Source: Corynebacterium occultum (GTDB lineage: Bacteria; Actinomycetota; Actinomycetes; Mycobacteriales; Mycobacteriaceae). From it: DNA of 64,000 bases. The DNA lies in NCBI RefSeq assembly GCF_009734425.1, contig NZ_CP046455.1, forward strand, positions 992,001 through 1,056,000. Direction: 5' to 3'. The notes under the pieces were generated by a model. That model was not told the DNA's origin and ran no database searches. It saw only the letters and a list, made by a program, of their open reading frames with translations. Positions 1 through 64,000 of this stretch are shown one piece after another (the first letter of the stretch is position 1; each line of letters opens with the position of its first letter). The position numbers and the translations under genes were made by a program.

Positions 1-969
1 AAGCCGAATCCGACGCCCCCGGAGCCAGCAGCGAAGACACTGGTGCCCGGACTCAGCCCGGAAAAGGGATTGGAACTGCGCAAGGAACTGCGACAGCACT
101 TCGCCGGGCATGGCGCCGCCATCCACTTCGAAGGCACCTCCGGAGTGATCACCCACCCAACCAAGGGGCGGATCAGGGTCAACTTCGAGAACCTGGTGCG
201 GGCGCTGGCCGGAAATGAAAACCCCTACTCAGTCTCCCGGCACGCTGAAGCCTTTGTCCAGGCCATCATGACCGAAGACGGCACCGACACCATGCGGGAC
301 CCGGAGATCTACGCCGGCCTGCGACTCAAACTCACCGCCACCGCCGGACTGAGCGAGTCGGAAAAAGACATCATCGACTCCGCCACCATCGCCCCCTTCG
401 CCCGGGACATCGCGATCACCCTGGTGCTGGACACCGAACACACCATCCAGACCGTCGCCCTGGGCCGGGCCGAAGACTTCGACGACATCCCCAGCCTGCA
501 ACGCGCCGCCGGAGCCAATCTGCGCAGTGAACTACAGCACGCGGCAGTGGAGGTGGTGCATCACCCCGGCACCGAGAACGCGCCGGGTGCACACTTCTGG
601 TCCTTCGAGTCGGACAGCTTCTATCTGGGCAGTGCCGCGATCTATCTGGAGGATTTCCTCCGGCAGCGGGCCCCCGGCCTGGACCAGTCCAACGGGGTGA
701 TCTTCGCGGTCCCCAACCGACACCTGCTGTTGGCCCGCGAGGTGTCCACCGGCACGGATCTGCTGGAGGGACTGCATCGTCTGGCCATGGTCGCCGCCCG
801 TTTCGCCCTGGAGCGGGCTCATCCCATCTCACCTTCGCTCCATCTCACCTATGCCGGGGGACTGGAGACCATCTCCGAGATAGATCAGCAGGCCCGGGAG
901 CTGAAGATCATGCCGAACCCACACCTGACCCACCAGCTGGGGTTAAGTGATGAGAGCGGGGATCTTTAA
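1..969 (+). CDS. Hypothetical protein, 5' end outside the window
   Basis: The reading frame is open to the left window edge, so the gene probably starts upstream; the first usable internal start is a GTG at 43 (308 residues). The product is soluble, with no signal peptide or membrane segment. A central segment reading GVIFAVPNRHLLLARE and the mixed alpha/beta composition faintly recall YtpQ/DUF1444-type proteins, but I do not recognise the family with certainty. It converges on fumC, and the two share the bidirectional terminator just downstream. Function unknown. Confidence 0.7.
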   Translation, partial: KPNPTPPEPAAKTLVPGLSPEKGLELRKELRQHFAGHGAAIHFEGTSGVITHPTKGRIRVNFENLVRALAGNENPYSVSRHAEAFVQAIMTEDGTDTMRDPEIYAGLRLKLTATAGLSESEKDIIDSATIAPFARDIAITLVLDTEHTIQTVALGRAEDFDDIPSLQRAAGANLRSELQHAAVEVVHHPGTENAPGAHFWSFESDSFYLGSAAIYLEDFLRQRAPGLDQSNGVIFAVPNRHLLLAREVSTGTDLLEGLHRLAMVAARFALERAHPISPSLHLTYAGGLETISEIDQQARELKIMPNPHLTHQLGLSDESGDL

Positions 970-994
970 CCGCGGCCCGTCGATAAGCAGAGAA

Positions 995-1027
995 AAACCC
1001 GGCCTCCCTCGTAGGGAGACCGGGTTT
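995..1027. terminator. Bidirectional intrinsic terminator between the first gene and fumC
   Basis: A 15-base arm (995-1009) and its near-perfect complement (1013-1027) flank a 3-base loop, with one C-A mismatch. The stem is GC-rich in its middle and ends in A/T runs on both sides, so it can terminate both converging transcripts. Confidence 0.85.
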
Positions 1028-1042
1028 AAGAGGCGCGGTTTT

Positions 1043-2446
1043 TTACTTGTCGCGGTCCGTGTTGGCCATCGCGAGGACGTCCAGACGCTTGTCCAGCTCT
1101 TCCTCGGTCAGCTTCTCGCCATCGACGAAGCCGAGGTCGATCACGGTCTGACGGATGGTCTTGCCCTCAGCCAGCGCGGTCTTGGCGACTTTGGCGGCGT
1201 TCTCGTAGCCGATCGCGGAGTTCAGCGGGGTCACGATGGAGGGGGAGGACTCAGCCTGCAGCTTCATGTGCTCTTCGTTGGCCTCCAGCCCGTCGACCAG
1301 ACGCTCAGCGAAGACGCGGGAGGTGTTGGCCAGCAGCTTGATGGACTCGAGTACGTTGCGGGCCATCACGGGGATGAACACGTTGAGCTCGAACTGGCCC
1401 TGGGAACCACCGAAGGCGACGGCGGCGTCATTGCCGATGACCTGGGCGGAGACCTGGGTGGCGGTCTCACACAGCACCGGGTTGACCTTGCCCGGCATGA
1501 TGGAGGAACCCGGCTGCAGATCCGGAAGACGCAGCTCGCCCAGGCCGGTCAGCGGGCCGGAGCCCATCAGGCGGATGTCGTTGGCGATCTTGTAGAAGGA
1601 GACTGCGATGGTGCGCAGTGCGCCGGAGATCTCGACCAGGGCATCGCGGTTGGCCTGTGCCTCGAAGTGGTTGCCAGCCTCGGAAAGCTGCTCGAGACCG
1701 GTCAGCTTCTTCAGCTCTTCGGTGACCTTCGCACCAAAGTCAGCCGGGGTGTTCAGGCCGGTGCCCACCGCGGTGCCACCGATCGGCAGCTCACCGACGC
1801 GGGACAGGGTGGCCTCGACGCGATGGATGCCCAGCTCGATCTGGCGGGCGTAACCGGAGAACTCCTGGCCCAGGGTGACCGGGACAGCATCCATCAGGTG
1901 GGTGCGGCCGGACTTGACCACGGACTTCCACTCCTTGGACTTGTTGTCCAGGGAGGTGTGCAGCTGCTTCAGTGCCGGGATCAGATCCTTGACGGCTGCC
2001 TCGGTGGTGGCCACGTGGGTGGCGGTCGGGAAGGTGTCATTGGAGGACTGACCCATGTTGACGTGGTCGTTGGGGTGAACCTCAACGCCATTGCGCTTGG
2101 CGATGGAGGCGATGACCTCGTTGGTGTTCATGTTGGAGGAAGTGCCGGAACCGGTCTGGAACACGTCGATCGGGAACTCAGCGTCGTGGGTGCCCTCCGC
2201 GATCTCCTTCGCAGCGGCGATGATGGCCTGCCCCTGCTCCTCGGGCAGCAGTCCACGCTCCATGTTGACGGTGGCGCAGGCCGCCTTCAGCAGACCCATG
2301 GCACGGATCTGGGCGGACTCCAGCGGGCGATCGGAAATCGGGAAGTTTTCCACCGCACGCTGGGTCTGGGCCCGCCACAGTGCCTGGGCGGGAACCTTGA
2401 CCTCGCCCATGGTGTCGTGTTCGATGCGGAATTCCTGCTCGGTCAT
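1043..2446 (-). CDS. fumC: Class II fumarate hydratase
   Basis: Catalyses the reversible hydration of fumarate to L-malate in the TCA cycle; cytosolic homotetramer, iron-independent class II enzyme. The 467-residue length is normal for FumC. Visible family motifs are [13 protein letters not shown] (about 99-111), GRTHLMDA (180-187, with the active-site His region) and the superfamily signature [11 protein letters not shown] (313-323). The start ATG at 2446 has a long 5' leader containing a hairpin and a perfect 18-bp palindrome (annotated separately), so expression is probably regulated. Neighbouring glpX lies upstream on the same strand but has its own terminator, as in the Rv1098c/Rv1099c region of mycobacteria. 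Confidence 0.97.
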
Positions 2447-2479
2447 GAAATCACTCTCTGTCTGTTAGATGATGACTCG

Positions 2480-2507
2480 GTGCGGGGCGCTTCCAGCCCC
2501 CGCGCAC
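2480..2507 (-). promoter_or_regulatory. Hairpin in the fumC 5' leader
   Basis: GTGCGGGGCGC (2480-2490) can pair with GCCCCCGCGCAC (2496-2507) across a 5-base loop, allowing one bulge and one mismatch. It lies about 35 bases upstream of the fumC start on the transcript. No U-tract follows, so it is unlikely to be a terminator; an mRNA-stability or translation role is inference. Confidence 0.45.
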
Positions 2508-2508
2508 C

Positions 2509-2526
2509 GCATACTTGCAAGTATGC
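2509..2526. promoter_or_regulatory. Perfect 18-bp palindrome upstream of fumC
   Basis: GCATACTTGCAAGTATGC is an uninterrupted 18-bp palindrome 63 bp upstream of the fumC start, immediately next to an A/T-rich TAATATT segment that could be promoter core. The symmetry and position suggest an operator for a dimeric regulator. It does not match the GlxR consensus TGTGA-N6-TCACA. The binding protein is unknown. Confidence 0.55.
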
Positions 2527-2727
2527 CTAATATTTTGGCCCGGTGGGTGGAAAACCCCGCCTGAGGGGTGTGCCGGACACCCAGGATTGTACGCCCGGCC
2601 TTTCTCCAGAGTCGCCGGGGACCACCTCATCGTCATCGACGTGTCCCGCAGGGATTATCCCGCAGAAAAATGTGCTTATCGACGCCCCCTCCACTCCCTC
2701 CCAGGCCCCCGGGGGTTCGGCAGCAAA

Positions 2728-2758
2728 AAACCAGGCAGGTCAAGGACCTGCCTGGTTT
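2728..2758 (-). terminator. Intrinsic terminator of glpX
   Basis: Perfect 14-bp stem (2728-2741 with 2745-2758) and a 3-base loop. Read on the minus strand, the stem is followed by a T run. It lies 20 bp past the glpX stop. Confidence 0.9.
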
Positions 2759-2778
2759 AAGGGGTGCCGGGATGTGGC

Positions 2779-3792
2779 TTAGATGCCCGGTGCCGCGGAG
2801 TAGTCGATGACGGAGTACTCCTGCAGCTTGGCCAGCTTGTGAACGGACTCGACGTGGCGGACGGTGCCGGACTTCGAACGCATGACCAAGGAGCGGGTGG
2901 TCGCACCGTTGGCGCGGTAGCTCACACCACGGAGCATGTCACCGTTGGTGACGCCGGTGGCGGCGAAGAAGCAGTTGTCGGACCTGACCAGGTCATTGGT
3001 GTGCAGCACGCGGTTGAGTTCGTGACCTGCCTCCACCGCCTGGCGGGCTTCCGCCTCATCACGCGGTGCCAGGATGCCCTGGATCTCGCCGCCCATGGCC
3101 TTCATGGCGCAGGCGGTGATGATGCCCTCCGGGGTGCCACCGGTGCCCAGCATGATGTCGATGGAGTTGGAGTCCTGCGCGGCGGCGATGGCACCGGCGA
3201 CGTCTCCATCGGAGATCAGACGGACCTTGGCACCGGCGCGACGGATATCGGCGATCAGATCCTTGTGACGGGGACGGTCCAGAACCACCACGGTCACATC
3301 CGAGGCGGCGACACCCTTGGCCTTGGCCACGGCGTTGATGTTGTGGTCCACCGGGGCGGCGATGTCGACCTTGCCGGCAGCCTCGGGGCCGACGGCCAAC
3401 TTCTTCATGTAGAAGACGGCGGAGGGGTCGTACATGGAGCCACGCTCGGCGGCGGCGATCACGGAGATGGCGTTGGGGCGACCCTCCGCCATCAGGGTGG
3501 TGCCATCAACCGGGTCCACGGCGATATCGACCTCGGGGCCGTTGCCGGTGCCGACCTCTTCACCGTTGTACAGCATCGGGGCCTCGTCCTTCTCGCCTTC
3601 ACCGATGACGACCACGCCGCGCATGTTCACGGAGTTGATCAGCTGACGCATGGCGTCGACGGCGGCACCGTCGCCCTCGTTCTTCATGCCGCGGCCGACC
3701 CAACGTCCGGAAGCCAGGGCTGCGGCCTCGGTCACTCGGACCAGCTCCATTGCGAGGTTACGGTCCAGGCTTTCGGTGGGTTGTGCGTTCAT
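2779..3792 (-). CDS. glpX: Class II fructose-1,6-bisphosphatase
   Basis: Hydrolyses fructose-1,6-bisphosphate to fructose-6-phosphate, the committed step of gluconeogenesis; metal-dependent and cytosolic. The 337-residue product has the GlpX hallmarks [11 protein letters not shown] (64-74) and DPVDGTTL (93-100), which carry metal- and phosphate-binding residues. The ATG at 3792 is preceded by a good AGGAGG about ten bases upstream. It is the sole visible gluconeogenic phosphatase here and follows the conserved order glpX-fum of related actinobacteria. The divergent gene on its other side is the DUF4245 protein. Confidence 0.97.
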
Positions 3793-4024
3793 GTGTGTAC
3801 GGCCTCCTGAAGAAGATGGGTTCGCCTAGGCGATATAAAGAGGGTGGGAAGGGTTGGGCTCAGCCAACCTGTCTGCACCTACGTTGCTTCATTCTTCCAT
3901 CTTCTGCTTCCGTTTTTGGGGTGTTCTCCACCCGAAAGAGGGGACATGTCGGACGCATCACGTTCCGGGGCCCGCCCAGAGCGGGGATTCTTCCCGCTAG
4001 CTGGGGCATGACATACTGTTTGGC

Positions 4025-4594
4025 GTGGCTGATGAAAAACCCAAGATTTTCCAGGGCGGCAAGGACATGGTCCTTTCCGTCGGTGTGATTGTCCTCGTGA
4101 TGTTTCTCATGGTCGGTTTCACCGGCATGTGCAGCTGGAACCCGGGAGCCCCGAAGCAGGGCCCCGTGCAGGAGGTCGATGCGGTGACCTTCGCCTCCCT
4201 GGAGGCCCGGACAATGAACTTCCCGGTGCGGATGCCGGAGACCCCGGAAGGTTGGGTCACCAACTCAGCCCGTCGCAGCATGGTCGATGACACCCCGGCC
4301 GTCACCATCGGCTGGGTGACCACCGAAGGTGGCTACCTGCAGTTGACGCAGACCGGGGAAGAACTTGATGATGCCGTCCGCGGCATCGACCCTGATCCCC
4401 GCACCCTGGAAGAAACTCGGGAGATCGCCGGCGAGGAGGTCCAGCGTTACTCCTCCGAGGAAAGTGATGTCCGTGACCTCTGGGTGGTGGACCTGGATGA
4501 GGTCCGCATCCTGCTGACCGGTGCCGGCACTGATGAAGAGTTCAGCACCCTCCTGGATGTGGCCATCGAGGCCGAACCGCTGCCCAGCGAATAA
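4025..4594 (+). CDS. DUF4245 family membrane-anchored protein
   Basis: A 189-residue protein with a short cytosolic N-terminus, one transmembrane helix (about 16-35) and an extracytoplasmic domain, as in DUF4245 proteins that sit next to glpX in corynebacteria and mycobacteria (Rv1100 position). The GTG start at 4025 is 5 bases after a TACTGT -10 box (4014-4019) with no Shine-Dalgarno, indicating a leaderless transcript. It is divergent from glpX and converges on the lactate-permease-like gene. Biochemical function is unknown; the family assignment rests on the overall pattern and synteny. Confidence 0.88.
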   Translation: MADEKPKIFQGGKDMVLSVGVIVLVMFLMVGFTGMCSWNPGAPKQGPVQEVDAVTFASLEARTMNFPVRMPETPEGWVTNSARRSMVDDTPAVTIGWVTTEGGYLQLTQTGEELDDAVRGIDPDPRTLEETREIAGEEVQRYSSEESDVRDLWVVDLDEVRILLTGAGTDEEFSTLLDVAIEAEPLPSE

Positions 4595-4613
4595 GCGGAT
4601 TCACGACTGCGAT

Positions 4614-6017
4614 TCAGGTGGCCAGCAGTACGGTCAGCAGGGACAAGATCACGATCAGCGCGACACACACCTGAAGCGCCAGCCGGAAAACCGGCTGCCG
4701 TTCCGGTTGATCCGGGCAGAGCCGGACCGCCAGTTCGATGCGGGACGGGGACGCCAGGGTCAGCAGGGAAGCGGAGACATTCTGGGCTGCGACCACCGGC
4801 AATGCGGAGACACCCAGCACATTCGCGGCCTGGGCCTGTGGCCCGGCAAACATGGCGTTGGCACCACTATTGGATCCGGTGAGGAAACCACCGGCCCCGC
4901 CGATCACCGGAACCAGGAACAGGTAGAGGCCCCCGAGTTCGGCGAGTCCGTTGGCGATCTGACCGGACATCCCGGAAACACTCATCACCACCCCCAGCAC
5001 AATGAAGAGCCCGGTGGCAGGCCCCACATGGGACCAGGTCCGGGTGGCATGTCTGAGGGTGGGGCGCAGCTCATTCCGGGTGGTACGCAGGGTGAACAAC
5101 ACCGCCACTGCCAGCCAGAAAGCCGGGGAACCCAGGTATTTCCAGGGGGTGTCCTCCAGGGAGCTCAGGCGCAGCAGGACCTTGAGCAACAACACTCCGC
5201 CGAGCAACACCCCATAGGGTGCCAGTGCCTGCCAGACACGGGCCGGGGCCTGCATCGACATCCCCCGGAAGCGGTGCAGCAGCAGATGCACCGCGAGGGT
5301 GAAGGCGGCACCGAGCGCACCGGCGGTGGCGGTGCCGAAGAGCAGGTTGGCCCCCAGCACCCCGACCCAGAGCAGCAGCCCGGAGGCGATCGCCAGCCCC
5401 ATGCCCCGGGCACGCTGTCCGGGTTCGGCGATGAGGAACACCGCGGCGATACCGGCCCCGATGAACACCGGCAGGCTCAACACCGCGCACATCACGCCGA
5501 AGTCATCAAAACCGACCTCAGCCATCTGGGCGGCGATCAGGGTGCCGGGGCCCATGGCTCCCCAGGGAATCGCGCACAACCCCAGCAACCCCAGGGGTGC
5601 AGCCTGGCGTCCGCTATAACCCAGACCGAGCAGCAGGGGTACCGCAATGGCCACACCCACTCCGAAACCGGTCAGCGATTCCGCCAGTGGCGTCACCCCG
5701 TGCACCACGGCCAGCGCGGGGGTCACGCCGGTACCTAACCGGGCGCGCAACCAACCGGAGAGCTCAGCCTGATCGCCGGTGCGTCGCCCCGCCTCCGCGA
5801 AGGCGATGCCACCACCGACGATCAGCATCACCTCCAGCACCAAGGGCCACCATTGTCCGGTGGCGGAGAGGCTTTCCCGCCAACCCAGGCCAAACCACAG
5901 GACCCCGATCAACACGGCCGAACCCAGACCCAGGAGCGCTGAACGCAAGGTGGATTGGCGTGCCAGGAGCACCCCGATCACCAGGAGCAGGGGCAGCAGG
6001 GCAAGGAAAAGGTTCAC
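4614..6017 (-). CDS. L-lactate permease family transporter
   Basis: A 467-residue, very hydrophobic protein with roughly twelve predicted membrane spans and the general look of LctP/GlcA-type lactate or glycolate permeases, including a Gly/Pro-rich segment near GTLIAAQMAEVGFDDFG and a SNSGANAMFAGPQ segment near the C-terminus. It is somewhat shorter than E. coli LldP (about 550). The GTG start at 6017 follows a TAGCAT -10 box by six bases, so a leaderless start fits. No lactate dehydrogenase is adjacent, so the substrate is inferred from the family only. It lies 45 bp downstream of xseB, but its own promoter suggests separate transcription. Confidence 0.82.
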   Translation of the reverse strand: MNLFLALLPLLLVIGVLLARQSTLRSALLGLGSAVLIGVLWFGLGWRESLSATGQWWPLVLEVMLIVGGGIAFAEAGRRTGDQAELSGWLRARLGTGVTPALAVVHGVTPLAESLTGFGVGVAIAVPLLLGLGYSGRQAAPLGLLGLCAIPWGAMGPGTLIAAQMAEVGFDDFGVMCAVLSLPVFIGAGIAAVFLIAEPGQRARGMGLAIASGLLLWVGVLGANLLFGTATAGALGAAFTLAVHLLLHRFRGMSMQAPARVWQALAPYGVLLGGVLLLKVLLRLSSLEDTPWKYLGSPAFWLAVAVLFTLRTTRNELRPTLRHATRTWSHVGPATGLFIVLGVVMSVSGMSGQIANGLAELGGLYLFLVPVIGGAGGFLTGSNSGANAMFAGPQAQAANVLGVSALPVVAAQNVSASLLTLASPSRIELAVRLCPDQPERQPVFRLALQVCVALIVILSLLTVLLAT

Positions 6018-6062
6018 TGCCCCATGCTAGCCAGCCCCCGCCCGGCCAGCCGGGGAAGCGCC

Positions 6063-6323
6063 CTATTCCGGGTTTGAGTTGTCCGTGCCGAGTGCTTCCT
6101 CCACCCGCTTGGAGGCGTTGGCCAGGTGTTCCTCACAACGCCGGGCCAGGGACTCGCCCCGCTCCCAGTATTTCAGGGACTCATCCAGGCCCATCTGGCC
6201 GAGTTCGAGGATCTTGACGATCTCGATCAGCTCATCCCGGGCCTGTTCATAATTCAACTGCTCGACCGGGGTGAAGATATTCTCGCCGGCCTGACCGGTA
6301 CCGAAGGAATTGGGCTGGGTCAT
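6063..6323 (-). CDS. xseB: Exodeoxyribonuclease VII small subunit
   Basis: Small subunit of the XseA/XseB exonuclease that degrades single-stranded DNA in recombination and mismatch repair. The ATG at 6323 gives 86 residues, close to the normal 75-90. The core contains [18 protein letters not shown], then a [15 protein letters not shown] helix typical of XseB. The open frame extends to 6416, but that extension would overlap the end of xseA and is Pro-rich non-homologous sequence, so the shorter form is preferred. It lies 46 bp after xseA in the conserved xseA-xseB order. Confidence 0.93.
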
Positions 6324-6369
6324 CTTGAGGATGCTCGCTTTCAAAAAGGAAGAAGTTGGTGGAGGTGAA

Positions 6370-7611
6370 TCAATTGGCCGGGGTGGTGGACATGGCGGCT
6401 GCGGTGATCGAACCATCGGCCACCCGGATCCGCAGCTGGCTGCCGGGCGGGGACTGCTCGATGGTGGTCACCACCTCCGGCTCCGAACCATTACGGGGAA
6501 GCACCTGCACCACGGAATAACCCCGGGACAGGGTGGCAGCCGGCCCCAGGGAGGACACCTGGGCACGTAGTGCGGCCACCTGAGCCTGCTCCCGGGAAAG
6601 CAGGTGGGTCATATCGCGTCGGACCATGGCAAGTACCTGTCCCAGTTCCTCGCGGCGGCGGTGGATCGGGGTCATCGGATCAGCCATGACCGGACGGGAG
6701 CGGACCGAGGCCAGACCCTGCTGCTCGCGTTGCACCCAACCGCGTAGCGCCGCAGCCGCCCGGGAACGGGCCTCCGCGATCAGGGCACGTTCCTCCGCCA
6801 CATCCGGCACCACCCGTTTGGCGGCATCGGTGGGGGTGGCGGCCCGGAGGTCCGCCACATTGTCCAGGATCGGGGTGTCCGGCTCATGACCGATGGCGGA
6901 GACCACCGGGGTCCGTGCGGCGGCGACGGCACGCTGCAGCGCCTCCTCCGAGAAAGGCAGCAGATCTTCGACTGAGCCACCACCGCGGGCGATGATGATG
7001 ACATCAACGCGTGGGTCGTCGTCCAGCTCCTGTAGCGCCTGGAGGATCTGCGGGACGGCCGTGGCGCCCTGTACCGCGGTGTTGCGGACCTCGAACTGCA
7101 CCTCCGGCCAGCGGTCCTTGGCCACCTCGATGACATCGCGTTCCGCGGCGGAACCACGGCCGGTGATCAGACCGACGCGCTGCGGCAGGTAGGGCAGCTT
7201 CTTCTTGCGGGAGGGATCGAAGAGACCTTCCGCCGCCAGGGATTTACGCAGCATCTCGATCCGGGCCAGCAGTTCACCGATGCCCACCGGGCGGATCTCG
7301 GTGACCCAGAGGGAGAAGGAACCACGCCCTGCGTAGAAGGCAGGTTTGCCGTAGACGACGACGCGGTCACCATCGCGCAGGGGGGTGGGGGAGTTGCGGA
7401 TCAGCTGGGTGGGGCAGGTGATCTGGACGCTGGCCTCGGCCTCCGTGTCACGGAGTGTGAGGTAACTCAGCTTCCAGTTGGGCTTCATGTTCACCTGCGT
7501 GAGCTGGCCTTCGACCCAGAGGTGGCCGAGTCTTTCGATCCACCCCTTGACCTTAGAATTTACCTCGCGGACCGGCCACGGGGCATCCGGGGTGCTGGGG
7601 GAATCGGACAA
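6370..7611 (-). CDS. xseA: Exodeoxyribonuclease VII large subunit
   Basis: Catalytic subunit of exonuclease VII. It has an N-terminal OB fold (VEGQLTQVN ... [14 protein letters not shown]), then the central catalytic domain with [28 protein letters not shown] and [15 protein letters not shown], and a C-terminal coiled-coil. A TTG at 7611 preceded by GAGGTGG seven bases upstream gives 413 residues, matching typical actinobacterial XseA. Longer forms starting at 7659 or 7695 would run into the ispH promoter and lack a ribosome-binding site. xseB follows. Both genes are divergent from ispH, as in Rv1107c-Rv1110. Confidence 0.95.
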
Positions 7612-7684
7612 GGGTGTTCCACCTCTCGATGTTCGCTGCTGGAGATGTGCCTCGCCCATTCTAGGCTTTTGATCAGACCTTGGA

Positions 7685-7690
7685 TACTCT
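7685..7690 (+). promoter_or_regulatory. -10 box of ispH (leaderless promoter)
   Basis: TACTCT ends six bases before the ispH ATG at 7697 and no Shine-Dalgarno intervenes, so transcription probably starts at or next to the start codon. No clear -35 element is visible. Confidence 0.6.
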
Positions 7691-7696
7691 GGCATT

Positions 7697-8665
7697 ATGA
7701 GCTCTGCTGAGAAGAAGGTCCTCCTGGCGGCCCCTCGTGGGTATTGCGCCGGAGTTGACCGTGCGGTTGAAACTGTCGAAAAGGCGCTCGAGACCTATGG
7801 GGCGCCGGTCTACGTCCGTAAGGAAATCGTCCATAACCGTTATGTCGTGGATTCCCTCGCTGAACGGGGTGCCATCTTCGTGGAGGAGACCGATGAGGTG
7901 CCGGAGGGTTCCCATCTGGTGTTCTCCGCCCACGGCATCAGCCCGGAGGTCCGTGAGCAGGCCAAGGCCCTGAACCTGCAGACCCTGGATGCCACCTGCC
8001 CCCTGGTGACCAAGGTCCACAATGAGGCCAAGCGCTTTGACCGGGACGGCTACCACATTCTGCTGGTCGGACATGAGGGCCATGAGGAGGTGGAGGGAAC
8101 CTCCGGTGAGGCTCCTGAGGTCACCCACCTGGTGGACGGGCTTGAGGGTGTGGACACGCTCCCCGAATTTCTCCAGAATGAGAAGCTGGTCTGGCTTTCC
8201 CAGACCACCCTCTCCGTGGATGAGACCATGCAGATCGTGGTGAAGCTGAAGGAGCGTTTCCCGCACCTGCAGGATCCGCCCTCTGATGACATCTGCTACG
8301 CCACCCAGAACCGTCAGGTTGCGGTTAAGGCGATCGCCCCGGATGCTGATCTCTTCCTCGTGGTCGGTTCCCAGAACTCCTCCAACTCCAAGCGGATGGT
8401 GGAGGTGGCGTTGCAATACGGTGCCAAGGCCTCCCATCTGGTGGACTTCGCCAATCAGATCGATGAGAAGTGGCTGGAAGGTGTCGAGACCGTCGGACTT
8501 TCCTCCGGTGCCTCGGTTCCGGAGATCCTGGTCCGCGGTGTGCTGGAGTTCCTGGCTGAGCGCGGTTACGGCAAGGTCGAGGAAGTGACCACGGCCAGCG
8601 AGAAGATTGTGTTCTCTCTCCCGCGTGAGCTGCGCCCCGCGCGCTCCACCACCAAGACGCTCTAA
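7697..8665 (+). CDS. ispH: 4-hydroxy-3-methylbut-2-enyl diphosphate reductase
   Basis: Last enzyme of the MEP isoprenoid pathway: reduces HMBPP to IPP and DMAPP with a [4Fe-4S] cluster. The 322-residue product has the three cluster cysteines at 17 (PRGYCAGV), 101 (DATCPLV) and 200 (DDICYAT), plus the conserved His46 (IVHNRYVV), His79 (SAHG) and the TQ motif after Cys200. It is divergent from xseA and followed by a bidirectional terminator. The start is fixed by the -10 box immediately upstream. This is the LytB2/Rv1110 position in mycobacteria. Confidence 0.97.
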
Positions 8666-8688
8666 TACAGTTCGGCCTGCGTAGCTGA

Positions 8689-8721
8689 AAAACCCCGCCT
8701 CCGAGATGGAGGCGGGGTTTT
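8689..8721. terminator. Bidirectional intrinsic terminator between ispH and the DUF6542 gene
   Basis: Perfect 14-bp stem (8689-8702 with 8708-8721), 5-base loop, GC-rich core with A and T runs at the ends. It is positioned to terminate both converging genes. Confidence 0.92.
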
Positions 8722-8730
8722 CTGCTGGGC

Positions 8731-9399
8731 TCAGCTCTCGTAGAGGTCATCCCGGATGGAGCGGTTCTCGCGGGGCTGGTTGCGGCGAAGCAGCTCCTCC
8801 ACCGTGACCCGGTCCTCACCGCGCTCGGTGCGGGAGCGACGTGGGGTCCGGGTACTGGTCTGCCGGGCCCGGTAGGCGGTGGCCCGGTTGGCGCGGTCTG
8901 CATCCGCTTCACGACGCCGCACCTCCCGGGCGACAACCTCCCGTTCCTGTTCCCGCCGCTGGTGCAACCACAGTCGCAGCAGGGCAATCACCGCCGCCCC
9001 CACAGTGATGACAATCAGTACCGGGAAGAATTGAGCCAGCGGGTAGATGGCGGTGACGATCGCGGTGGTGGAGAAACCGGTGGCAGCGGTGGCCATCGTC
9101 TGCGCGACGAACCAGGCCGCCACCGGGGTCAGTATCCCGAAGAGGAGGGGGAGCACCGCCACACTCAGGAAAAGGCCACGCAACTCCACGAAGAGAGCCA
9201 CCGCGATGCCGGCCACCGTGAAACAGAGCAGGTAGGTCACCCCCAGTCCTCCCATGGCGACGCTGACCAGGAGGCCGGTGACCAGTGCGGCGAAGATGAT
9301 TCCGACGCCCGACCAGGTGGGTAGACCCGTGAAACTTGCCGCTGCGGGGCGGGTGTTCCGGCGGCGGGTTTTCCTGGTTTTGGGGGGCAGATTCGACAC
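8731..9399 (-). CDS. DUF6542 family membrane protein
   Basis: A 222-residue protein: a short basic N-terminus, about four membrane helices (roughly 28-145) and a highly charged Arg/Glu-rich cytosolic tail. It matches the DUF6542 protein located between ispH and ychF in actinobacteria (Rv1111c position). The GTG start at 9399 lies eight bases after a TAGAAT -10 box (9408-9413, minus strand), so it is probably leaderless. Function unknown. The conserved synteny is the main support for the assignment. Confidence 0.85.
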   Translation of the reverse strand: MSNLPPKTRKTRRRNTRPAAASFTGLPTWSGVGIIFAALVTGLLVSVAMGGLGVTYLLCFTVAGIAVALFVELRGLFLSVAVLPLLFGILTPVAAWFVAQTMATAATGFSTTAIVTAIYPLAQFFPVLIVITVGAAVIALLRLWLHQRREQEREVVAREVRRREADADRANRATAYRARQTSTRTPRRSRTERGEDRVTVEELLRRNQPRENRSIRDDLYES

Positions 9400-9455
9400 G
9401 GGTAGTCATTCTAGCCGCTCACCGCTAAGGGACGAATACTCCCAACCCCCGGGGA

Positions 9456-10553
9456 CTAGGAGGTGGGGTTCTCCCCGGCAGGATCTTCCCGGGAGTGACG
9501 GGGTCGCGGCCGGGCGGGTTGCAGCGGGGTGAGATGAGTTCTGGCGCGGGCCGGGAGCTGCAGTTCCGAAAGCTGGCGGGCCGTGGGCATCACCTTGGTG
9601 TCCAGGGCATCGAGGGTGGAGTTATAGGCCTCAACCGCCTGCTCCAGAGTTCTTCCCACCTCATTGAAGTCGTCGGTCAGGGAATTCAGCCGGGAGTGCA
9701 GCTTCGTGCCGAGCCGGTTGACCTCCCTGGCGCGGTCACCGATCTCCTCCTGTCGCCAGCCCAGGGCCACCGTGCGCAACAGGGCAAAAAGGGTGCTGGG
9801 GGTTGCCAGGACAATATTGCGTTCGAAGGCGAACTCCAGTATTTCCGGATCCACGCTGAGCGCGGCATCCAGGAAGGGGTCCGCCGGGATGAAAGCCACC
9901 ACGAACTCAAGGGTGTTTTCTTCGGCATCAATCTGCTCCAGGTCTGCCAGCTTCGTGATGTGGTTACGCAGTCGGTGGGCGTGCCGACGCAGCTGTGCTG
10001 CCTGCTGTTCCGGGTCCAGGGCATCCATCGCCGCCAGATAGGAATCGAAGGGGGCCTGGGCGTCGACGATGATCTGGCGTTGCCCGGCAAGATGGACCAC
10101 CAGGTCGGGGTGCCGCAGCAGGCCGTCCAACCGGACCTGGGTGGGGGAGGAGAAGTCACAGTGGCGGACCATGCCGCCGAGTTCGACGACCCGCTCCAGC
10201 TGAACCACTCCCCAACGGCCCCGGATCTGTGGGGAGCGTAGTGCGCTGACCAGGTCTTCAGATCTTTCATTGAGTCGGGCGGAAGAGCGGGTGATGCTCT
10301 GGATCTGGGTGGCCAGGGAGGTGTAGGCGTTATTGCGCTCCTGCTCCAATTCGCGAACCTGTTCGCTCAGCTCCGCCACGTTCTGACTGAGGGGGTCAAG
10401 GCTGCGTTCCAGACTGCGTTGGATGTGCTCGTTGCTGGCACGCTGCAGTTTCACCGGGTCGGCGGACTGCTCCTGTGCGGCGAGGTTTCCCCTGGCCAAC
10501 CAGCCGATGATGGCCCCGACCACCAGACCCAGAGTGAGATAGACAATGCCCAT
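9456..10553 (-). CDS. rmuC: DNA recombination protein RmuC family
   Basis: RmuC-type protein of 365 residues, implicated by family in limiting sequence inversion and rearrangement. It has an N-terminal membrane anchor (about 4-20), then a coiled-coil (SLERSLDPLSQNVAELSEQVRELEQERN), then the nuclease-like RmuC core with RGRWGVVQLERVVELGGM, IIVDAQAPFDSYLAA and FVVAFIPADPFLDAAL. Gene order is permease - rmuC with a 24-bp gap, so it is probably cotranscribed with the upstream AI-2E-family gene. The C-terminal tail is Pro/Arg-rich and probably disordered. Confidence 0.93.
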   Translation of the reverse strand: MGIVYLTLGLVVGAIIGWLARGNLAAQEQSADPVKLQRASNEHIQRSLERSLDPLSQNVAELSEQVRELEQERNNAYTSLATQIQSITRSSARLNERSEDLVSALRSPQIRGRWGVVQLERVVELGGMVRHCDFSSPTQVRLDGLLRHPDLVVHLAGQRQIIVDAQAPFDSYLAAMDALDPEQQAAQLRRHAHRLRNHITKLADLEQIDAEENTLEFVVAFIPADPFLDAALSVDPEILEFAFERNIVLATPSTLFALLRTVALGWRQEEIGDRAREVNRLGTKLHSRLNSLTDDFNEVGRTLEQAVEAYNSTLDALDTKVMPTARQLSELQLPARARTHLTPLQPARPRPRHSREDPAGENPTS

Positions 10554-10577
10554 GGGACAAGTTTCTCATGGGTGTTG

Positions 10578-12083
10578 CTACTTGTGCTGCTCGCGTCCGA
10601 ACAAACGTGTGAGTGTGCTGGTTGCCTCATTGAGTCGGGTCAGCAGGGTTGTGGTGTCTTCCCCGGTGACGGTGACCGGAGCCAGCCGCTGATCGGGCAC
10701 CACCACCGGTGGGTCCTCCCGCTTTGCGCGCATCCGTTTACCGGCTTCCTCGGTGTAGCGGCCGGTCCAGATACCGGCATTAGTGGCGAACTTGATGTCA
10801 CTGGTCTTGCGCTCACCGGAACGAAGCATCGCCATGTCCTGGACATAGCGCAACGCCACCGCGATCATTGCGGCGACAGGCACCGCCAGGAAGGCACCGA
10901 TGATGCCGAAGAGGCCACCGCCGACGGTCACCGAGATCAGCACGATCACGGGGTGCAGATCCATGGCCTTGGACTGCAGGATGGGGGAGAGGATATTGCC
11001 CTCGATCTGCTGGACCGCCAGGATCAATGCCAGTGCCAGGATCGCCTCGGTGAAACCCAGGGAGACCAGGGCGATCAGCACCGAGAGGGCACCCGCGGTG
11101 ATCGCACCGATATAGGGGATGAAACCAGCGATGAAGGTGATCACGGCCAGCGCCAGTGCCATGGGCACACCGATCAGGGTGAGTCCGATGCCGATCAGCA
11201 CGGCGTCGACAAACGAGACCGCGGCCTGGGCGCGGATGAACCCACCCAGGGTGTTCCAGGCGCGGGTGAGAAGCTCGGTGCCGTGGCGGCCCACCCGACG
11301 GCCGGTGGCGCGGCGTAACCAGGGCAGGAAGCGGTGGCCGTCCTTGAGGAAGAAGAACACCAGGACAATGACGATGGCGAGGGTGACGATCACCGAGGTG
11401 GCGGCGGAGAAACCACTGAAGATGCCGCCGGCGATCGCGCCGGCCTGGTCCTGTAGCCAGCTCGCCGCCTGGTTCACCGCATCATCCAGATCCTCCGAGT
11501 CCAGGTTCAACGGTGGTCCCTGCAGCCAGAGGCGGAGCCGTTGGATACCGTCAAAAGCCTGGTAATAAAGGGTGGTGGACTGCCTTGCGACGTCCGGGGC
11601 GATCACCATGAACAGACACACCACCGCGGACAGGGTGCCGAGCATCACGGTCAGGGCGGCCAGGGAACTGGGCCAGCGGTGGCGACGCAGCCAGGCGGTC
11701 GGGGGTGCCAGCACGGTGCACAGCAGCAACGCCAGCACGATCGGCAGGACACCTGCCCAGAACTGCTTGAGCAGGAACCAGATGGCATAACCTGCCACCG
11801 CCACGACCAGCAGGCGTACGCACCAGCCGGCGAGGATCTTCAGTCCCTCATCGAAAACCCGGGAGCGGTCGATCTGGTCCCGGTAGCCACCGGAATCCTC
11901 GGAATCCAGGTCGGAGAACTGACCTGATTCATCCAGCTCATCCGGCGGGACGGACCTTTCCAGGGGCTCGGCGGGCTTATCTGGCTGGGCATCCGACATC
12001 GAAGCATCTCCGGCGGTGTCGACACCGCCGGGGCCGCTGACATCCGGGTTGCCGTCGGCTGCTTGATCATCCTGTTCACTCAC
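10578..12083 (-). CDS. AI-2E family transporter (PerM-like membrane protein)
   Basis: About 500 residues. An acidic Asp/Gly/Ser-rich cytosolic N-terminus of about 90 residues is followed by about eight membrane helices of the AI-2E/PerM exporter family (segments such as VIVTLAIVIVLVFFFLKDGHRFL and GFIPYIGAITAGALSVLIAL) and a charged C-terminal tail. The open frame reaches 12131, but a GTG at 12083 lies just after a TATAGA-like -10 and avoids overlap with the ychF promoter, so it is preferred. It corresponds by position to Rv1101c of mycobacteria. The real substrate of the family in actinobacteria is not established. Confidence 0.87.
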   Translation of the reverse strand: MSEQDDQAADGNPDVSGPGGVDTAGDASMSDAQPDKPAEPLERSVPPDELDESGQFSDLDSEDSGGYRDQIDRSRVFDEGLKILAGWCVRLLVVAVAGYAIWFLLKQFWAGVLPIVLALLLCTVLAPPTAWLRRHRWPSSLAALTVMLGTLSAVVCLFMVIAPDVARQSTTLYYQAFDGIQRLRLWLQGPPLNLDSEDLDDAVNQAASWLQDQAGAIAGGIFSGFSAATSVIVTLAIVIVLVFFFLKDGHRFLPWLRRATGRRVGRHGTELLTRAWNTLGGFIRAQAAVSFVDAVLIGIGLTLIGVPMALALAVITFIAGFIPYIGAITAGALSVLIALVSLGFTEAILALALILAVQQIEGNILSPILQSKAMDLHPVIVLISVTVGGGLFGIIGAFLAVPVAAMIAVALRYVQDMAMLRSGERKTSDIKFATNAGIWTGRYTEEAGKRMRAKREDPPVVVPDQRLAPVTVTGEDTTTLLTRLNEATSTLTRLFGREQHK

Positions 12084-12172
12084 ATCTTCTATATTGCCTG
12101 ATACCTCGGACCCAGGGCACTGCCGCACCACCGCGAACCGGTGATTTGATCATGTTGATAGGATCAGGTCTC

Positions 12173-13258
12173 GTGAGCCTAACTCTTGGAATCGTCGGTC
12201 TGCCCAATGTGGGCAAGTCCACCCTGTTCAATGCCCTGACCCGGAACGACGTTCTCGCCGCGAACTACCCCTTCGCGACGATCGAACCGAATATCGGCCT
12301 CGTCGAGCTGCCTGATGAGCGACTCAAGCGTCTGGCTGAGATCTACGGATCAGAGCGCATCCTGCCCGCCACGGTGTCCTTCGTCGACATCGCCGGCATC
12401 GTCAAGGGTGCCTCCGAGGGTGAGGGCATGGGTAATGCCTTCCTCGCGAATATCCGCGACGCCGATGCCATCTGCCAGGTGGTCCGCGCCTTCTCCGATG
12501 AAAACGTCATCCACGTTGAGGGACAGGTCGACCCGACCACCGATATCGCCGTGATCAACCTTGAGCTGATCCTGGCTGACCTGCAGACCGTGGAAAAGGC
12601 CCTGCCCCGCCTGGAGAAGGAAGCCCGCAAGGACAAGTCCCTGGCGGAGACCGTGGAGGCCACCAAGAAGGCCCAGAGCATCCTCGAGGATGACCGCACC
12701 CTCTTCTCCGCGGCCAAGAACGGCGAGATCGACCTGGCACTGCTGCGCGATCTGCACCTGATGACCGCCAAGCCCTTCCTCTATGTCTTCAACTCCGATG
12801 AAGAGGTGCTGACTGACGAGGCGAAGAAGGATGAGCTCCGCGCGCTGGTCGCTCCCGCGGACTGCGTTTTCCTCGATGCCCAGACCGAGACCGAGTTGCT
12901 TGAACTCGAGGATGAAGAAGCCGCCGAGCTGCTGGAATCCGTCGGCCAGACCGAACCGGGACTGCACTCCCTGGCCCGTGCCGGTTTTGAGACCCTCGGC
13001 CTGCAGACCTACCTCACCGCTGGTCCCAAGGAAACCCGCGCCTGGACCATCCACAAGGGCGATACCGCCCCGCAGGCTGCCGGCGTGATTCACACCGACT
13101 TCGAGCGTGGTTTCATCAAGGCCGAGATCATCTCCTTCGAGGATCTTGATGAGTGCGGCTCCGTCGCTGAGGCCCGCGCCAAGGGCAAGGTCCGCCAGGA
13201 GGGTAAGGAATACGTCATGGTGGACGGTGACGTGGTGGAGTTTAAGTTTAACGTCTAG
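12173..13258 (+). CDS. ychF: Redox-regulated ATPase YchF
   Basis: Universally conserved Obg-family P-loop protein of the OLA1/YchF group, which prefers ATP and associates with ribosomes. The P-loop GLPNVGKST is at 9-17, followed by the YPFATIEPN switch region, the [17 protein letters not shown] segment and a C-terminal TGS-like domain ending in VVEFKFNV. The GTG at 12173 follows a TAGGAT -10 box (12159-12164) by eight bases and gives 361 residues, the usual family length. An upstream TTG at 12146 would add nine odd residues. The 3' end forms a probable integration site: degenerate copies recur downstream. Confidence 0.96.
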
Positions 13259-13270
13259 CGTTAATGACGG
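13232..13270 (+). repeat. ychF 3'-end repeat, copy A (putative attB-like site)
   Basis: The last codons of ychF and the bases after its stop. It contains TAACG-TCTAG-CGTTA (13249-13263), a 5-bp inverted pair around a 5-base centre, the layout of a tyrosine-recombinase core. Similar sequences occur at 15752, 17576 and 26464. Copy C matches this copy at 30 of 39 positions by hand alignment. Confidence 0.55.
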
Positions 13271-13277
13271 ATTCCGT
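13267..13277. promoter_or_regulatory. Putative HigBA autoregulatory operator
   Basis: ACGGA-T-TCCGT is an 11-bp inverted repeat just upstream of a TATGCT -10 box (13280-13285). The higB GTG follows six bases later. Position in the promoter spacer fits repression by the HigA antitoxin, as is usual for these operons; this is inferred, not shown. Confidence 0.45.
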
Positions 13278-13291
13278 TATATGCTGTTGCG

Positions 13292-13573
13292 GTGATCAGA
13301 TCGTTCGGCAGCAAGGACACCGAGCGCATCTGGCATGAGCAGTACGTCAAGCGCATCGATCGGACGGTGCAGCGGGCGGCCTTGCGGAAGCTCGAGCTGA
13401 TCCATGCGGCGAAGGATGTCGAGGACCTCCGGATTCCGCCGGGTAGCCGTTTGGAGCAACTCGTCGGCGACCGTCGTGGGCAGCGCAGCATCTGGGTGAA
13501 CTCCCAGTGGCGTGTCTGCTTCGTCTGGAGAGATGGAGGTGCGGAAGATGTCGAAATCGTCGACTACCACTGA
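13292..13573 (+). CDS. higB: HigB-type toxin (RelE/ParE superfamily)
   Basis: A 93-residue basic protein with the HigB pattern: a MIRSFGSKDTERIW start, a central AALRKLELIHAAKDVEDLRIPPGSRLEQL segment and a C-terminal QRSIWVNSQWRVCFVWRDG ... VEIVDYH strand set. Family members cleave mRNA on the ribosome. The GTG start is probably leaderless. The 3' end overlaps the antitoxin gene by 26 bp, the common toxin-first HigBA order. The pair lies immediately downstream of ychF, the first cargo of the accessory region. Confidence 0.92.
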   Translation: MIRSFGSKDTERIWHEQYVKRIDRTVQRAALRKLELIHAAKDVEDLRIPPGSRLEQLVGDRRGQRSIWVNSQWRVCFVWRDGGAEDVEIVDYH

Positions 13574-13868
13574 GGTCGACCTGATCGAGCCGGTCCACCC
13601 GGGAGAGATCCTGATGGAGGACTTCATCGAGGGATTCGGGATCACGCAGAACAAGCTTGCAGTGTCGATCGGTGTACCGCCGCGGCGGATCAACGAGATC
13701 GTGCACGGCAAGCGCGGAATCACTGCCGATACGGCGATCCGTCTGGCGCGGTACTTCGGGACGTCCGAGGAACTCTGGATGAATCTCCAGTCCAACTACG
13801 AACTGCGGCTGGAACGCCGGGCGCTGGGTGACAAGGTCGCCGCAATCACCCCGCTCAAGGTCGCCTGA
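13548..13868 (+). CDS. higA: HigA-type antitoxin (XRE helix-turn-helix)
   Basis: The 106-residue antitoxin contains a helix-turn-helix: EDFIEGFGITQNKLAVSIGVPPRRINEIVHGKRGITADTAIRLARYFGTS is the typical HigA/VapI pattern, with PGEILMEDF before it. The ATG at 13548 has GGAGG upstream at good spacing. A start at 13512 would run into the toxin frame without need. It neutralises HigB and probably represses the operon through the inverted repeat at 13267-13277. Confidence 0.93.
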   Translation: MSKSSTTTEVDLIEPVHPGEILMEDFIEGFGITQNKLAVSIGVPPRRINEIVHGKRGITADTAIRLARYFGTSEELWMNLQSNYELRLERRALGDKVAAITPLKVA

Positions 13869-13891
13869 GCGTCGGTCCAGAGCGCCGGCGG

Positions 13892-14367
13892 GTGCAGAAG
13901 GTCGTCGGCTACGTCGTCAGCAACGGTCGGTTGTTGGTGTTCACGCATGACGACTTCCCCCCCGAGGTCACCGGCGTCCAGGTTCCGGCAGAGACCATCG
14001 AGCCAGACGAGCAGCCCGCGGCTGCGGTGGTCCCGCGAGGTGTGGGAGGAGGCCGGGGTCGACGTCCGTATCGTCCCGCGCACTGGGTGTCGAGCAGTAC
14101 GATATGTGGCCTTTCAAGCCGGAACTGCATGAGCGCCACTTCTTTCAGCTCGCGCCACGTGGTGACAATCTGGCGGTACGGTGGCGCGCAGGGGAGGAGC
14201 TGCCATCCGACGGAGGGGCTCTGCAGCGGTGGGCGTGTCAATAGATACCGCTGGAGCAGGCTCACGTGCTGTGTGCCAGCTTCGGCGCGCGACTCGGTGA
14301 GATCATTCTCGGGGCCGGCGACGGTATGTCGGCACGCGGTGGAGTTCAACGTGTAAACCCGGTTTGA
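13892..14367 (+). pseudogene. NUDIX hydrolase pseudogene (two +1 frameshifts and a stop)
   Basis: Starting from GTG 13892 the frame reads VGYVVSNGRLLVFTHDDF, a NUDIX N-terminus. An extra C in the run 14032-14034 shifts the frame, after which REVWEEAGVDVRIV (NUDIX box) appears. An extra C in the run 14075-14077 shifts it again, giving GVEQYDMWPFKPELHERHFF. A TAG at 14242 then interrupts the frame before IPLEQAHVLCASFGARLGEI, and the frame ends at 14367. The NUDIX-box Gly is also replaced by Glu (PAETIEP). With four lesions the gene is almost certainly dead. Confidence 0.85.
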
Positions 14368-14591
14368 CACAGCCTCCGTGTCAGGCACGATGACGGGATG
14401 AAAGTCCTGACTTTCGCGTAGGAAACGCTCCTGGCGGTGTGGCTGGATTGACGGGTCGTGCCGGTCAGTTGTACCGCTCCAGATGCCGGATCCTGGTTCA
14501 ATTCCTTAAAAAGTATCTTTAAAAGGATTAGGCTGGCTAGACGAGGAAGCAGAACGATTTCGTCTACACCCCGATACAGGAGTTTTGAGCC
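14368..14591. other. Intergenic region upstream of ytoQ
   Basis: It contains an A/T-rich stretch (14503-14530) that stands out from the GC-rich surroundings and probably holds the ytoQ promoter. An AGGAG ribosome-binding site precedes the ATG at 14592. No gene is seen here. Confidence 0.5.
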
Positions 14592-15032
14592 ATGAGTTTC
14601 TCAGTTTATCTTTCCGGCGAAATCCACACCGATTGGCGGGATGAAATCCAGCGAGGCGCCGAGGCCGCCGGGTTGGATGTGGTGTTCACCGCTCCAGTAA
14701 CGGACCACCCTGCGAGTGACGCCGCCGGCGACCATCTGGGCGAGACCGATAGCCAGTTCTGGCGTGATCACCAGTCCGCCAAGGTCAACGCGATCCGCAC
14801 GCGCACCCTGATCGAGCAGAGTGACCTGGTGGTGGTGCGTTTCGGTGACAAATACAAGCAGTGGAACGCTGCCTTCGATGCTGGCTACTGCGCCGCGCTG
14901 GGCAAATCCTATGTGACCCTGCATGATGCGGAAATCGTCCATGCCCTCAAGGAAGTTGACGCCGAAGCTCAGGCCTGGTGCACGACAACCGACCAGGTGG
15001 TGGAGACCCTCAAGTACGTACTCAAAGCGTGA
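14592..15032 (+). CDS. ytoQ: YtoQ family protein
   Basis: A 146-residue protein beginning MSFSVYLSGEIHTDWRDEI, with FTAPVTDHPASDAAGD, the QFWRDHQSAKVNAIRTRTLI segment and VVRFGDKYKQWNAAFDAGYCAALGK, which together are characteristic of the YtoQ family (nucleoside 2-deoxyribosyltransferase-like fold). Precise activity is not established. Its stop overlaps the GTG of the next gene by four bases, implying translational coupling. It lies in the accessory segment between repeat copies A and B. Confidence 0.88.
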   Translation: MSFSVYLSGEIHTDWRDEIQRGAEAAGLDVVFTAPVTDHPASDAAGDHLGETDSQFWRDHQSAKVNAIRTRTLIEQSDLVVVRFGDKYKQWNAAFDAGYCAALGKSYVTLHDAEIVHALKEVDAEAQAWCTTTDQVVETLKYVLKA

Positions 15033-15715
15033 GTGACTCCGAAATCCTCGCGATGCTCGCATCCGAGGCAACCGCTGTCGAACGCTCCTTATATGAACTT
15101 CTGGTGCGCCGTCGTTCAGCTTCCGCTAAAGAGTTGGCCGAAATAGACACGGCGATTGAACAGGTCCGGGATCTTAAGAAAGATATTTCTGAGCAGGCTG
15201 CAGCAATCACGGTGCGCCAGATCGAGGAACGACTCCAGCGGGCCCGGGCCTCAGCTGATCCAGATGGTCCCCGGCTGGATATGGACAATTTCGTGCGTGC
15301 CCTGGACCAGGGACTTGGTTGGCGTCGAGATGAGAGCTCATTTATCGAAGACGGCATTCGAAAGCTTCCTACCTACAGTGTTGTCGCTGCCTGGGATGAT
15401 GGTTCGTTCATCCACTTCGTGCTTCACGTTGTGGCGGGAGCCCAGGATGGATACCTGGGTTATTGCTATGAGGACGACCCTTCCCGGTGGTCTTGGCGGG
15501 TGGCTGATATCGAGATGCAGGAAGTGAGTGTACTCAGCGACCTGTGGTTCTACGGCGAGAACCTGGTACCTAAGATCGAGGGGGCAGACCCGGAAGAGAT
15601 TCGCTGGCAGGCTCCAGTTCCCGATAAGTATCTTCCGACGAGTGTGGAGGATCTGCGTTCGGTGGACCTGGGAATGGCTGCCTGGGTTAACCCAGAATAT
15701 TTCCCTGCGACTTGA
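15029..15715 (+). CDS. Hypothetical protein coupled to YtoQ
   Basis: I do not recognise this 228-residue protein. Residues about 5-75 form a charged, probably coiled-coil segment (VERSLYELLVRRR ... EIDTAIEQVRDLKKDISEQ). The rest is a globular acidic domain rich in Trp and Tyr (SVVAAWDDGSFIHFVLHVVAG ... YEDDPSRWSWRVADIEMQEV). No signal peptide or membrane helix is seen. The GTG at 15029 overlaps the ytoQ stop (GTGA), and earlier starts would lie inside ytoQ. Cotranslation with YtoQ suggests a shared role. Confidence 0.8.
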   Translation: MSDSEILAMLASEATAVERSLYELLVRRRSASAKELAEIDTAIEQVRDLKKDISEQAAAITVRQIEERLQRARASADPDGPRLDMDNFVRALDQGLGWRRDESSFIEDGIRKLPTYSVVAAWDDGSFIHFVLHVVAGAQDGYLGYCYEDDPSRWSWRVADIEMQEVSVLSDLWFYGENLVPKIEGADPEEIRWQAPVPDKYLPTSVEDLRSVDLGMAAWVNPEYFPAT

Positions 15716-15751
15716 AAGAACCTTCCCGGTGACCTCGCCTATCGACGAAAC

Positions 15752-15778
15752 ATGGCGGACTTCAAATTTAACTTCTGA
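15752..15778 (+). repeat. Degenerate ychF 3'-end repeat, copy B
   Basis: The bases read as M-A-D-F-K-F-N-F-stop, echoing the YchF C-terminus [12 protein letters not shown]; 19 of 27 positions match copy A. It shares ATGGYGGACTTCAA with copy C. It lies in a gene-free gap between two modules and has no visible role of its own. Confidence 0.5.
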
Positions 15779-15895
15779 GTCGATTCATTAGGGGGGCGTT
15801 GGAGCTGAGTGCTCAAACAGCTCCGCATCACCGCCTAATCCGACTGCCACTGAAAATGTCCGCTGACGGTACCCTTGCCCGGTGGGTTCCACTTT

Positions 15896-16423
15896 CTACA
15901 CGCCTGGGTAGGTGACCTGCCCCTGGTCATCGATCACGGCACCTGCGGTGAGTGTGGCTGCGGTGGTATTTCCCGGGCCCATGATGTGACGGACATCCTG
16001 GCCGGCGGCCAGGAGATGATCGACGATGATGCGCCGGTGGCAGCGCCACCAGACCGCCTCGGAGCACATGATTGCGGTCGGGGAGCCCTGCGCGGCGTCG
16101 ATAAGCTGGCGAAGAGCTGTTTTGAATTCCTCGGAGAGCGCGTGATCAGCGTAGTTGTGAAAGCTCCGGTTCTCCCAGAACCCGTTGACCTTGAAATCTA
16201 CTGTCCGGCTCACCGGCCTACGCCCGGTCAAGGCCTCCACCCGACGGTATGAAATTCCGGATTCCGGCAGTTCCCGGGCCAGAACATCATCGTTGAAGTG
16301 GGGGTATCTCCGGGAACCGGGGAGCTTACGGACATCCACCAGCTCTCGAACCGCTGCCGCGGCAAGCAGTTCCGTGAACTCCGCGAGTGTCCGGGTGGAG
16401 TGCCCGATGGTGAAGATGGTCAT
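15896..16423 (-). CDS. DUF488 domain-containing protein
   Basis: The 175-residue product starts MTIFTIGHSTRTLAEFTELL and has the DUF488 hallmarks: LVDVRKLPGSRRYPHFND, ISYRRVEALTGRRP, and IMCSEAVWWRCHRRIIVDHLLAAG near the C-terminus. Function of the family is not established, although the conserved Cys/Arg-rich C-terminal motif suggests an enzyme. It starts 14 bp after the stop of the luciferase-like oxidoreductase gene, so the two form an operon. Confidence 0.9.
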   Translation of the reverse strand: MTIFTIGHSTRTLAEFTELLAAAAVRELVDVRKLPGSRRYPHFNDDVLARELPESGISYRRVEALTGRRPVSRTVDFKVNGFWENRSFHNYADHALSEEFKTALRQLIDAAQGSPTAIMCSEAVWWRCHRRIIVDHLLAAGQDVRHIMGPGNTTAATLTAGAVIDDQGQVTYPGV

Positions 16424-16437
16424 GGTCCTACTTTCTG

Positions 16438-17418
16438 TCAGATCCCTGTGACCGCAGCAGCGATCAATTCCCGCGACCGGCTACGTTCCGCTCCATCCAC
16501 CAGCATGTCCTGCACCATGATCTCGGTGGCTCCGGTCAACTCCACAATCCGGGACAGCTGCTCCCGGAGCGATTCAACGGTGCCGGATAACTGGGCCGGG
16601 ATGGTGCTGCCGTCGAAGTGGCTGGGTTGTTGTTTAGCCACCGGGGAGAGTAGTTTTGCCGCCTGCGCCAGGGTGGGCACGAATATCTCATCACCTGTCA
16701 GCCGCAACTGTTTGAGTGCCCGGGCTGGCCAGGTCAACCGGTGCGCGCTTACCATGTCATCGGCCGCCACAATATTCAACGCCAACATCCCGCGGTGCTG
16801 ACCTGCCCCAGCGAAGCTCTCCCGGTAGGCACGTAGACTGTCTACGGCTGCGGTGGGATTGATGAACCCGGCGAAAACATAACCCAGTCTGAGCTCACCG
16901 GCCAGGCCGGCACTTTTCCCGGAGGAACCCAACACCCAGACCTGGGGCACCCCACCGATCCCGGCGGTGATGTCCACGGTGGCGAAAGGATGGTTCCCGG
17001 GAAAGCCGCGGTGCTGGTGGGCGAGCAACTCGCGGAGCTGGTCTGCGAAGGAGACGGAACTGTGTCCGGGGTGGACCAGCGGCCCGGCGGTGGCCCTGCC
17101 CAGGCCGAGATCGATCCGCCCGGGTGTCAGCGCCTCCAGTTGTTGGAAGCGTTCGGCAACGTGAAACGGGCGGTAATGGTTGAGCAGTACCGCGCCGGAA
17201 CCGACCCGGATCCGGTTGGTCCGGGCTGCCGCGAGCGCGATCAACGTGGCCGGATCCTGGGAGGCAAAGGCGGGGGTGTGATTGTGCTCGGCGTACCAGA
17301 TCCGGTGGTAGCCGAACCCCTCTGCCTCCGTGGCGGCCGACACCGCGGCAGCCAGGGCTTCGTGTTTGGTGCCGCTGGCGCGCACCGGGGCCAGTTCAAC
17401 CAGCGAAACCTGCACCAC
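16438..17418 (-). CDS. LLM class flavin-dependent oxidoreductase (MsnO8-like)
   Basis: Bacterial-luciferase-fold flavoenzyme of about 326 residues. Recognisable segments are SLVELAPVRASGTKHEAL, GYHRIWYAEHNHTPAFASQDPATLIALAAARTNRIRVGSGAVLLNHYRPFHVAERF and RIDLGLGRATAG, the pattern of the MsnO8 group of single-component luciferase-like proteins. The open frame starts at TTG 17442, but a GTG at 17418 has an AGGA five bases upstream and is preferred. The DUF488 gene follows. The substrate is unknown. Confidence 0.88.
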   Translation of the reverse strand: MVQVSLVELAPVRASGTKHEALAAAVSAATEAEGFGYHRIWYAEHNHTPAFASQDPATLIALAAARTNRIRVGSGAVLLNHYRPFHVAERFQQLEALTPGRIDLGLGRATAGPLVHPGHSSVSFADQLRELLAHQHRGFPGNHPFATVDITAGIGGVPQVWVLGSSGKSAGLAGELRLGYVFAGFINPTAAVDSLRAYRESFAGAGQHRGMLALNIVAADDMVSAHRLTWPARALKQLRLTGDEIFVPTLAQAAKLLSPVAKQQPSHFDGSTIPAQLSGTVESLREQLSRIVELTGATEIMVQDMLVDGAERSRSRELIAAAVTGI

Positions 17419-17575
17419 AACGTCCTTCCCGGTAACCGACAATCAATGACCCAACCTTAGCCGCGCTGGTCACCTCGAGCCCTGACAGTGGGCTGATCCT
17501 TTTCTGGCAGCGGCCCCTCAACTCGATGCCGCACCGGAACAGTGAGTTGTCGGGAAGATCACTAACCTGCCGGAT

Positions 17576-17614
17576 ATGGTGGACTTCAACATTAGCGTCT
17601 AGCGTTATTGAGGT
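17576..17614 (+). repeat. Degenerate ychF 3'-end repeat, copy C
   Basis: Matches copy A at 30 of 39 positions, including the uninterrupted 12-mer CGTCTAGCGTTA. It preserves the core as TAGCG-TCTAG-CGTTA (17593-17607) and reads M-V-D-F-N-I-S-V-stop. A GTTATA string follows at about the same distance as in copy A. It lies in the 226-bp gap before the 2H phosphoesterase gene. Confidence 0.6.
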
Positions 17615-17668
17615 GTCGAGTTATACCAGTAGGGATCGCGCCGGGCTCAGAGCGAGGAGCCACAGCAG

Positions 17669-18229
17669 ATGACCTCACCCGATAATATTCTGCTCCATCT
17701 TGAGAAAGATGAAGAGCAGCAGGTGCGCGAGATATTTGCGCTCCTCGAGCAGCAGGGATTTCCTGCGCAGCAGCAGACGCCGCACATCACCATCACGTTT
17801 TCGCCGAGTATGGCTGGCGACGTCGTGAAACGTGCCACCGAACTGCTCCCTCCGGTGATTCCTGCCAGTTTTCAGAGGGTAGGCACCGTCGTGTTCGGTA
17901 CGAAACGCAAACAGACTGTCGCCTGGTTACTCGAAACCTCTGATGAAATGGAAATCGCTGCTCGCCACATCAGTGCCCTCAACCCCGCTGGGCGTGGCCC
18001 CCGCTGGACTCCCCACCTGACGATGGGACTGCGGCTACCACGTGAAATCGTCCCGGACTACATCCGGGCTCTGGATGAGGTGACATCTCCGCACCTCAAG
18101 GAACTCACCGCGGTCCGGGCGGTGTTCTGGAGGCCGAGGACCCAGGGGCTCACTGTCCTGGCCAAGGCGAGTTTGGCTGATGAGGCAGGTCCTGGGCCGA
18201 AGGACGAACCCGCCGACCCTCTGCCGTGA
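17669..18229 (+). CDS. 2'-5' RNA ligase / 2H phosphoesterase family protein
   Basis: A 186-residue protein with two HxT motifs, TPHITITFS (His39) and WTPHLTMGL (His116), which form the bilobal 2H phosphoesterase active site. Family members act on 2',5' or cyclic phosphodiesters, including RNA 2',3'-cyclic ends. GAGGAG lies upstream of the ATG. The C-terminal 15 residues are Pro/Asp-rich and probably disordered. It is the first gene after repeat copy C. The physiological substrate is unknown. Confidence 0.88.
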   Translation: MTSPDNILLHLEKDEEQQVREIFALLEQQGFPAQQQTPHITITFSPSMAGDVVKRATELLPPVIPASFQRVGTVVFGTKRKQTVAWLLETSDEMEIAARHISALNPAGRGPRWTPHLTMGLRLPREIVPDYIRALDEVTSPHLKELTAVRAVFWRPRTQGLTVLAKASLADEAGPGPKDEPADPLP

Positions 18230-18369
18230 ACGGTGGGTTGCCACTCCCGTCGATGACAATGACCCCGTCAGCACCGCAGCACCCCAAGGTGACACCCCGG
18301 ACATCAGGCGGGCTGATCTGGCAGGGAATCCTCTAAGGGGTTGGAATATCCCCCGCGGGGTTATGCCCG

Positions 18370-19716
18370 TCAGCGAATGGCGTGGGCTGAGCCGGAGTAT
18401 TCCGATGTCAGGTTGGAATACTGAATGAGATCGGAGGGTTCAACGGACTGCAGTTCGTGCTCTGCCAGGGCCGTACTGGTGGTGTCATCGATGAGTTCAC
18501 CGTTCTCGACCCAGAGATTCCCCCGCAGGAAATCACTTACACCCCACTTGCGACGGACCAGCGTCAGGGAATCCTCGGTCCGGGCGTAGACTGCCGGCAG
18601 GTACTCGATGAACATCGACTGATAGCACATCGTGTACCCCCCGACCTTGTGGAAGATGACTCGGTCACCTGTCTTCAGTGTGGGAGCGTCCTGCAATTTG
18701 GTCAGACGATCATCTTCCATGCAGGTGAATCCACCGATGATCTGCTCCGGATGGGAGGTGGTGGAATCCGTGTCGAGACGCACCTCAAAGGGGCGTTTGC
18801 GACGGAAAAGCGGGTCAATGTCGGTCCGGCTGGCATCGGTCAACACGAACGTGCTCGAGCCTGCCTCCTTGACGTCGAGGACACCGGCATGAAACTCAAT
18901 CGGGACAGCCACCAGGGAGCCGCCCGGCTCAACGATCAGACGGGTCCGATCCACATCCACCACCGGATCCAATGTTTCCCGGATGACAGACACGTAGTCG
19001 TCGAAGGTTGGGCTGCCGTCTTCGCTTGCGAAGAAACCGCCGCCGATGTCGACCCAGTCCAGATCGAGGTTGCGGGAGGTGATGATCTCCGCGGCCACTG
19101 ATGCCGCGGCCCGGTAGACCCCCAGGCTCTGGGTGAGGGAGTTGCGGTGCATGTGTAATCCCGCGATCCGGACGCCCGCGGTTCTCAGCTCGGAGATCGC
19201 CTGGTCGAGCTCACCGTTGTCGACGTTGAATCCGAAACGGCCGTCTTCGTCCTCTCCCGTGACGCTTTCCCCGGGGCAACGGGATTCGAGATCCCAGTTG
19301 ACGCGCAGGCCAACCGGGAAGTTGGTCTCGGGCATCTCGCGGGCGAGTTCTGCAGTCCAGGTGACCTCGCGCTTGGAGTCGAGGTTGATGATTGACCCCT
19401 CCTGAAGTGCGGAGCGCAGGCGCTCACGGCTCTTAATGGGACCGTTGTAGACGATGCGGTCCGGGGTGTATCCCAGGGCGAGGGCCAGCTCGTACTCTGT
19501 GTCCGACACGACCTCGGCCCAGGCTCCGTGATCGCGCATGAAAGACACCAGCCAGGGCAGGGAGTTGGTCTTGAAAGAGTAGCTCAGGATCGAATTTGAC
19601 CAGTGAGTTTCCAGGGCAGCCTGAAAACGTTTGAGGAATTTATCGAGGAGGGGGACGTCGACCACCCAAGCGGGTGTGGGCGGTTCCATATCCTGAAAAT
19701 GATCCGAACGCTCCAT
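18370..19716 (-). CDS. PLP-dependent fold-type III decarboxylase (DAPDC/ODC-like)
   Basis: A 448-residue alanine-racemase/ornithine-decarboxylase-fold enzyme. The Schiff-base lysine lies in YSFKTNSL (Lys49), a His in GLHMHRNS (His188), the Gly-rich loop DIGGGFF (224-229), EPGGS (263-267) and the catalytic Cys in FTCMEDD (332-336; DAPDC has CESGD). It is therefore a group IV amino-acid decarboxylase, but the substrate is not readable: meso-DAP, ornithine, lysine or a modified amino acid are all possible. AAGGAG precedes the start. The A/T-rich upstream region has a TTAGGA/TCCTAA inverted pair (19743-19748 and 19768-19773). No pathway partner is adjacent. Confidence 0.88.
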   Translation of the reverse strand: MERSDHFQDMEPPTPAWVVDVPLLDKFLKRFQAALETHWSNSILSYSFKTNSLPWLVSFMRDHGAWAEVVSDTEYELALALGYTPDRIVYNGPIKSRERLRSALQEGSIINLDSKREVTWTAELAREMPETNFPVGLRVNWDLESRCPGESVTGEDEDGRFGFNVDNGELDQAISELRTAGVRIAGLHMHRNSLTQSLGVYRAAASVAAEIITSRNLDLDWVDIGGGFFASEDGSPTFDDYVSVIRETLDPVVDVDRTRLIVEPGGSLVAVPIEFHAGVLDVKEAGSSTFVLTDASRTDIDPLFRRKRPFEVRLDTDSTTSHPEQIIGGFTCMEDDRLTKLQDAPTLKTGDRVIFHKVGGYTMCYQSMFIEYLPAVYARTEDSLTLVRRKWGVSDFLRGNLWVENGELIDDTTSTALAEHELQSVEPSDLIQYSNLTSEYSGSAHAIR

Positions 19717-20091
19717 GGAGGACTCCTTAAATGCAGATATTCTTAGGAAGTGTTAATGCTGACGGTATCCTAAAAATAGATTAAGTTCTCGCTCTTTGTG
19801 GTGATCGCCGGATTAGGTATATTCGTCGGGATCCCCCCAGCCGCGTTATTGGAGAAGGGATGATGGGAAAGCGGGCACCGTGCCCATCACCACCACGGCT
19901 CGCCCTCCCGGGGTATCTTTCTGGTGGTGATGGTGTCCCACCGTTGCCGCATTCGCCCTGGTCTTGTGTCCCCTCAGGCCTTTCCCATGGCCTCATCAAA
20001 AACCTTGAGCACTCCAACGGGGGGGGGGCTACCATTCCCTGAACCTTCGGAACTGCTGGTCCGGTCCGATTGGCCGGGGTAATTTCTATAT
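19717..20091. other. Intergenic region between the decarboxylase and sulP
   Basis: No credible gene. It holds the A/T-rich decarboxylase promoter side (19735-19795), a perfect 11-bp inverted repeat (19885-19895 with 19922-19932, 26-base loop), a tract of ten G at 20019-20028, and a TAATTT -10 box (20080-20085) six bases before the sulP ATG. Confidence 0.6.
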
Positions 20092-21840
20092 ATGGTCAGC
20101 GACAGGCTGTGGTGGGAGCGTTTTCTCCCCGGGATTGCAGCGCTCCGGCATTATGAGCGCTCCTGGCTGCGTGGGGATGTCCTCGCAGGTGTCACTGTCG
20201 CCGCCTATCTGGTCCCTCAAGTGATGGCCTACGCGGTCATTGCTGGTTTGCCCGCTGTGGTTGGTCTCTGGGCGACTCTCGCTCCCATGCTCATCTACTT
20301 CGTCCTGGGCACCTCGCGGAAGCTTTCGATCGGCCCGGAGTCGACGACGGCGCTGATGACGGCCGCAGGTGTCGGTGCACTGGTGGGGGTCGCGGGTGGT
20401 CCCGAACGGTATGCCGAAGTCGCCGCCATCATGGGGATCGCGGTTGGCATCGTCTGCATAGTGGGGTTCCTTGCGCGGCTGGGATTTCTCACCTCCCTGT
20501 TGTCCCGCCCGGTCCTGATCGGTTACCTCATCGGCATCGCTCTGCTCATGATCGTCAGTCAGTTGGGCAAGGTCACCAAGCTTGACATCGAGGGGGAGAA
20601 CACCTGGGGGGAGGTGCTTTCCTTCCTCAGTCAGCTGAACCAGTCTCACCTGCCGACGGTGCTGTTGGGTCTGGTTGTTCTGGCACTGCTGTATCTTGCT
20701 CGTTGGCTGGTTCCCAAGACGCCCTCATCTTTGCTGGTGCTGCTGCTTGCGGGGGCGGTGGTCGCAGTCTTCGGGTTGGAGCGTTATGGGCTGGAGGTCA
20801 TCGGGGAGGTACCGCAGGGACTACCCGAACCCCGGGTTCCTGATCTGGGTGATCTTGAGGTCTGGGAGCTGTTGCCCTACGCACTGGGCATCGCCATCGT
20901 TGGTTTTTCAGACAATATCCTCACCGGTCGGGCATTCGCGTCCGGTAGGGGAGAGGTCATCGATTCGAACCAGGAACTGCTTGCCCTGGGCACGGCAAAC
21001 CTTGCCAACGGTTTCCTCCAGGGTTTCCCCGTATCCTCCAGTGGATCACGAACCGTGCTTGGTGATGCGGCCGGGGCCAGGACACAGGTGCACTCCCTCG
21101 TCACCATCCTCGCGGTGGTCATGGTGCTTCTCTTCGCCGGCCCTGTACTGGAGTCCTTCCCGGATGCGGCGCTGGGTGCGCTGGTCATCTTCGCCGCCAC
21201 CAGGCTTATCGACATCGCGGAGATCCGCCGCATCGGCCGTTTCCGGGGAAGCGAGCTGGCCATCACGGCAGCTACTGCCGCTGCCGTCCTCATCTTCGGT
21301 GTGCTGGCAGGCATCGGTCTTGCCGTGGTGCTGTCGATCCTGGATCTGATCCGCCGCATCACCCGGCCGCACGCGGATGTCCTCGGTTATGCGCCAGGAG
21401 TGCCTGGCATGCACAGTCTGGAGGATTACCCGGAGGCGGACTCCGTCCGTGGGTTGGTTGTGTTCCGCTATGATTCACCGCTTTTCTTCGCGAATGCGGA
21501 GAATTTCCTGGAACGTGCCATTCAGGCGGTTGATGATGCGGAGCGGCCGGTGAAGTGGTTCCTCCTCAACGCGGAGGCGAACACCGAGATTGACCTGACA
21601 GCGGTGGATGCGCTGGAGGAACTGCGCACCCGCCTGGAACAGCGGGGTGTCAGTTTTGCCATGGCACGCGTCAAACAGGACCTGTACCGGCGTCTCGAAC
21701 CCACCGGATTCATTGAACGTGTGAGCGCCGAGAATATTTTTGCTACCCTCCCGACGGCTGTGCGGGAGTATTCGAGGCGCTATCACGCCAGGTACGGGGA
21801 ATGGCCCGAGGGAGTTCCCCGGGAGGTTATTGATCCCTGA
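20092..21840 (+). CDS. SulP family anion transporter with C-terminal STAS domain
   Basis: A 582-residue inner-membrane transporter of the SLC26/SulP family. It has about 12-14 membrane segments in the first 430 residues, with family segments such as AGVTVAAYLVPQVMAYAVIAGLPAVVGLWA and LANGFLQGFPVSSSGSRTVLGDAAGARTQ, and a cytosolic STAS domain from about 455 (VVFRYDSPLFFANAENF ... LTAVDALEEL). Substrates of the family include sulfate, bicarbonate and other anions, and cannot be told apart here. The ATG is six bases after a TAATTT box, suggesting a leaderless mRNA. A G10 tract lies just upstream. Confidence 0.95.
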   Translation: MVSDRLWWERFLPGIAALRHYERSWLRGDVLAGVTVAAYLVPQVMAYAVIAGLPAVVGLWATLAPMLIYFVLGTSRKLSIGPESTTALMTAAGVGALVGVAGGPERYAEVAAIMGIAVGIVCIVGFLARLGFLTSLLSRPVLIGYLIGIALLMIVSQLGKVTKLDIEGENTWGEVLSFLSQLNQSHLPTVLLGLVVLALLYLARWLVPKTPSSLLVLLLAGAVVAVFGLERYGLEVIGEVPQGLPEPRVPDLGDLEVWELLPYALGIAIVGFSDNILTGRAFASGRGEVIDSNQELLALGTANLANGFLQGFPVSSSGSRTVLGDAAGARTQVHSLVTILAVVMVLLFAGPVLESFPDAALGALVIFAATRLIDIAEIRRIGRFRGSELAITAATAAAVLIFGVLAGIGLAVVLSILDLIRRITRPHADVLGYAPGVPGMHSLEDYPEADSVRGLVVFRYDSPLFFANAENFLERAIQAVDDAERPVKWFLLNAEANTEIDLTAVDALEELRTRLEQRGVSFAMARVKQDLYRRLEPTGFIERVSAENIFATLPTAVREYSRRYHARYGEWPEGVPREVIDP

Positions 21841-21899
21841 GCCGCATCCCTGTCCCGGAAGGAGACGGATCCCTTATGTAGCGTCAAGCTTGACAGTGC

Positions 21900-22430
21900 T
21901 CAGGACTGCAGACTTCTGACGTGCTCGACCAGGGGCGTGATATTGGTGCGGTCAAGCTCAGTCCTGGGTTCGTCGAACATCGCGAGCATGCCCTTGTCAC
22001 TTTCGCTCGGATGCTTCCTGCGTTTGAGGACAACCCGCATGACACCCATGATGAGTTTGTCCGTGCCCCGCAGCCTGCTGAAGTCAAAACCACCCCGAAG
22101 ATAGAAACGGGTCGTGGCCTCCAGTTGCTCCGGGGTGAGGTTCTGTTTCCACACCTTCTCCACCGTTTCGGGATGGCCGGGGTTCGCACCGGTGTGCCAC
22201 AGGACAATATGCTTGCTTTCCAGCTCCGGCCAGTTGCGCAGGAACTTTCGAAGGCCTCCAATCCGGGAGGCACGAATTCCACCACCATGGATGATCACGT
22301 CAGCAGCTGTGATCTGCTCCGGTGTGAGCTCCTCGGTCCTGATGAGTTCGGCACCGAGTTCTTCGGCGATCCACTCGGCATAGGTCTTGGTGAAACCAGT
22401 TCCTGAGGTGTAGGCCACAATGGTTCGCAT
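21900..22430 (-). CDS. Flavodoxin-domain protein (HemG-like)
   Basis: A 176-residue flavodoxin-fold protein. The N-terminal FMN phosphate loop reads AYTSGTGFTKTYAEWIAEELGA, followed by DVIIHGGGIRASRI and the FYLRGGFDFSRL segment also seen in menaquinone-dependent protoporphyrinogen oxidase (HemG)-like proteins. It could be a flavodoxin domain oxidoreductase rather than a true electron carrier. It is the lone minus-strand gene between sulP and the reductase operon. The start ATG at 22430 has no strong ribosome-binding site. Confidence 0.85.
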   Translation of the reverse strand: MRTIVAYTSGTGFTKTYAEWIAEELGAELIRTEELTPEQITAADVIIHGGGIRASRIGGLRKFLRNWPELESKHIVLWHTGANPGHPETVEKVWKQNLTPEQLEATTRFYLRGGFDFSRLRGTDKLIMGVMRVVLKRRKHPSESDKGMLAMFDEPRTELDRTNITPLVEHVRSLQS

Positions 22431-22501
22431 GTGCTCAGATTAGCTGGCAGAAACCAGGCAGGTACAGACCCTGATGTGGGGGCCTATCTCGGTGTCATGA
22501 C

Positions 22502-23560
22502 TCAAAACCCCACCGGGGGTGCCGAGGGAAGTGTCGGATCAAGACCACGACGGCGCAGCTCGCTCTCGGCCCTGGTTAGACTGCCATGCTCCAGAGCGGC
22601 CAGCGAAGTCCGTCCAGTCCACACATGTCGGCCAAAACGACGCACGCTCACCTCCAGCTCGCCGGCGAGATGTTCGAGGTCGCCCGGGATATTGCGGTGT
22701 TCACCAGGCAGGGGGACAGGTAGCACGAATGCCTCATCGAGTGGGGCGGTGCCGATGATCTCCACCTGCCAGCCATAGCCGCGCCCCGACAGCTGCCACT
22801 TCTCATCGCTGGTGCAGGTTCGCACCGGGCTGATCACCGGGTTGCCGAGGCGGAGGACGCGGCCGTCGGGAAGCTTGACGACGAGCCCGGTGACCTCCAC
22901 CCGCATCCGGCCGCTGGTCACCACACCGCCGGCAAAAGCGACGCAGGCCCCGGGTTCCGCGAAACCCTGTGCCTGCCCCCACCACCAGGACTCAGGGAAA
23001 CCTTCGCGTCCCCAGTTCTTCTCCCCGTACACCTGCGCATTCTCGAAATCCCAGGTCTCTTCACCCACCGTTGCGGTGCCCGAGGCCTTTCCACCCAGTA
23101 ACCAGGGATGCCAGTACTGGTTGAGACCCGGCACCATCTGGAACACACTGGATCCGCCCAGCGCGCGGTGCGGCCAGGGGTTCAGATCATGGAACTCGAG
23201 GTCGAGTTTGGCATCAGCCCCCAGGTTGACGCGGAGACGGCGCTCATTGCCTTCGAAAGCAGCCGGGACTCCCGGTGAATCGCCAAGTCCGCCTTCCACC
23301 CCGAGGCCCTTCGGATCGGTCCAGGCTCCTGCCATGGCCTCGGTGCGGAGGAAACCATTGGGCCAACTGGCGAGCCCGATCGTCGCCCAGGACCGACGGG
23401 GACCTTGATTGGCGCCGCAGAGTGCAATGATGACCCGCCCGGTGTCGGGGTCAGTGATCCGCCAGAAATAACCTTCCATCGCCACACCAGGGTGTGCCCG
23501 GAGGGGATCGCCGAAAGGGAGGTCTGCGCCGGTAGAGCGGTATTTTTGCAGCAATATCAT
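22502..23560 (-). CDS. Tocopherol cyclase-like family protein
   Basis: A 352-residue protein with the tocopherol-cyclase-family layout: an N-terminal EGYFWRITDPDTGRVIIALCG strand, a repeated YWHPWLLGGKASGTATVGEETWDFENAQVYGEKNWGREGFPESWWWGQAQGF core and a C-terminal beta-rich half. Such lipocalin-like cyclases occur in bacteria without tocopherol, and their role there is unclear. Its ATG overlaps the stop of the upstream flavin reductase gene (ATGA), so it is translationally coupled as the last gene of a three-gene operon with the RibD-like reductase. The actual substrate is unknown. Confidence 0.82.
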   Translation of the reverse strand: MILLQKYRSTGADLPFGDPLRAHPGVAMEGYFWRITDPDTGRVIIALCGANQGPRRSWATIGLASWPNGFLRTEAMAGAWTDPKGLGVEGGLGDSPGVPAAFEGNERRLRVNLGADAKLDLEFHDLNPWPHRALGGSSVFQMVPGLNQYWHPWLLGGKASGTATVGEETWDFENAQVYGEKNWGREGFPESWWWGQAQGFAEPGACVAFAGGVVTSGRMRVEVTGLVVKLPDGRVLRLGNPVISPVRTCTSDEKWQLSGRGYGWQVEIIGTAPLDEAFVLPVPLPGEHRNIPGDLEHLAGELEVSVRRFGRHVWTGRTSLAALEHGSLTRAESELRRRGLDPTLPSAPPVGF

Positions 23561-24066
23561 GGCTGGATCGCCCTTTCCTCGCTGGCATGGCCGGGATCCA
23601 GATGGACGGTCTCGGAAAATCGCAGGGGTTCAAAGATCCCGCTGCCATGCGCGGAAAGCACCCTGGTGCTCAGACAGACGTGGTCGCTTCCATCATCAAG
23701 CAGGGTGAGACGCTCAAGCACCAGGCGGTGGGGACAGGCCCGCAGCAACGGCAGGCCCTTCTCGCCAGGATCCAGATCGACACCGGAGAATTTATCGGTG
23801 TCTTCCCCGGACTGCGTGCCAAAGTGTTCGGCCAGGGCAAGATCCTGCGAGGTGAGGAAGTGGAGCGCGAAATATCTGGCACGCAGACTCACCCGGTAGG
23901 TGTGGTTGGCCTTGGACAACCAGAAGCAGTAGTGCTGCGGTGAGATGCCTGACTGGGAGTGGAACCCGAGCAGACAGCCGGCCCGTTCACCTTCAGCGAT
24001 GGTGGTCACCACGATCATGGCGGGATCAACAGCAGTCATCAGCTTCTTCAGGGAACCGCCGCTCAT
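23557..24066 (-). CDS. Flavin reductase-like (FMN-binding split-barrel) protein
   Basis: A 169-residue flavin reductase-like protein: MTAVDPAMIVVTTIAEGERAGCLLGFHSQSGISPQHYCFWLSKANHTYRVSLRARYFALHFL is the FMN-binding split-barrel pattern with an SP-type flavin-binding loop. The ATG lies two bases after the stop of the upstream RibD-like gene, and its own stop overlaps the cyclase-like gene. It may supply reduced flavin or act directly as a small oxidoreductase. The coupling to both neighbours is clear in the sequence; the chemistry is inference. Confidence 0.83.
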   Translation of the reverse strand: MSGGSLKKLMTAVDPAMIVVTTIAEGERAGCLLGFHSQSGISPQHYCFWLSKANHTYRVSLRARYFALHFLTSQDLALAEHFGTQSGEDTDKFSGVDLDPGEKGLPLLRACPHRLVLERLTLLDDGSDHVCLSTRVLSAHGSGIFEPLRFSETVHLDPGHASEERAIQP

Positions 24067-24068
24067 GA

Positions 24069-24812
24069 CTAACCCTCCACCTCATAGCGGAGGAAGAGGG
24101 TGGAATCCTCCGCCATGATCCCCTTCAACCCGAATCGCGCGATCCCCGCACCTTCAGGGGTGACGGACACCGGTAGCAGATCACCACCCATGAGCGGTGC
24201 CACGGAAAGACAGAGTTCATCGAGACGATCCGCGGCAACCAGCTCACCCAACCACCTTGGCCCACCCTCACAGAGAACCACCCGGTGACCGCGAGCCGCC
24301 AGGGCGCTAAGCGCCGCCTCCGGTTCGACGCTTTCCTCGCCGGCGATGATGACCGTGGCGAATTTCTTCGCTTCTGCCAACCGTGCCGGGTCCGCTGCCG
24401 CGCAGGTGATGATGTGCGTCGGGGCATGTTCGGGAGCCTCCGCGAAAAGACTCCCTGTCCAATCCAGGTCCAGGCTCCGGCTGACCACGGCAACCGGGGG
24501 AGTGGGTGGCTGACCGAGACTGACCCGCTTCTCCTGCGCCTCGGTCGAGAGTTTCACCAGCCCATAACCTTCGCGGCGCACCGTTTCCGCACCCACCATC
24601 ACGATATCTGCGATCTGACGCATCCGGCGGAAAAGCTCCTGGTCAGGCCTGGTTGACAGCGACCCCACCCGACCATCGATTGCGGCTGTGCCATCAAGCC
24701 CCGCAACCATGTGCCCGACCACCCAGCATTCATGTTGCGGGCGGGAACGGTCGACTTCCAGGTAGGGCGCGAGCGGGTCAGGGACCGCCGCTCCGAACTC
24801 GAGGATCTTCAT
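24069..24812 (-). CDS. Pyrimidine reductase family protein (RibD C-terminal/DHFR-like)
   Basis: A 247-residue NADPH-dependent reductase of the RibD C-terminal fold. It contains VGHMVAGLDGTAAIDGRVGSLSTRPDQELFRRMRQIADIVMVGAETVRREGYG, then VVLCEGGPRWLGELVAADRLDELCLSVAPLMGG. The first methionine at 24851 overlaps the promoter region, and the ATG at 24812 with GAGG upstream is preferred. It lacks the deaminase half of RibD, so it is probably not the housekeeping riboflavin enzyme. It heads the operon with the flavin reductase-like and cyclase-like genes and is divergent from the EEP phosphatase gene. Confidence 0.88.
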   Translation of the reverse strand: MKILEFGAAVPDPLAPYLEVDRSRPQHECWVVGHMVAGLDGTAAIDGRVGSLSTRPDQELFRRMRQIADIVMVGAETVRREGYGLVKLSTEAQEKRVSLGQPPTPPVAVVSRSLDLDWTGSLFAEAPEHAPTHIITCAAADPARLAEAKKFATVIIAGEESVEPEAALSALAARGHRVVLCEGGPRWLGELVAADRLDELCLSVAPLMGGDLLPVSVTPEGAGIARFGLKGIMAEDSTLFLRYEVEG

Positions 24813-24976
24813 GACCTCAATGCTACGGACATACTGTGTCCTGGGCCACACCTGCTGCTGTGGCGGGACATCAGAGTGATTTTTCCTCCAGGAGGTACCC
24901 TCGTTTTCAACGCGAGTCCCCGCAGGAGGAGGTCTCGGAGATCGACAGTAATAATCTCCCCGCAGATGCCCGGAAG

Positions 24977-25804
24977 ATGCTCATCGGCCCAGTGTCCGAA
25001 CCCGCCATCCACGTGATGAGCTGGAATATCCGCCGCCGCATGCCGCATCTCTTGTCCCGTCCGGCTGATCGTTGGAATCGGCGTGCACCCCGACTCCGGA
25101 TGCTACTGCAGGAGGAGAAACCGACGCTGCTGGGTGCGCAGGAGGTCCTTCCGGATCAACTCCGATATATACGTGAAAGCCTGGGGGAGAATTACCGCTC
25201 CGTGGGGAAGGGGAGAGACAGAAATGGTGGGGATGAGGCCTGCCCCATCTTCTATGACACCCGGCGTCTGGAGCTTCTTGACTGGGCTCAGCAGGCTCTT
25301 TCGAAACAACCGGACACTCCGGGTTCCGTCTCCTGGGGAAGTGTATTCCCCCGCATTCTCGTGTGGGCCAGCTTCCGGGAGCGTGCCACTTCAAGCCGCT
25401 TTCTGATGCTCAACACCCATCTGGACCATCTTTCCCGACGCTCACGGGCGCATTCCGCCCTGGCCATTCACCAGATCATCAGCACACATGGGGTTCCGTC
25501 AGTGCTCAGCGGTGATTTCAATGACAGCCTGCACAGTGCCTCACTACGTGGTTTGTATTCGACAGGCCTCTTGGCGGACACCTGGCAGGTGGCGCAGTCT
25601 CATGCCAGCGAAGAGTGGGGGACCTTCCCCAATTATCGCGCTCCCCGCCGCGGGGGCCGCCGAATTGACGGGATCCTGGCGTCCCCGGCCTTCAAGGTGC
25701 AGAGCACCGCCATTAATTCCCGTCAGTATCATGGCGGCTGGGCATCAGATCACCTGCCTGTCCATGCTCTGATACTCCCTCCCGAGAATGGTGCACGCAC
25801 ATGA
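24977..25804 (+). CDS. Endonuclease/exonuclease/phosphatase family protein
   Basis: About 275 residues. Key motifs are VMSWNIRR, LLGAQEVLP (the catalytic Glu), LMLNTHLDH, VLSGDFND and WASDHLPVHA at the C-terminus, the order of Mg-dependent EEP-superfamily phosphodiesterases. The frame is open back to 24836, but that would overlap the reductase promoter; the ATG at 24977 starts just before the domain. No signal peptide is seen. The substrate (nucleic acid, inositol phosphate or phospholipid) cannot be told. Its stop overlaps the ATG of the next gene by four bases. Confidence 0.86.
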   Translation: MLIGPVSEPAIHVMSWNIRRRMPHLLSRPADRWNRRAPRLRMLLQEEKPTLLGAQEVLPDQLRYIRESLGENYRSVGKGRDRNGGDEACPIFYDTRRLELLDWAQQALSKQPDTPGSVSWGSVFPRILVWASFRERATSSRFLMLNTHLDHLSRRSRAHSALAIHQIISTHGVPSVLSGDFNDSLHSASLRGLYSTGLLADTWQVAQSHASEEWGTFPNYRAPRRGGRRIDGILASPAFKVQSTAINSRQYHGGWASDHLPVHALILPPENGART

Positions 25805-26499
25805 TCGATAATTTTCTCCGTCCGCCGAAAGGGGCGAGTGAGATATTGGCGGATATCCTCCGGGGATTCGGGGTGATCAGCTTCCTGCTCGCCCTGATAT
25901 TCTTCGAACTCACCGAGGCTGGCATCGTCGCCTTCACCCTCCCCGGCCTCATGCTGGCGCGATTCCTGGGGATGATGCCCTGGCCGGATATCTTCATATC
26001 GCTCAGTCTGCTGATCGCAGCCTGGAGCAATGTCTTCGATCTCTACGGCACGATCAGCTGGTGGGATCTGGCCGTGCACTTCTGCTCCGCCGGGGGACTG
26101 GCAGTGGTGAGCTATCTCTTCCTCGCCCGTTTCGGCATGGTCCCCGACCCCTTAAACACCCAGGCCATTCCTGCCGCCGGCATCATCCTCACCACGACCT
26201 TCGGGTTGGCGCTGGGTGTTCTCTGGGAGGGCATCGAATGGGTCGGTTTCAACTACCTCACCACTGACATCTACGTCACCTACGATGACACGATCAGTGA
26301 CATGGTGGCGGGCGGATTAGGGGCCCTGTGCCTTGGTTTCGCCGTCGCCTATCTCCCGCTTCTCCGCGACCCGCAGTCCGCTCCGCTGGGTAGAGAGCAT
26401 GAGAGCGCGTCAACAGAAAAGGCTGAAGTATTCGCTGATGAAGAATGGCAGAAGCCGGGAGAAGATGTGGTGGGCGTCAAATTTAATGCCCGGCGCTGA
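25801..26499 (+). CDS. YjdF/DUF2238-like integral membrane protein
   Basis: A 232-residue protein with about six membrane helices. The motif region FGLALGVLWEGIEWVGFNYLTTDIYVTYDDTISDMVAGGLGAL is typical of the YjdF/DUF2238 group, with the acidic YDDTxxDM segment. It is translationally coupled to the EEP gene (ATGA overlap). The charged C-terminal tail ends EDVVGVKFNARR, which resembles the YchF C-terminus and coincides with repeat copy D, so the last residues may derive from a recombination junction. Function unknown. Confidence 0.83.
   Translation: MIDNFLRPPKGASEILADILRGFGVISFLLALIFFELTEAGIVAFTLPGLMLARFLGMMPWPDIFISLSLLIAAWSNVFDLYGTISWWDLAVHFCSAGGLAVVSYLFLARFGMVPDPLNTQAIPAAGIILTTTFGLALGVLWEGIEWVGFNYLTTDIYVTYDDTISDMVAGGLGALCLGFAVAYLPLLRDPQSAPLGREHESASTEKAEVFADEEWQKPGEDVVGVKFNARR
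26464..26499 (+). repeat. Degenerate ychF 3'-end repeat, copy D
   Basis: Hand alignment with copy A gives 24 of 36 identical positions, most differences being transitions. It shares TCAAATTTAA with copy B. Read in frame it gives DVVGVKFNA against Ych[10 protein letters not shown]. It forms the 3' end of the YjdF-like gene and marks the probable right edge of the accessory region. It is the weakest of the four copies. Confidence 0.4.
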
Positions 26500-26660
26500 A
26501 GCTCCTCAAACCCCTGGTTCATGAACTGTTTCTCCGAAGTTGGGCTGAAAAATCAGACACCATCAAAGTAACGGGGAGTCTCCCTTTTGAGATGACACCC
26601 AACTTTGCAGCAACACCTTGGAATATTGGTGCGGAACCAGCTCTTATCTCAGAGCGGTGG

Positions 26661-28184
26661 TTAAGGGGTGGGACGTGGCGGCAGGGGGCGAGTTGCCGGT
26701 CCGTTCAGGATTTCCCCATCAACGGTGAAGCGGGAGGCATGACAGGGACAATCCCAGCTACGTTCGGCCGCGTTCCACGCGACCTGACAGCCCAGATGGG
26801 TGCAGCGGCTCGACACCGCGTACAGCGTGCCATCATCGTCCCGGTAGCCGGCGACCTTCTGCCCGCAGGAGTTAACGATCCCACCCTCACCGGGCAAGAG
26901 ATCGCTGATTTCTGGTTGCCGCAGACTGAGCACTCGGTCGCCGAGCATCCGCGCTGCGACGCGCCCGTTCTCTGCCAGGAATTTCGGCGCCTCCGCCAGT
27001 GGTTTGACTCGGGTGGTGGAAAATAAGCTGGCCCAGGGGTTGTCTCGCCCCCTAATTGCATCGGTGATCAACATCCCCGCCAGTGTGCCAGCGGTTAACC
27101 CCCACTTTTTGAAACCTGTGGCCACATAGACCCGCTTCGATCGGAGGTTAACCCGTCCGATGTAGGGGACACCATCGTCGGAACTGTAATCCTGGGCTGA
27201 CCATCGATGCTCGAAGGATGTCACGTTCCAGTGCTGCTGGATAAATTCTCCCAGCTGGTCATAGCGTGCGGGTTGGGCCTTGGACGATCCGGCATGGTGG
27301 CCCTGCCCCACTACCATCAACAGCTCACCACCGTCATATGGCACGGACCGGATCGAGTGCATGGGTGAACCAGCAGACATCAGACTAGCCCCGGGAAGAC
27401 CACTGTCCACCCGCGCAGTAAGCACATAAGAGCGGGAGGCGAATGCTCGCGCGAATAATCCACCGCGATCGAGGAAGGGCATCAAGGTGGCCACCACGAC
27501 ATGTTTGGCCTGTATGCGTCCGTGCGGGGTGTGAACGACGCACCCATGGTCATCCTCGTCGACGTCTGTGCCCCGGGTGTGCTCGAAGATCTCCACCCCA
27601 GCCTCCGTTGCCAGGCGGGTGAGGCCAGCTAGATAGCGTCCCGCGTGGAACTCAGCCTGGTTATCAAAACGCATCCCTCCGAGGGTGGGAAAGGGCAGCG
27701 GCACGTCCTCGTCGAACACGGCGGGCAAACCCGCCTGACGAGCGGCTCGGGTCTCGGCGTCGAGTAGCTTTCGTTCCGCGGCACTCGTGGCGTAAATATA
27801 GGCTGCTCGACGCCGAAAATCGCAGTCGATCCCTTCCTCGACAAAACCGGCGACCTGCTCCTTGGCCGCTTCCATGGCCATAGCGTAGGTTCGGGCACCA
27901 TCACTGCCATGGGTCTTACTGATCCGGGCATAGGTGAGATGGTGCTGGCTGGTCACCTTGCCGGTGGTGTGGCCCGTGGTTCCGGTGCCGATCCGATTGT
28001 GCTCGAGCAGGCATACGGACCGGCCCTGACGGGCGAGCAATAAGGCGGTGGTCAACCCGGTGATCCCACCACCGACCACCACGACATCAACGGCTCGGTC
28101 ACCATCGAGTTGCGGGTACTCCCGCAGCAGGACAGCCTCCCGCCACAAGGACGCGTGCTTGGCCTGACTAGCGTGAGCTGCCAT
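26661..28184 (-). CDS. FAD-dependent oxidoreductase with C-terminal Rieske domain
   Basis: A 507-residue two-domain enzyme. Residues 33-60 are a Rossmann FAD site (VDVVVVGGGITGLTTALLLARQG) of the DadA/glycine oxidase group, followed by a GTTGHTTGKVTSQH motif. The C-terminus is a Rieske [2Fe-2S] domain with CTHLGC and CPCH (ligands Cys461, His463, Cys479, His482). The N-terminus has no signal peptide, so it is probably cytosolic. Members of this fused family are common in actinobacteria with unassigned substrates. It stands alone on the minus strand. Confidence 0.93.
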   Translation of the reverse strand: MAAHASQAKHASLWREAVLLREYPQLDGDRAVDVVVVGGGITGLTTALLLARQGRSVCLLEHNRIGTGTTGHTTGKVTSQHHLTYARISKTHGSDGARTYAMAMEAAKEQVAGFVEEGIDCDFRRRAAYIYATSAAERKLLDAETRAARQAGLPAVFDEDVPLPFPTLGGMRFDNQAEFHAGRYLAGLTRLATEAGVEIFEHTRGTDVDEDDHGCVVHTPHGRIQAKHVVVATLMPFLDRGGLFARAFASRSYVLTARVDSGLPGASLMSAGSPMHSIRSVPYDGGELLMVVGQGHHAGSSKAQPARYDQLGEFIQQHWNVTSFEHRWSAQDYSSDDGVPYIGRVNLRSKRVYVATGFKKWGLTAGTLAGMLITDAIRGRDNPWASLFSTTRVKPLAEAPKFLAENGRVAARMLGDRVLSLRQPEISDLLPGEGGIVNSCGQKVAGYRDDDGTLYAVSSRCTHLGCQVAWNAAERSWDCPCHASRFTVDGEILNGPATRPLPPRPTP

Positions 28185-28439
28185 AAAGCGATCGTACCCA
28201 CGATACCTACCCCAGTCCAGGGTCAGTAATTCTCAAAGCTGGTGGTCAGGCCCTGGACTTCTACCTGGCGGCGGAAGGAAGATGTGGTGGCAGCCAACAG
28301 TTCCCGGCCGCAATACTGCGATCGTGCACTCCCAGCCGGTGACCACCTTGATGCTCCAAGCTTTAAGCGGTGGGGGCGTTCGCTGGGGGTATCGATAAGA
28401 ATTTGCCGTTGCCCGCGGCGGGAATATGGTTGCCGGGCT
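28185..28439. other. Intergenic region without a recognisable gene
   Basis: GC-rich. A minus-strand open frame (28223-28492) overlaps the start of the downstream gene, has no recognisable family and is probably chance. No terminator or clear promoter is seen. Confidence 0.4.
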
Positions 28440-29075
28440 TCACGCCAGCCGGCGTCGTAGCTCGGCGACTCCCTCGCCTTCGAGCAGTGCACAATAAGCC
28501 GGTCGCCCGGCCATCACCATCACCAGCTCCAGCAGTTGTCCCTTCACCTGGGGGCCACTGCCACTCCGGAATTGTGTGTCAGTGCTCACCAGCCGCAACC
28601 CTTTGACCAGGCTGCGACTGTTGACCGTGAAGTTCTTCCGGGTGAAGTAGTCCGCCACCTCATGGGCCGAGACCGGGTCGGGGATCAGTTCGGTACCGAG
28701 AGCCTGGGAGATATCCTGCCCGTGGACGATGACCTCCCCGAGCCAGGCACCATAATCTCTGGTCGGCGCGGTGGTGTTGGTGATGGAGTTGCGGAAGTTC
28801 TCCAGCGTGTCGTCAGGGGAAGGCCCAAGATATTGCTTGAGCAGGCGCTCATTGTGTTTGTCGGTGTTGAATCGCGCCCCGATCATGCTGCCCAGCCATG
28901 CCCGGGTGCCGGTGTTCGCGGCGGCGGTGAGATGGGCGGTGACCTCCTCGACACTCCAGTCCTGGCACAGCGACTCCGCTTTCCACTCATCTTCGCTCAG
29001 ATCAGTGAGCAGTAGTTCCAGTCGTTTGCGTTCAGCGTGGATCAGTTCCCAGTATTCGGCTTTCCGCAGGGGCAT
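28440..29075 (-). CDS. Maleylpyruvate isomerase family mycothiol-dependent enzyme
   Basis: A 211-residue DinB-like protein of the TIGR03083 group: ELIHAERKRLELLLTDLSEDEWKAESLCQDWSVEEVTAHLTAAANTG carries the metal-binding His pattern, followed by WLGEVIVHGQDISQALG. This superfamily uses mycothiol as cofactor, consistent with an actinobacterium. No gentisate or other aromatic gene is adjacent, so an actual maleylpyruvate substrate is unproven. The ATG at 29075 follows a pyrimidine-rich leader. Confidence 0.88.
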   Translation of the reverse strand: MPLRKAEYWELIHAERKRLELLLTDLSEDEWKAESLCQDWSVEEVTAHLTAAANTGTRAWLGSMIGARFNTDKHNERLLKQYLGPSPDDTLENFRNSITNTTAPTRDYGAWLGEVIVHGQDISQALGTELIPDPVSAHEVADYFTRKNFTVNSRSLVKGLRLVSTDTQFRSGSGPQVKGQLLELVMVMAGRPAYCALLEGEGVAELRRRLA

Positions 29076-29493
29076 AATTCCCTCTTCAATCTCTTCTCTC
29101 TTCTCTTTCAGGGTTTAAGAGTGTGATTCCCGCCATCCGGGCTGAGGTGCTGGGGGAGAGCCTAGGTTCAGGGTGCTTCCACATCAATGGGGTCGGAGTA
29201 TAAATCCAGAACTGTTGTGGAAACGCGTCGGAATGTTCATGGAATATTCTCGTGTCATCGCTGAACATCCCCAGATATTCCCATGGGAAAATCTTGCTGG
29301 CAGTACCTTTTGTGGGTGGAGCCAGATGCCTTGACGCGCCTTCTGCGACATTGGTTGCGGCGGGGTGCGTGCACCATCTTTATGGCTGTTGTGGCGCAGG
29401 GCCGCAGCATGAAGAAGGACCTGAGCATCCCGCGGTGTCATGGATGGGAGATGCATTAAGTGATAGCGGAAGGTATCACCTACAGTGATGGGG
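29076..29493. other. Intergenic region with an inverted repeat before the 29494 gene
   Basis: No credible gene. It contains a CTTCTC-rich strip (29090-29110) and a GTGATA-N8-TATCAC inverted repeat (29460-29479) that abuts a TACAGT -10 box (29481-29486). The repeat could be an operator for the gene starting at 29494. Confidence 0.45.
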
Positions 29494-29799
29494 ATGAATA
29501 TTCAGAATATGACGCACCTGCTGGGCGAGCTGGAGGAGATGCTCACCAGCACGGGATATCAGGGGCTGGTCGAGCAGGCCCACGCCAGCACCACCCAAGG
29601 TGCGGAATACGAGCGGTTTCTGATGTTATGTGACCTGGTGGAGGCCCGGGTCGCCACCCTCGGTGAGGGGGATGGCTCTGAGAAGCGCTCCGAGTCCATC
29701 CGGGTGATCCTCACCTGTCTTGGCGGACTGCGCCGCGCCGCTGAATCAGCCAGCTCAGCTGCCCCCACTCAGCGGATGGACAACAGATCCCGCGCCTGA
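29494..29799 (+). CDS. Small hypothetical protein
   Basis: Unrecognised 101-residue protein: mostly helical (MTHLLGELEEMLTSTGYQGLVEQAHASTTQGAEYERFLMLCDLVEARVATL), with no membrane segment and an Arg/Ser-rich end. The ATG at 29494 is seven bases after a TACAGT -10 box and fits a leaderless start; the ATG at 29485 would lie inside the promoter. Regulation by a factor binding the adjacent inverted repeat is plausible. Confidence 0.6.
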   Translation: MNIQNMTHLLGELEEMLTSTGYQGLVEQAHASTTQGAEYERFLMLCDLVEARVATLGEGDGSEKRSESIRVILTCLGGLRRAAESASSAAPTQRMDNRSRA

Positions 29800-29920
29800 G
29801 CGTGCTGACAGATCGTGGCCCCAGCAGGAGGTGAGGTGTCGTGGTGATCAAACGCACCGGAATCACCACGGTCACAGACGGGACGCTTTCCTCCACACAC
29901 CCGTACTCCCCAGCTGGAGC

Positions 29921-30154
29921 TCATCCTCGGGTGATGCCGTTCTGAGTGAGGATATATCCCAGCAGGGCAGGATGATCGGTGCGGCCGTGATCGAGGGTCA
30001 ACCACCCATTAGCGAGCATCACGCCAGCTGTTTGGGTGATATAGGAGGGTTCCTCCCAGGTGTCGGGGAAGTGTTCTTGAGCGAGGGCTCGAAGGCGCCG
30101 CAGCAGCTCCTGGCCGATGTGTGAGTCAAAGGGGTCGGTCTCGGTGTCGTACAC
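29921..30154 (-). CDS. Small hypothetical protein
   Basis: A 77-residue open frame from GTG 30154 with a balanced composition (MYDTETDPFDSHIGQELLRRLRALAQEHFPDTWEEPSYITQTAGVMLANGWLTLDHGRTDHPALLG). It looks coding by codon choice, but I do not recognise a family. The ribosome-binding site is weak. It lies just upstream of the 29494 gene in convergent orientation. Confidence 0.5.
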   Translation of the reverse strand: MYDTETDPFDSHIGQELLRRLRALAQEHFPDTWEEPSYITQTAGVMLANGWLTLDHGRTDHPALLGYILTQNGITRG

Positions 30155-30308
30155 AATCTGGTTTCTTTCCAGGTGATGGCAGTTTCCAAAGTCCCTGCAC
30201 CACGGTGTGCGGTGAGAGTTTCCCCGGGGAGGGACTCTTCAAGATGAGGAAATTTGAGTGCGACGTTCACGGGAAACGCAGGACCACCAGGGTTCATGGG
30301 GCAGGGGG

Positions 30309-30668
30309 TCAGATGTCGATCAGTTTCCCGCCGGTGGCCAGGTAGTCTGCCCAGTCATCGATGTGGGGGTTTTTTCGCAACAGGGCACGGCGTTGACGTT
30401 CGGTCAACCCACCCCAGACCCCGAATTCCTCTCGGTTATCCAGCGAGGTCACCAGGCACTGGGTGCGTACCGGGCAGGGCTGGCACAATGTGGCGGCCCT
30501 GCGTTGTTCCGCACCCTGGACGAACAGCGCATCAGGATCATTTTGACGGCACCGGGCCTGGGCGATCCACTCCTCCGATTCCGGGGAGCCCTCCGGGCCA
30601 CCTGTTCTGGCCGGTTCCTGCCACACGGGAGCCGCGCGCTGGGGGTCGAGATAGAGCGACGTGGACAT
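30309..30668 (-). CDS. WhiB family transcriptional regulator
   Basis: A 119-residue actinobacterial iron-sulfur regulator. Four cysteines (40, 62, 65, 71) in the C-X21-C-X2-C-X5-C arrangement bind a [4Fe-4S] cluster, followed by the GVWGGLTERQRRALLR motif that contacts the sigma factor region and DNA. GGAGG lies before the ATG. WhiB proteins respond to redox or nitric oxide. Which paralogue (WhcA-E or WhiB1-7) this is cannot be settled from sequence alone. It is separated from phoU by a 390-bp gap. Confidence 0.95.
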   Translation of the reverse strand: MSTSLYLDPQRAAPVWQEPARTGGPEGSPESEEWIAQARCRQNDPDALFVQGAEQRRAATLCQPCPVRTQCLVTSLDNREEFGVWGGLTERQRRALLRKNPHIDDWADYLATGGKLIDI

Positions 30669-31055
30669 TTTAAAGTTTTCCTCCGCAGGAAGCCGGGAAC
30701 AGGGATATTGTTATTGGAAAATCCGATCATATTACCTGTTGGTTTAAATGTGAACTAAACCACCTGGAAAAGGTGGTATCTCCCACAATATCCCCTCCGA
30801 ATAGGGGTGTCTCTCATTCTTGGAGAGGGGGCAACGGCGGTGGGCCCGTCCCCATATTGCGGTGAAAGCAATGACTCGCCCCACCCCGTCGGATCGACTC
30901 CTTGCCTGGTAGACCTGCAGGATCCGCTCACCCCAATCCCCCGGGAACCCGCATGCCCAGCTCATACCGGGCACCCTCCAGGCTCCTTTGCACAGTGAGA
31001 GCATGTGATTATCCGGTACCTCATCTGCTCGGAGGAGGGGTATCTACCAGGGGGG
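30669..31055. other. Intergenic region upstream of the whiB-family gene
   Basis: No gene is seen. It contains a 7-bp hairpin ACCACCT/AGGTGGT (30760-30766 with 30772-30778) and a second short stem CCCCT/AGGGG nearby. An A/T-rich stretch (30700-30760) probably contains the whiB-family promoter. Confidence 0.45.
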
Positions 31056-31787
31056 TCAGTTACGGCGGAACTGACGTTCCAATGCCTCGAAACGGGCCTG
31101 AACATCCGCGTCTTCTGCGTCCTGCTCCTTTTTCGCCAGGTAGTCCTCCGGGGGCAGTCCCGTGGTCAGGTACACAATCCGGGTGCCGACACTGACACAC
31201 TGGTCGGCGAAACGTTCATAGAACCGGACCAGCAGAGCAGTGTCCACGGCCTCACGGGAGGTATGCGGCCAATCATGTTGGGTCAGCATGGTCAGCAGAT
31301 GACGATCAAGGTCATCGACAGCATCATCCTCACGCGCCAGTGCAAGAGCAGCATCAGCATCCGGGGCGACCAGAAGGTCATGGGCCTTATCCACCATGTC
31401 CAGGGTCAAGCGGGTGAGCTCCTCGAAATAACCGCTCAGGGCGGCCGGAATGACCAGCTCCGGATACCGTCGGCGGGCAGATTCCGCGATGTGGGTGGCC
31501 AGTGCCGCCATGCGGTCGAGGTGTTCGACGATGTAGATCGAGGAGACCACCTGGCGCAGATCCCTGCCCATCGGGCTTCCCAGGGCAAGGAGATCCACGG
31601 CCCGTTGGGTAGACCTGGCGCGGATAGCGGGAAGATCTCCAGCTATCGTCAGGGCATTTTCGGCGGAGTCCAATGATCCCCGCAACAGTGCATCGCAGGC
31701 TGCGGTCATGATGTCGCGGACCACATCTCCCATGATGATCAGGTCATGGGAGAAATCGTCGAATTGTTCATGATAGGTCGCGCGCAT
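31056..31787 (-). CDS. phoU: Phosphate signalling complex protein PhoU
   Basis: A 243-residue all-helical protein with two PhoU repeats: MRATYHEQFDDFSHDLIIMGDVVRDIMTAACDALL, then VVSSIYIVEHLDRMAALATHIAE, and in the second half VRFYERFADQCVSVGTRIVYLTTG. The E/DxxxD-type metal-binding patterns are present in both. PhoU modulates phosphate transport and the PhoR kinase. The ATG at 31787 is seven bases after a TATAGT -10 box (31795-31800, minus), so a leaderless start is likely; the earlier TTG adds unrelated residues. No pst genes are adjacent. Confidence 0.93.
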   Translation of the reverse strand: MRATYHEQFDDFSHDLIIMGDVVRDIMTAACDALLRGSLDSAENALTIAGDLPAIRARSTQRAVDLLALGSPMGRDLRQVVSSIYIVEHLDRMAALATHIAESARRRYPELVIPAALSGYFEELTRLTLDMVDKAHDLLVAPDADAALALAREDDAVDDLDRHLLTMLTQHDWPHTSREAVDTALLVRFYERFADQCVSVGTRIVYLTTGLPPEDYLAKKEQDAEDADVQARFEALERQFRRN

Positions 31788-31979
31788 GAGTATCACTATA
31801 GGAATAAAACCTACGTTGTGCACCGGATTCGATCACTGAACATGCCCCGGGGTGTGGTTGGCACTGGCGGTGCGTTGACTGGGGCAGTACTAATCCTGAT
31901 GGCGCCTGGCAGATTTCGACCAGGATTCTGCCAGGAAAACGCTCCACCACACCAGGGGCAGGCCACTGTCCGCAGCAGA

Positions 31980-33959
31980 CTAACTCCAGTCCATCTCCTC
32001 ATAACCGGATTCCCGGAAACGCAGGTATTCACCCACCACCGCGGCCCCGAGGTCCTCCAGATCCGGGGAGGTGACCCGCCCGTCGACCCGGTCGGCGAGT
32101 TGCCCCAGGAATCTCTCCAGTCCGGGATCATCACCCAGCCGGAAGAAGGTGGTGCGGGCCCCGCGCCGCGTGACCCGGTCAAGTTGGGTCACGGTCTTGT
32201 TCAGGGTTTCCGGGTCGGTGGGCCAGTTGAACCAGGCATCACCCTGGGATTCCAGGTGGGCGGTGGGCTCACCATCAGTCACGATCAACAGGGTCGGCTC
32301 CATGGTGGGGTGTTTAGCGAAGAATCTCTCCGCCAGCAGCAGGCCGTGGTGGAGGTTGGTGCCCTGTTCCCGCACCGGTGGCATCGCGGTGAGCTCCTCA
32401 ATATCGAGGTTCACCGCCATCCGCCCGAAGCTGATCAGCGCCAGTTGATCACCCCGGAATCTGGTGGAGATCAGGTGGTGCAGTGCCAGGGCAGTCTTCT
32501 TCATGGGTACCCACCGGCCTTCGGCAGCCATGGAGTAGGAGGTGTCCACCAGCAGCACCACCGCTGACTGGGTGCGGGTCTCGGTTTCCACGACCTCAAC
32601 ATCCCGCACCTCAATCCGCACTCCCTCATCGGAAACACGACCCGAGGCGGCGGTGCGTTGGATGGCGTTCTTCACCGTGGTGGTGACATCCCAGGGTTGG
32701 GTGTCCCCGAATTCCCAGGCTCTTGAAGAGCCGGTGGGTTCCCCGGAAGCCCCGGCAAGTCGGGCATCCCGGGCCCCGGTGCGGGAACTCAACTGTTGGG
32801 CGGCGTCCTGAAGCAGGGTTTTCCCCAGACGTCGCATGGCCTGCGGGGACAACCGCAGCGAACCATCCGCACGATTTCGCAGCAAGCCGCCCTCCTTCAT
32901 GGCACGTTCGATCTCAGCCAGAGTTCTGGCGTTGACTCCCGCCTCCTCACCGAGCTGGCGGGTCAGGGCATCAAGGTCGATATCGGTGTGGGCCTGGCTG
33001 AGTTGATCACTCAAGGAATCAAGTTCCGCCAGATCCTGCACCGCACCGGTGCCATCACCCAGGCCCAGGCCCTGATCGCCGGAGAAATCCTCGGCACCGG
33101 ACCAGCCCAGATCTGGGCGCAGGGACTGCAGATTGCCGTCGAGCTGGGCCAGTTCCGCCATGAGTTCCGGGGAGCCGAAAGCCTGGGCGGAGAGCTCCAT
33201 CAGTTCCTGGCGCTGCTCCTCACTCATGGAGTTCAGCATGCGTTGGGCGGCGGCGGAGCGCTTGGCCATCGCATCGATCAGCTCATCCACATTCTGGGGA
33301 TTCTCCGGGAAATGCTGGCCGTGTCTGGCCATGAACTCGGCAAAATCAGCAGTGGTGTCCGCACCACTGCGGTGCTTGGCCAGCAGGGTATTCAGGTCCT
33401 GCAGCATCTCCTTGATCGCTGCACGGTCCTCATCGGTGGCCCCTTCCAGGGCCTGTTTCATTCCGGCGAAGCGCTGATCAAGCACCTCACGGCCGAGCAG
33501 GTCCTTGATCTGGGAGAACTTTTCCCGGGCATCGGTGGCCTGCCAGTCATAGTTGGATAATTCGCGGACGGCTGCGGCAGTGGAGGTGGGCAGGTTGTTC
33601 AGCTGCAGCTCCCGGAAGTCGCGGTCGGTGTCCTCCATGGTGATGTCCCGGGCGAGCTGGCCGCGTTCGGCGAGTACCGCCTCGTCGAGAAGCTTTTTCA
33701 CTTCCTTGAGGGTGCCGCCGAGGTTATGACGCTGCAGTAGTTCGCGCCGCCTCTCCATGGCCTTCCTGGCCAGATCATCGAAGCCGGCCCGGCGCAGGTA
33801 TTCGCGGAGGGCATGCTCGGGGGAGTAACCGGCCATGACATCCTCGGCGATGGCATCCAGGGCGGTGGAGACATCGACCGGGGGAGCGAGTGGATCCGGC
33901 CCGCCGGTGTAGCGGCCATAACGGGAACGGCGGGGACCACCGGTGTGGGCGTTGGACAT
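31980..33959 (-). CDS. VWA domain-containing protein, partner of the MoxR-like ATPase
   Basis: A 659-residue protein: a long helical N-terminal region rich in charged residues (about 1-440) and a C-terminal von Willebrand factor A domain with the MIDAS signature DTSYSMAAEGRW and the LIVTDGEPTAHL segment. The ATG at 33959 has GAGGAGG upstream; the frame continues to 34169 but would overlap the upstream gene. It follows the AAA ATPase gene with a 10-bp gap, the arrangement of Rv0958/Rv0959. Together they form a metal-chelatase-like ATPase/VWA pair of unknown target. Confidence 0.9.
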   Translation of the reverse strand: MSNAHTGGPRRSRYGRYTGGPDPLAPPVDVSTALDAIAEDVMAGYSPEHALREYLRRAGFDDLARKAMERRRELLQRHNLGGTLKEVKKLLDEAVLAERGQLARDITMEDTDRDFRELQLNNLPTSTAAAVRELSNYDWQATDAREKFSQIKDLLGREVLDQRFAGMKQALEGATDEDRAAIKEMLQDLNTLLAKHRSGADTTADFAEFMARHGQHFPENPQNVDELIDAMAKRSAAAQRMLNSMSEEQRQELMELSAQAFGSPELMAELAQLDGNLQSLRPDLGWSGAEDFSGDQGLGLGDGTGAVQDLAELDSLSDQLSQAHTDIDLDALTRQLGEEAGVNARTLAEIERAMKEGGLLRNRADGSLRLSPQAMRRLGKTLLQDAAQQLSSRTGARDARLAGASGEPTGSSRAWEFGDTQPWDVTTTVKNAIQRTAASGRVSDEGVRIEVRDVEVVETETRTQSAVVLLVDTSYSMAAEGRWVPMKKTALALHHLISTRFRGDQLALISFGRMAVNLDIEELTAMPPVREQGTNLHHGLLLAERFFAKHPTMEPTLLIVTDGEPTAHLESQGDAWFNWPTDPETLNKTVTQLDRVTRRGARTTFFRLGDDPGLERFLGQLADRVDGRVTSPDLEDLGAAVVGEYLRFRESGYEEMDWS

Positions 33960-33969
33960 GGCGGCCTCC

Positions 33970-35358
33970 TCAGCCGTAGATGGTTTCACCCTGGCCGGAG
34001 TCCTTGGTGATCTTCCGGGCCAGGTAAAGGGCCTCCAGGGCGAGCTCGATGGCACTGGCTCGGCTGCCCACATCAGTGGCACCGAACTTGGCGGCGATTT
34101 CCTCATAGAGGTCGGATTCCCCGAGCTCCGGCAGTCCGGCGAGGAATTCGGTGGCGGTGACCTGCTCACCGGTGGAGACGGTGGTGGATCCGTCCAGGGC
34201 TCCGATCAGTGGGGTGAGGTCCACTCCGCGTAGCCGGGCACGCACAGCTTCTGCGGTGGCGGTACGCAGCAGGTAGGCCAGCACCTCCCATTCCCGTCCC
34301 TCCTCACCGGACTCGAACTCGACCTTGCCGCCGAGTACATCCACGGCGGCCTCCAGGTCCACCAACCGGGCCACCGCATCCTCCTCACCGCGGATGGTGG
34401 CACGATGTCGGGCGGCGGCTGCCACAGTTTCGGCACCCGCAATGGCGAAACGGGCGGAGACACCGGCCCGCTGGTTCACCGCCGGGGATTCACGCAGCGC
34501 CCGGGTGTAGCGGGCCAGGATCTCCACCAGCACCTCCGGAACCTCGGCAACCAGGTTGGTCTCCTGCCGGATCACCGCGATCTCATCTTCCAGGGCGAGT
34601 GGGTAGTGGGTGCGGATCTCCGCGCCAAAACGATCCTTGAGCGGGGTGATGATCCGCCCACGGTTGGTGTAGTCCTCCGGGTTGGCGGAGGCCACGACCA
34701 GCACATCCAGTGGCAGGCGTAGCACATAACCACGGATCTGCACATCCCTTTCCTCCATCACATTGAGCATGGAGACCTGGATGCGCTCAGCCAGGTCAGG
34801 CAGCTCATTGATGGCCACGATGCCGCGGTTGGAACGCGGGATCAGACCATAGTGGATGGTCTCGGGGTCGCCCAGATGCCGACCCTCCGCCACCTTCATC
34901 GGGTCAATGTCACCGATGAGGTCCGCCACCGAGGTGTCCGGGGTGGCCAGCTTCTCCGAATAACGTTCCTCCCGGCTCAACCAGGTGATGGGCAGCCCCT
35001 CGCCCTCTTCAGCGATGCGGCGGCGGGTGGCCTCGGTGATGGGTTCAAAGGGATGTTCCCGCAGATCAGAGCCTGCAACGGCGGGGGTCCACTCATCGAG
35101 CAGCCCGGTCAGGGAACGCAGCAGGCGGGTCTTGCCCTGGCCACGTTCACCGAGCAGCACGATATCGTGGCCGGCGATCAGCGCCCTCTCAACCTGGGGG
35201 ATCACGGTGTGTTCCAGGCCGTGCAGGCCGGGCCAGGGATCTTCGCCGGAGGCCAGCTTGGCCAGCAGATTCCCGCGAATTTCCTCACGCAGGGGACGGT
35301 GGACATGACCGGCGGCCCTCAGCTCACCGATCGTGGACATCATGGGAGGTTGGCTCAC
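33970..35358 (-). CDS. MoxR/magnesium chelatase-like AAA ATPase
   Basis: An AAA ATPase of about 460 residues with Walker A GERGQGKTRLL, the RGIVAINELPDLAERIQVSMLNVMEERDVQIRGY segment (Walker B and sensor region) and the ASANPEDYTNRGRIITPLKDRFGAEIRTHYPL sensor and lid motif. The GTG at 35358 lies about ten bases after a TATAGC box; ATGs at 35343 and 35340 are alternatives. The open frame to 35508 would overlap the histidine phosphatase start. It is transcribed with the VWA gene. Confidence 0.92.
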   Translation of the reverse strand: MSQPPMMSTIGELRAAGHVHRPLREEIRGNLLAKLASGEDPWPGLHGLEHTVIPQVERALIAGHDIVLLGERGQGKTRLLRSLTGLLDEWTPAVAGSDLREHPFEPITEATRRRIAEEGEGLPITWLSREERYSEKLATPDTSVADLIGDIDPMKVAEGRHLGDPETIHYGLIPRSNRGIVAINELPDLAERIQVSMLNVMEERDVQIRGYVLRLPLDVLVVASANPEDYTNRGRIITPLKDRFGAEIRTHYPLALEDEIAVIRQETNLVAEVPEVLVEILARYTRALRESPAVNQRAGVSARFAIAGAETVAAAARHRATIRGEEDAVARLVDLEAAVDVLGGKVEFESGEEGREWEVLAYLLRTATAEAVRARLRGVDLTPLIGALDGSTTVSTGEQVTATEFLAGLPELGESDLYEEIAAKFGATDVGSRASAIELALEALYLARKITKDSGQGETIYG

Positions 35359-35448
35359 AAGCCCCAGGCTATAGGGCAATCCCCCTGCCGTCGACCACCC
35401 CCTGTAATCCGTGACACACCCGGCGGCACATGGGTAGGCTCCGGGACG

Positions 35449-36093
35449 ATGGACACTTTCAACTTCAGCCCCGCCCCGGACTCCACCATGATCCTCCTGG
35501 TGCGCCATGGTGTCACCCCCACCACCGGCCAGGTGCTGCCCGGCCGCGCACCCGGCCTACACCTGAGCGAAAAGGGGGAGGAGCAGGCACAACTGGTGGC
35601 CCAACGACTCCGGGGCCTGGAGCTCAAGGCGCTCTACAGCTCACCCATGGAACGCACCCGGGAGACCGCCGCGCCCGCGGCTCTGCTCTTCAACCTGGAC
35701 CCGCTCATCGATTCGGGCCTGGTGGAATGTGATTTCGGGGAGTGGACCGGGGCGCAACTTAAGGAACTGAGCGCGCTGCCGGAGTGGAAGAGCGTGCAGG
35801 AAACTCCCTCCACCTTCCGTTTCCCCGGTGGCGAAAGCTTCGTGGAGATGCAGAAACGCATGGTGAGCGCACTACGGCGCATCGCTGCCCGACACCCCGG
35901 GGAGGTGGTGGCCTGCTTCAGCCATGCCGACCCCATCAAGTGCGCGGTGGCGGAGCTTTCGGGCACTGAACTCGATGCCTTCCAGAAAATCCAGATTGAC
36001 CCCGCCAGCATCTCCCTCGCAGAGTTTCACCGTGACGGCCGCACCGAGATCCTGCTGCGCAACTCCAACGCCGGTGCCCTGCGAAGGCAATGA
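35449..36093 (+). CDS. Histidine phosphatase / phosphoglycerate mutase family protein
   Basis: A 214-residue phosphatase with the catalytic RHG motif in MILLVRHGVTP, GLHLSEKGEEQAQLVAQRL, the SSPMERTRETA helix, CDFGEWTGAQL and the VACFSHADPIKCAV His. This is the group seen next to SCO1664-type proteins (Rv2135c-like). The ATG at 35449 follows a TAGGCT -10 box (35435-35440) by eight bases, so it is probably leaderless; the long frame extending back to 34852 is not coding. Its stop overlaps the next gene (ATGA). Confidence 0.92.
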   Translation: MDTFNFSPAPDSTMILLVRHGVTPTTGQVLPGRAPGLHLSEKGEEQAQLVAQRLRGLELKALYSSPMERTRETAAPAALLFNLDPLIDSGLVECDFGEWTGAQLKELSALPEWKSVQETPSTFRFPGGESFVEMQKRMVSALRRIAARHPGEVVACFSHADPIKCAVAELSGTELDAFQKIQIDPASISLAEFHRDGRTEILLRNSNAGALRRQ

Positions 36094-36800
36094 TGAATCC
36101 GCCCTTCACCACTGAACTTGAAGTACTCCGGCACGGGGAGCTGGAGATCATCGCCCAGCTCCCGGAATCCAGCAACCTCGCCCTCGTGCTCGCAGCCGCC
36201 CTGGGGGAGAACTATGGCTGGGCGATCTATAAACCACTGATGGGGGAGCAGCCCCTGCATGATTTCGCGCCGGGTCTGCATACCCGGGAGGAAGCAGCTT
36301 TTCTGCTCAGCGAGAGCCTCGGCTGGCATATTGTCCCGCCGACCATCACCCGGGAAAATGCTCTCTTCGGTCCGGGTTCCCTGCAGTGGTACATCGACAA
36401 TGAGGGCGATCATTATTTCCCTCTCCTGGAGACCCGCCCTGATCTGCATGATCAGCTCTTCCGTCTGGCGGTATTCGACCTGCTCAGCAATAACACGGAT
36501 CGAAAATCCGGCCATGTGCTTATCGACGCCGCGGGCCACATCTGGGGCATCGACCACGGGCTCTGCTTCCATGCGGCCCCCAAACTGCGCACCGTGATCT
36601 GGGATTTCGCTGGCGAGGAAATCCCGGAGAATCTGCTGACCGCGGTGGCGCCCCTGGCGGAGGAAGTGCCGGGGCAGATCGCCGCACTGCTCTCGGCGGA
36701 GGAGGTCGACGCCCTGAAGCAACGTGCCTCCCGTATCCTGCGCCTGCCTTTTCTGCCCCATCCCAGGTCACGCCGCCACTATCCCTGGCCGCTGATTTAG
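36090..36800 (+). CDS. SCO1664 family protein
   Basis: A 236-residue protein beginning MMNPPFTTELEVLRHGELEIIAQLPESSN, with YKPLMGEQPLHDFAPGLHTREEAAFLLSESLGW and DLLSNNTDRKSGHVLIDAAGHIWGIDHGLCFH. The last segment is the kinase-like NNxDRKxGH ... GIDHGxCF pattern of the SCO1664 group, which is distantly related to phosphatidylinositol kinases. Activity is not established. It is coupled to the histidine phosphatase, as at Rv2134c/Rv2135c. Confidence 0.9.
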   Translation: MMNPPFTTELEVLRHGELEIIAQLPESSNLALVLAAALGENYGWAIYKPLMGEQPLHDFAPGLHTREEAAFLLSESLGWHIVPPTITRENALFGPGSLQWYIDNEGDHYFPLLETRPDLHDQLFRLAVFDLLSNNTDRKSGHVLIDAAGHIWGIDHGLCFHAAPKLRTVIWDFAGEEIPENLLTAVAPLAEEVPGQIAALLSAEEVDALKQRASRILRLPFLPHPRSRRHYPWPLI

Positions 36801-36843
36801 GCACTATGGTGGGGGTCACACTAGATTTCAGGAGAGGATCCAC

Positions 36844-37608
36844 ATGTCCGATGTAACTGAACTCGCCCGCCAATTCGCCCAGGCCCACGCCTCCGGTGAA
36901 ATGCTGGTACTGCCCACCGTCTGGGACACCTGGAGCGCAGGGGTCGCCGCTGACGCAGGTTTTAAGGGGCTGACCATTGGTAGCCATCCGGTTGCCGATG
37001 CCATCGGAAGTTCCGATGGCGAAAACATGGATCTTGGCGACTACCTGCAGCAGATCCGGAGGATCGTGGATGCGGTTGACCTCCCCGTCAGTGCTGATGT
37101 GGAATCCGGTTATGGGCTGGAACCTGCGGAACTGATCCACCGTCTGATCGAAGCCGGTGCTGTCGGAGCCAATATCGAGGATGTGGTGCACTCCGAAGGC
37201 AAGCGGGTGCGTGAACGCCAGGAGCATGCGGACTATATCGCCGCTGCCCGCCAGGCCGCCGATCAGGCCGGGGTGGAGTTCGTGATCAATGGCCGCACCG
37301 ATGCCGTCAAGCTCGGCAAGGAGGTATTTGCTGACCCGCTCGCCGAAGCCGTGGAAAGAGTGAAGCTGATGGAGCAGGCGGGGGCCCGGGCCGTCTATCC
37401 GGTGGGTCTGAGCAGCGCAGATGAGGTAAAGACCCTGGTGGCGGCGGTCTCGGTGCCGCTGAACGTCACCGCCCACCCCGTGGAGGGACATGGGGCGGGC
37501 GGGTTGGAGGACCTCAAGCAGCTTGATGTCCGCCGCATCACCTTCGGCCCCCTGTGGCAGAAGTGGCTGTCCGCGGTATCGGCGGAACAGCTGGCCAAGT
37601 GGGCCTGA
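36844..37608 (+). CDS. Isocitrate lyase/phosphoenolpyruvate mutase family protein
   Basis: A 254-residue TIM-barrel enzyme of the ICL/PEPM superfamily: LVLPTVWDTWSAGVAADAGFKGLTIGSHPVADAIG, then VDLPVSADVESGYG (metal-binding Asp), GANIEDVVHSEGKRVRERQEH and VEFVINGRTDAV. It is shorter than true isocitrate lyase and lacks its KKCGH loop, so a small mutase or C-C lyase is more likely. AGGAG lies before the ATG. It follows the SCO1664-family gene by about 40 bp and could be cotranscribed. The substrate is unknown. Confidence 0.9.
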   Translation: MSDVTELARQFAQAHASGEMLVLPTVWDTWSAGVAADAGFKGLTIGSHPVADAIGSSDGENMDLGDYLQQIRRIVDAVDLPVSADVESGYGLEPAELIHRLIEAGAVGANIEDVVHSEGKRVRERQEHADYIAAARQAADQAGVEFVINGRTDAVKLGKEVFADPLAEAVERVKLMEQAGARAVYPVGLSSADEVKTLVAAVSVPLNVTAHPVEGHGAGGLEDLKQLDVRRITFGPLWQKWLSAVSAEQLAKWA

Positions 37609-37627
37609 ACGCGGCGTCGATAAGCGC

Positions 37628-38989
37628 CTAGTCCAGTGGGAGGATGAGCAGCTCGGTGGACTCCTCCATGAGCTGCTCGACAGCCAGTTCCTCCCGGGTG
37701 GCGTTGTCGACCTCCTGCTTCTCCACCTCGATGACACTCTGATCACCGGTCTCCTTCTCCTGCTGCAGCGAGAAGGTGCGTGCCTTCGGGGCGTCGAGCT
37801 CGATACCGAAGAAGGTGTCCAGACCCTTCACATTGAACTGGGTGGACATATAACGGCTGTTATTGCTGGTGTTCCACTGGGAAACCACCAGATCCAGATT
37901 GTCCAGGGTTGAGGTCGGAGTGATGTAGGCCCCATAGAGCTGGGTGAAGTTGGTGGGGCTCTGCTCGACCCGCCAGCCGCCATAACCGGAGACGATGACA
38001 TTGGCGGGTTCGATCTCATCCCAGTCCCGGTCGATGGTCTCCGAGATCCGCACCTCGATCGCCATGGTTTCGGCATTGAACATGGCCAGCACCCAGTGTC
38101 CCTGGATATAGCGCAGGGACATCTCCCCGGCCTTGACCTTCTTGTCCAGGATCGGGGTGGCGGTCCGGCCCCAGGTGCCGCTGCCATCGGCATTGAGATT
38201 GTAGTGCTGCCAGGCATTGCGCTTGCCGATGTCCTCGGGGAGGAAACGGGTCAGGTAGACATCATCGGCACGCTTGAAGGATGAGGACGCCATGTAGACA
38301 TAACCGTCCGGGCCCATGTCCCAGGTGATCAGGTTGGCCTTGCCTCCCAGGTAGTTGGCCGGGGTGATGCTCACCGACTGCCAGGACTCACCCTGATCCT
38401 TGGATGACCAGATCTGGGTGCGCAGCACATTGCCCACGCCCTCATTCCACATGGCCTGCATGTAGAGGGTGCCGTCAATATTGATGATGTCGGAGGGCAG
38501 CAACGTCAGACCGCGGTCATTGTGGCGGTAGTTGACCAGCTGCTCAGCCTGCTCGCCCTCATTGAGGGGCCGCTTGATGTTGATCCGTCCGTTTTCATCC
38601 AGCTCCGCGACCACACCGACCGGGCTGATCCACTCACCTTGGCCGAAGCGTTCCCCGCGGAAGGAGTCACCGAAGATGATGGCGAATTCCTGCCCCTCCT
38701 CCAACCAGGCCATGGTGCCCAGGTCACCGCTCATGAAACCGACATGATCGGAAATGCCGGGGCCCAGGATGTCACCGATCAGGTTAACCATCAACCCCTC
38801 AGAGATGTCCTCCGTCCAGGGGGTGGCAGGTTCCTTTGGTTTCCGGGAGGAACTCGAGGATCCCGAAGACAGGGATGAACCTGAAGATCCGAAGGCGGAG
38901 GAGGACTGGGCATTGGCGACCGGTGCCAGAAGAGTGCAGCTCAGGGCGCCTGCCAGTGCCAGGGTGAAAGTGGGGAGAAGCTTTTTCAA
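37628..38989 (-). CDS. Secreted DUF4185 domain-containing protein
   Basis: A 453-residue exported protein. A Sec signal peptide (MKKLLPTFTLALAGALSCTLLAPVANAQ) is followed by a Ser/Gly linker (about 29-48) and then a beta-propeller-like DUF4185 domain with VGFMSGDLGTMAWLEEGQEFAIIFGDSFRG and repeated WxxYG-type strands. The start is a TTG at 38989 without a clear ribosome-binding site. DUF4185 proteins are often associated with glycan or cell-surface processing in actinobacteria, but the reaction is unknown. The last 60 residues are Glu-rich. Confidence 0.87.
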   Translation of the reverse strand: MKKLLPTFTLALAGALSCTLLAPVANAQSSSAFGSSGSSLSSGSSSSSRKPKEPATPWTEDISEGLMVNLIGDILGPGISDHVGFMSGDLGTMAWLEEGQEFAIIFGDSFRGERFGQGEWISPVGVVAELDENGRINIKRPLNEGEQAEQLVNYRHNDRGLTLLPSDIINIDGTLYMQAMWNEGVGNVLRTQIWSSKDQGESWQSVSITPANYLGGKANLITWDMGPDGYVYMASSSFKRADDVYLTRFLPEDIGKRNAWQHYNLNADGSGTWGRTATPILDKKVKAGEMSLRYIQGHWVLAMFNAETMAIEVRISETIDRDWDEIEPANVIVSGYGGWRVEQSPTNFTQLYGAYITPTSTLDNLDLVVSQWNTSNNSRYMSTQFNVKGLDTFFGIELDAPKARTFSLQQEKETGDQSVIEVEKQEVDNATREELAVEQLMEESTELLILPLD

Positions 38990-39137
38990 GGTGGGTTCAT
39001 TTCAGAGTTAAATGGCGTATTAGATTTGTCCCAGAGGACCGAGAGGTGACTCTAGCAACTGCCTGATCATTACGCCGGGAAAGCCCTGAAATTATGGGGG
39101 GAGTATGGCTCAAATAGTGTGTTATCCGAAAAACACC

Positions 39138-39548
39138 TCAGAAGAAGGCTGCGATGATCACCATCAGGGGTGGGAGGCTGGAGCCGATCATTCCCCGGAT
39201 GCTACCGCCCCGGGGTTTCCAGAAACCCAGAAGATCCGAAAGGCCCATCGCCAACCCGGAGAGCAACATGTAGCAGGAGGCGGTGAGCACGATGATGGAA
39301 CCACTCAGGCCATGTCCACTCCAGATCAACAGCAGCCCGGTGAGAACACCGCCAGCAGCGATCAGGTTCCGGAATCCGATCAAAAAGGCCCACATCTGCA
39401 CGTCCTCCAGGTTCTTGCTTTCAACTCGAAGAAACTTTCTGGCGGCAGGTCTTTCATAAAAGAACATCTCCACCGGTGCCACCAGCAGCAGGGTGATGGC
39501 CCCTAAGAGAGCCGCGATCTGGGAGACGAGGTTGAGGGGAAGTTCCAT
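39138..39548 (-). CDS. DUF1304 family membrane protein
   Basis: A 136-residue protein with four membrane helices and the DUF1304 pattern: APVEMFFYERPAARKFLRVESKNLEDVQMWAFLIGFRNLIAAGGVLTGLLLI. AAGGAGG lies before the ATG. It stands between two secreted-protein genes and is divergent from the sugar-dehydrogenase-like gene. Function unknown. Confidence 0.9.
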   Translation of the reverse strand: MELPLNLVSQIAALLGAITLLLVAPVEMFFYERPAARKFLRVESKNLEDVQMWAFLIGFRNLIAAGGVLTGLLLIWSGHGLSGSIIVLTASCYMLLSGLAMGLSDLLGFWKPRGGSIRGMIGSSLPPLMVIIAAFF

Positions 39549-39752
39549 GGTGGCCTCCTTGAGCTACCAGGGTGACAGCCCTCCGACCAGAGGTTGTCTC
39601 AAATTTTATCCCTCCAGCACTGTCCCAACCTGAGAGAAAAACCAACTTATGGAGGCGTTTCGGCGCGTCTTGACAGCGGAACCCAATCCCAGCCACCTGT
39701 ACCAAATGTGATCCCGGACACGGTGTCCTTTTTCGCTGTTAGACTCACCTAT

Positions 39753-40916
39753 ATGCGCCGGATCTTCGCCATTGCGACAGTCATGACCATGTCTTTGGGA
39801 GTGAGCACCTGTGCCCAGGCCACCCCCTTTGACTCCAGCTCATCTTCCTCACCGGGTTCATCCCTGGAAGGTTCTTCGCCAGGATCCTCAACCTCGGGTT
39901 CCGCTTTAGCCGATGATTTCAACCTCAGTGAGCATGGCAGTTTCGATGAGGGTTGGGCGATGAGTTTCCTGCCGGGCACCCCTTACTTGCTGATCAGTGA
40001 ACGCGGTGGTGCCCTGCAGCTGCGTGGCCAGGAAAGTGGCCGGGTCCGCCAGGTCAGCGGCACTCCCGAGGTGTACTACGAGGGACAGGGTGGCCTGCAT
40101 GATGTCATCCCTGGCCCCACCTTCGAGGAGGATGGCACCGTCTATCTCAGCTGGGCGAGGGAACACCCCGAAGGCGCTCAGGGCGTGGTGGGGCGCGGCA
40201 CCCTGGACACCGAAAACGCCACCCTCAACGATCTGGAGGTGATCTGGGAACAGGCCCCGACCTCCGGGGAGGGTCACTTCGCGCTACGCCTGCTCGTCTA
40301 TGATGGCTTCCTCCATCTGACCTCAGGGGACCGCCAGAAGATGAGCCCCGCTCAGGAGCTGGACAATAACCTGGGTGCCACGCTCCGCCTGACGCTGGAT
40401 GGGGAGCCGGCGCCGGGCAATCCCTGGGATTCGGAGTTGTGGACCATCGGCCACCGTAACCCCTTGGGTATCGCCGCGGATGGGGAGGGAAATCTCTGGG
40501 TTTCAGAGATGGGTCCCCGAGGGGGCGATGAGTTGAATCTGCTGGTTGAGGGAAGTAATTACGGCTGGCCGGAGGCCTCCATGGGAGTTCACTATGATGG
40601 TTCCGCTATTCCGGACCATTCAGAGGAGGACGGTTTCCAGGCGCCCTCCGAGTACTGGGCACCCTCGATTTCCCCGGGTAGTCTGCTGATCTACCAGGGT
40701 GATCTCTTCCCTGACTGGCAGGGCACCGCTCTGGTCGGTGGGCTCTCCGGGCAGAACCTGGTGCATCTGCGTATCGACGCCCCCGAGGCTGCCATCGACG
40801 CGGAATGGGATGCCGGGGCACGTGTCCGCGCCCTGGCGGAAGCCCCCGACGGGGCCATCTGGGTGCTTGAGGATGGTGCCGGTGGGCGCCTGCTGGAGCT
40901 GCGCCCCCAGACTTAG
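39753..40916 (+). CDS. Secreted PQQ-dependent sugar dehydrogenase-like protein
   Basis: A 387-residue exported beta-propeller protein of the GSDH/YliI (soluble aldose sugar dehydrogenase) group: after a signal peptide and a Ser/Gly/Pro linker (about 27-50), SERGGALQLRGQ, YEGQGGLHDVIPGP, GHRNPLGIAADGEGNLWVSEMGPRGGDELNLLVEGSNYGWP and GALIYQGDLFP-like segments are seen. The ATG at 39753 follows a TAGACT -10 box by seven bases; the frame extends to 39594 without homology. PQQ synthesis genes are not in the window, so cofactor supply is open. Confidence 0.9.
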   Translation: MRRIFAIATVMTMSLGVSTCAQATPFDSSSSSSPGSSLEGSSPGSSTSGSALADDFNLSEHGSFDEGWAMSFLPGTPYLLISERGGALQLRGQESGRVRQVSGTPEVYYEGQGGLHDVIPGPTFEEDGTVYLSWAREHPEGAQGVVGRGTLDTENATLNDLEVIWEQAPTSGEGHFALRLLVYDGFLHLTSGDRQKMSPAQELDNNLGATLRLTLDGEPAPGNPWDSELWTIGHRNPLGIAADGEGNLWVSEMGPRGGDELNLLVEGSNYGWPEASMGVHYDGSAIPDHSEEDGFQAPSEYWAPSISPGSLLIYQGDLFPDWQGTALVGGLSGQNLVHLRIDAPEAAIDAEWDAGARVRALAEAPDGAIWVLEDGAGGRLLELRPQT

Positions 40917-40924
40917 GGAGTTCC

Positions 40925-41956
40925 TCAGCTCACTGCGAGGCTGAGGCTCTTATTCTGTAGTTCGACGGCGACGTCGATGAGCATGTCTTCCTGCCCACCG
41001 ACATACCCCCGACGCCCGATCTCGCGCAGGATATCCTGCGCGGGTACCCCATACCGCTGCGAGGCCCGTTCCGCATGGAACAGGAAAGAGTTGTACACCC
41101 CCATCTGTCCCTGCACGATCGACCCCCGATCCATCATCGGCAACCGCTCCACCATCGGACGCAACACCTCCTCCGCAGCGTTTTGCAACCCGGTGACATC
41201 CACCCCACCGATATCCATCCCCAACCGATCAAACACCGTCGCCAACACCTCCAACGGCGCATTACCCGCACCCGCACCCAACCCATACAAGGTCCCGTCA
41301 ACCTGGGTGGCACCCTCCCGCACCGCGAGCAGGGAATTAGCCACCCCGAAGCTCAAATTCTGATGCCCATGGAACCCGACCTCCGCATCCCCACCAACCT
41401 CATCCAGGACCGCACGGACCCGATCCGCGGCCTGCTCCATGATCAGATGCCCCGCGGAATCGACCACGAACACACACTCACACCCCGCATCCACCATGAT
41501 CCTGGCCTGGGCCGCCAACTCGGCCGGGGCCAGGCGATGCGAGAGCATCAAAAACCCACCGGTCTCCAACCCCATCTCCCGGGCGGCCTGAAAATGCTGG
41601 ATGGCAACATCCGCCTCCGAACAATGCGTCGCGATCCGCACCACCGACACCCCCCGCAGGGCGGCTTCCTTGAGATCCGCGATCGTCCCCACCCCGGGCA
41701 GCAACAGCGCGGCGATCTTGGCGTGGCGGGCCTCATCGACGGCTGCTTCGATCAGGTCGAGTTCATCGGTGCGGGAGAACCCGTAGTTAAACGTCGATCC
41801 CCCCAGCCCGTCACCGTGGGTGACCTCGATCATCTCGACGTGGGCGTCATCGAGGGCGCGGACCACCCGACGGACCTGGTCGGTGGTGTACTGGTGGCGC
41901 ACCGCATGGGAACCATCACGCAGGGTGGAGTCATTGAGACGAATTGTGGTGCTCAT
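40925..41956 (-). CDS. dmpG: 4-hydroxy-2-oxovalerate aldolase
   Basis: Cleaves 4-hydroxy-2-oxovalerate to pyruvate and acetaldehyde, the last carbon-carbon step of the meta-cleavage pathway. The 343-residue DRE-TIM enzyme has RLNDSTLRDGSHAVRH (Asp14, His21), GFHGHQNLSFGVANSL (metal His196 and His198) and the C-terminal LIDVAVEL tail. It forms a channelling complex with the dehydrogenase encoded next to it. Codon choice differs from its neighbours: all five leucines in residues 219-248 are TTG, and GGG, GGT and GCG are frequent. This suggests a separate origin for the gene. It is the last gene of the operon. Confidence 0.97.
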   Translation of the reverse strand: MSTTIRLNDSTLRDGSHAVRHQYTTDQVRRVVRALDDAHVEMIEVTHGDGLGGSTFNYGFSRTDELDLIEAAVDEARHAKIAALLLPGVGTIADLKEAALRGVSVVRIATHCSEADVAIQHFQAAREMGLETGGFLMLSHRLAPAELAAQARIMVDAGCECVFVVDSAGHLIMEQAADRVRAVLDEVGGDAEVGFHGHQNLSFGVANSLLAVREGATQVDGTLYGLGAGAGNAPLEVLATVFDRLGMDIGGVDVTGLQNAAEEVLRPMVERLPMMDRGSIVQGQMGVYNSFLFHAERASQRYGVPAQDILREIGRRGYVGGQEDMLIDVAVELQNKSLSLAVS

Positions 41957-41992
41957 AATATTGTCGTATCCCTTATCTTCTGAAAACGGCTG

Positions 41993-42916
41993 CTAGGAAG
42001 CGCTGAGTGCGAGGAGCTCGGCGTACTTGTCGGCGGTGGCCACCGCCGCGGAGGTGATGATGTCAAGGTTGCCGGCATACTCCGGCAGGTAATCCGCGGC
42101 CCCACGAACCTGAATCAGGATGGTCACCCTCGCCCACCCGTTCCAGTCCTCACGGGCCTGATCAAACTGCGGCTGTGCGGTGAGCTGGTAACCGGGCACA
42201 TAGGCCTGGACCTCTGCCACGCGTTCCTCGATGGCGGCGGTGATCCGGTCCTGGAGGGCACCGGGTTCCCCGGCGGCGGCGGGCAGGGCACAGTAGACGG
42301 TGTTGCGCATCAGCATCGGGGGTTCCACCGGGTTGAGGACCAGCACGACCTTGCCTTTTTTCGCCCCTCCCAACTCGACCAGGGCATGTTGGGTGGTGTC
42401 GATGAACTCGTCGATGTTGGCGCGGGTACCGGGGCCGGCGGATTTCGAGGAGATCGAGGAGATCACCTCGGCGTATTCCACATCGACGACCGAGGACACG
42501 GCATGCACGATCGGGGTGGTCGCCTGCCCACCACAGGTGATCATGTTGACGTTGTCGACCGCCTGGAGGGCATCGAGGTTGACCGCGGGGCACAGGTAAG
42601 GGCCCACCGCTGCCGGGGTCAGGTCAATCGCGCGGATCCCGGCGGCCCGGTACTTCGGGGCGTTGGAGGCATGCGCTGCGGCGGAGGTCGCCTCGAACAC
42701 CAGGTCTGGTTTCGGGTCCTGGGCGACCAGCCAGTCCACGCCTTCGGCGGAGACGGTCAGTCCCAACGCGGCGGCGCGTTTCAGCCCGTCCGAGGCGGGG
42801 TCGACACCGACCATGTAGATCGGTTCGATGTGGTGGGAGTTGTTGAGCAGTTTGATCAGCAGATCGGTGCCGATATTACCCGGACCAACGATCGCCGCCT
42901 TCAATTTCTGGGACAT
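41993..42916 (-). CDS. dmpF: Acetaldehyde dehydrogenase (acetylating)
   Basis: Converts acetaldehyde, NAD and CoA to acetyl-CoA, accepting the aldehyde directly from the aldolase partner. The 307-residue protein has an N-terminal NAD-binding Rossmann motif ([17 protein letters not shown], 8-24) and the catalytic Cys128 in [11 protein letters not shown]. The length is normal for DmpF/HsaG. The 36-bp gap to the aldolase gene and the 42-bp gap to the hydratase gene support a single transcript. Confidence 0.97.
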
Positions 42917-42958
42917 GTCTGTTCCTTAGATCGCATAGAAGAAAAGGGAAAAAGGGGG

Positions 42959-43744
42959 TCAGAAGAAGGTGATGTTGAGCTTGCCGAATGTGCCGTAGTC
43001 GACCTCAACGTCCGCACCCGGCGTGACGGGGGCGGCACCGCAGAAGCTACCGGTGAGGATGATGTCACCAGCCTTGAGTGGAACGGACTGGGCGGCCAGC
43101 ACGCCGGCCAGCCACTTCAAGGGTTCCAGGGGGTGGCCCATGACCTCTGAGCCAGTACCTCGGCCGGTTTCGGTCCCGTTGACGGTCATCACTGCGGTGA
43201 CCTGTGCGAGCTGATCAAGGGGGATGCCCACGGGTTCCGAGAGGATCACCGCACCGCAGGAGGCGTTGTCGGCGATGGTGTCCACCAGGGCGATGTTCCA
43301 GTCTTCGACACGGGAGTCGATGATCTCCACCGCGAGATAGACAGCATCGACGGCTGCGGCGACGTCGTCTAGCGTGGGATCTGCGGGCAGATCACGGCCG
43401 AGGCGGAACGCGAGTTCGGGTTCGACCTTCGGGGCGATGAACAGTGCGGTGGGGATGGGATCGGTATCCCGGTACATCATGGCATCGGTGAAGAATCCGA
43501 AGTCGGGGCTGTCGACACCGAGCTGGCGCTGCATAGCCAACGAGGTCAGACCGATCTTGCGGCCGACGACCTGCTCACCGCGGTCGATGAATGCCTGCTC
43601 CTGGAGTTGCTGGATCCGGTAGGCTCCGGTGACGTCGAGGTTGGGTATGGTCTCGCGCGGCGGCTGGATCGGTTGGCTGGATTCGTAGGCAGCCAGGAAG
43701 TCCTGGGCCACATCGTGCAGGGCATCAGTTGCGGTAGTCGTCAT
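42959..43744 (-). CDS. 2-keto-4-pentenoate hydratase
   Basis: Hydrates 2-hydroxypenta-2,4-dienoate to 4-hydroxy-2-oxovalerate (DmpE/MhpD/HsaE type). The 261-residue product has VGRKIGLTSLAMQRQLGVDSPDFGFFTDAMMY, the metal-binding KVEPELAFRLGRDL and VYLAVEIIDSR acidic residues, and NASCGAVILSEP. The ATG at 43744 has AAGGA upstream and a TATATA box just before that, suggesting an internal promoter; the frame to 43843 is not needed. Confidence 0.95.
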   Translation of the reverse strand: MTTTATDALHDVAQDFLAAYESSQPIQPPRETIPNLDVTGAYRIQQLQEQAFIDRGEQVVGRKIGLTSLAMQRQLGVDSPDFGFFTDAMMYRDTDPIPTALFIAPKVEPELAFRLGRDLPADPTLDDVAAAVDAVYLAVEIIDSRVEDWNIALVDTIADNASCGAVILSEPVGIPLDQLAQVTAVMTVNGTETGRGTGSEVMGHPLEPLKWLAGVLAAQSVPLKAGDIILTGSFCGAAPVTPGADVEVDYGTFGKLNITFF

Positions 43745-43793
43745 GGATCTATTCCTTATATATAGGTGTGATAGTTCTGGGCGTGAATCAGAT

Positions 43794-43834
43794 GAGCAGC
43801 CGGGCCGACCTGTGTGTCGGTGGCCCAGCTGCTC
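43794..43834 (-). promoter_or_regulatory. Intercistronic hairpin between the C-C hydrolase and hydratase genes
   Basis: GAGCAGC (43794-43800) pairs with GCTGCTC (43828-43834). Inside it GGGCC and GAC can pair with GGCCC and GTC, giving a long GC-rich stem. It is followed on the transcript by a TATATA element close to the hydratase start. It could attenuate or process the upstream transcript. No long U-tract is seen, so full termination is uncertain. Confidence 0.5.
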
Positions 43835-43864
43835 TCCGAGCACGTCCCTTAAGTCTCTGTCGGG

Positions 43865-44722
43865 TTAGCTGCCGATGAAGTCCGTGACGATGCGGTTGAA
43901 TTCTTCACTGTGCTCCAGCTGTGCCCAGTGACCGCACTGGTTGATCAGGTAGAGGCGGGAGTTTGGGATCAGGGTGTTCAGCTGCATGGAGTGTTCGAAG
44001 TGGACCACCCGGTCATCGCGGCCGTGGATCAGCAGGCTCGGTGCCGTGATGGTGGCGATGTCCTTGGCCTCGGAGAAGCGCAGGAAGCCGTCCGGCTTGC
44101 CGAATCCCTCGAGGAAGTTCGCACGGTGGTCATCGCGCTCGGCGGCAGCCTCGGCACGCTGGGTGACCATTTCATCGGAAGCGAAACCCGGGTCGAAGGT
44201 CATGATGTTGGCCAGCTCGCGCATGACCTCCTTGGTCGGGTTCTTGTAACCCTCGACCAGGATCTTCATGCCCTCGGAGAGACCACCCGCGGAGAAGATC
44301 TGGGGTCGTGACAGACCCGGTGCGCCCATGGAGATCAGGTGGGAGACACGCTCCGGGTGTGCGATCGCCATGTTGATGCTGATCATGCCGCCCATGGAGT
44401 TGCCGACCAGGGCCGCCTTCTCGATGCCCAGCTCATCCATGAATTGGCGGAGTGCCTCCACCGAATCGGAATCCTGTGCCCGAACTGCGGAGGAATTGCC
44501 CCAGCCCGGGACGTCGATTGCCAGGACGCGGAACTTTTCGGCCAGCGGCGCAATGTTCGGGGAGAAGTTGCTCCAGCCGCCGGCTCCGGGGCCACTGCCG
44601 TGAATCAGGATGACCGGGTATCCGGTGCCCGCTTCCTGGTAGTGGATGTTCCAGTCCTTGGTCTGAACGGTGCGGGAGGTGGATTCGCGGGTGATTTCGG
44701 TGGGAATGAAGGTGGTGGTCAT
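43865..44722 (-). CDS. Meta-cleavage product C-C hydrolase (alpha/beta hydrolase)
   Basis: A 285-residue alpha/beta hydrolase of the BphD/HsaD/MhpC type that cleaves the ring-fission product to 2-hydroxypenta-2,4-dienoate and a carboxylic acid. HGSGPGAGGWSNF (41-53) forms the oxyanion region, GNSMGG (nucleophile Ser109), an Asp in LLIHGRDDRVV and the His in CGHWAQLEH complete the triad. The GNSMGG and GSGPGA motifs are diagnostic for the C-C hydrolases. The carboxylic acid released, and so the pathway substrate, is unknown. Confidence 0.95.
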   Translation of the reverse strand: MTTTFIPTEITRESTSRTVQTKDWNIHYQEAGTGYPVILIHGSGPGAGGWSNFSPNIAPLAEKFRVLAIDVPGWGNSSAVRAQDSDSVEALRQFMDELGIEKAALVGNSMGGMISINMAIAHPERVSHLISMGAPGLSRPQIFSAGGLSEGMKILVEGYKNPTKEVMRELANIMTFDPGFASDEMVTQRAEAAAERDDHRANFLEGFGKPDGFLRFSEAKDIATITAPSLLIHGRDDRVVHFEHSMQLNTLIPNSRLYLINQCGHWAQLEHSEEFNRIVTDFIGS

Positions 44723-44775
44723 GACAATGCGTCCTTTTTATTTGGGGGTGTTATGCGTGGGGCTCATCGGTGTGA

Positions 44776-44808
44776 CACCAGGCGGAGGGCGGAAGCCTCC
44801 CCCTGGTG
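44776..44808 (-). promoter_or_regulatory. Intercistronic hairpin between the monooxygenase and hydrolase genes
   Basis: A 13-base arm (44776-44788) and its complement (44796-44808) flank a 7-base loop with one mismatch (12 of 13 pairs). No U-tract follows on the minus strand, so it is probably an mRNA processing or stability element rather than a terminator. Confidence 0.5.
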
Positions 44809-44827
44809 CCACGGGGGTGGTGCTGAT

Positions 44828-46021
44828 CTAGTAGAAGAGCTTCTGGTCGTGTTCCAGGCCGTAGACATCGAGCGAGTAGTTGGTGTAGATCGACTCGGCG
44901 ATGTTGCACATGTGGTTGGCTGCGGCGTGCGCGTCGCGCCAGTAGCGCTGAATCGGCTGCTCCAGACGGATGGCACTGCCACCGGCGTAGGTGTACAGCT
45001 TCTCGATCGCATTGAGTGCTCGGCGGGAGCTGCGCACCTGAATGGTGCGGAAGTAGAGACGCTCGGAGCGGGTCAGCTTGCGACCGGAATCAACGATGGC
45101 CATCATGCGGCGTGCACCATCGAGGACCTGGAGCTTGCTGGCCTCGATTTCGGCGACACCTTCGGCATAGGCGGCCTGCTGGAAGGGGTTCGCTGCAGCG
45201 CGACCACCGAAACCACCGACCTTGTCACGGGTGAACTCAACGAACTCGTTGAGGGCGCCGTCGCAGATGCCGATCGTCGCGGAAGCGATGGCGTAGGAGA
45301 ACACGGTGCCGAAGACGAGGTTGTAGATCGGCTTATCCGGCGCATACTGTTCGGTCAGTCGACCGGCATCCAGGTCTTCATTGTTGATCACACGGTAATC
45401 CGGGACGAAGACATCTTCGACGATCAGGTCCTTGCTGCCCGTGCCCTTGAGTCCGACGACATTCCAGGATCCTTCGACGATCTCGTAGTCGTTGCGGGGG
45501 AGAACGAAGTGGTACCAGTTCGGTCCCGGCTCCGGCTTGCCATCCTCGTCGACGATGATGCCGCCGATGGTGACCCAGTCGCAGGCGTCGGTGCCGGAGG
45601 AGAAGGACCAGCGGCCGCTGAAGCGGAATCCACCCTCCACTCGGGTTGCTCGGCCTGAGGGCATGTAGGGGGAGGCAGTCCATACATCCGGGTCCTCACC
45701 CCAGATCTCCTGCTGGAGCTTCGGGTTCACCTGGCTGAGTTCCCAGGGGTGGACACCGACCACGCCTGCCACCCAACCGGCGGAGGGGTTGAGGGCTGCG
45801 ATATCCATGACTGCTTCGCAGAATTCGTCCAGGCCGGACTCGTAACCGCCGAGTTCACGGGCCAGTGCCATGCGGGTCACGCCGGTGCTGCGGAGGAGTT
45901 CGACGACTTCGTCGGGAAGTTTACCGGCGGCATCGGTGGCCGGGGCCAGATCGCGCAGCTCTTGCGCGACCGCGGCGATGCGGTCCTTGACGGGGGTGAT
46001 GACCTGAGTTGCGGTAGTCAC
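44828..46021 (-). CDS. Flavin-dependent monooxygenase, oxygenase component (HsaA-like)
   Basis: A 397-residue group D flavin monooxygenase with acyl-CoA-dehydrogenase fold, resembling HsaA (3-HSA hydroxylase). It carries ALARELGGYESGLDEFCEAVMDIAALNPSAGWVAGVVG, FSGRWSFSSGTDACDWVTIGGI and a C-terminal RYWRDAHAAANHMCNIAESIY segment. It is expected to add a hydroxyl ortho to a phenolic OH, using reduced flavin from the adjacent reductase and forming a catechol for the dioxygenase. The exact phenol is not determinable here. Confidence 0.93.
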   Translation of the reverse strand: MTTATQVITPVKDRIAAVAQELRDLAPATDAAGKLPDEVVELLRSTGVTRMALARELGGYESGLDEFCEAVMDIAALNPSAGWVAGVVGVHPWELSQVNPKLQQEIWGEDPDVWTASPYMPSGRATRVEGGFRFSGRWSFSSGTDACDWVTIGGIIVDEDGKPEPGPNWYHFVLPRNDYEIVEGSWNVVGLKGTGSKDLIVEDVFVPDYRVINNEDLDAGRLTEQYAPDKPIYNLVFGTVFSYAIASATIGICDGALNEFVEFTRDKVGGFGGRAAANPFQQAAYAEGVAEIEASKLQVLDGARRMMAIVDSGRKLTRSERLYFRTIQVRSSRRALNAIEKLYTYAGGSAIRLEQPIQRYWRDAHAAANHMCNIAESIYTNYSLDVYGLEHDQKLFY

Positions 46022-46065
46022 GGTACTGTCTCCTGTTTTTGAAGAATCGGTGAGGGGAGGTGGTT

Positions 46066-46590
46066 TTACTGGGGGTTCAGACCGAAGTAACCACCGCGGT
46101 GGAATACCAGGGGGTCCATCTGATCGTTGTTCTCGCTGAGGTCATGGACCCTGCCAGTCACCAGGACATGGTCGCCGACCGGGACGACGCGTTCCAGGGT
46201 GCAGTCGATCCACAGGAGGGCTTCATCCAGTCGCGGGGCACCAGTGGCACCGCGGGTCGTGGGCACTCCCTCGAAGCGTTCTTCGCGGGGGCCGCAGAAC
46301 TTGCGGGAAAGGTGTTCGTGCTCGGTGCCGAGGACATTGACGCAGAAGTGGCCGGCCTGGATGATGTCCGTCAGGGTCGAGGAATCACGTTTCGGGAAGA
46401 ATCCGACGATCGGGGGATCGAGGGAGATCGAGGTGAAGGTTCCCACCACCATGCCCGAGGGGCCTCCGTTGCCGGCGACGGTGATGACGGAGACACCGGT
46501 GGGGTAGCCGCCCAGGGTTCTGCGAAAAAGCAACGGATCGATATCTACCGAGGGAAGTTCGAAGGTCTGCAGGTCAAGTGTGGTGGTCAT
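46066..46590 (-). CDS. Flavin reductase component (HsaB-like)
   Basis: A 174-residue flavin:NADH reductase with split-barrel fold: FRRTLGGYPTGVSVITVAGNGGPSGMVVGTFTSISLDPPIVGFFPKRDSST, the flavin-binding pattern of two-component monooxygenase reductases. It supplies FMNH2 or FADH2 to the oxygenase encoded 44 bp downstream. It shares fold but little sequence with the flavin reductase-like gene at 23557. Confidence 0.93.
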   Translation of the reverse strand: MTTTLDLQTFELPSVDIDPLLFRRTLGGYPTGVSVITVAGNGGPSGMVVGTFTSISLDPPIVGFFPKRDSSTLTDIIQAGHFCVNVLGTEHEHLSRKFCGPREERFEGVPTTRGATGAPRLDEALLWIDCTLERVVPVGDHVLVTGRVHDLSENNDQMDPLVFHRGGYFGLNPQ

Positions 46591-46630
46591 GGTATTCCTT
46601 TCGAGGTGGGCTGGCTGGGCTCAGGTGGGA

Positions 46631-47542
46631 TTAGGCTTCGACAGAGACGTTCGAGAGGTCTTCGATGACCATGCCCGGGCCCATCTCGGCGAGGTTGGGG
46701 TGCGGCTTGTGTCCCCAGATCGAGAAGCTGTGGAAGGTCTTGGCGACCCAGAGGTCGTCGACCTCGAGTCCGCCGGAGCCGTACTCGATGGCGAAGCCAG
46801 AGGGGGACTTCACGTAGAAGGAGGTCACCAGGTCATTGACGTGGCGGCCCATACCCATGGTGATCGGGAGGTCGGCTTCGGTGACCAGGTCGTGGGCGAT
46901 GCCCACGTCGTCGATGGAGTTTGTCTCGAACATCAGGTGGTGGACTCCGATGCAGGGTCCTTCAGCCAGCGCGAAGGAGTGGTGGCGGCCGTTGACGTGG
47001 TAGAAGCGGACATCGAACGGGCCACGGATGTAGTCGGAGAGTTTGAAGCCCATGACGCCGCGGTAGAACTCCTCGGCTTCCTTGAGGTTCGGGACAATGA
47101 GGACGGCGTGGCCCAGGCCCTGGTCACCGGTCCGGAAGCCGGCGTGGGAACGGCCGGGATGGAAGGTGGAGGGGTAGAAGAACTGGCCCCAGGCGATCTC
47201 GTGACGGAAGCCGTAGGGGTCGGTGAACCAGAAGTAGCCTTCGACACCGCGGTCCTCGCGCTCGACGGCGTTGGCGTAGGTGACCTCGACACCGTGGGAA
47301 GTCAGGCGCTGTTCCATCTCTGCGGCCTCAACTGCGGAGTTGACGGTCCAGCCGAGGTAAGCGACATCATCCTTGTCGCCGGGGTAGACAGCCAGACGGA
47401 AGAGTGCGTCGTCCATGCGGTAGCGCTCCCCACCATCCGGGGAATCTGCGCCGCGCTCCAGGCCCAGGATGCGGGTACCGAAGTCGTTCCAGTCGGCGTG
47501 GTTCGGGGTGCTGATGCCCATGTAGGCGAATGCGTTGATCAT
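46631..47542 (-). CDS. Type I extradiol ring-cleavage dioxygenase (VOC family)
   Basis: A 303-residue two-domain BphC/HsaC-like extradiol dioxygenase. The Fe(II) ligands fit His145 (GLGHAV), His201/202 (HHLMFE) and Glu253 (IEYGSGG). Supporting His187 (GRHHSF) and His234 (GRHVND) sit at the positions of the BphC second-shell histidines. It cleaves a catechol between or next to the hydroxyls. It is the first gene of the operon, with AAAGGAG before the ATG, downstream of the CTAG array. Confidence 0.95.
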   Translation of the reverse strand: MINAFAYMGISTPNHADWNDFGTRILGLERGADSPDGGERYRMDDALFRLAVYPGDKDDVAYLGWTVNSAVEAAEMEQRLTSHGVEVTYANAVEREDRGVEGYFWFTDPYGFRHEIAWGQFFYPSTFHPGRSHAGFRTGDQGLGHAVLIVPNLKEAEEFYRGVMGFKLSDYIRGPFDVRFYHVNGRHHSFALAEGPCIGVHHLMFETNSIDDVGIAHDLVTEADLPITMGMGRHVNDLVTSFYVKSPSGFAIEYGSGGLEVDDLWVAKTFHSFSIWGHKPHPNLAEMGPGMVIEDLSNVSVEA

Positions 47543-47594
47543 GACGGGGTCTCCTTTGAAGAGTGAAAAATCTGGGGGCGTTCACGGTGTCCAC

Positions 47595-47654
47595 CTAGAC
47601 CATCTGATCTAGAAATACTGAACTAGATCTCGCAATCTAGAATGTCTGCTCTAG
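47595..47654. promoter_or_regulatory. Array of five CTAG cores at 14-bp spacing, putative operator
   Basis: CTAG occurs at 47595, 47609, 47623, 47637 and 47651, exactly 14 bp apart. The spacers are partly alike: CTG recurs in three of them (units 1, 2 and 4). Within the array GATCTAG (47606-47612) and CTAGATC (47623-47629) form a perfect 7-bp inverted pair, and CTAGAT/ATCTAG (47623-47640) another. It lies 53-112 bp upstream of the dioxygenase start and is shared with the divergent TetR-family gene, its likely binder. Confidence 0.7.
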
Positions 47655-48066
47655 GTTGCTTAGAAATATAACTCAGGTCACATGCCAGCACAATGGGTGA
47701 TCTGAAACTAATTTCCTCAAGGGTGTGGCAAGGGCACTTTCGGCTACCTGGAAGAGGGGTTGGGGAAAGGGTGAAAGTCCAGCTCAGGGGGGTTAATTCG
47801 AGATCCTTGAGGAGGTAGAATTTTCCCGAAAAAGTTTTGAATATAAATCACCCGGGGTCCTGGCGGGAACCTGGGAAGTGCTGGGTCCACAGATTTTTCT
47901 CCCCTTTTTAGGACTGAGATCGATCAGTTTGAAGTAGCTGGGAAGGGATCCAGGACTCGGGAAAGGGGGTGGGCGGCCCCTGGCTGAGTGATCCGGAAAA
48001 CAGGAACTACACTGGGTTTTTAGATGAAACAATCAATTTCGGGTCGGAAAGACCGTGGGGGAGAAC
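47655..48066. other. Intergenic region between the CTAG array and the TetR-family gene
   Basis: No gene is seen. The sequence is less GC-rich than its surroundings, with A/T-rich stretches (47660-47680, 47810-47850, 47890-47935, 48000-48040). The TetR-family promoter probably lies in the last of these. Confidence 0.45.
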
Positions 48067-48777
48067 ATGGATAAAAAAGGGGTACGCTCCCAGCGCAGCG
48101 CAGAATCCGTTGACAAGATCCTGCAGGCGGCGCAGGAACTGGCCAGGGAGCTGGGTTATGAGGGAACAACCATCGCCAAGGTCAGTAAGCGCTCCGGTTT
48201 GCCCACCGGATCGATCTACTGGCATTTCGGTGACAAGGACAAGCTTTTTGCGGCCCTGATCAACCGCTATGTCGATGCCTGGTTCAACAAGTACGACTGG
48301 ACGGTTCGGGAGGGGGAGCGCCCCGTGGACCGGATGACCGAGATCATGACCACCAGGGCAAAAGAGGCGACTGATCCCTCAAGTGCCTGGGGGATCGGCC
48401 TGTCAATGGCCCTGGAGAGGCGCCTGGAGGGTTCTGCGGCGCGGGAAACTTTCCTGGAGATCCGCCGGAGCAGGTTGCAGTTCATCGCCGAATTCTGGCG
48501 GGATAACCTCCCCGGCAATGTTCTGACGGCGGACCCTGAGCTGCCGACGAAGTTGGCGCAGTTCGTCGTCGCTTTCTCTGACGGCTGGTTCATTTCCGCA
48601 AGTGCCAATGAGGACTGGGATCTGGAGAGCCATGCCGGGATCATGGCAACCACGCTTGATCAGATGATCGGCACCGCGGAACGCAAGGCATTCGCGAAGG
48701 AGGGCCTGGATGAAACCCAGACCAGCAGATGGGGGCATACGCTGCCTGGGGAACCTGCGGAGGGCTGGGGACTCTGA
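48067..48777 (+). CDS. TetR/AcrR family transcriptional regulator
   Basis: A 236-residue regulator with an N-terminal TetR helix-turn-helix: RSQRSAESVDKILQAAQELARELGYEGTTIAKVSKRSGLPTGSIYWHFGDKDKLFAALI (about 6-65). The C-terminal half is the ligand-binding domain. A GGGGGAG precedes the ATG at 48067; the GTG at 48055 lies in the ribosome-binding region. Divergent from the meta-cleavage operon, it is the obvious candidate to bind the CTAG array. The inducer would be a pathway substrate or intermediate. Confidence 0.93.
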   Translation: MDKKGVRSQRSAESVDKILQAAQELARELGYEGTTIAKVSKRSGLPTGSIYWHFGDKDKLFAALINRYVDAWFNKYDWTVREGERPVDRMTEIMTTRAKEATDPSSAWGIGLSMALERRLEGSAARETFLEIRRSRLQFIAEFWRDNLPGNVLTADPELPTKLAQFVVAFSDGWFISASANEDWDLESHAGIMATTLDQMIGTAERKAFAKEGLDETQTSRWGHTLPGEPAEGWGL

Positions 48778-49025
48778 AACCTGCTGACCGGGCGGTGCCG
48801 GCGCGGCGTCGTGAAGCTGGGGCGAACCAGAAAAAGGTGCTATCTACCTGGGTTTTCGGGTTGAATCTTCACCCGTCAAAGACCGGAAAAGAACCTTTCC
48901 TGAGCGTAGCCTCAGGGGTGTGGGCTTCTCCGCTGGCGGGGTGGGCCACACATAGTTCCAGCATCGAGTTTTCCCGCGTCGGCCACTCGTCGGAATGGCT
49001 GACCCCTTGAATGAGGAGAAAAACC

Positions 49026-50081
49026 ATGAAGGCTCTCGTTTATCACGGTCCCGGTAGAAAGTCCTGGGATGAGGTACCGGATCCGGTCATCCAGAAGCCC
49101 AGCGACATCATCGTCAAGATCGACACCACCACGATCTGCGGTACCGACCTCCATATTCTCAAGGGTGATGTTCCAGCGGTCACCGAGGGGCGCATTCTCG
49201 GACATGAGGGAGTGGGCACCATCACCGAGGTCGGCGATGCAATCAGCACCCTGAAGGTGGGGGATCGTGTCATCCTCTCCTGCGTGAGTGCCTGTGGCCG
49301 TTGTGACTACTGCCGGAAGGGTGTCTATTCCCACTGCCGGGCAGACGAGGGATCCCCCGGCATCGGCTGGATCTTCGGGCATCTCATCGACGGCACCCAG
49401 GCGGAATACGTCCGGGTCCCCTTCGCTGAAACTTCGGTGCACAAGATCCCGGAGGGGGTCAGTGATGCGGAGGGTGTCCTGCTCTCCGACATCCTGCCCA
49501 CCGGCCATGAGATCGGTGTGCAGTATGGCCAGGTCAAACCCGGGGATGTGGTGGCCGTGATCGGTGCCGGTCCGGTGGGTCTGGCCGCGATCCTGACGGC
49601 TGGCCTCTACGGCCCCTCCCGGGTCATCGCCATCGATCTGGACGCCAACCGGGTGGAGGAGGCGAAGAAGTTCGGCGCCACCGACGGTGTGGTCAACTCC
49701 GATCCGGACTGGAAGGAACAGGTGTTGGCCATGACTGATGGCCTGGGTGTGGATGTCGCCATCGAGGCGGTGGGCATTCCGCAGACCTTCAGCGACTGCC
49801 TGGCGATCACCCGCCCGGCTGGTGTGGTCGCCAATGTCGGGGTGCACGGCACCGGTGTGAACCTTCCCCTGGACACCCTGTGGATCTCCAACATCAAGAT
49901 GACCATGGGACTGGTCAACACCAACACCACCGATACCCTGCTGAAGATGGTCGCATCGAAGAAGCTGGATGCGACTCCCTTCGTCTCCCACACCTTCAAG
50001 CTCGATGACATTCTCGAGGCCTATGACGTATTCAGTCGCGCGGCTGAGACCAAGGCCCTGAAGGTGATGTTGACCTCCTAG
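49026..50081 (+). CDS. Zinc-dependent alcohol dehydrogenase
   Basis: A 351-residue medium-chain dehydrogenase. Catalytic zinc residues are Cys38 (TICGTDLHI), His60 and Glu61 (GHEGVG); the structural zinc is bound by Cys90, 93, 96 and 104 (CGRCDYCRKGVYSHC). The NAD site reads VAVIGAGPVGLAAI. The ATG at 49026 has GAGGAG upstream. It follows the regulator gene by about 250 bp and may serve the same catabolism or be independent. The substrate is unknown. Confidence 0.94.
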   Translation: MKALVYHGPGRKSWDEVPDPVIQKPSDIIVKIDTTTICGTDLHILKGDVPAVTEGRILGHEGVGTITEVGDAISTLKVGDRVILSCVSACGRCDYCRKGVYSHCRADEGSPGIGWIFGHLIDGTQAEYVRVPFAETSVHKIPEGVSDAEGVLLSDILPTGHEIGVQYGQVKPGDVVAVIGAGPVGLAAILTAGLYGPSRVIAIDLDANRVEEAKKFGATDGVVNSDPDWKEQVLAMTDGLGVDVAIEAVGIPQTFSDCLAITRPAGVVANVGVHGTGVNLPLDTLWISNIKMTMGLVNTNTTDTLLKMVASKKLDATPFVSHTFKLDDILEAYDVFSRAAETKALKVMLTS

Positions 50082-50163
50082 GCTCCCCACCTGCCGCCAT
50101 GGCACGGCAGGGGGGACCCCCTGAAAACTTTTGGGCGGGAAAACCTAGTAGGATCCTGAGGCT

Positions 50164-50520
50164 ATGTCTACTGAATTGCCCCCCTGCCCTGAGTGCGACA
50201 GCGAATTCACCTATGAATCCGGCACCTTGCTCGCCTGCCCCATGTGCGCCCATGAGTGGATGCCCGGTGAGACCGGTGAAGCCGTTGAGGCCGAAAATGT
50301 CATCAAGGATTCTGTCGGAAATGTCCTCCGGGACGGGGACAGCGTCTCCGTTGTCAAGAGCCTCAAGGTCAAGGGTGGTGGTGGCAAGGCGATAAAGATC
50401 GGCACCAAGGTCACCGGCATCCGGTTGATTGAGGATGGTGTCGACGGCCATGACATCGACGCAAAGGTGCCGGGCTTCGGTCAGATGCAGCTGAAGTCCA
50501 GCGTGGTGAAGAAGCTCTGA
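50164..50520 (+). CDS. yjdM: Zinc-ribbon protein YjdM (PhnA family)
   Basis: A 118-residue protein: an N-terminal CPEC-X14-CPMC zinc ribbon, a VIKDSVGNVLRDGDSVSVVKSLKVKGGGGKAIKIGTKVTGIRL core and a DIDAKVPGFGQMQLKSSVVKKL end, all typical of YjdM. The old PhnA name does not imply phosphonoacetate hydrolase activity. The start follows a TAGGAT box and a weak GAGG. It converges on nadS. Confidence 0.95.
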   Translation: MSTELPPCPECDSEFTYESGTLLACPMCAHEWMPGETGEAVEAENVIKDSVGNVLRDGDSVSVVKSLKVKGGGGKAIKIGTKVTGIRLIEDGVDGHDIDAKVPGFGQMQLKSSVVKKL

Positions 50521-50546
50521 CCCGGACCCCCGGGGAGCGTGATCCC

Positions 50547-51692
50547 TCAGCGCGGCTGAAGCTGGCGGAGCACGCCCACCGATTCCACCACCGCAGCCGC
50601 CGCCTGATCGATTTCTGCCAGGGTAGTTGTCGGCCCGAGCGTGAAACGCAGGGCACTCTGGGCCAGTGGCCCGGGAATCCCGATCGTCAGCAGCACCGGG
50701 GAGGGATCATCCGACCCGGCGGCACAGGCTGAGCCGGAGGAACAGATCACTCCGCGGCGTTCCAACTCCAGCAGCACCCCCTCTCCGGAGACTCCCTCGA
50801 TGACGAAGGATGCGGAGGCCGGCAGTCTGAGACTGGGATGCCCGCTCAGCTGGGCGCCCCGGACCTTCGCCAGAACTTGGGCGATGAAATGGTCCCGGAG
50901 CTGGACGATCCGGGGGACCAGCCCGGTACGTTCCGCCTCCGCGAGTTCCACGGCGCTGGCCAGCGCCACCACACCGGCGACATTCTCGGTCCCGCTGCGC
51001 CGCCCCCGTTCCTGACCACCACCGTGGAGCAGTGGCTCCAGGGGGATCCGGCCCCGCACCCAGAGCAGGCCGATGCCCTTGGGGGTGCCGAATTTATGCC
51101 CGGAGATACTGAGTGCATCCACCCCGAGTTCTTTCACGTCAAGGGGCAGCCACCCGGCGGCCTGCACGGCATCACTATGGAAGGGGACCCCTGCCTGGTG
51201 TGCCACCGCCGCCAGCTCCCGGATCGGCTGGATGGTGCCGATCTCATTATTGGCGTAGTGCACCGACACCAGGGTGGTGTCTGCCCGCAGCAGCTGCGCA
51301 AGCTGAGAGTGGGAGACCAGGCCTTGGGCATCGGGGTGAAGATAGTCCACCTCAAAACCATGCACCCTGGCCAGGTACTCCACTGATTCCAGCACCGCGG
51401 GGTGCTCTAAGGGGGTGGTGATCAGGTGCCTGCCCCGCGGATCACCCAGCGAGATGCCCTTGATCGCCAGGTTGTCGGCCTCGGTGCCGCCGGCAGTGAA
51501 CACCAGGTCCCCGGCGCGGGCACCCAGCACGGTGGCGATGCGTCGGCGGGCGTCCGCCAGTCCCGTGGCAGCCGCCTCGCCGAGGGTGTGGTGGCTGGAG
51601 GGGTTGCCGAAGTGTGCGGTGAGATAAGGCCACATAGCCTGGAGTGTCTCGCGGCGTACCGGGGAGGTGGCGGCGTGGTCCAGGTAGATCAT
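50547..51692 (-). CDS. nadS: Cysteine desulfurase of the NAD operon
   Basis: A 381-residue NifS-type PLP enzyme. It has MIYLDHAATSPVRRETLQAMWPYLTAHFGNPSSHHTLGEAA, the PLP lysine in LSISGHKFGTPKGIGLLWVRG and the active-site Cys loop VICSSGSACAAGSDDPSPVLL. It is the last gene of nadA-nadC-nadS and probably matures the [4Fe-4S] cluster of NadA, as proposed for the C. glutamicum operon. It begins nine bases after the nadC stop. Confidence 0.94.
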   Translation of the reverse strand: MIYLDHAATSPVRRETLQAMWPYLTAHFGNPSSHHTLGEAAATGLADARRRIATVLGARAGDLVFTAGGTEADNLAIKGISLGDPRGRHLITTPLEHPAVLESVEYLARVHGFEVDYLHPDAQGLVSHSQLAQLLRADTTLVSVHYANNEIGTIQPIRELAAVAHQAGVPFHSDAVQAAGWLPLDVKELGVDALSISGHKFGTPKGIGLLWVRGRIPLEPLLHGGGQERGRRSGTENVAGVVALASAVELAEAERTGLVPRIVQLRDHFIAQVLAKVRGAQLSGHPSLRLPASASFVIEGVSGEGVLLELERRGVICSSGSACAAGSDDPSPVLLTIGIPGPLAQSALRFTLGPTTTLAEIDQAAAAVVESVGVLRQLQPR

Positions 51693-51701
51693 GGGAAACT
51701 C

Positions 51702-52556
51702 CTAGAGTCCGGGGGCCACATCCAGCCCCAGGTCCAGGGCTGGGGTGGAGTGGGTCAGGGCTCCGACGGAGATGATGTCCACTCCGGTGGCGGCGATCTC
51801 GGCGACGGTGTCCAGGTTGACCCCGCCACTGGCCTCAACCAGGGCGGCACCGTTGATCAGGGTGATACCTTCGCGCAGCTGTGCGGGGCTGAAGTTGTCG
51901 AGCATGATGGTGTCCACCCCGGCGGCCAGCACGGGTGGGATCTGGTCGAGGCGGTCCACCTCCACCTCGATGTGGGTGGTGTGGGGCAGGCGTTCCCGCA
52001 TCTGGAGCAGGGCTGCGGTGATGCTGAGTCCCGTGGAGAGCACCGCGGCCAGGTGGTTGTCCTTGACCATGACCGCATCGGAGAGGGAGCTGCGGTGGTT
52101 GTGTCCGCCGCCGTCACGCACCGCCTGTCGTTCCAAGAGGCGCAGTCCCGGGGTGGTTTTCCGGGTGTCCACGATTCGGGCATGGGTGTCTGCGACGGCC
52201 GCGACATAGCGGGCGGTCTGGGTGGCGATGCCTGACATGCGCTGCACGAAGTTCAGGCCGATTCTTTCCGCGCGTAGCACGGCGCGCGCCGGGCCGGATA
52301 CCTCTGCCAGGACCTCGCCGGCCTGGAAGGGGTGGCCGTCGCCAAGCAGGAGCTGGACCTTGACGTCCGGGTCAACGAGGCGGAAAGCGGCGGCGAAGAT
52401 TTCCGCACCGCTGAAGACACCGGGTTCGCGGGCGACTAATTCGGCATGGAGCCAGGCGTCGGCCGGCACCAGGGTTTCCGAGGTCAGGTCTCCCCAGGGG
52501 GCGTCCTCTTCCAGGGCGTGGAGGACCAGGTGGTCGATGGTGCGCTGGTGGATCAT
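51702..52556 (-). CDS. nadC: Nicotinate-nucleotide pyrophosphorylase (carboxylating)
   Basis: Converts quinolinate and PRPP to nicotinate mononucleotide. The 284-residue protein has EDAPWGDLTSETL, LNFVQRMSGIATQTARYV, the substrate-binding VDTRKTTPGLRLLERQAVRDGGGHNHRSSLSDAVMVKDNHL segment and a C-terminal ASGGVNLDTVAEIAATGVDIISVGALTHS. Its ATG overlaps the nadA stop (ATGA), so translation is coupled. Confidence 0.97.
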   Translation of the reverse strand: MIHQRTIDHLVLHALEEDAPWGDLTSETLVPADAWLHAELVAREPGVFSGAEIFAAAFRLVDPDVKVQLLLGDGHPFQAGEVLAEVSGPARAVLRAERIGLNFVQRMSGIATQTARYVAAVADTHARIVDTRKTTPGLRLLERQAVRDGGGHNHRSSLSDAVMVKDNHLAAVLSTGLSITAALLQMRERLPHTTHIEVEVDRLDQIPPVLAAGVDTIMLDNFSPAQLREGITLINGAALVEASGGVNLDTVAEIAATGVDIISVGALTHSTPALDLGLDVAPGL

Positions 52557-53857
52557 TTGGTGACCGCCTTCGGGACGACGCTGAGCATTCTTTCCAGGGC
52601 GACCCGGGCGGGGTCGGCGACCTCGGCGGAGACGGTGATCTGGTTGAGGACTTTGCCTTCCAGGAGGGATTCGAGGACCCAGGCCAGGTATCCGGGGTGG
52701 ATGCGGTACATGGTGGAGCAGGGGCAGACCACCGGGTCCAGGCAGAAGATGGTGTGCTCCGGGTACTGCGCGGCCAGTCGCTGGACCAGGTTGATCTCGG
52801 TGCCGATGGCGAAGGTGGAGCCGGCCGGGGCGGCCTGAATGGCCTTGACGATGAAGTCGGTGGAACCGGCGGAGTCCGCGGCGTCCACCACCGGCATCGG
52901 GGATTCGGGGTGCACCACCACATGAACATCCGGGTGGTCGGCACGTGCCTTCTGGATCTGTTCCACGGTGAAGCGTTTGTGTACGGAGCAGAAACCATGC
53001 CAGAGCAGGACCTTCGCCTGTTCCAATTCGGTTTCGTCATTGCCGCCCAGGGGCTTATTCGGGTTCCACAGGGGCATCTGTTCCAGGGGGATGCCCATGG
53101 CCTTGGCGGTGTTGCGGCCCAGGTGCTGGTCAGGGAAGAAAAGCACCCGCTGGCCTCGTTCAAAGGCCCACTCCAGGACGGCGGGGGCATTGGAGGAGGT
53201 GCAGACGATGCCGCCGTGGCGGCCGACGAAGCCCTTGAGGGCGGCGGAGGAGTTCATGTAGGTCACCGGGATCAGGGGTGCCCGGCCCTCAGCGTCGGGC
53301 TCGGTGCCGTAGATCTCTTCCAGCTGTTCCCAGCAATCCTCCACGGATTCCAGGTCGGCCATGTCTGCCATGGAGCAGCCGGCGGCGAGGTTGGGGAGGA
53401 TGACGGACTGCTTCGGGGTGGATAGCAGGTCCGCGGTTTCGGCCATGAAATGCACCCCGCAGAAGATGATGGCCTCTGCCTCGGGGCGGGTCTTGGCGGC
53501 CCGGGCCAGCTGGAATGAGTCCCCTACGAAATCAGCGTGTTGGATGACCTCATCACGCTGGTAGAAGTGGCCGAGGATCACCACCCGCTCACCGAGTTTC
53601 TCCTTGGCGGCGCGGATCCGCTGCTCCAGCTCTGCCTCGGAGGCGGTGCGGTAGGTCTCGGGGAGTTCCCCCTGGCGCGGGGTGTCGAACGGCACGGGGT
53701 CGGCGTTGGAGGCACCGGGGCCGTAGCCGGGTGCGGCGTCGATGAGCCAGGGGCCGGACTCCAGCCCGGGGGAACAGGCGGAACCGGAGGCTGCGCCGGT
53801 GGCGATCAGTTTCAGGGTGCGGTCAACGGAGGCGTCGATCAGGGGTGGGGTGGTCAT
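52553..53857 (-). CDS. nadA: Quinolinate synthase
   Basis: Condenses iminoaspartate and dihydroxyacetone phosphate to quinolinate with a [4Fe-4S] cluster. The 434-residue protein has VILGHFYQRDEVIQHADFVGDSFQLA, the cluster Cys regions (IIFCGVHFMAETA, VCTSSNA and CLDPVVCPCSTMYR) and GNxE-type HPESPMPVVD. The N-terminal about 75 residues exceed the minimal E. coli enzyme but match actinobacterial forms. It is the second gene after ndnR. Confidence 0.96.
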   Translation of the reverse strand: MTTPPLIDASVDRTLKLIATGAASGSACSPGLESGPWLIDAAPGYGPGASNADPVPFDTPRQGELPETYRTASEAELEQRIRAAKEKLGERVVILGHFYQRDEVIQHADFVGDSFQLARAAKTRPEAEAIIFCGVHFMAETADLLSTPKQSVILPNLAAGCSMADMADLESVEDCWEQLEEIYGTEPDAEGRAPLIPVTYMNSSAALKGFVGRHGGIVCTSSNAPAVLEWAFERGQRVLFFPDQHLGRNTAKAMGIPLEQMPLWNPNKPLGGNDETELEQAKVLLWHGFCSVHKRFTVEQIQKARADHPDVHVVVHPESPMPVVDAADSAGSTDFIVKAIQAAPAGSTFAIGTEINLVQRLAAQYPEHTIFCLDPVVCPCSTMYRIHPGYLAWVLESLLEGKVLNQITVSAEVADPARVALERMLSVVPKAVTK

Positions 53858-53875
53858 GGGCTGGCTAACCTTTTC

Positions 53876-54550
53876 TCAGGAATGGTCGGGTAGGGGGTTG
53901 CTCTGGCGGTAGCGGTAGAGCTTCGGGGGTCGGTGCGGGGTGCCCGCGAGGACCTCGCCGGTTTCCACGATCTCGGTGGAGGTGGCCATGGATCTTCGGA
54001 AGTTCGCGGCATCGAGTTTTTGGCCGAGGACGGCTTCATGGACGGAACGCAGCTGCGCCAGGGTGAAGGTTTCGCCCAGGAAGGAGTGGGCGATATGGGC
54101 GTATTCGACCTTGGTGCGCAGCCGTTGGAGGGCGTAACGGACGATCTCGTTGTGGTCGAAGGCGAGCTCGGGGAGCTCATCGGCGGGGAACCAGCGGACA
54201 TTCTCACCAGGTGCCGCTTCGGCGACCTCATCGCCACGTACCAGGGCCCAGTAGACCACCGAGATGACCCTGCCGGTGGGGGAGCGGTCCACTCGACCGA
54301 AGGTGTAGAGCTGTTCCAGGTAACTGGGGTGTAGGCCGGTGGTCTCCCCCAGGGTGCGGGCGGCGGCCTCCTCCAGCTGCTCTTCCCCGGGTAGCCAACC
54401 ACCGGGCAGGGCCCACTGGTTGAGGTGGGGTTCGTGCAGTCGGGGGACGAAGGGGGTCCACAGGGAGGGCAGTTCCTTGCCCTCGGTGCCTTCTGTCCGC
54501 AGGGCGAAGATCACCGTCGACACCGCCACCCGGATGGATTCCTGATCCAC
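53876..54550 (-). CDS. ndnR: NUDIX-related transcriptional repressor of NAD synthesis (NrtR/NdnR)
   Basis: A 224-residue regulator: an N-terminal NUDIX-like domain (WALPGGWLPGEEQLEEAAARTLGETTGLH, where the catalytic REXXEE is altered to LGETTG) and a C-terminal winged-helix (SFLGETFTLAQLRSVHEAVLGQKLDAANFRRSMATSTEIVETGE). This matches NrtR/NdnR, which represses nad genes using NAD-linked metabolites. The GTG at 54550 follows AAGGAGG, so the frame to 54580 is not used. It is the first gene of the nad operon. Confidence 0.95.
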   Translation of the reverse strand: MDQESIRVAVSTVIFALRTEGTEGKELPSLWTPFVPRLHEPHLNQWALPGGWLPGEEQLEEAAARTLGETTGLHPSYLEQLYTFGRVDRSPTGRVISVVYWALVRGDEVAEAAPGENVRWFPADELPELAFDHNEIVRYALQRLRTKVEYAHIAHSFLGETFTLAQLRSVHEAVLGQKLDAANFRRSMATSTEIVETGEVLAGTPHRPPKLYRYRQSNPLPDHS

Positions 54551-54564
54551 CGAGACCTCCTTAA

Positions 54565-54577
54565 AGTCACTTTGACT
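54565..54577. promoter_or_regulatory. Candidate NdnR operator
   Basis: AGTCA-CTT-TGACT is a 13-bp inverted repeat 15-27 bp upstream of the ndnR GTG, overlapping the leader and near the promoter. The position fits autorepression of the nad operon. Confidence 0.55.
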
Positions 54578-54662
54578 CAATGAACTATTTTGATCTTACA
54601 GTCAGCATGACCAGAAGAACAGGAGGGGGTGTGCCCGCTGATCCCCCGGAAAGTGCGAGAAT

Positions 54663-56318
54663 ATGAGGATGACTGCAACTCTGGTCGCCCAGAACCTGGC
54701 CGGTGGCCATGGCCACCGCACCCTCTTCCACTCCCTCGATTTCAGCGTCACCACCGGAGACGTCATCGGTGTCATCGGTGCCAACGGGGCCGGTAAATCC
54801 ACCCTGCTTCGCCTACTCGCCGGGGTCGACACACCCCAGGCGGGCAGCGTCACCCTCTCACCCTCCGATGCCTTCCTCGGTTGGCTGCCCCAGGAACATG
54901 AACGCCGCGCCGGGGAAAGCATCGCCGGATACATCGCGCGTCGCACCGGTTGCGCCGATGCCACCCTGGCCATGGAGGAAGCCGCCGCGCGACTGGGTGA
55001 AGATGAGGGCACCGCAGCCGCCGACACCTACTCAGTGGCATTGGACCGCTGGTTGGCCAGTGGGGCAGCCGACCTGGATGAGCGGCTCCCCGCCGTGCTT
55101 GCCGAACTCGGTTTCGAGCTCGGGGAAGCCGCCGAAGACATCCTGATGACCTCCCTGTCCGGTGGGCAGGCCGCCCGGGTCGGCCTGGCGGCCCTGCTGC
55201 TCTCCCGCTTCGACATCGTGCTGCTGGATGAGCCCACCAATGACCTCGACATGGACGGACTCGAACGCCTGGAGGAGTTCGTCCGCAGCCTGCGGGGCGG
55301 GGTGGTGTTGGTCAGCCATGACCGCGAATTCCTGGCCCGCGCCGTGACCAAGGTGGTCGAACTGGACCTCGCCCAGGGCAGCAACCATGTCTACGGCGGT
55401 GGCTATGAGGCCTACCTGGAGGAACGCGCCACGATGCGCCGCCAGCAGCGGGACCGCTATGAGGAGTTCGCCACCAAGAAATCGGATCTGGTCAGCAGGG
55501 CCCGCACCCAGCGAGAATGGTCGAGTCAGGGGGTGCGCAACGCCATCAAGAAGGCACCCGACAATGACAAGCTTCGCCAGCGGGCGGCCACTGACTCCAG
55601 CGAGAAGCAGGCACAGAAGGTCCGCCAGATGGAAAGCCGCATCGCCCGCCTGGAGGAGGTGGCTGAACCCCGGAAGGAATGGCAACTGCAGTTCCACATC
55701 GGTGCGGCACCCCGATCCGGCACCGTGGTGGCCACCCTGAACCAGGCCCGCTACCAACAGGGGAACTTCACCCTCGGCCCGGTTTCCCTCCAGGTCAACG
55801 CGGGGGAGCGGATCAGCATCACCGGCCCGAATGGAGCCGGAAAATCCACCCTCCTACGGGCCCTGCTGGGCAGGCTCACACCGGTGGCGGGCAACGCCAG
55901 CCTGGGAGCCAGCGTGCAGATCGGTGAGATCGACCAGGCCCGCACCCTCCTCGCCGGAGAGGGGCCACTGATCCAGACCTTCAGCGAACTCCTCTCCGAG
56001 CTGACCGGGGAGGAGACCCGCACCCTGCTGGCTAAATTCGGCCTCAACTCCGATCATGTCAACCGGACCATCGAGGAACTCTCCCCCGGGGAACGCACCC
56101 GCGCCGGCATGGCGGTCCTGCAGGCCAGGGGCACCAACCTGCTGGTTCTCGATGAACCGACCAACCATCTCGACCTGCCTGCCATCGAGCAACTCGAAGA
56201 AGCCCTGGAGTCCTACACCGGTACCCTCCTGCTGGTCACCCATGACCGGCGGATGCTGGCCACGGTGCGCACCGACCGGCACTGGCAGGTGGAAGCCGGG
56301 CAGGTCCGCGAACTCTGA
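54663..56318 (+). CDS. ABC-F family ATP-binding protein
   Basis: A 551-residue twin-ATPase without membrane segments. Walker A motifs are GANGAGKSTLLRLL and GPNGAGKSTLLRALL, signatures LSGGQAARVGLAAL and LSPGERTRAGMAVL, with DEPTND and DEPTNH Walker B regions and a charged linker between them. ABC-F proteins act on ribosomes in translation or antibiotic protection; which one applies is not clear. The ATG at 54669 is an alternative start, six residues shorter in effect by two codons. Confidence 0.94.
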   Translation: MRMTATLVAQNLAGGHGHRTLFHSLDFSVTTGDVIGVIGANGAGKSTLLRLLAGVDTPQAGSVTLSPSDAFLGWLPQEHERRAGESIAGYIARRTGCADATLAMEEAAARLGEDEGTAAADTYSVALDRWLASGAADLDERLPAVLAELGFELGEAAEDILMTSLSGGQAARVGLAALLLSRFDIVLLDEPTNDLDMDGLERLEEFVRSLRGGVVLVSHDREFLARAVTKVVELDLAQGSNHVYGGGYEAYLEERATMRRQQRDRYEEFATKKSDLVSRARTQREWSSQGVRNAIKKAPDNDKLRQRAATDSSEKQAQKVRQMESRIARLEEVAEPRKEWQLQFHIGAAPRSGTVVATLNQARYQQGNFTLGPVSLQVNAGERISITGPNGAGKSTLLRALLGRLTPVAGNASLGASVQIGEIDQARTLLAGEGPLIQTFSELLSELTGEETRTLLAKFGLNSDHVNRTIEELSPGERTRAGMAVLQARGTNLLVLDEPTNHLDLPAIEQLEEALESYTGTLLLVTHDRRMLATVRTDRHWQVEAGQVREL

Positions 56319-56355
56319 AGCACTAACATGAAGAGGTTCTCAACTTAAGAAGGCG

Positions 56356-57297
56356 GTGAGACCTGCGGTGTTGGCATTCCTCTTCGGCATCTTCGCCGGT
56401 GCCCTGCTGCCCGTGCAGACCTCGGTGAACACCCGACTGCGGCTCTCGGTCGGCGCACCCCTGCTCGCCTCCCTGATCTCCTTCGCGGTAGGCACCTTAA
56501 GCCTCTTCGTGGCCTCCTGGATCAGCAGTGGCCACCCCCTGCCCAATTTTTCCACCACTGCCGGACATCCCTGGTGGATCTTCGGCGGCGGTGCCCTGGG
56601 GGTGGTGGTGCTCACCGGCAATATCCTGCTCTTCCCCAGGGTGGGAAGCGTGCAGACGGTGATCCTGCCGGTCGCCGGCCAGATCTTCATGGGCCTGCTT
56701 ATCGACGCCCTCGGCCTCTTCAACGCCCCACAACTCAACCTCAGCGCGACCCGGGTGGCAGGCGCCCTCGCAGTACTCCTGGGAGCACTGCTGGTGGTCG
56801 GGATGATCGGGCGGAAGCGGGAGGTCGCCACCTCGGCCGACGGCGGCGGACAATGGCTCTGGCGAACCTTCGGCCTGGTGATGGGTGCCTGCGGCGCCAC
56901 CCAGACCGCGGTCAACGGACACCTGGGCACCATCCTCGGCTCAGCCGTGGGTTCCGCACTGACCTCCTTCAGCATCGGCGTGCTCTGCCTACTGGTGCTG
57001 GTGCTGCTGACCCGCACCCCCTGGCGGGGCGTGGCGAAACCCAGCCAGGGAAATAACCCCTGGTGGATGTGGAGTGGCGGTGTGCTGGGAGCCACCCTCG
57101 TATTCGCCAACGCCTTCCTCGCACCCACCCTGGGTACCGGGCTGACCGTGGTGCTCACCCTGAGTGGCATGATGGCCGCCAGCCTCATGATCGACGTCTT
57201 CGGGCTGCTCGGCTCTGCGAAGGTGAAGATCCGGCCCACCCAGCTGCTCGGTCTGCTGGTGATCATCATCGGAGTCATTCTGATCCGCCTCTTCTGA
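56356..57297 (+). CDS. DMT family transporter (duplicated DUF606/YdcZ-like)
   Basis: A 313-residue membrane protein with ten predicted helices in two homologous halves: AFLFGIFAGALLPVQTSVNTRLRLSVGAPLLASLISFAVGTL and FGLVMGACGATQTAVNGHLGTILGSAVGSALTSFSIGVLCL. That is the tandem YdcZ/DUF606 layout. The substrate is unknown. The GTG at 56356 follows the ABC-F gene by 37 bp, so cotranscription is possible. Confidence 0.9.
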   Translation: MRPAVLAFLFGIFAGALLPVQTSVNTRLRLSVGAPLLASLISFAVGTLSLFVASWISSGHPLPNFSTTAGHPWWIFGGGALGVVVLTGNILLFPRVGSVQTVILPVAGQIFMGLLIDALGLFNAPQLNLSATRVAGALAVLLGALLVVGMIGRKREVATSADGGGQWLWRTFGLVMGACGATQTAVNGHLGTILGSAVGSALTSFSIGVLCLLVLVLLTRTPWRGVAKPSQGNNPWWMWSGGVLGATLVFANAFLAPTLGTGLTVVLTLSGMMAASLMIDVFGLLGSAKVKIRPTQLLGLLVIIIGVILIRLF

Positions 57298-57321
57298 TCC
57301 GAGGAACGGAAAGATCAGGCC

Positions 57322-57870
57322 CATGATAATCCTCAACCTCTGGCCCGGCGCGCTGCTGGTGCGGTTCTTCTTCAACCGGGATGCCGCTCGTTGAGGTACG
57401 CCGGGACATTGCCGACGATCATCTGGACCCATGGTGAGGCCTGGCTCTCCGGTTCCCAGCAGGACTACGGCGGTTATTATGCGCGGCTGACAGCAGCCGG
57501 TTTCACCGTGGTTTCCCTGGGCTATGACATCGCGCCGGGGCGGCGTTATCCCACTGCGTTGCATCAGCTTAATGCGGCTCATTCTCATCTGGTGGAGCAT
57601 GCCTCCGGGTACGGCATCGATCCGGAGCGGCTCCGGGGTGGGGTGTGCGGCAGGCGTTGTGGGCTTATACCGGGGGAACGTGATTTCCCGGCCACCTTCA
57701 TCAGTGGTGGCAGTGCTGACCCTCTCACCGCCTCCCAGTCCCGGCCCCTGGCGGCGAAGCTTAATTCCCTGGGGGTTGAGCTTATTGAGCTCTTCTGTGC
57801 TGATGATCACACCCCGGTAGCCCGGAAAGCCCTGGAGTTGAGTCTGGATTTCGCGGGGGCAGCGGGTGTC
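57322..57870 (+). pseudogene. Alpha/beta hydrolase (esterase) pseudogene with internal deletions
   Basis: The start MIILNLWPGALLVRFFFNRDAAR ends at a stop. After a gap LPTIIWTHGEAWLSGSQQDYGGYYARLTAAGFTVVSLGYDIAPGRRYPTALHQLNAAHSHL resembles the oxyanion-hole half of an HGGAW-type esterase (here HGEAW). RDFPATFISGGSADPLT and DDHTPVA resemble the acid and His regions. The GxSxG nucleophile section is absent between ERLRGG and RDFPATF. At least two deletions have therefore removed the linker and the active-site serine. Confidence 0.8.
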
Positions 57871-58497
57871 TTAGGTATCGAGGCTTTCCCCGGGGCGCAG
57901 CGGCAGGTACTCGGCGCCGACCTTGGTGGCCAGCAGGTTGAGGATCTTTTCGTTGATGCCCAGGCCATGGGAGTTGACGATGCCATCATGGATGCCGATG
58001 AAACGCTTCGGTGGGAAGGCGACCAGCCATTCCTCAATGTCGAGCATCTTCACCCAGGGGCCGTTGACGGGCAGCAGCACCAGTTCCAGGTCGGCCCGTG
58101 GGTGGAAGGCATCACCGGGGTGGAGGATCCGACCGTCGATGAGGTAGCCGACATTCTCCTCCACCGGCAGGACCCGGACGTTGATGGCGTGTTTGGCACC
58201 GAGCACCTCGATCTTCAGTCCACCCAGCTCGAAGGTGTCGCCGTGGGCCACCACCCGGATGTCCACAGGTAGTTCTTCAGCGACCGCGACCGGGGCGTAG
58301 ACCTGTAGATCAGGGTTTTTCTTCACCGCCTTGAGCAGGGCGGGGGTGTCGATGTGGTCGGGGTGGCGGTGGGTGATCAGCACCGCCTGTGCGGTGACCA
58401 GATCATGTGGGGCGCCGAAGCCGCCGGGGTCGATGACGATCCGGAAGCCCTCATGTTCGATCTCGACGCAGGCGTGGACGTGACGGGTGATCTTCAT
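57871..58497 (-). CDS. Metallo-beta-lactamase fold hydrolase (UlaG-like)
   Basis: A 208-residue MBL-fold protein with HRHPDHID (His43, His45, Asp47, His48), a KHAINVRVLP histidine and the ILHPGDAFHPRADLELVLLPVNGPWVK segment typical of UlaG-like small hydrolases. The ATG at 58497 has GGAGG close upstream; the much longer open frame to 59166 is antisense to the SRPBCC gene and not coding. The substrate is unknown. Confidence 0.88.
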   Translation of the reverse strand: MKITRHVHACVEIEHEGFRIVIDPGGFGAPHDLVTAQAVLITHRHPDHIDTPALLKAVKKNPDLQVYAPVAVAEELPVDIRVVAHGDTFELGGLKIEVLGAKHAINVRVLPVEENVGYLIDGRILHPGDAFHPRADLELVLLPVNGPWVKMLDIEEWLVAFPPKRFIGIHDGIVNSHGLGINEKILNLLATKVGAEYLPLRPGESLDT

Positions 58498-58626
58498 GCC
58501 CTCCATTGTGACCCAGTTCGGGTCTCTCCCGCTTATCGACAACCACGGAATGGATGTGGGCGGGCAACCCCGGGGCGCTAGGATCGTGGAAACAGCCCCC
58601 TTGAGGTTCGCCATCCCGGAAGGCCC

Positions 58627-59130
58627 ATGATGCTCCGACCCGAACCACAGCGCTCCCCTCACCGGCATACCGCGGCCGGGGAGGGGGAATCCGCGCCCTT
58701 CCATTTCGAGAGCACCTGGCTGGTACCGGCGGACATTGACTGCGTCTGGGAGGTGATCTCGGATCTTTCCTCCTGGTCGAGCTGGTGGCCGGGGGTGCGG
58801 CGGTCCAGTCTGGGTGGGGATGGGCGTCGGGGTGGCCTGGTGGTTCAGAGCCCCCTGGGTTATCAGTTGTGTCTGGATCTGCTCCTGGTAGAAAAACATT
58901 CCCCACGCAGCGCCCGTTTCGCCGCCTCCGGTGATTTGCGTGGGGCGGGAAGTTTCCGGGCGGAGACGGTGGCGGAGGGGACCAGGATGCACATCACCTG
59001 GTGCGTCGTCACCCGGCATCGCTGGCTCGCCTGGATTCGTCCCCTGGCGGTGGGGGCGCATGCGGTGGTGATGGCCGCCGGGCAGTGGGGGTTGCGCCGG
59101 GCCTGCAGAACAGGGGGTATCGCCCGGTAG
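58627..59130 (+). CDS. SRPBCC family protein
   Basis: A 167-residue START/polyketide-cyclase-like protein: FHFESTWLVPADIDCVWEVISDLSSWSSWWPGVRRSSL at the N-terminus and GAGSFRAETVAEGTRMHITWCVVTRH in the middle fit the SRPBCC helix-grip fold. The C-terminus (LAVGAHAVVMAAGQWGLRRA) matches the usual terminal helix. It is divergent from the MBL gene. The ligand is unknown. Confidence 0.85.
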   Translation: MMLRPEPQRSPHRHTAAGEGESAPFHFESTWLVPADIDCVWEVISDLSSWSSWWPGVRRSSLGGDGRRGGLVVQSPLGYQLCLDLLLVEKHSPRSARFAASGDLRGAGSFRAETVAEGTRMHITWCVVTRHRWLAWIRPLAVGAHAVVMAAGQWGLRRACRTGGIAR

Positions 59131-59216
59131 GCTGGGGCCGTCGTCAAGCAGAGGAGATTCCGTCATGCTCCCCCCGGGCTGAGACCACTGTTCTCGGCCC
59201 CTGTCGAACAGTTGCA

Positions 59217-59552
59217 GTGCCGCTTTTCCACAGTGTGCTTTATGTGCCCTGGCGGGGTCTGAATGAATGTGGTGCCGGTGTCCGTGAGCCGGTGACCCGC
59301 TCGGTGAAGAAGGTTCCCCACCAGCGGGTGTTCCTCGTGGAGGAGCAGCTGCGGAGCACGCCCCGGATCGGCAGCTGGCATGAGCGGATGAGTGGCAGAG
59401 AGATGCTCGCCAGGGTTCCGTCGGGGCACGGGGTGGAACTCAGTGATGGGGAGGATACCTGCCGGCTCAGTGTGGTTGAGGTGGATCACCTGCGGGAGGA
59501 GGCCAGGACAGCGCTTCACGATGCCCGCGCCCGCCGCTACCCGTATCAGTGA
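59217..59552 (+). CDS. Hypothetical protein, possibly a remnant
   Basis: An open frame from GTG 59217 reads VPLFHSVLYVPWRGLNECGAG ... VSVKKVPHQRVFLVEEQL-like sequence with good codon character, ending at the TGA at 59550. I do not recognise a family, and the start is uncertain because the frame is open upstream to 59001 within the SRPBCC gene. It is in the same frame as the broken gene that follows. Confidence 0.45.
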   Translation: MPLFHSVLYVPWRGLNECGAGVREPVTRSVKKVPHQRVFLVEEQLRSTPRIGSWHERMSGREMLARVPSGHGVELSDGEDTCRLSVVEVDHLREEARTALHDARARRYPYQ

Positions 59553-60400
59553 CCCATCGCGGTCGCAGCAGAAGGCTGGTTCGGGCAGGAGATCATCGAC
59601 GAATTGCAGGAACAGGGCGGCTGGGAGCGCTTCGAACTGCTTATCCGGTTGGTCGCCGATCAGAACCCGGCGGAGCTTCGGGTCTTTGGGGGAGTGGAGG
59701 TTCGGGAGCTGCCGGTGCCGGAGGGTGTGCTGCGCGGGGCTCAGGCGGCACGGGAGGCAACGGCTGCCTCGGGGATCGGCGCCTGGTTCGGGGTCAGCAG
59801 CATCATGCACAACCGGCGCAGCCAGGCCGGGGCGGATTTCGACATCAGGGACCGTTTCAACTGGGACCACGAACCTGCCTGGGACCCGCCCCTGCCGGCA
59901 GAGGTCTATGCCAGGGACTTCGAAAGTTTTCCCCGGGATGCCCGGCTGGTCCCGGACTGACTGCTCATCCGCCTGGCGGAGTTCCGGGCGGAGGTGGATG
60001 AGGCCCATTCCCGGGAGTTGGCCCGGGCCCAGGCCGCAGCGGGCTACACCCTGGGGTCCGGCATGGAGAACCCGGAGGTGGAGGCCCCACTGGTTGCCCG
60101 CCTCCTGGCACGGGGCTGCGACCCGAATGTGCTGGAGCGGCGGGGGGGGATCGCCCCCTGTTGCTCCTGGCGCGGGCATCGATGCGCCAGGACATGAATC
60201 CCCTGTGGGATGTGTTCTTCACCTACCCCGGGCTGGACTTCACCCGCACCTCGGCCCGCGGGGATTCCGTCTACCGTTTCCTGCTCCGGCACCGCAGTGT
60301 CTTCGCCGAACTCATCGGCAGGCTGCATGAGTACATGGATGGGCAGGGGCAACCCATTCCCCGCCCCGGTGAGGACCTGCGGGATAATTTCCCGGCGTGA
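59553..60400 (+). pseudogene. Ankyrin-like pseudogene with in-frame TGA and frameshift
   Basis: Frame continues PIAVAAEGWFGQEIIDELQEQGGWERFELLIRLVADQNPAELRVFGG, without a start codon. A TGA at 59958 stands where RLVPD-W-LLIRL is expected (TGG to TGA). A tract of eight G (60142-60149) then shifts the frame; removing two bases gives DPNVLERRGDRPLLLLARAS, an ankyrin-repeat signature. The C-terminal part runs to 60400. The gene is non-functional as read; the family of the N-terminal part is unknown to me. Confidence 0.65.
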
Positions 60401-60425
60401 GCACCGGGGTGGTCCGCTGTGCCGC

Positions 60426-62144
60426 CTACTTCAGGGTGTAGGGCAGCAGCAGACGGGACTGGTGCTTGGCGTCCCGGTAGACCGTGGTGGTGGTCTTGCG
60501 GCCGATCGGCAGGTGGAAGGCATCCGGGGGCAGCAGCGCGTTGTGCTCATCCGACATCGGCTCATTATTCGACAGCTCGGCCAGCAGCTTATGGCCCGGC
60601 TGGAAGGAGTTGGCGAAGGGGTAGATCCGGATGATGTACTCGTTGATCTCACCGGGGGTGACCGGGGTCTTCGAGGTGTGGGGATGCACCGGGCTGCCCT
60701 CGGTGGAGCGCTCCTTATCCAGTTCATTCTGGGAGGCCTTCAGGTAGCCGGTGGTGATCAGCTGACGCTTGCCGTTCGGGGCGACATCCCATAGCCGCAG
60801 GATGAAGTTGGTGTCATCCTGGTCAATGGCGGCGAAGATGTGGGCGGCACCGGTGCCCATCATCTCGGTCGGCTCCTTGAAGGGGGCGGTGGACCAGGAG
60901 ATCATGGCGGTGTCATTGGTCAGCGTCATCGGCAGCTGGGTGAAGGACTCCGGTGCAGCCCACTCCTCACCGAGCGGCTCCGGGATCTCGGCCAGGATAT
61001 GACGGGGCCGCAGGTAGAGGGGGCGGTGTTCAACCTGCTTCGGGGGGAACTCGGTGCCGGTGGCCTCCTGGTGGGAGCCCTCGATGTGGATGTTGACGGC
61101 CGGCTCATCCATCACACCGTTGTCGATGCCCTTGATCCAGTACTCGTACCAGCGGAACATCTCATCATGGGCGTCGACGAAGGGGCGGGAATTCATCGGC
61201 GGGTAGGCCAGGACATCCAGTTTCTTCGGGCCCTGGACGGTGTTGTAGAGCTCGATGGTGCCGTCCATGGTCCAGCCACGTCCCTGCGCGATCTGCAGGT
61301 AGGTGGGGATCTGGATGTTCTCGGCCAGGGTGATCGGGTTGCGCTCCTCGTACCACTCACCGTCGAGGTCGTTCATCACGATGTCGAACCAGGCCTCATG
61401 GTTCTTGGGGTAGGTCAGGGTGTGGAACATATTCGGCCAGGCGGCGACATCGGCGTCCTTGAGGCGTTCCGCCACGAGCTCGGCGATCTCGGACTTGGAG
61501 TATTTCTCCAGCATGCGGGACTTCACCCCGTCGGTGAAGGCCCAGCCGGAGTCGCCGCCCCGGCCTTCCCTGGCGGCGCGCGGCATCAGCCACATCACGC
61601 CACCGTGATAGGTGGTCTCGTAGAAGTCATAGTGGCCGCCGTTGACGAAGATGGCCTTCAGGGCCGGGGGGTTCTCGGCGGCGGCCAGCACCGACATGGA
61701 ACCGAAGTAGGAGGTGCCGATCATGCCGACATTGCCGTCACACCAGGGCTGCTCGGCGACCCACTGGATGAAGTCATAAGCGTCCTCGCCGAGGGAGACT
61801 CCGCCGGCGTTGTAGTTGCCGATGTGCTCACCCTCGGAGTGTCCGGTGCCACGGATATCCCCGATGACGTGGACATAGTCCTCGTTCACGACGCGGGCGA
61901 TGTCACCGGCCTCGATGCAGCCGTCCCAGAGGACGGAGGGGCGGTACTGGCCCGGCATCTTCAGGGAGTAGGCCTGGAGTTCCTTGCCGTAGGGGCTCAG
62001 TGCGATCAGTGCGGGGCGGGGTTTTTCATCCGGGCGGTGGTAGGCGTCGGCGGCCATCAGCGCGCCATCCCGCATGGGAATCCGCAGGTCCTTGCGGACG
62101 GCGATCTGCGTTCCACCGGATTCGATCGTGGTGAAGTCTGTCAT
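60426..62144 (-). CDS. CocE/NonD family hydrolase
   Basis: A 572-residue serine hydrolase: MTDFTTIESGGTQIAVRKDLRIPMRDGALMAADAYHRPDE, the nucleophile motif GTSYFGSM (Ser145), an N-terminal alpha/beta core and the C-terminal jelly-roll domain typical of X-Pro dipeptidyl-peptidase/cocaine-esterase relatives. The ATG at 62144 has AAGGAG upstream; the frame to 62291 is not homologous. It is divergent from the MBL gene at 62290 across a short A/T-rich promoter region. The substrate is unknown. Confidence 0.92.
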   Translation of the reverse strand: MTDFTTIESGGTQIAVRKDLRIPMRDGALMAADAYHRPDEKPRPALIALSPYGKELQAYSLKMPGQYRPSVLWDGCIEAGDIARVVNEDYVHVIGDIRGTGHSEGEHIGNYNAGGVSLGEDAYDFIQWVAEQPWCDGNVGMIGTSYFGSMSVLAAAENPPALKAIFVNGGHYDFYETTYHGGVMWLMPRAAREGRGGDSGWAFTDGVKSRMLEKYSKSEIAELVAERLKDADVAAWPNMFHTLTYPKNHEAWFDIVMNDLDGEWYEERNPITLAENIQIPTYLQIAQGRGWTMDGTIELYNTVQGPKKLDVLAYPPMNSRPFVDAHDEMFRWYEYWIKGIDNGVMDEPAVNIHIEGSHQEATGTEFPPKQVEHRPLYLRPRHILAEIPEPLGEEWAAPESFTQLPMTLTNDTAMISWSTAPFKEPTEMMGTGAAHIFAAIDQDDTNFILRLWDVAPNGKRQLITTGYLKASQNELDKERSTEGSPVHPHTSKTPVTPGEINEYIIRIYPFANSFQPGHKLLAELSNNEPMSDEHNALLPPDAFHLPIGRKTTTTVYRDAKHQSRLLLPYTLK

Positions 62145-62224
62145 GGGTGTCCAGCTCCTTAAAGGTACGGTTGGGCGCAACGTGATCCGTTGACGGGGAG
62201 CACCCGAACGTGATAAACAACATA

Positions 62225-62236
62225 TTATTATAATAA
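62225..62236. promoter_or_regulatory. A/T palindrome in the divergent CocE/MBL promoter region
   Basis: TTATTATAATAA is a 12-bp perfect palindrome in a 145-bp gap between the two divergent genes. It probably includes -10 elements and may be an operator for both. Confidence 0.45.
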
Positions 62237-62289
62237 AGTGGTCCAAGCAAGGGTTCCCGTCCGGTAATCCTGAACCGAGGAGGAAAACC

Positions 62290-63201
62290 ATGACTCACGA
62301 CGTGAATGTTCACACCATCTTCTCCCCCTGGGGCCGATTCGGCCTCTACTCCTTCTTCATCGACGCCGAAGAGCCCGCCCTGGTGGACACCGGGGTCACC
62401 GCCACCGTGGAGGCGACCATCGCGGAACTGGCCAAGCTCGGCCGCAGCATCGAGGATGTCCGCTGGATCCTGCTGACCCACGGCCACATCGACCACCTCG
62501 GTGGGGCACATGCCCTCTGGGAGGCAACGGGACGGAAGGCGAAGGTGGCCCTCCATGAAAAGGATCTGCCCTACCTGCGGTCCCGTCGCGCCCATGTGGA
62601 GAACTACCTGAACCTGCGGGCGGATTACATTGACCACCCGGATGCCGAAGCCGAGCAGACGAGGATGATGGCCGGGGCGATCTCCGGGGAGATGGAACCC
62701 CATGTGATCCTGCGTGGCGGGGAGACCCTGAACCTGGGCAACGCCGAGGTGGAGGTGCACAATATCCCCGGCCACACCGAGGGCTCGGTGGCCTATGTGA
62801 TCAAGGGCCAGAATGATGTTTTCGTCGGTGATGCCGTGCAGATCCACGGTGCCGCCAACGGTTTCCCCGGCTATGAGGACCCCGAGGCCTACCGCAGCTC
62901 CCTGGAGCACCTCCGCGATGTGGTCAAGCCCAACCGCATGTTCCAGGGACATCCCTATCGGGATGCCACCGGGCAGGAGGTCGGCATGGAGCTGGATCGC
63001 GAAACCTCACAGCGGGCCCTGCAGGAGAGCCTGGACATTGAGGCCAGGGTCCGCGGGGCCGTCGCAAAGCATGGGGCCACCGCGAGTGATTCTCCCTACT
63101 CGCCCTTTGCCGCCATCGCGGCGGAGCTGGGCTATGAGAAGGATCCCCGGTTGGAGCCCTCACCCTTCTTCACCACCTGCCATGGCTACCTGAAGCGCTG
63201 A
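62290..63201 (+). CDS. Metallo-beta-lactamase fold hydrolase
   Basis: A 303-residue MBL-fold enzyme with HGHIDHLGG (His64, His66, Asp68, His69), the NIPGHTEGSVAYVIKGQNDVFVGDAVQ His/Asp metal ligands and a C-terminal helical tail of about 90 residues. GAGGAGG lies before the ATG. Divergent orientation to the CocE-like gene suggests coordinated hydrolysis of one compound, for example an ester or lactone, but that is speculation. Confidence 0.9.
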   Translation: MTHDVNVHTIFSPWGRFGLYSFFIDAEEPALVDTGVTATVEATIAELAKLGRSIEDVRWILLTHGHIDHLGGAHALWEATGRKAKVALHEKDLPYLRSRRAHVENYLNLRADYIDHPDAEAEQTRMMAGAISGEMEPHVILRGGETLNLGNAEVEVHNIPGHTEGSVAYVIKGQNDVFVGDAVQIHGAANGFPGYEDPEAYRSSLEHLRDVVKPNRMFQGHPYRDATGQEVGMELDRETSQRALQESLDIEARVRGAVAKHGATASDSPYSPFAAIAAELGYEKDPRLEPSPFFTTCHGYLKR

Positions 63202-63262
63202 TCCCTGAACTGCTGTTTTACTTGGCCTGACAGGGCAGGGGAGACCTTATAGGGTGAGGGGC

Positions 63263-63808
63263 ATGCCCTCCCAGAGTTCTCCCCTTACCCGCCGTCGTGT
63301 CCCACTCATCGCCGGTGGGGCCTTCCTGGCCGCGCTCGGGGTCATGGCCGCAGTCACCCTGATGCCGGCTGAGGAGAAGGCCCCCACGGAGTTGGCAGCA
63401 CCCTCCCCGGTGCAGGAGGAGGTCGTAGTCGAGGAGGTCGTTGCGGGGCCCTTCGACTACGGGGAGTGCCCGCCCGCTGCCCGGGCCTGCGTGGATCTGG
63501 CTGGGGAGCGTGCCTGGCTGCAGGAAAATGGTGAAGTCACCTATGGGGCGGTCCCCATCGGTCAGGGTGGTCCGGGTTATGAGACCCCACGGTCTTCCTT
63601 CCACGTCAGCCGCAAGGTCGTCCATGATGTCTCCTATGCCTTCGACATGGCACCGATGCCCTATGCCGTGTACTTCACCAGTGTGGGCCACGCCTTCCAT
63701 GAGGGCGATCCGGAAGGTGATTCCCATGGTTGTGTGCGCCTGGCACCGGGGGATGCCGAGGTCTACTTCAATCAGCTGCAGGTCGGCGATCTGATCCACA
63801 TTTACTGA
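63263..63808 (+). CDS. L,D-transpeptidase (YkuD domain)
   Basis: A 181-residue exported or membrane-anchored protein. An N-terminal hydrophobic segment (about 14-34) is followed by a Glu/Val-rich linker and a YkuD catalytic domain ending SHGCVRLAPGDAEVYFNQL (Cys157, His155). These enzymes form 3-3 crosslinks or attach proteins to peptidoglycan. The ATG at 63263 follows a TATAGG box; GTG 63254 is too close to it. A terminator follows. Confidence 0.92.
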   Translation: MPSQSSPLTRRRVPLIAGGAFLAALGVMAAVTLMPAEEKAPTELAAPSPVQEEVVVEEVVAGPFDYGECPPAARACVDLAGERAWLQENGEVTYGAVPIGQGGPGYETPRSSFHVSRKVVHDVSYAFDMAPMPYAVYFTSVGHAFHEGDPEGDSHGCVRLAPGDAEVYFNQLQVGDLIHIY

Positions 63809-63825
63809 GGTCGATGCGGAACCAC

Positions 63826-63858
63826 AAAGGACCTTCCCAACGGGGAAGGTCCTTTTTT
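63826..63858 (+). terminator. Intrinsic terminator after the L,D-transpeptidase gene
   Basis: 13-bp stem (63826-63838 with 63843-63855), a 4-base loop and a T run afterwards. It may also serve the converging transporter gene. Confidence 0.9.
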
Positions 63859-63877
63859 CTGCAGCCAGGCTGCGGGG

Positions 63878-64000
63878 TCAGACCGCCGGAATGTTCTCGG
63901 CGGCCAGGGGGGACTTCCGGTCCAGGATCTTCGGTGCGGACTCCCTGAGGAAGAGCGCGAAGAAGGTGGCAACGAGCGCTCCCCCGGAGGAGATGAACAG
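63878..64000 (-). CDS. MFS-type transporter, C-terminal fragment cut by the window edge
   Basis: The minus-strand frame runs from the right window edge to a TGA at 63878: LFISSGGALVATFFALFLRESAPKILDRK and then a short hydrophilic tail. A last membrane helix followed by xRESAPxx is typical of the metabolite:H+ symporter and other MFS families. Only 40 residues are visible, so the assignment is tentative. Confidence 0.5.
   Translation of the reverse strand: MFISSGGALVATFFALFLRESAPKILDRKSPLAAENIPAV

What the first reader, a model, noticed from the sequence alone, without database searches (positions are those of the whole stretch)
47595..47654. Five CTAG cores at an exact 14-bp period upstream of the meta-cleavage operon
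CTAG at 47595, 47609, 47623, 47637 and 47651 are evenly 14 bp apart, and CTAG is usually rare in bacterial genomes. Dyads GATCTAG/CTAGATC and CTAGAT/ATCTAG sit inside. The array lies between a TetR-family gene and the operon it probably controls. Regular 14-bp iteration rather than one palindrome suggests cooperative binding of several dimers.
Basis: partly seen in the sequence, partly recalled or inferred. Interest (0 to 1): 0.72.

Follow-up and report, generated by a model that had tools for sequence, protein, structure and literature searches.

The report
Five-step repressor landing strip
A run of five CTAG sequences spaced exactly 14 bases apart is very probably the DNA switch on which a TetR-type repressor sits to shut off a set of genes that break open aromatic rings; the switch type is familiar, but this chained five-part form is unusually long.

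Summary
In detail: CTAG at 47595, 47609, 47623, 47637, 47651, the window's only run of five or more for any 4-mer at periods 8-40, and the only such array in the 3.2-Mb genome. Best reading: a chained operator of the divergent TetR regulator (48067-48777) before the meta-cleavage operon. (1) The closest orthologous cluster read (L113; dioxygenase 52% identical, same regulator/dioxygenase/reductase order) has one CTAG-N10-CTAG in the same gap. (2) Of 30 CTAG-14 arrays found without regard to regulators, 10 of 12 with inward A/T flanks have TetR within 200 bp (ours, at about 410 bp, counts as a miss), 0 of 18 others. (3) Among 44 homologues of our TetR, exact pairs lie upstream of 4 of 8 with a P-x-G-S recognition helix and 0 of 36 without (not independent). 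The 14 bp is the width inside one dimer's palindrome, not one dimer per CTAG. McbR's published box (TAGAC-N6-GTCTA) has the same geometry. A cluster with the same enzymes, L112, uses another dyad. Binding is untested. New variant of a known kind.

The parts
47595..47654 (.). Array of five CTAG at exact 14-bp period (chained operator)
   Evidence: unique in genome
47595..47612 (.). Pair 1-2, CTAGACCATCTGATCTAG: full match to CTAGANYRNNYRNTCTAG; also one mismatch from the published McbR box
   Evidence: score 15.1; McbR consensus from PMC9210681
47609..47626 (.). Pair 2-3, CTAGAAATACTGAACTAG: weakest site (three mismatches, counted by eye)
   Evidence: profile score 8.3; not among the matches with up to two mismatches
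47623..47640 (.). Pair 3-4, CTAGATCTCGCAATCTAG: one mismatch to the consensus
   Evidence: score 14.4
47637..47654 (.). Pair 4-5, CTAGAATGTCTGCTCTAG: best-scoring site of the window, full match
   Evidence: score 24.3
47665..47693 (-). Possible promoter of the operon: -35-like TTGTGC (47693-47688), 17 bp, -10-like TATATT (47670-47665); the array would lie just downstream
   Evidence: read from the sequence; the promoter scan found none at its threshold; inference only
47550..47557 (-). Likely ribosome-binding site (AAAGGAGA) of the dioxygenase gene
   Evidence: read from the sequence
48067..48777 (+). TetR-family regulator (TetR_N), recognition helix GLPTGSIYWHF; ATG at 48067, GTG possible at 48055
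46631..47542 (-). Extradiol dioxygenase, BphC/HsaC-like, first gene of the operon
   Evidence: (270.5 bits to the BphC model, cut-off 366.45)
46066..46590 (-). Flavin reductase, HsaB-like
44828..46021 (-). Flavin-dependent monooxygenase, HsaA-like
43865..44722 (-). C-C bond hydrolase, HsaD/BphD-like
42959..43843 (-). 2-keto-4-pentenoate hydratase-like (scanned from 43768)
41993..42916 (-). Acetaldehyde dehydrogenase (acylating)
   Evidence: (over cut-off)
40925..41956 (-). 4-hydroxy-2-oxovalerate aldolase-like
   Evidence: ORF; named by recognition of the sequence (recalled), not scanned

Best explanation
The array is a multi-site operator for the divergently encoded TetR-family repressor. One TetR dimer recognises an 18-bp palindrome made of two neighbouring CTAGs, CTAGANYR-NN-YRNTCTAG, with its two HTH heads on the inward-facing half-sites. 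CTAG is its own reverse complement, so an inner CTAG can serve as right half of one site and left half of the next; five CTAGs give four overlapping sites. Sites 1-2 and 4-5 fit the consensus fully, share no CTAG and have centres 42 bp apart, about four helical turns, so two dimers would sit on the same face; the middle sites are weaker and may fill at high repressor levels. Bound repressor would block the promoter of the dioxygenase-first meta-cleavage operon, and a phenolic substrate or ring-cleavage product would release it. Shown: the array, its rarity, its form, and the repeated link of this site type with TetR genes and with this regulator subgroup. Inferred: binding by this TetR, the promoter position, same-face occupancy, cooperativity and the inducer.
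For: Non-random and unique. Closest orthologous cluster read, L113: TetR 45% identical, dioxygenase 156 of 298 aligned residues identical, same order regulator/dioxygenase/reductase, with CTAGAACGTGCAATCTAG in the intergenic gap, a full match to the consensus. Homologous TetRs beside clusters with an MhpB-like ring-cleavage gene (named by eye): L110 has CTAGAACGTAACTTCTAG between TetR and the operon; L111 has CTAG/CCAG/CTAG at 14 bp between TetR and the MhpB-like gene, and a second pair before an MFS-like gene. Regulator-blind scan: of 30 fetched array loci, 10 of 12 with inward A/T flanks have TetR within 200 bp, 0 of the 18 others. Flank polarity: 43 of 44 inward against 8 of 26 outward positions are A/T in 13 other arrays; ours 7 of 8 against 0 of 2. 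A profile from those 13 arrays ranks our four pairs as the top four sites of the window. Of 44 TetR homologues, exact pairs within 400 bp upstream in 4 of 8 P-x-G-S and 0 of 36 others; with at most one mismatch 6 of 8 and 1 of 36. Of 19 TetR_N genes in the genome only this one has P-x-G-S (one other, L137, has the near form P-I-G-T).
Against: No binding, footprint or expression data. The array is about 410 bp from the TetR gene, whose own upstream 400 bp lack a CTAG pair. Two of eight P-x-G-S homologues (L086, L108) have no pair within 400 bp upstream. A cluster with the same catabolic genes (L112) has another regulator subtype and a different dyad, CTGTAGTAAGCACTACAG. One array-linked TetR (L065) has S-G-T rather than P-x-G-S, and one array with inward A/T flanks (L040) has no TetR nearby. 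The nearest known relatives of the regulator (67-78% identical, P0002-P0010) could not be read at DNA level. The profile and the flank test partly rest on arrays picked because they showed the CTAGA form, and the 0.8 rule was set after seeing them; the arrays fetched by TetR homology alone give only 9 of 10 inward against 4 of 8 outward (summed). L090, L115 and L116 are one locus type, as are L088 and L122, so the 44-homologue counts are not independent. With up to two mismatches the consensus matches 27 places on one strand of the genome, so a loose match means little (backward control 293).
Confidence: 0.78

Rival explanations
1. The array is a TetR-type operator, but another regulator uses it, in particular McbR, the sulphur repressor of corynebacteria, whose box TAGAC-N6-GTCTA has the same TAG-N10-CTA geometry.
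For: Pair 1-2 (TAGAC-N6-ATCTA) is one base from the published box. The genome holds about eight boxes of the general type TAGACC-N4-GGTCTA (counted by eye), one in front of a metK-like gene (named by eye).
Against: Only one of the eight half-sites of the array begins TAGAC; the others begin TAGAA, TAGAT, TAGAG or TAGTT. The orthologous gap in L113 has its pair beside the orthologous TetR. The operon has no visible link to sulphur.
Confidence: 0.09
2. Each CTAG is the centre of its own dimer site, so five dimers bind 14 bp apart.
For: A single CTAG in the context TTCTAGAA lies before the P-x-G-S homologue L108. L111's second pair and L068 have A/T flanks on the outer sides too.
Against: The flanking A/T is mostly inward: 43 of 44 against 8 of 26 in 13 other arrays, 7 of 8 against 0 of 2 here. 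Single CTAGs also lie upstream of ten homologues of the other helix type (by eye), so a lone CTAG is no marker.
Confidence: 0.08
3. A remnant minisatellite: tandem duplication of a 14-bp unit without regulatory role.
For: 18 of the 30 fetched CTAG-14 array loci lack the inward A/T form and an adjacent TetR; 15 of these 18 have units at least 89% identical.
Against: Our units 1-4 average 52% identity with their neighbours, CTAG included, and adjacent units share 2-5 of 10 bases outside it, while CTAG is intact five times; the array is intergenic and the site type recurs at the orthologous place in L113.
Confidence: 0.03
4. An RNA element of the operon leader, with CUAG repeats pairing.
For: The likely leader contains the array and can pair GAUCUAG with CUAGAUC.
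Against: Fold not clearly better than shuffles (z -1.13; 31 of 200 shuffles fold as well); no Rfam match at gathering score; in L110 and L113 the same motif lies in divergent gaps beside TetR.
Confidence: 0.02

Closest known systems
McbR box of Corynebacterium glutamicum (TAGAC-N6-GTCTA)
   Same: TetR family, same genus (genus of the window inferred), same outer geometry TAG-N10-CTA, inverted repeat (PMC9210681 and PMC2723105, passages)
   Different: Half-site TAGAC instead of TAGANYR; cited there as one box, not a chain of five; regulates sulphur metabolism
KstR operator of mycobacteria (TAGAACnnGTTCTA)
   Same: TetR dimer on a palindrome with CTAG-like ends and AAC/GTT inside (PMC1995591, passages)
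   Different: CTAG ends 12 bp apart, not 14; mostly single sites; lipid/cholesterol regulon
RolR operator of Corynebacterium glutamicum (29 bp, two dimers)
   Same: TetR repressor of an aromatic (resorcinol) catabolic operon in the same genus, more than one dimer on the operator (described in PMC9210681)
   Different: Half-sites TGAAC-N4-GTTCA and TTCAT-N2-ATGAA; no CTAG chain
EthR operator (55 bp, homo-octamer) and QacR IR1 (28 bp, two dimers)
   Same: TetR repressors that fill a long operator with several dimers; 55 bp is close to the 60 bp here (described in PMC9210681)
   Different: Different half-sites; EthR uses long direct and inverted repeats, QacR one long palindrome
LmrA/YxaF (QdoR) boxes of Bacillus subtilis
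   Same: QdoR represses an aromatic (flavonoid) dioxygenase gene through two operators (PMC8481877, passages); box geometry TAGACC-N4-GGTCTA is recalled, not seen in a call
   Different: Different organism group and half-site; not chained
CTAG-14 arrays beside other actinobacterial TetR genes (L052, L053, L056, L057, L060, L062, L063, L064, L065, L068)
   Same: Three to five CTAGs at 14 bp with inward A/T flanks, within 200 bp of a TetR gene
   Different: Mostly three or four CTAGs (L062 has five); other TetR subfamilies and other target genes

Membership tests
TetR-family repressor and operator | Neighbouring regulator has the TetR_N domain | tested here: met
   PF00440 54.9 bits, cut-off 24
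TetR-family repressor and operator | Inverted-repeat operator in the gap between regulator and target | tested here: met
   array 47595-47654; palindromic consensus shared with 13 other arrays; 410 bp from the regulator, 52 bp from the target
TetR-family repressor and operator | Operator conserved at orthologous divergon | tested here: met
   1 of 2: L113 has one CTAG-N10-CTAG in the same gap; L112, with the same enzymes but the other regulator subtype, does not
TetR-family repressor and operator | Direct binding released by a ligand | not testable with these tools
   needs EMSA or footprint
McbR regulon | TAGAC half-sites, N6 spacer, both sides | tested here: not met
   only the left half of pair 1-2 has TAGAC (consensus)
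McbR regulon | Target gene of sulphur metabolism | tested here: not met
   operon is aromatic-ring meta-cleavage
KstR regulon | TnnAACnnGTTnnA (14-bp palindrome) | tested here: not met
   CTAG spacing is 14, not 12
KstR regulon | Regulator is KstR | tested here: not met
   26.8 bits against a cut-off of 280
Multi-dimer TetR operators (EthR/QacR/RolR-like) | More than one dimer bound, cooperatively | not testable with these tools
   four sites present, two non-overlapping full matches; stoichiometry unknown
Minisatellite | Near-identical tandem units | tested here: not met
   mean neighbour identity 0.52; not listed by Tandem Repeats Finder

The most novel reading that the evidence does not exclude
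A chained operator in which a self-complementary half-site is shared by successive repressor dimers: four TetR dimers climb the array, each turned about 120 degrees from the last (14 bp = 1.33 turns), returning to the same face after three steps (42 bp = four turns), so that repression is graded or switch-like by how far the chain is filled. Together with the split of the recognition helix it would define a readable code within this TetR group: P-x-G-S heads read CTAG at 14 bp, P-x-S-S heads read GTAG-N6-CTAC.
Probability: 0.2. Interest if true: 0.6.

Novelty: new variant of a known kind. Interest (0 to 1): 0.4.

Why it matters
If right, it gives a sequence signature (CTAG-N10-CTAG with inward A/T) that finds operators of several actinobacterial TetR subfamilies from raw DNA, ties it within one group to one position of the recognition helix, and offers a natural ladder of one to four overlapping sites for testing how repressor dimers share half-sites. 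It also names a likely control switch for an aromatic-ring catabolic operon in what is, by its relatives, a Corynebacterium.

Tried and rejected
RNA leader structure: fold not clearly better than shuffles, no Rfam family. Minisatellite: units too unlike. Sigma-70 promoter scan: none at threshold, so the promoter position is only inferred. Plasmid searches gave 3 records with 38-40% TetR relatives and 60 records with dioxygenase relatives up to 44%, whose upstream regions were not read. Family scans around G715 (169 genomes) and G672 (5) gave none at E 1e-34. Structure prediction was not run. Literature: none of the listings or passages I saw in nine completed searches describes this array or a CTAG-N10-CTAG TetR operator for a meta-cleavage operon; the library holds open-licence papers only, and some searches returned far more papers than were listed, so this is weak evidence of absence. 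MftR, AqdR and MAB_4384 operators were looked at in passages and differ or give no CTAG; the CysR paper and the QsdR paper gave nothing on the point.

Biases I am aware of: the CTAGA class of arrays was first seen by eye; one search then applied one rule (inward A/T fraction 0.8 or more) to all 30 fetched loci. 31 of 397 genomes matched; G307 and the second places of some genomes were not fetched. The tool's backward control (GATC-based) also matched in many genomes (1 against our 3 in the own genome), so the match count alone is no evidence; the link with TetR is. The TetR model was trained on 43 homologues of the window's TetR, without the TetRs of those arrays; that did include some of them. 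In one search L118 and L121 came from a pattern that itself demands inward A/T; L115, L116, L122, L056 and L062 were left out of the non-redundant count, and L060 was not used. In one search L039 was left out as the same place as L078. In one search L113 was read with a wrong offset; corrected. The genus name rests on L039, a named Corynebacterium record that appears to be the same contig as one of the same-genus genomes, and on the A21 protein.

Full report
What was claimed and what is there. CTAG is depleted in this DNA (28 found, mean 86.1 in shuffles). No other 4-mer has a run of five or more at any period from 8 to 40 in the 64-kb window, and 5000 shuffles of the 521-bp intergenic region gave no run above three. 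In the whole genome the pair CTAG-N10-CTAG occurs eight times on one strand; four make up this array and the other four are isolated.

Surroundings. The array lies between a TetR-family gene (ATG at 48067, plus strand) and a minus-strand run of genes for an extradiol dioxygenase, a flavin reductase, a flavin-dependent monooxygenase, a C-C hydrolase, a hydratase, an acetaldehyde dehydrogenase and an aldolase. Except for the acetaldehyde dehydrogenase the scanned enzymes stay below the cut-offs of the NCBIfam models named for them (the aldolase was not scanned), so the substrate cannot be named; HsaABCD and BphCD are the nearest models. The array ends 52 bp from the dioxygenase start codon and is about 410 bp from the TetR start. 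A -35/-10-like pair (TTGTGC, 17 bp, TATATT) lies just upstream of it for the operon's direction, but the promoter scan found none at its threshold. The operon looks rare in the genus: in 36 other genomes of the genus no dioxygenase relative was better than E 2.8e-11. The regulator's nearest solved relatives by sequence are TetR regulators of entries 5d18 and 6a4l (E about 1e-12).

Related loci found without regard to the regulator. A scan of 397 genomes of the order for three CTAGs at 14-bp steps hit 31; 30 loci were fetched, our own among them. With a TetR model trained on 43 homologues of the window's TetR, 10 of the 12 loci whose inward CTAG flanks are A/T (fraction 0.8 or more) have a TetR open frame within 200 bp; the other two are our own array, whose TetR is farther off, and L040. 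None of the 18 other loci has one (Fisher p 2e-6); 15 of those 18 have units at least 89% identical and look like minisatellites. So this form of array marks TetR operators, in several TetR subfamilies; L052, L053, L057, L063 and L064 stand divergent to an alpha/beta-hydrolase-like gene (named by eye).

Related loci found by the regulator. Homologues of the window's TetR were sought in 242 genomes of the genus (E 1e-15), 394 of the class (1e-25), 392 of one class genus (1e-30), 15 of another (1e-28), and 169 and 5 of two families (1e-34, none). The closest at DNA level, L113 (45% identity), stands divergent to a dioxygenase 52% identical to ours (156 of 298) followed by the reductase (73 of 142 in the part held); the gap holds CTAGAACGTGCAATCTAG. 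L110, L115 and L116 hold CTAGAACGTAACTTCTAG between TetR and an MFS-like gene, which in L110 is followed by an MhpB-like gene; L111 and L122 hold CTAG/CCAG/CTAG between TetR and an MhpB-like gene (these genes named by eye). Of 44 homologues, 8 have the recognition-helix motif P-x-G-S, as ours has; 4 of these 8 have an exact pair within 400 bp upstream and 6 of 8 a pair with at most one mismatch, against 0 of 36 and 1 of 36 (L089) for P-x-S/T-S forms (p 5e-4 and 3e-5; not phylogenetically independent, L090/L115/L116 and L088/L122 being one locus type each; L086 and L108 have none). The other group shows GTAG-N6-CTAC instead in 10 of 36, against 0 of 8 (p 0.17). In the tree (60 rows) our TetR groups with P0005 of Corynebacterium sp. 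A21 (100/100) and with Arthrobacter and Streptomyces relatives (88/94); the fork that unites the P-x-S/T-S rows is weakly supported (85/84). L112, which has the same set of enzymes, has a P-A-S-S regulator and a GTAG dyad: the operon can come with either switch.

Where the site lies. If each CTAG were the centre of a site, flanks on both sides should be alike. They are not: in 13 non-redundant arrays other than ours 43 of 44 inward positions are A/T but only 8 of 26 outward ones (p 1e-9); in ours 7 of 8 inward and 0 of 2 outward. Two of the 13 were fetched with a pattern that demands this, and several were noticed because of it; the four arrays of this set fetched by TetR homology alone give 9 of 10 against 4 of 8 (summed). 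The consensus is CTAGANYR-NN-YRNTCTAG. A full match occurs in 4 of 148 genomes of the class (own included), seven sites on one strand, two of them our pairs 1-2 and 4-5 (the backward, GATC-based control matched in many genomes). Of the five others three lie beside TetR genes, one (L121) does not, and one (L119) appears to lie in a coding region. With up to two mismatches our genome has 27 matches on one strand (backward control 293), about eight of them of the McbR type. A profile from the other arrays scores our pairs 24.3 (4-5), 15.1 (1-2), 14.4 (3-4) and 8.3 (2-3); the next site in the window scores 5.2. Against random spacers between two CTAGs the four are reached by 0.02%, 4%, 5% and 24%, so only pair 4-5 stands out strongly by its spacer.

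Mechanism. I take the array for a chained operator of the neighbouring TetR. Two dimers can sit on pairs 1-2 and 4-5 without sharing a CTAG, 42 bp apart, about four turns (inference from 10.5 bp per turn of B-DNA); the middle pairs overlap both. Repression would come from blocking the operon's promoter; the inducer is unknown. The genome has 19 TetR_N genes and only this one carries P-x-G-S; L137 has P-I-G-T.

Compared with what is known. The McbR box TAGAC-N6-GTCTA (PMC9210681, PMC2723105, passages) has the same TAG-N10-CTA frame, so the geometry is not new. KstR's TAGAACnnGTTCTA (PMC1995591, passages) is two base pairs shorter. EthR's octamer on 55 bp, QacR's two dimers on 28 bp and RolR's two dimers on 29 bp at a resorcinol operon (as described in PMC9210681) are precedents for several dimers on one operator. 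What I did not find described is the chain of five shared, self-complementary half-sites and the link of the CTAG-14 form with the G-S recognition helix (nine paper searches; open-licence library only). McbR is the main rival for pair 1-2, which is one base from its box; the genome has McbR-like boxes such as TAGACCAAGCGGTCTA before a metK-like gene (the gene named by eye).

Verdict. Real, probably functional, a new variant of a known kind. Interest 0.4: useful as a signature and a test bed, not a surprise of principle.

Noticed in passing
L124 1501-1518 (G000:C1:1669603-1669620); also G000:C1:954102, 177343, 2354497, 2767388: McbR-like boxes of the type TAGACCAAGCGGTCTA recur in the window's genome, one in front of a metK-like gene.
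   Followed up: partly
L131/L133 (G000:C1:2501709-2502569): Two TetR_N matches in one open frame of 450 aa: possibly a double TetR protein in the window's genome.
   Followed up: no
L097, L098, L099, L101, L107 (upstream of the TetR genes): Homologous TetRs with a P-A-S-S recognition helix carry one or two GTAG-N6-CTAC dyads (such as GTAGTGATCGCTAC) instead of CTAG pairs.
   Followed up: partly
L112 5590-13055: The same catabolic gene set with a regulator of the other operator type, which suggests exchange or divergence of the switch while the operon stayed.
   Followed up: partly
L052, L053, L057, L063, L064 around 1441-1560: A TetR / alpha-beta-hydrolase-like divergon with three or four CTAGs at 14 bp recurs in five genomes of the family.
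   Followed up: partly
window 48042-48054: Dyad GGTC-N5-GACC just upstream of the TetR start; possibly an autoregulatory site of another kind (read).
   Followed up: no
window 47655-48063: About 400 bp between array and regulator without an obvious gene in the ORF list of 100 aa or more, apart from overlapping frames; long for such a divergon (L113 has about 106 bp in all).
   Followed up: no
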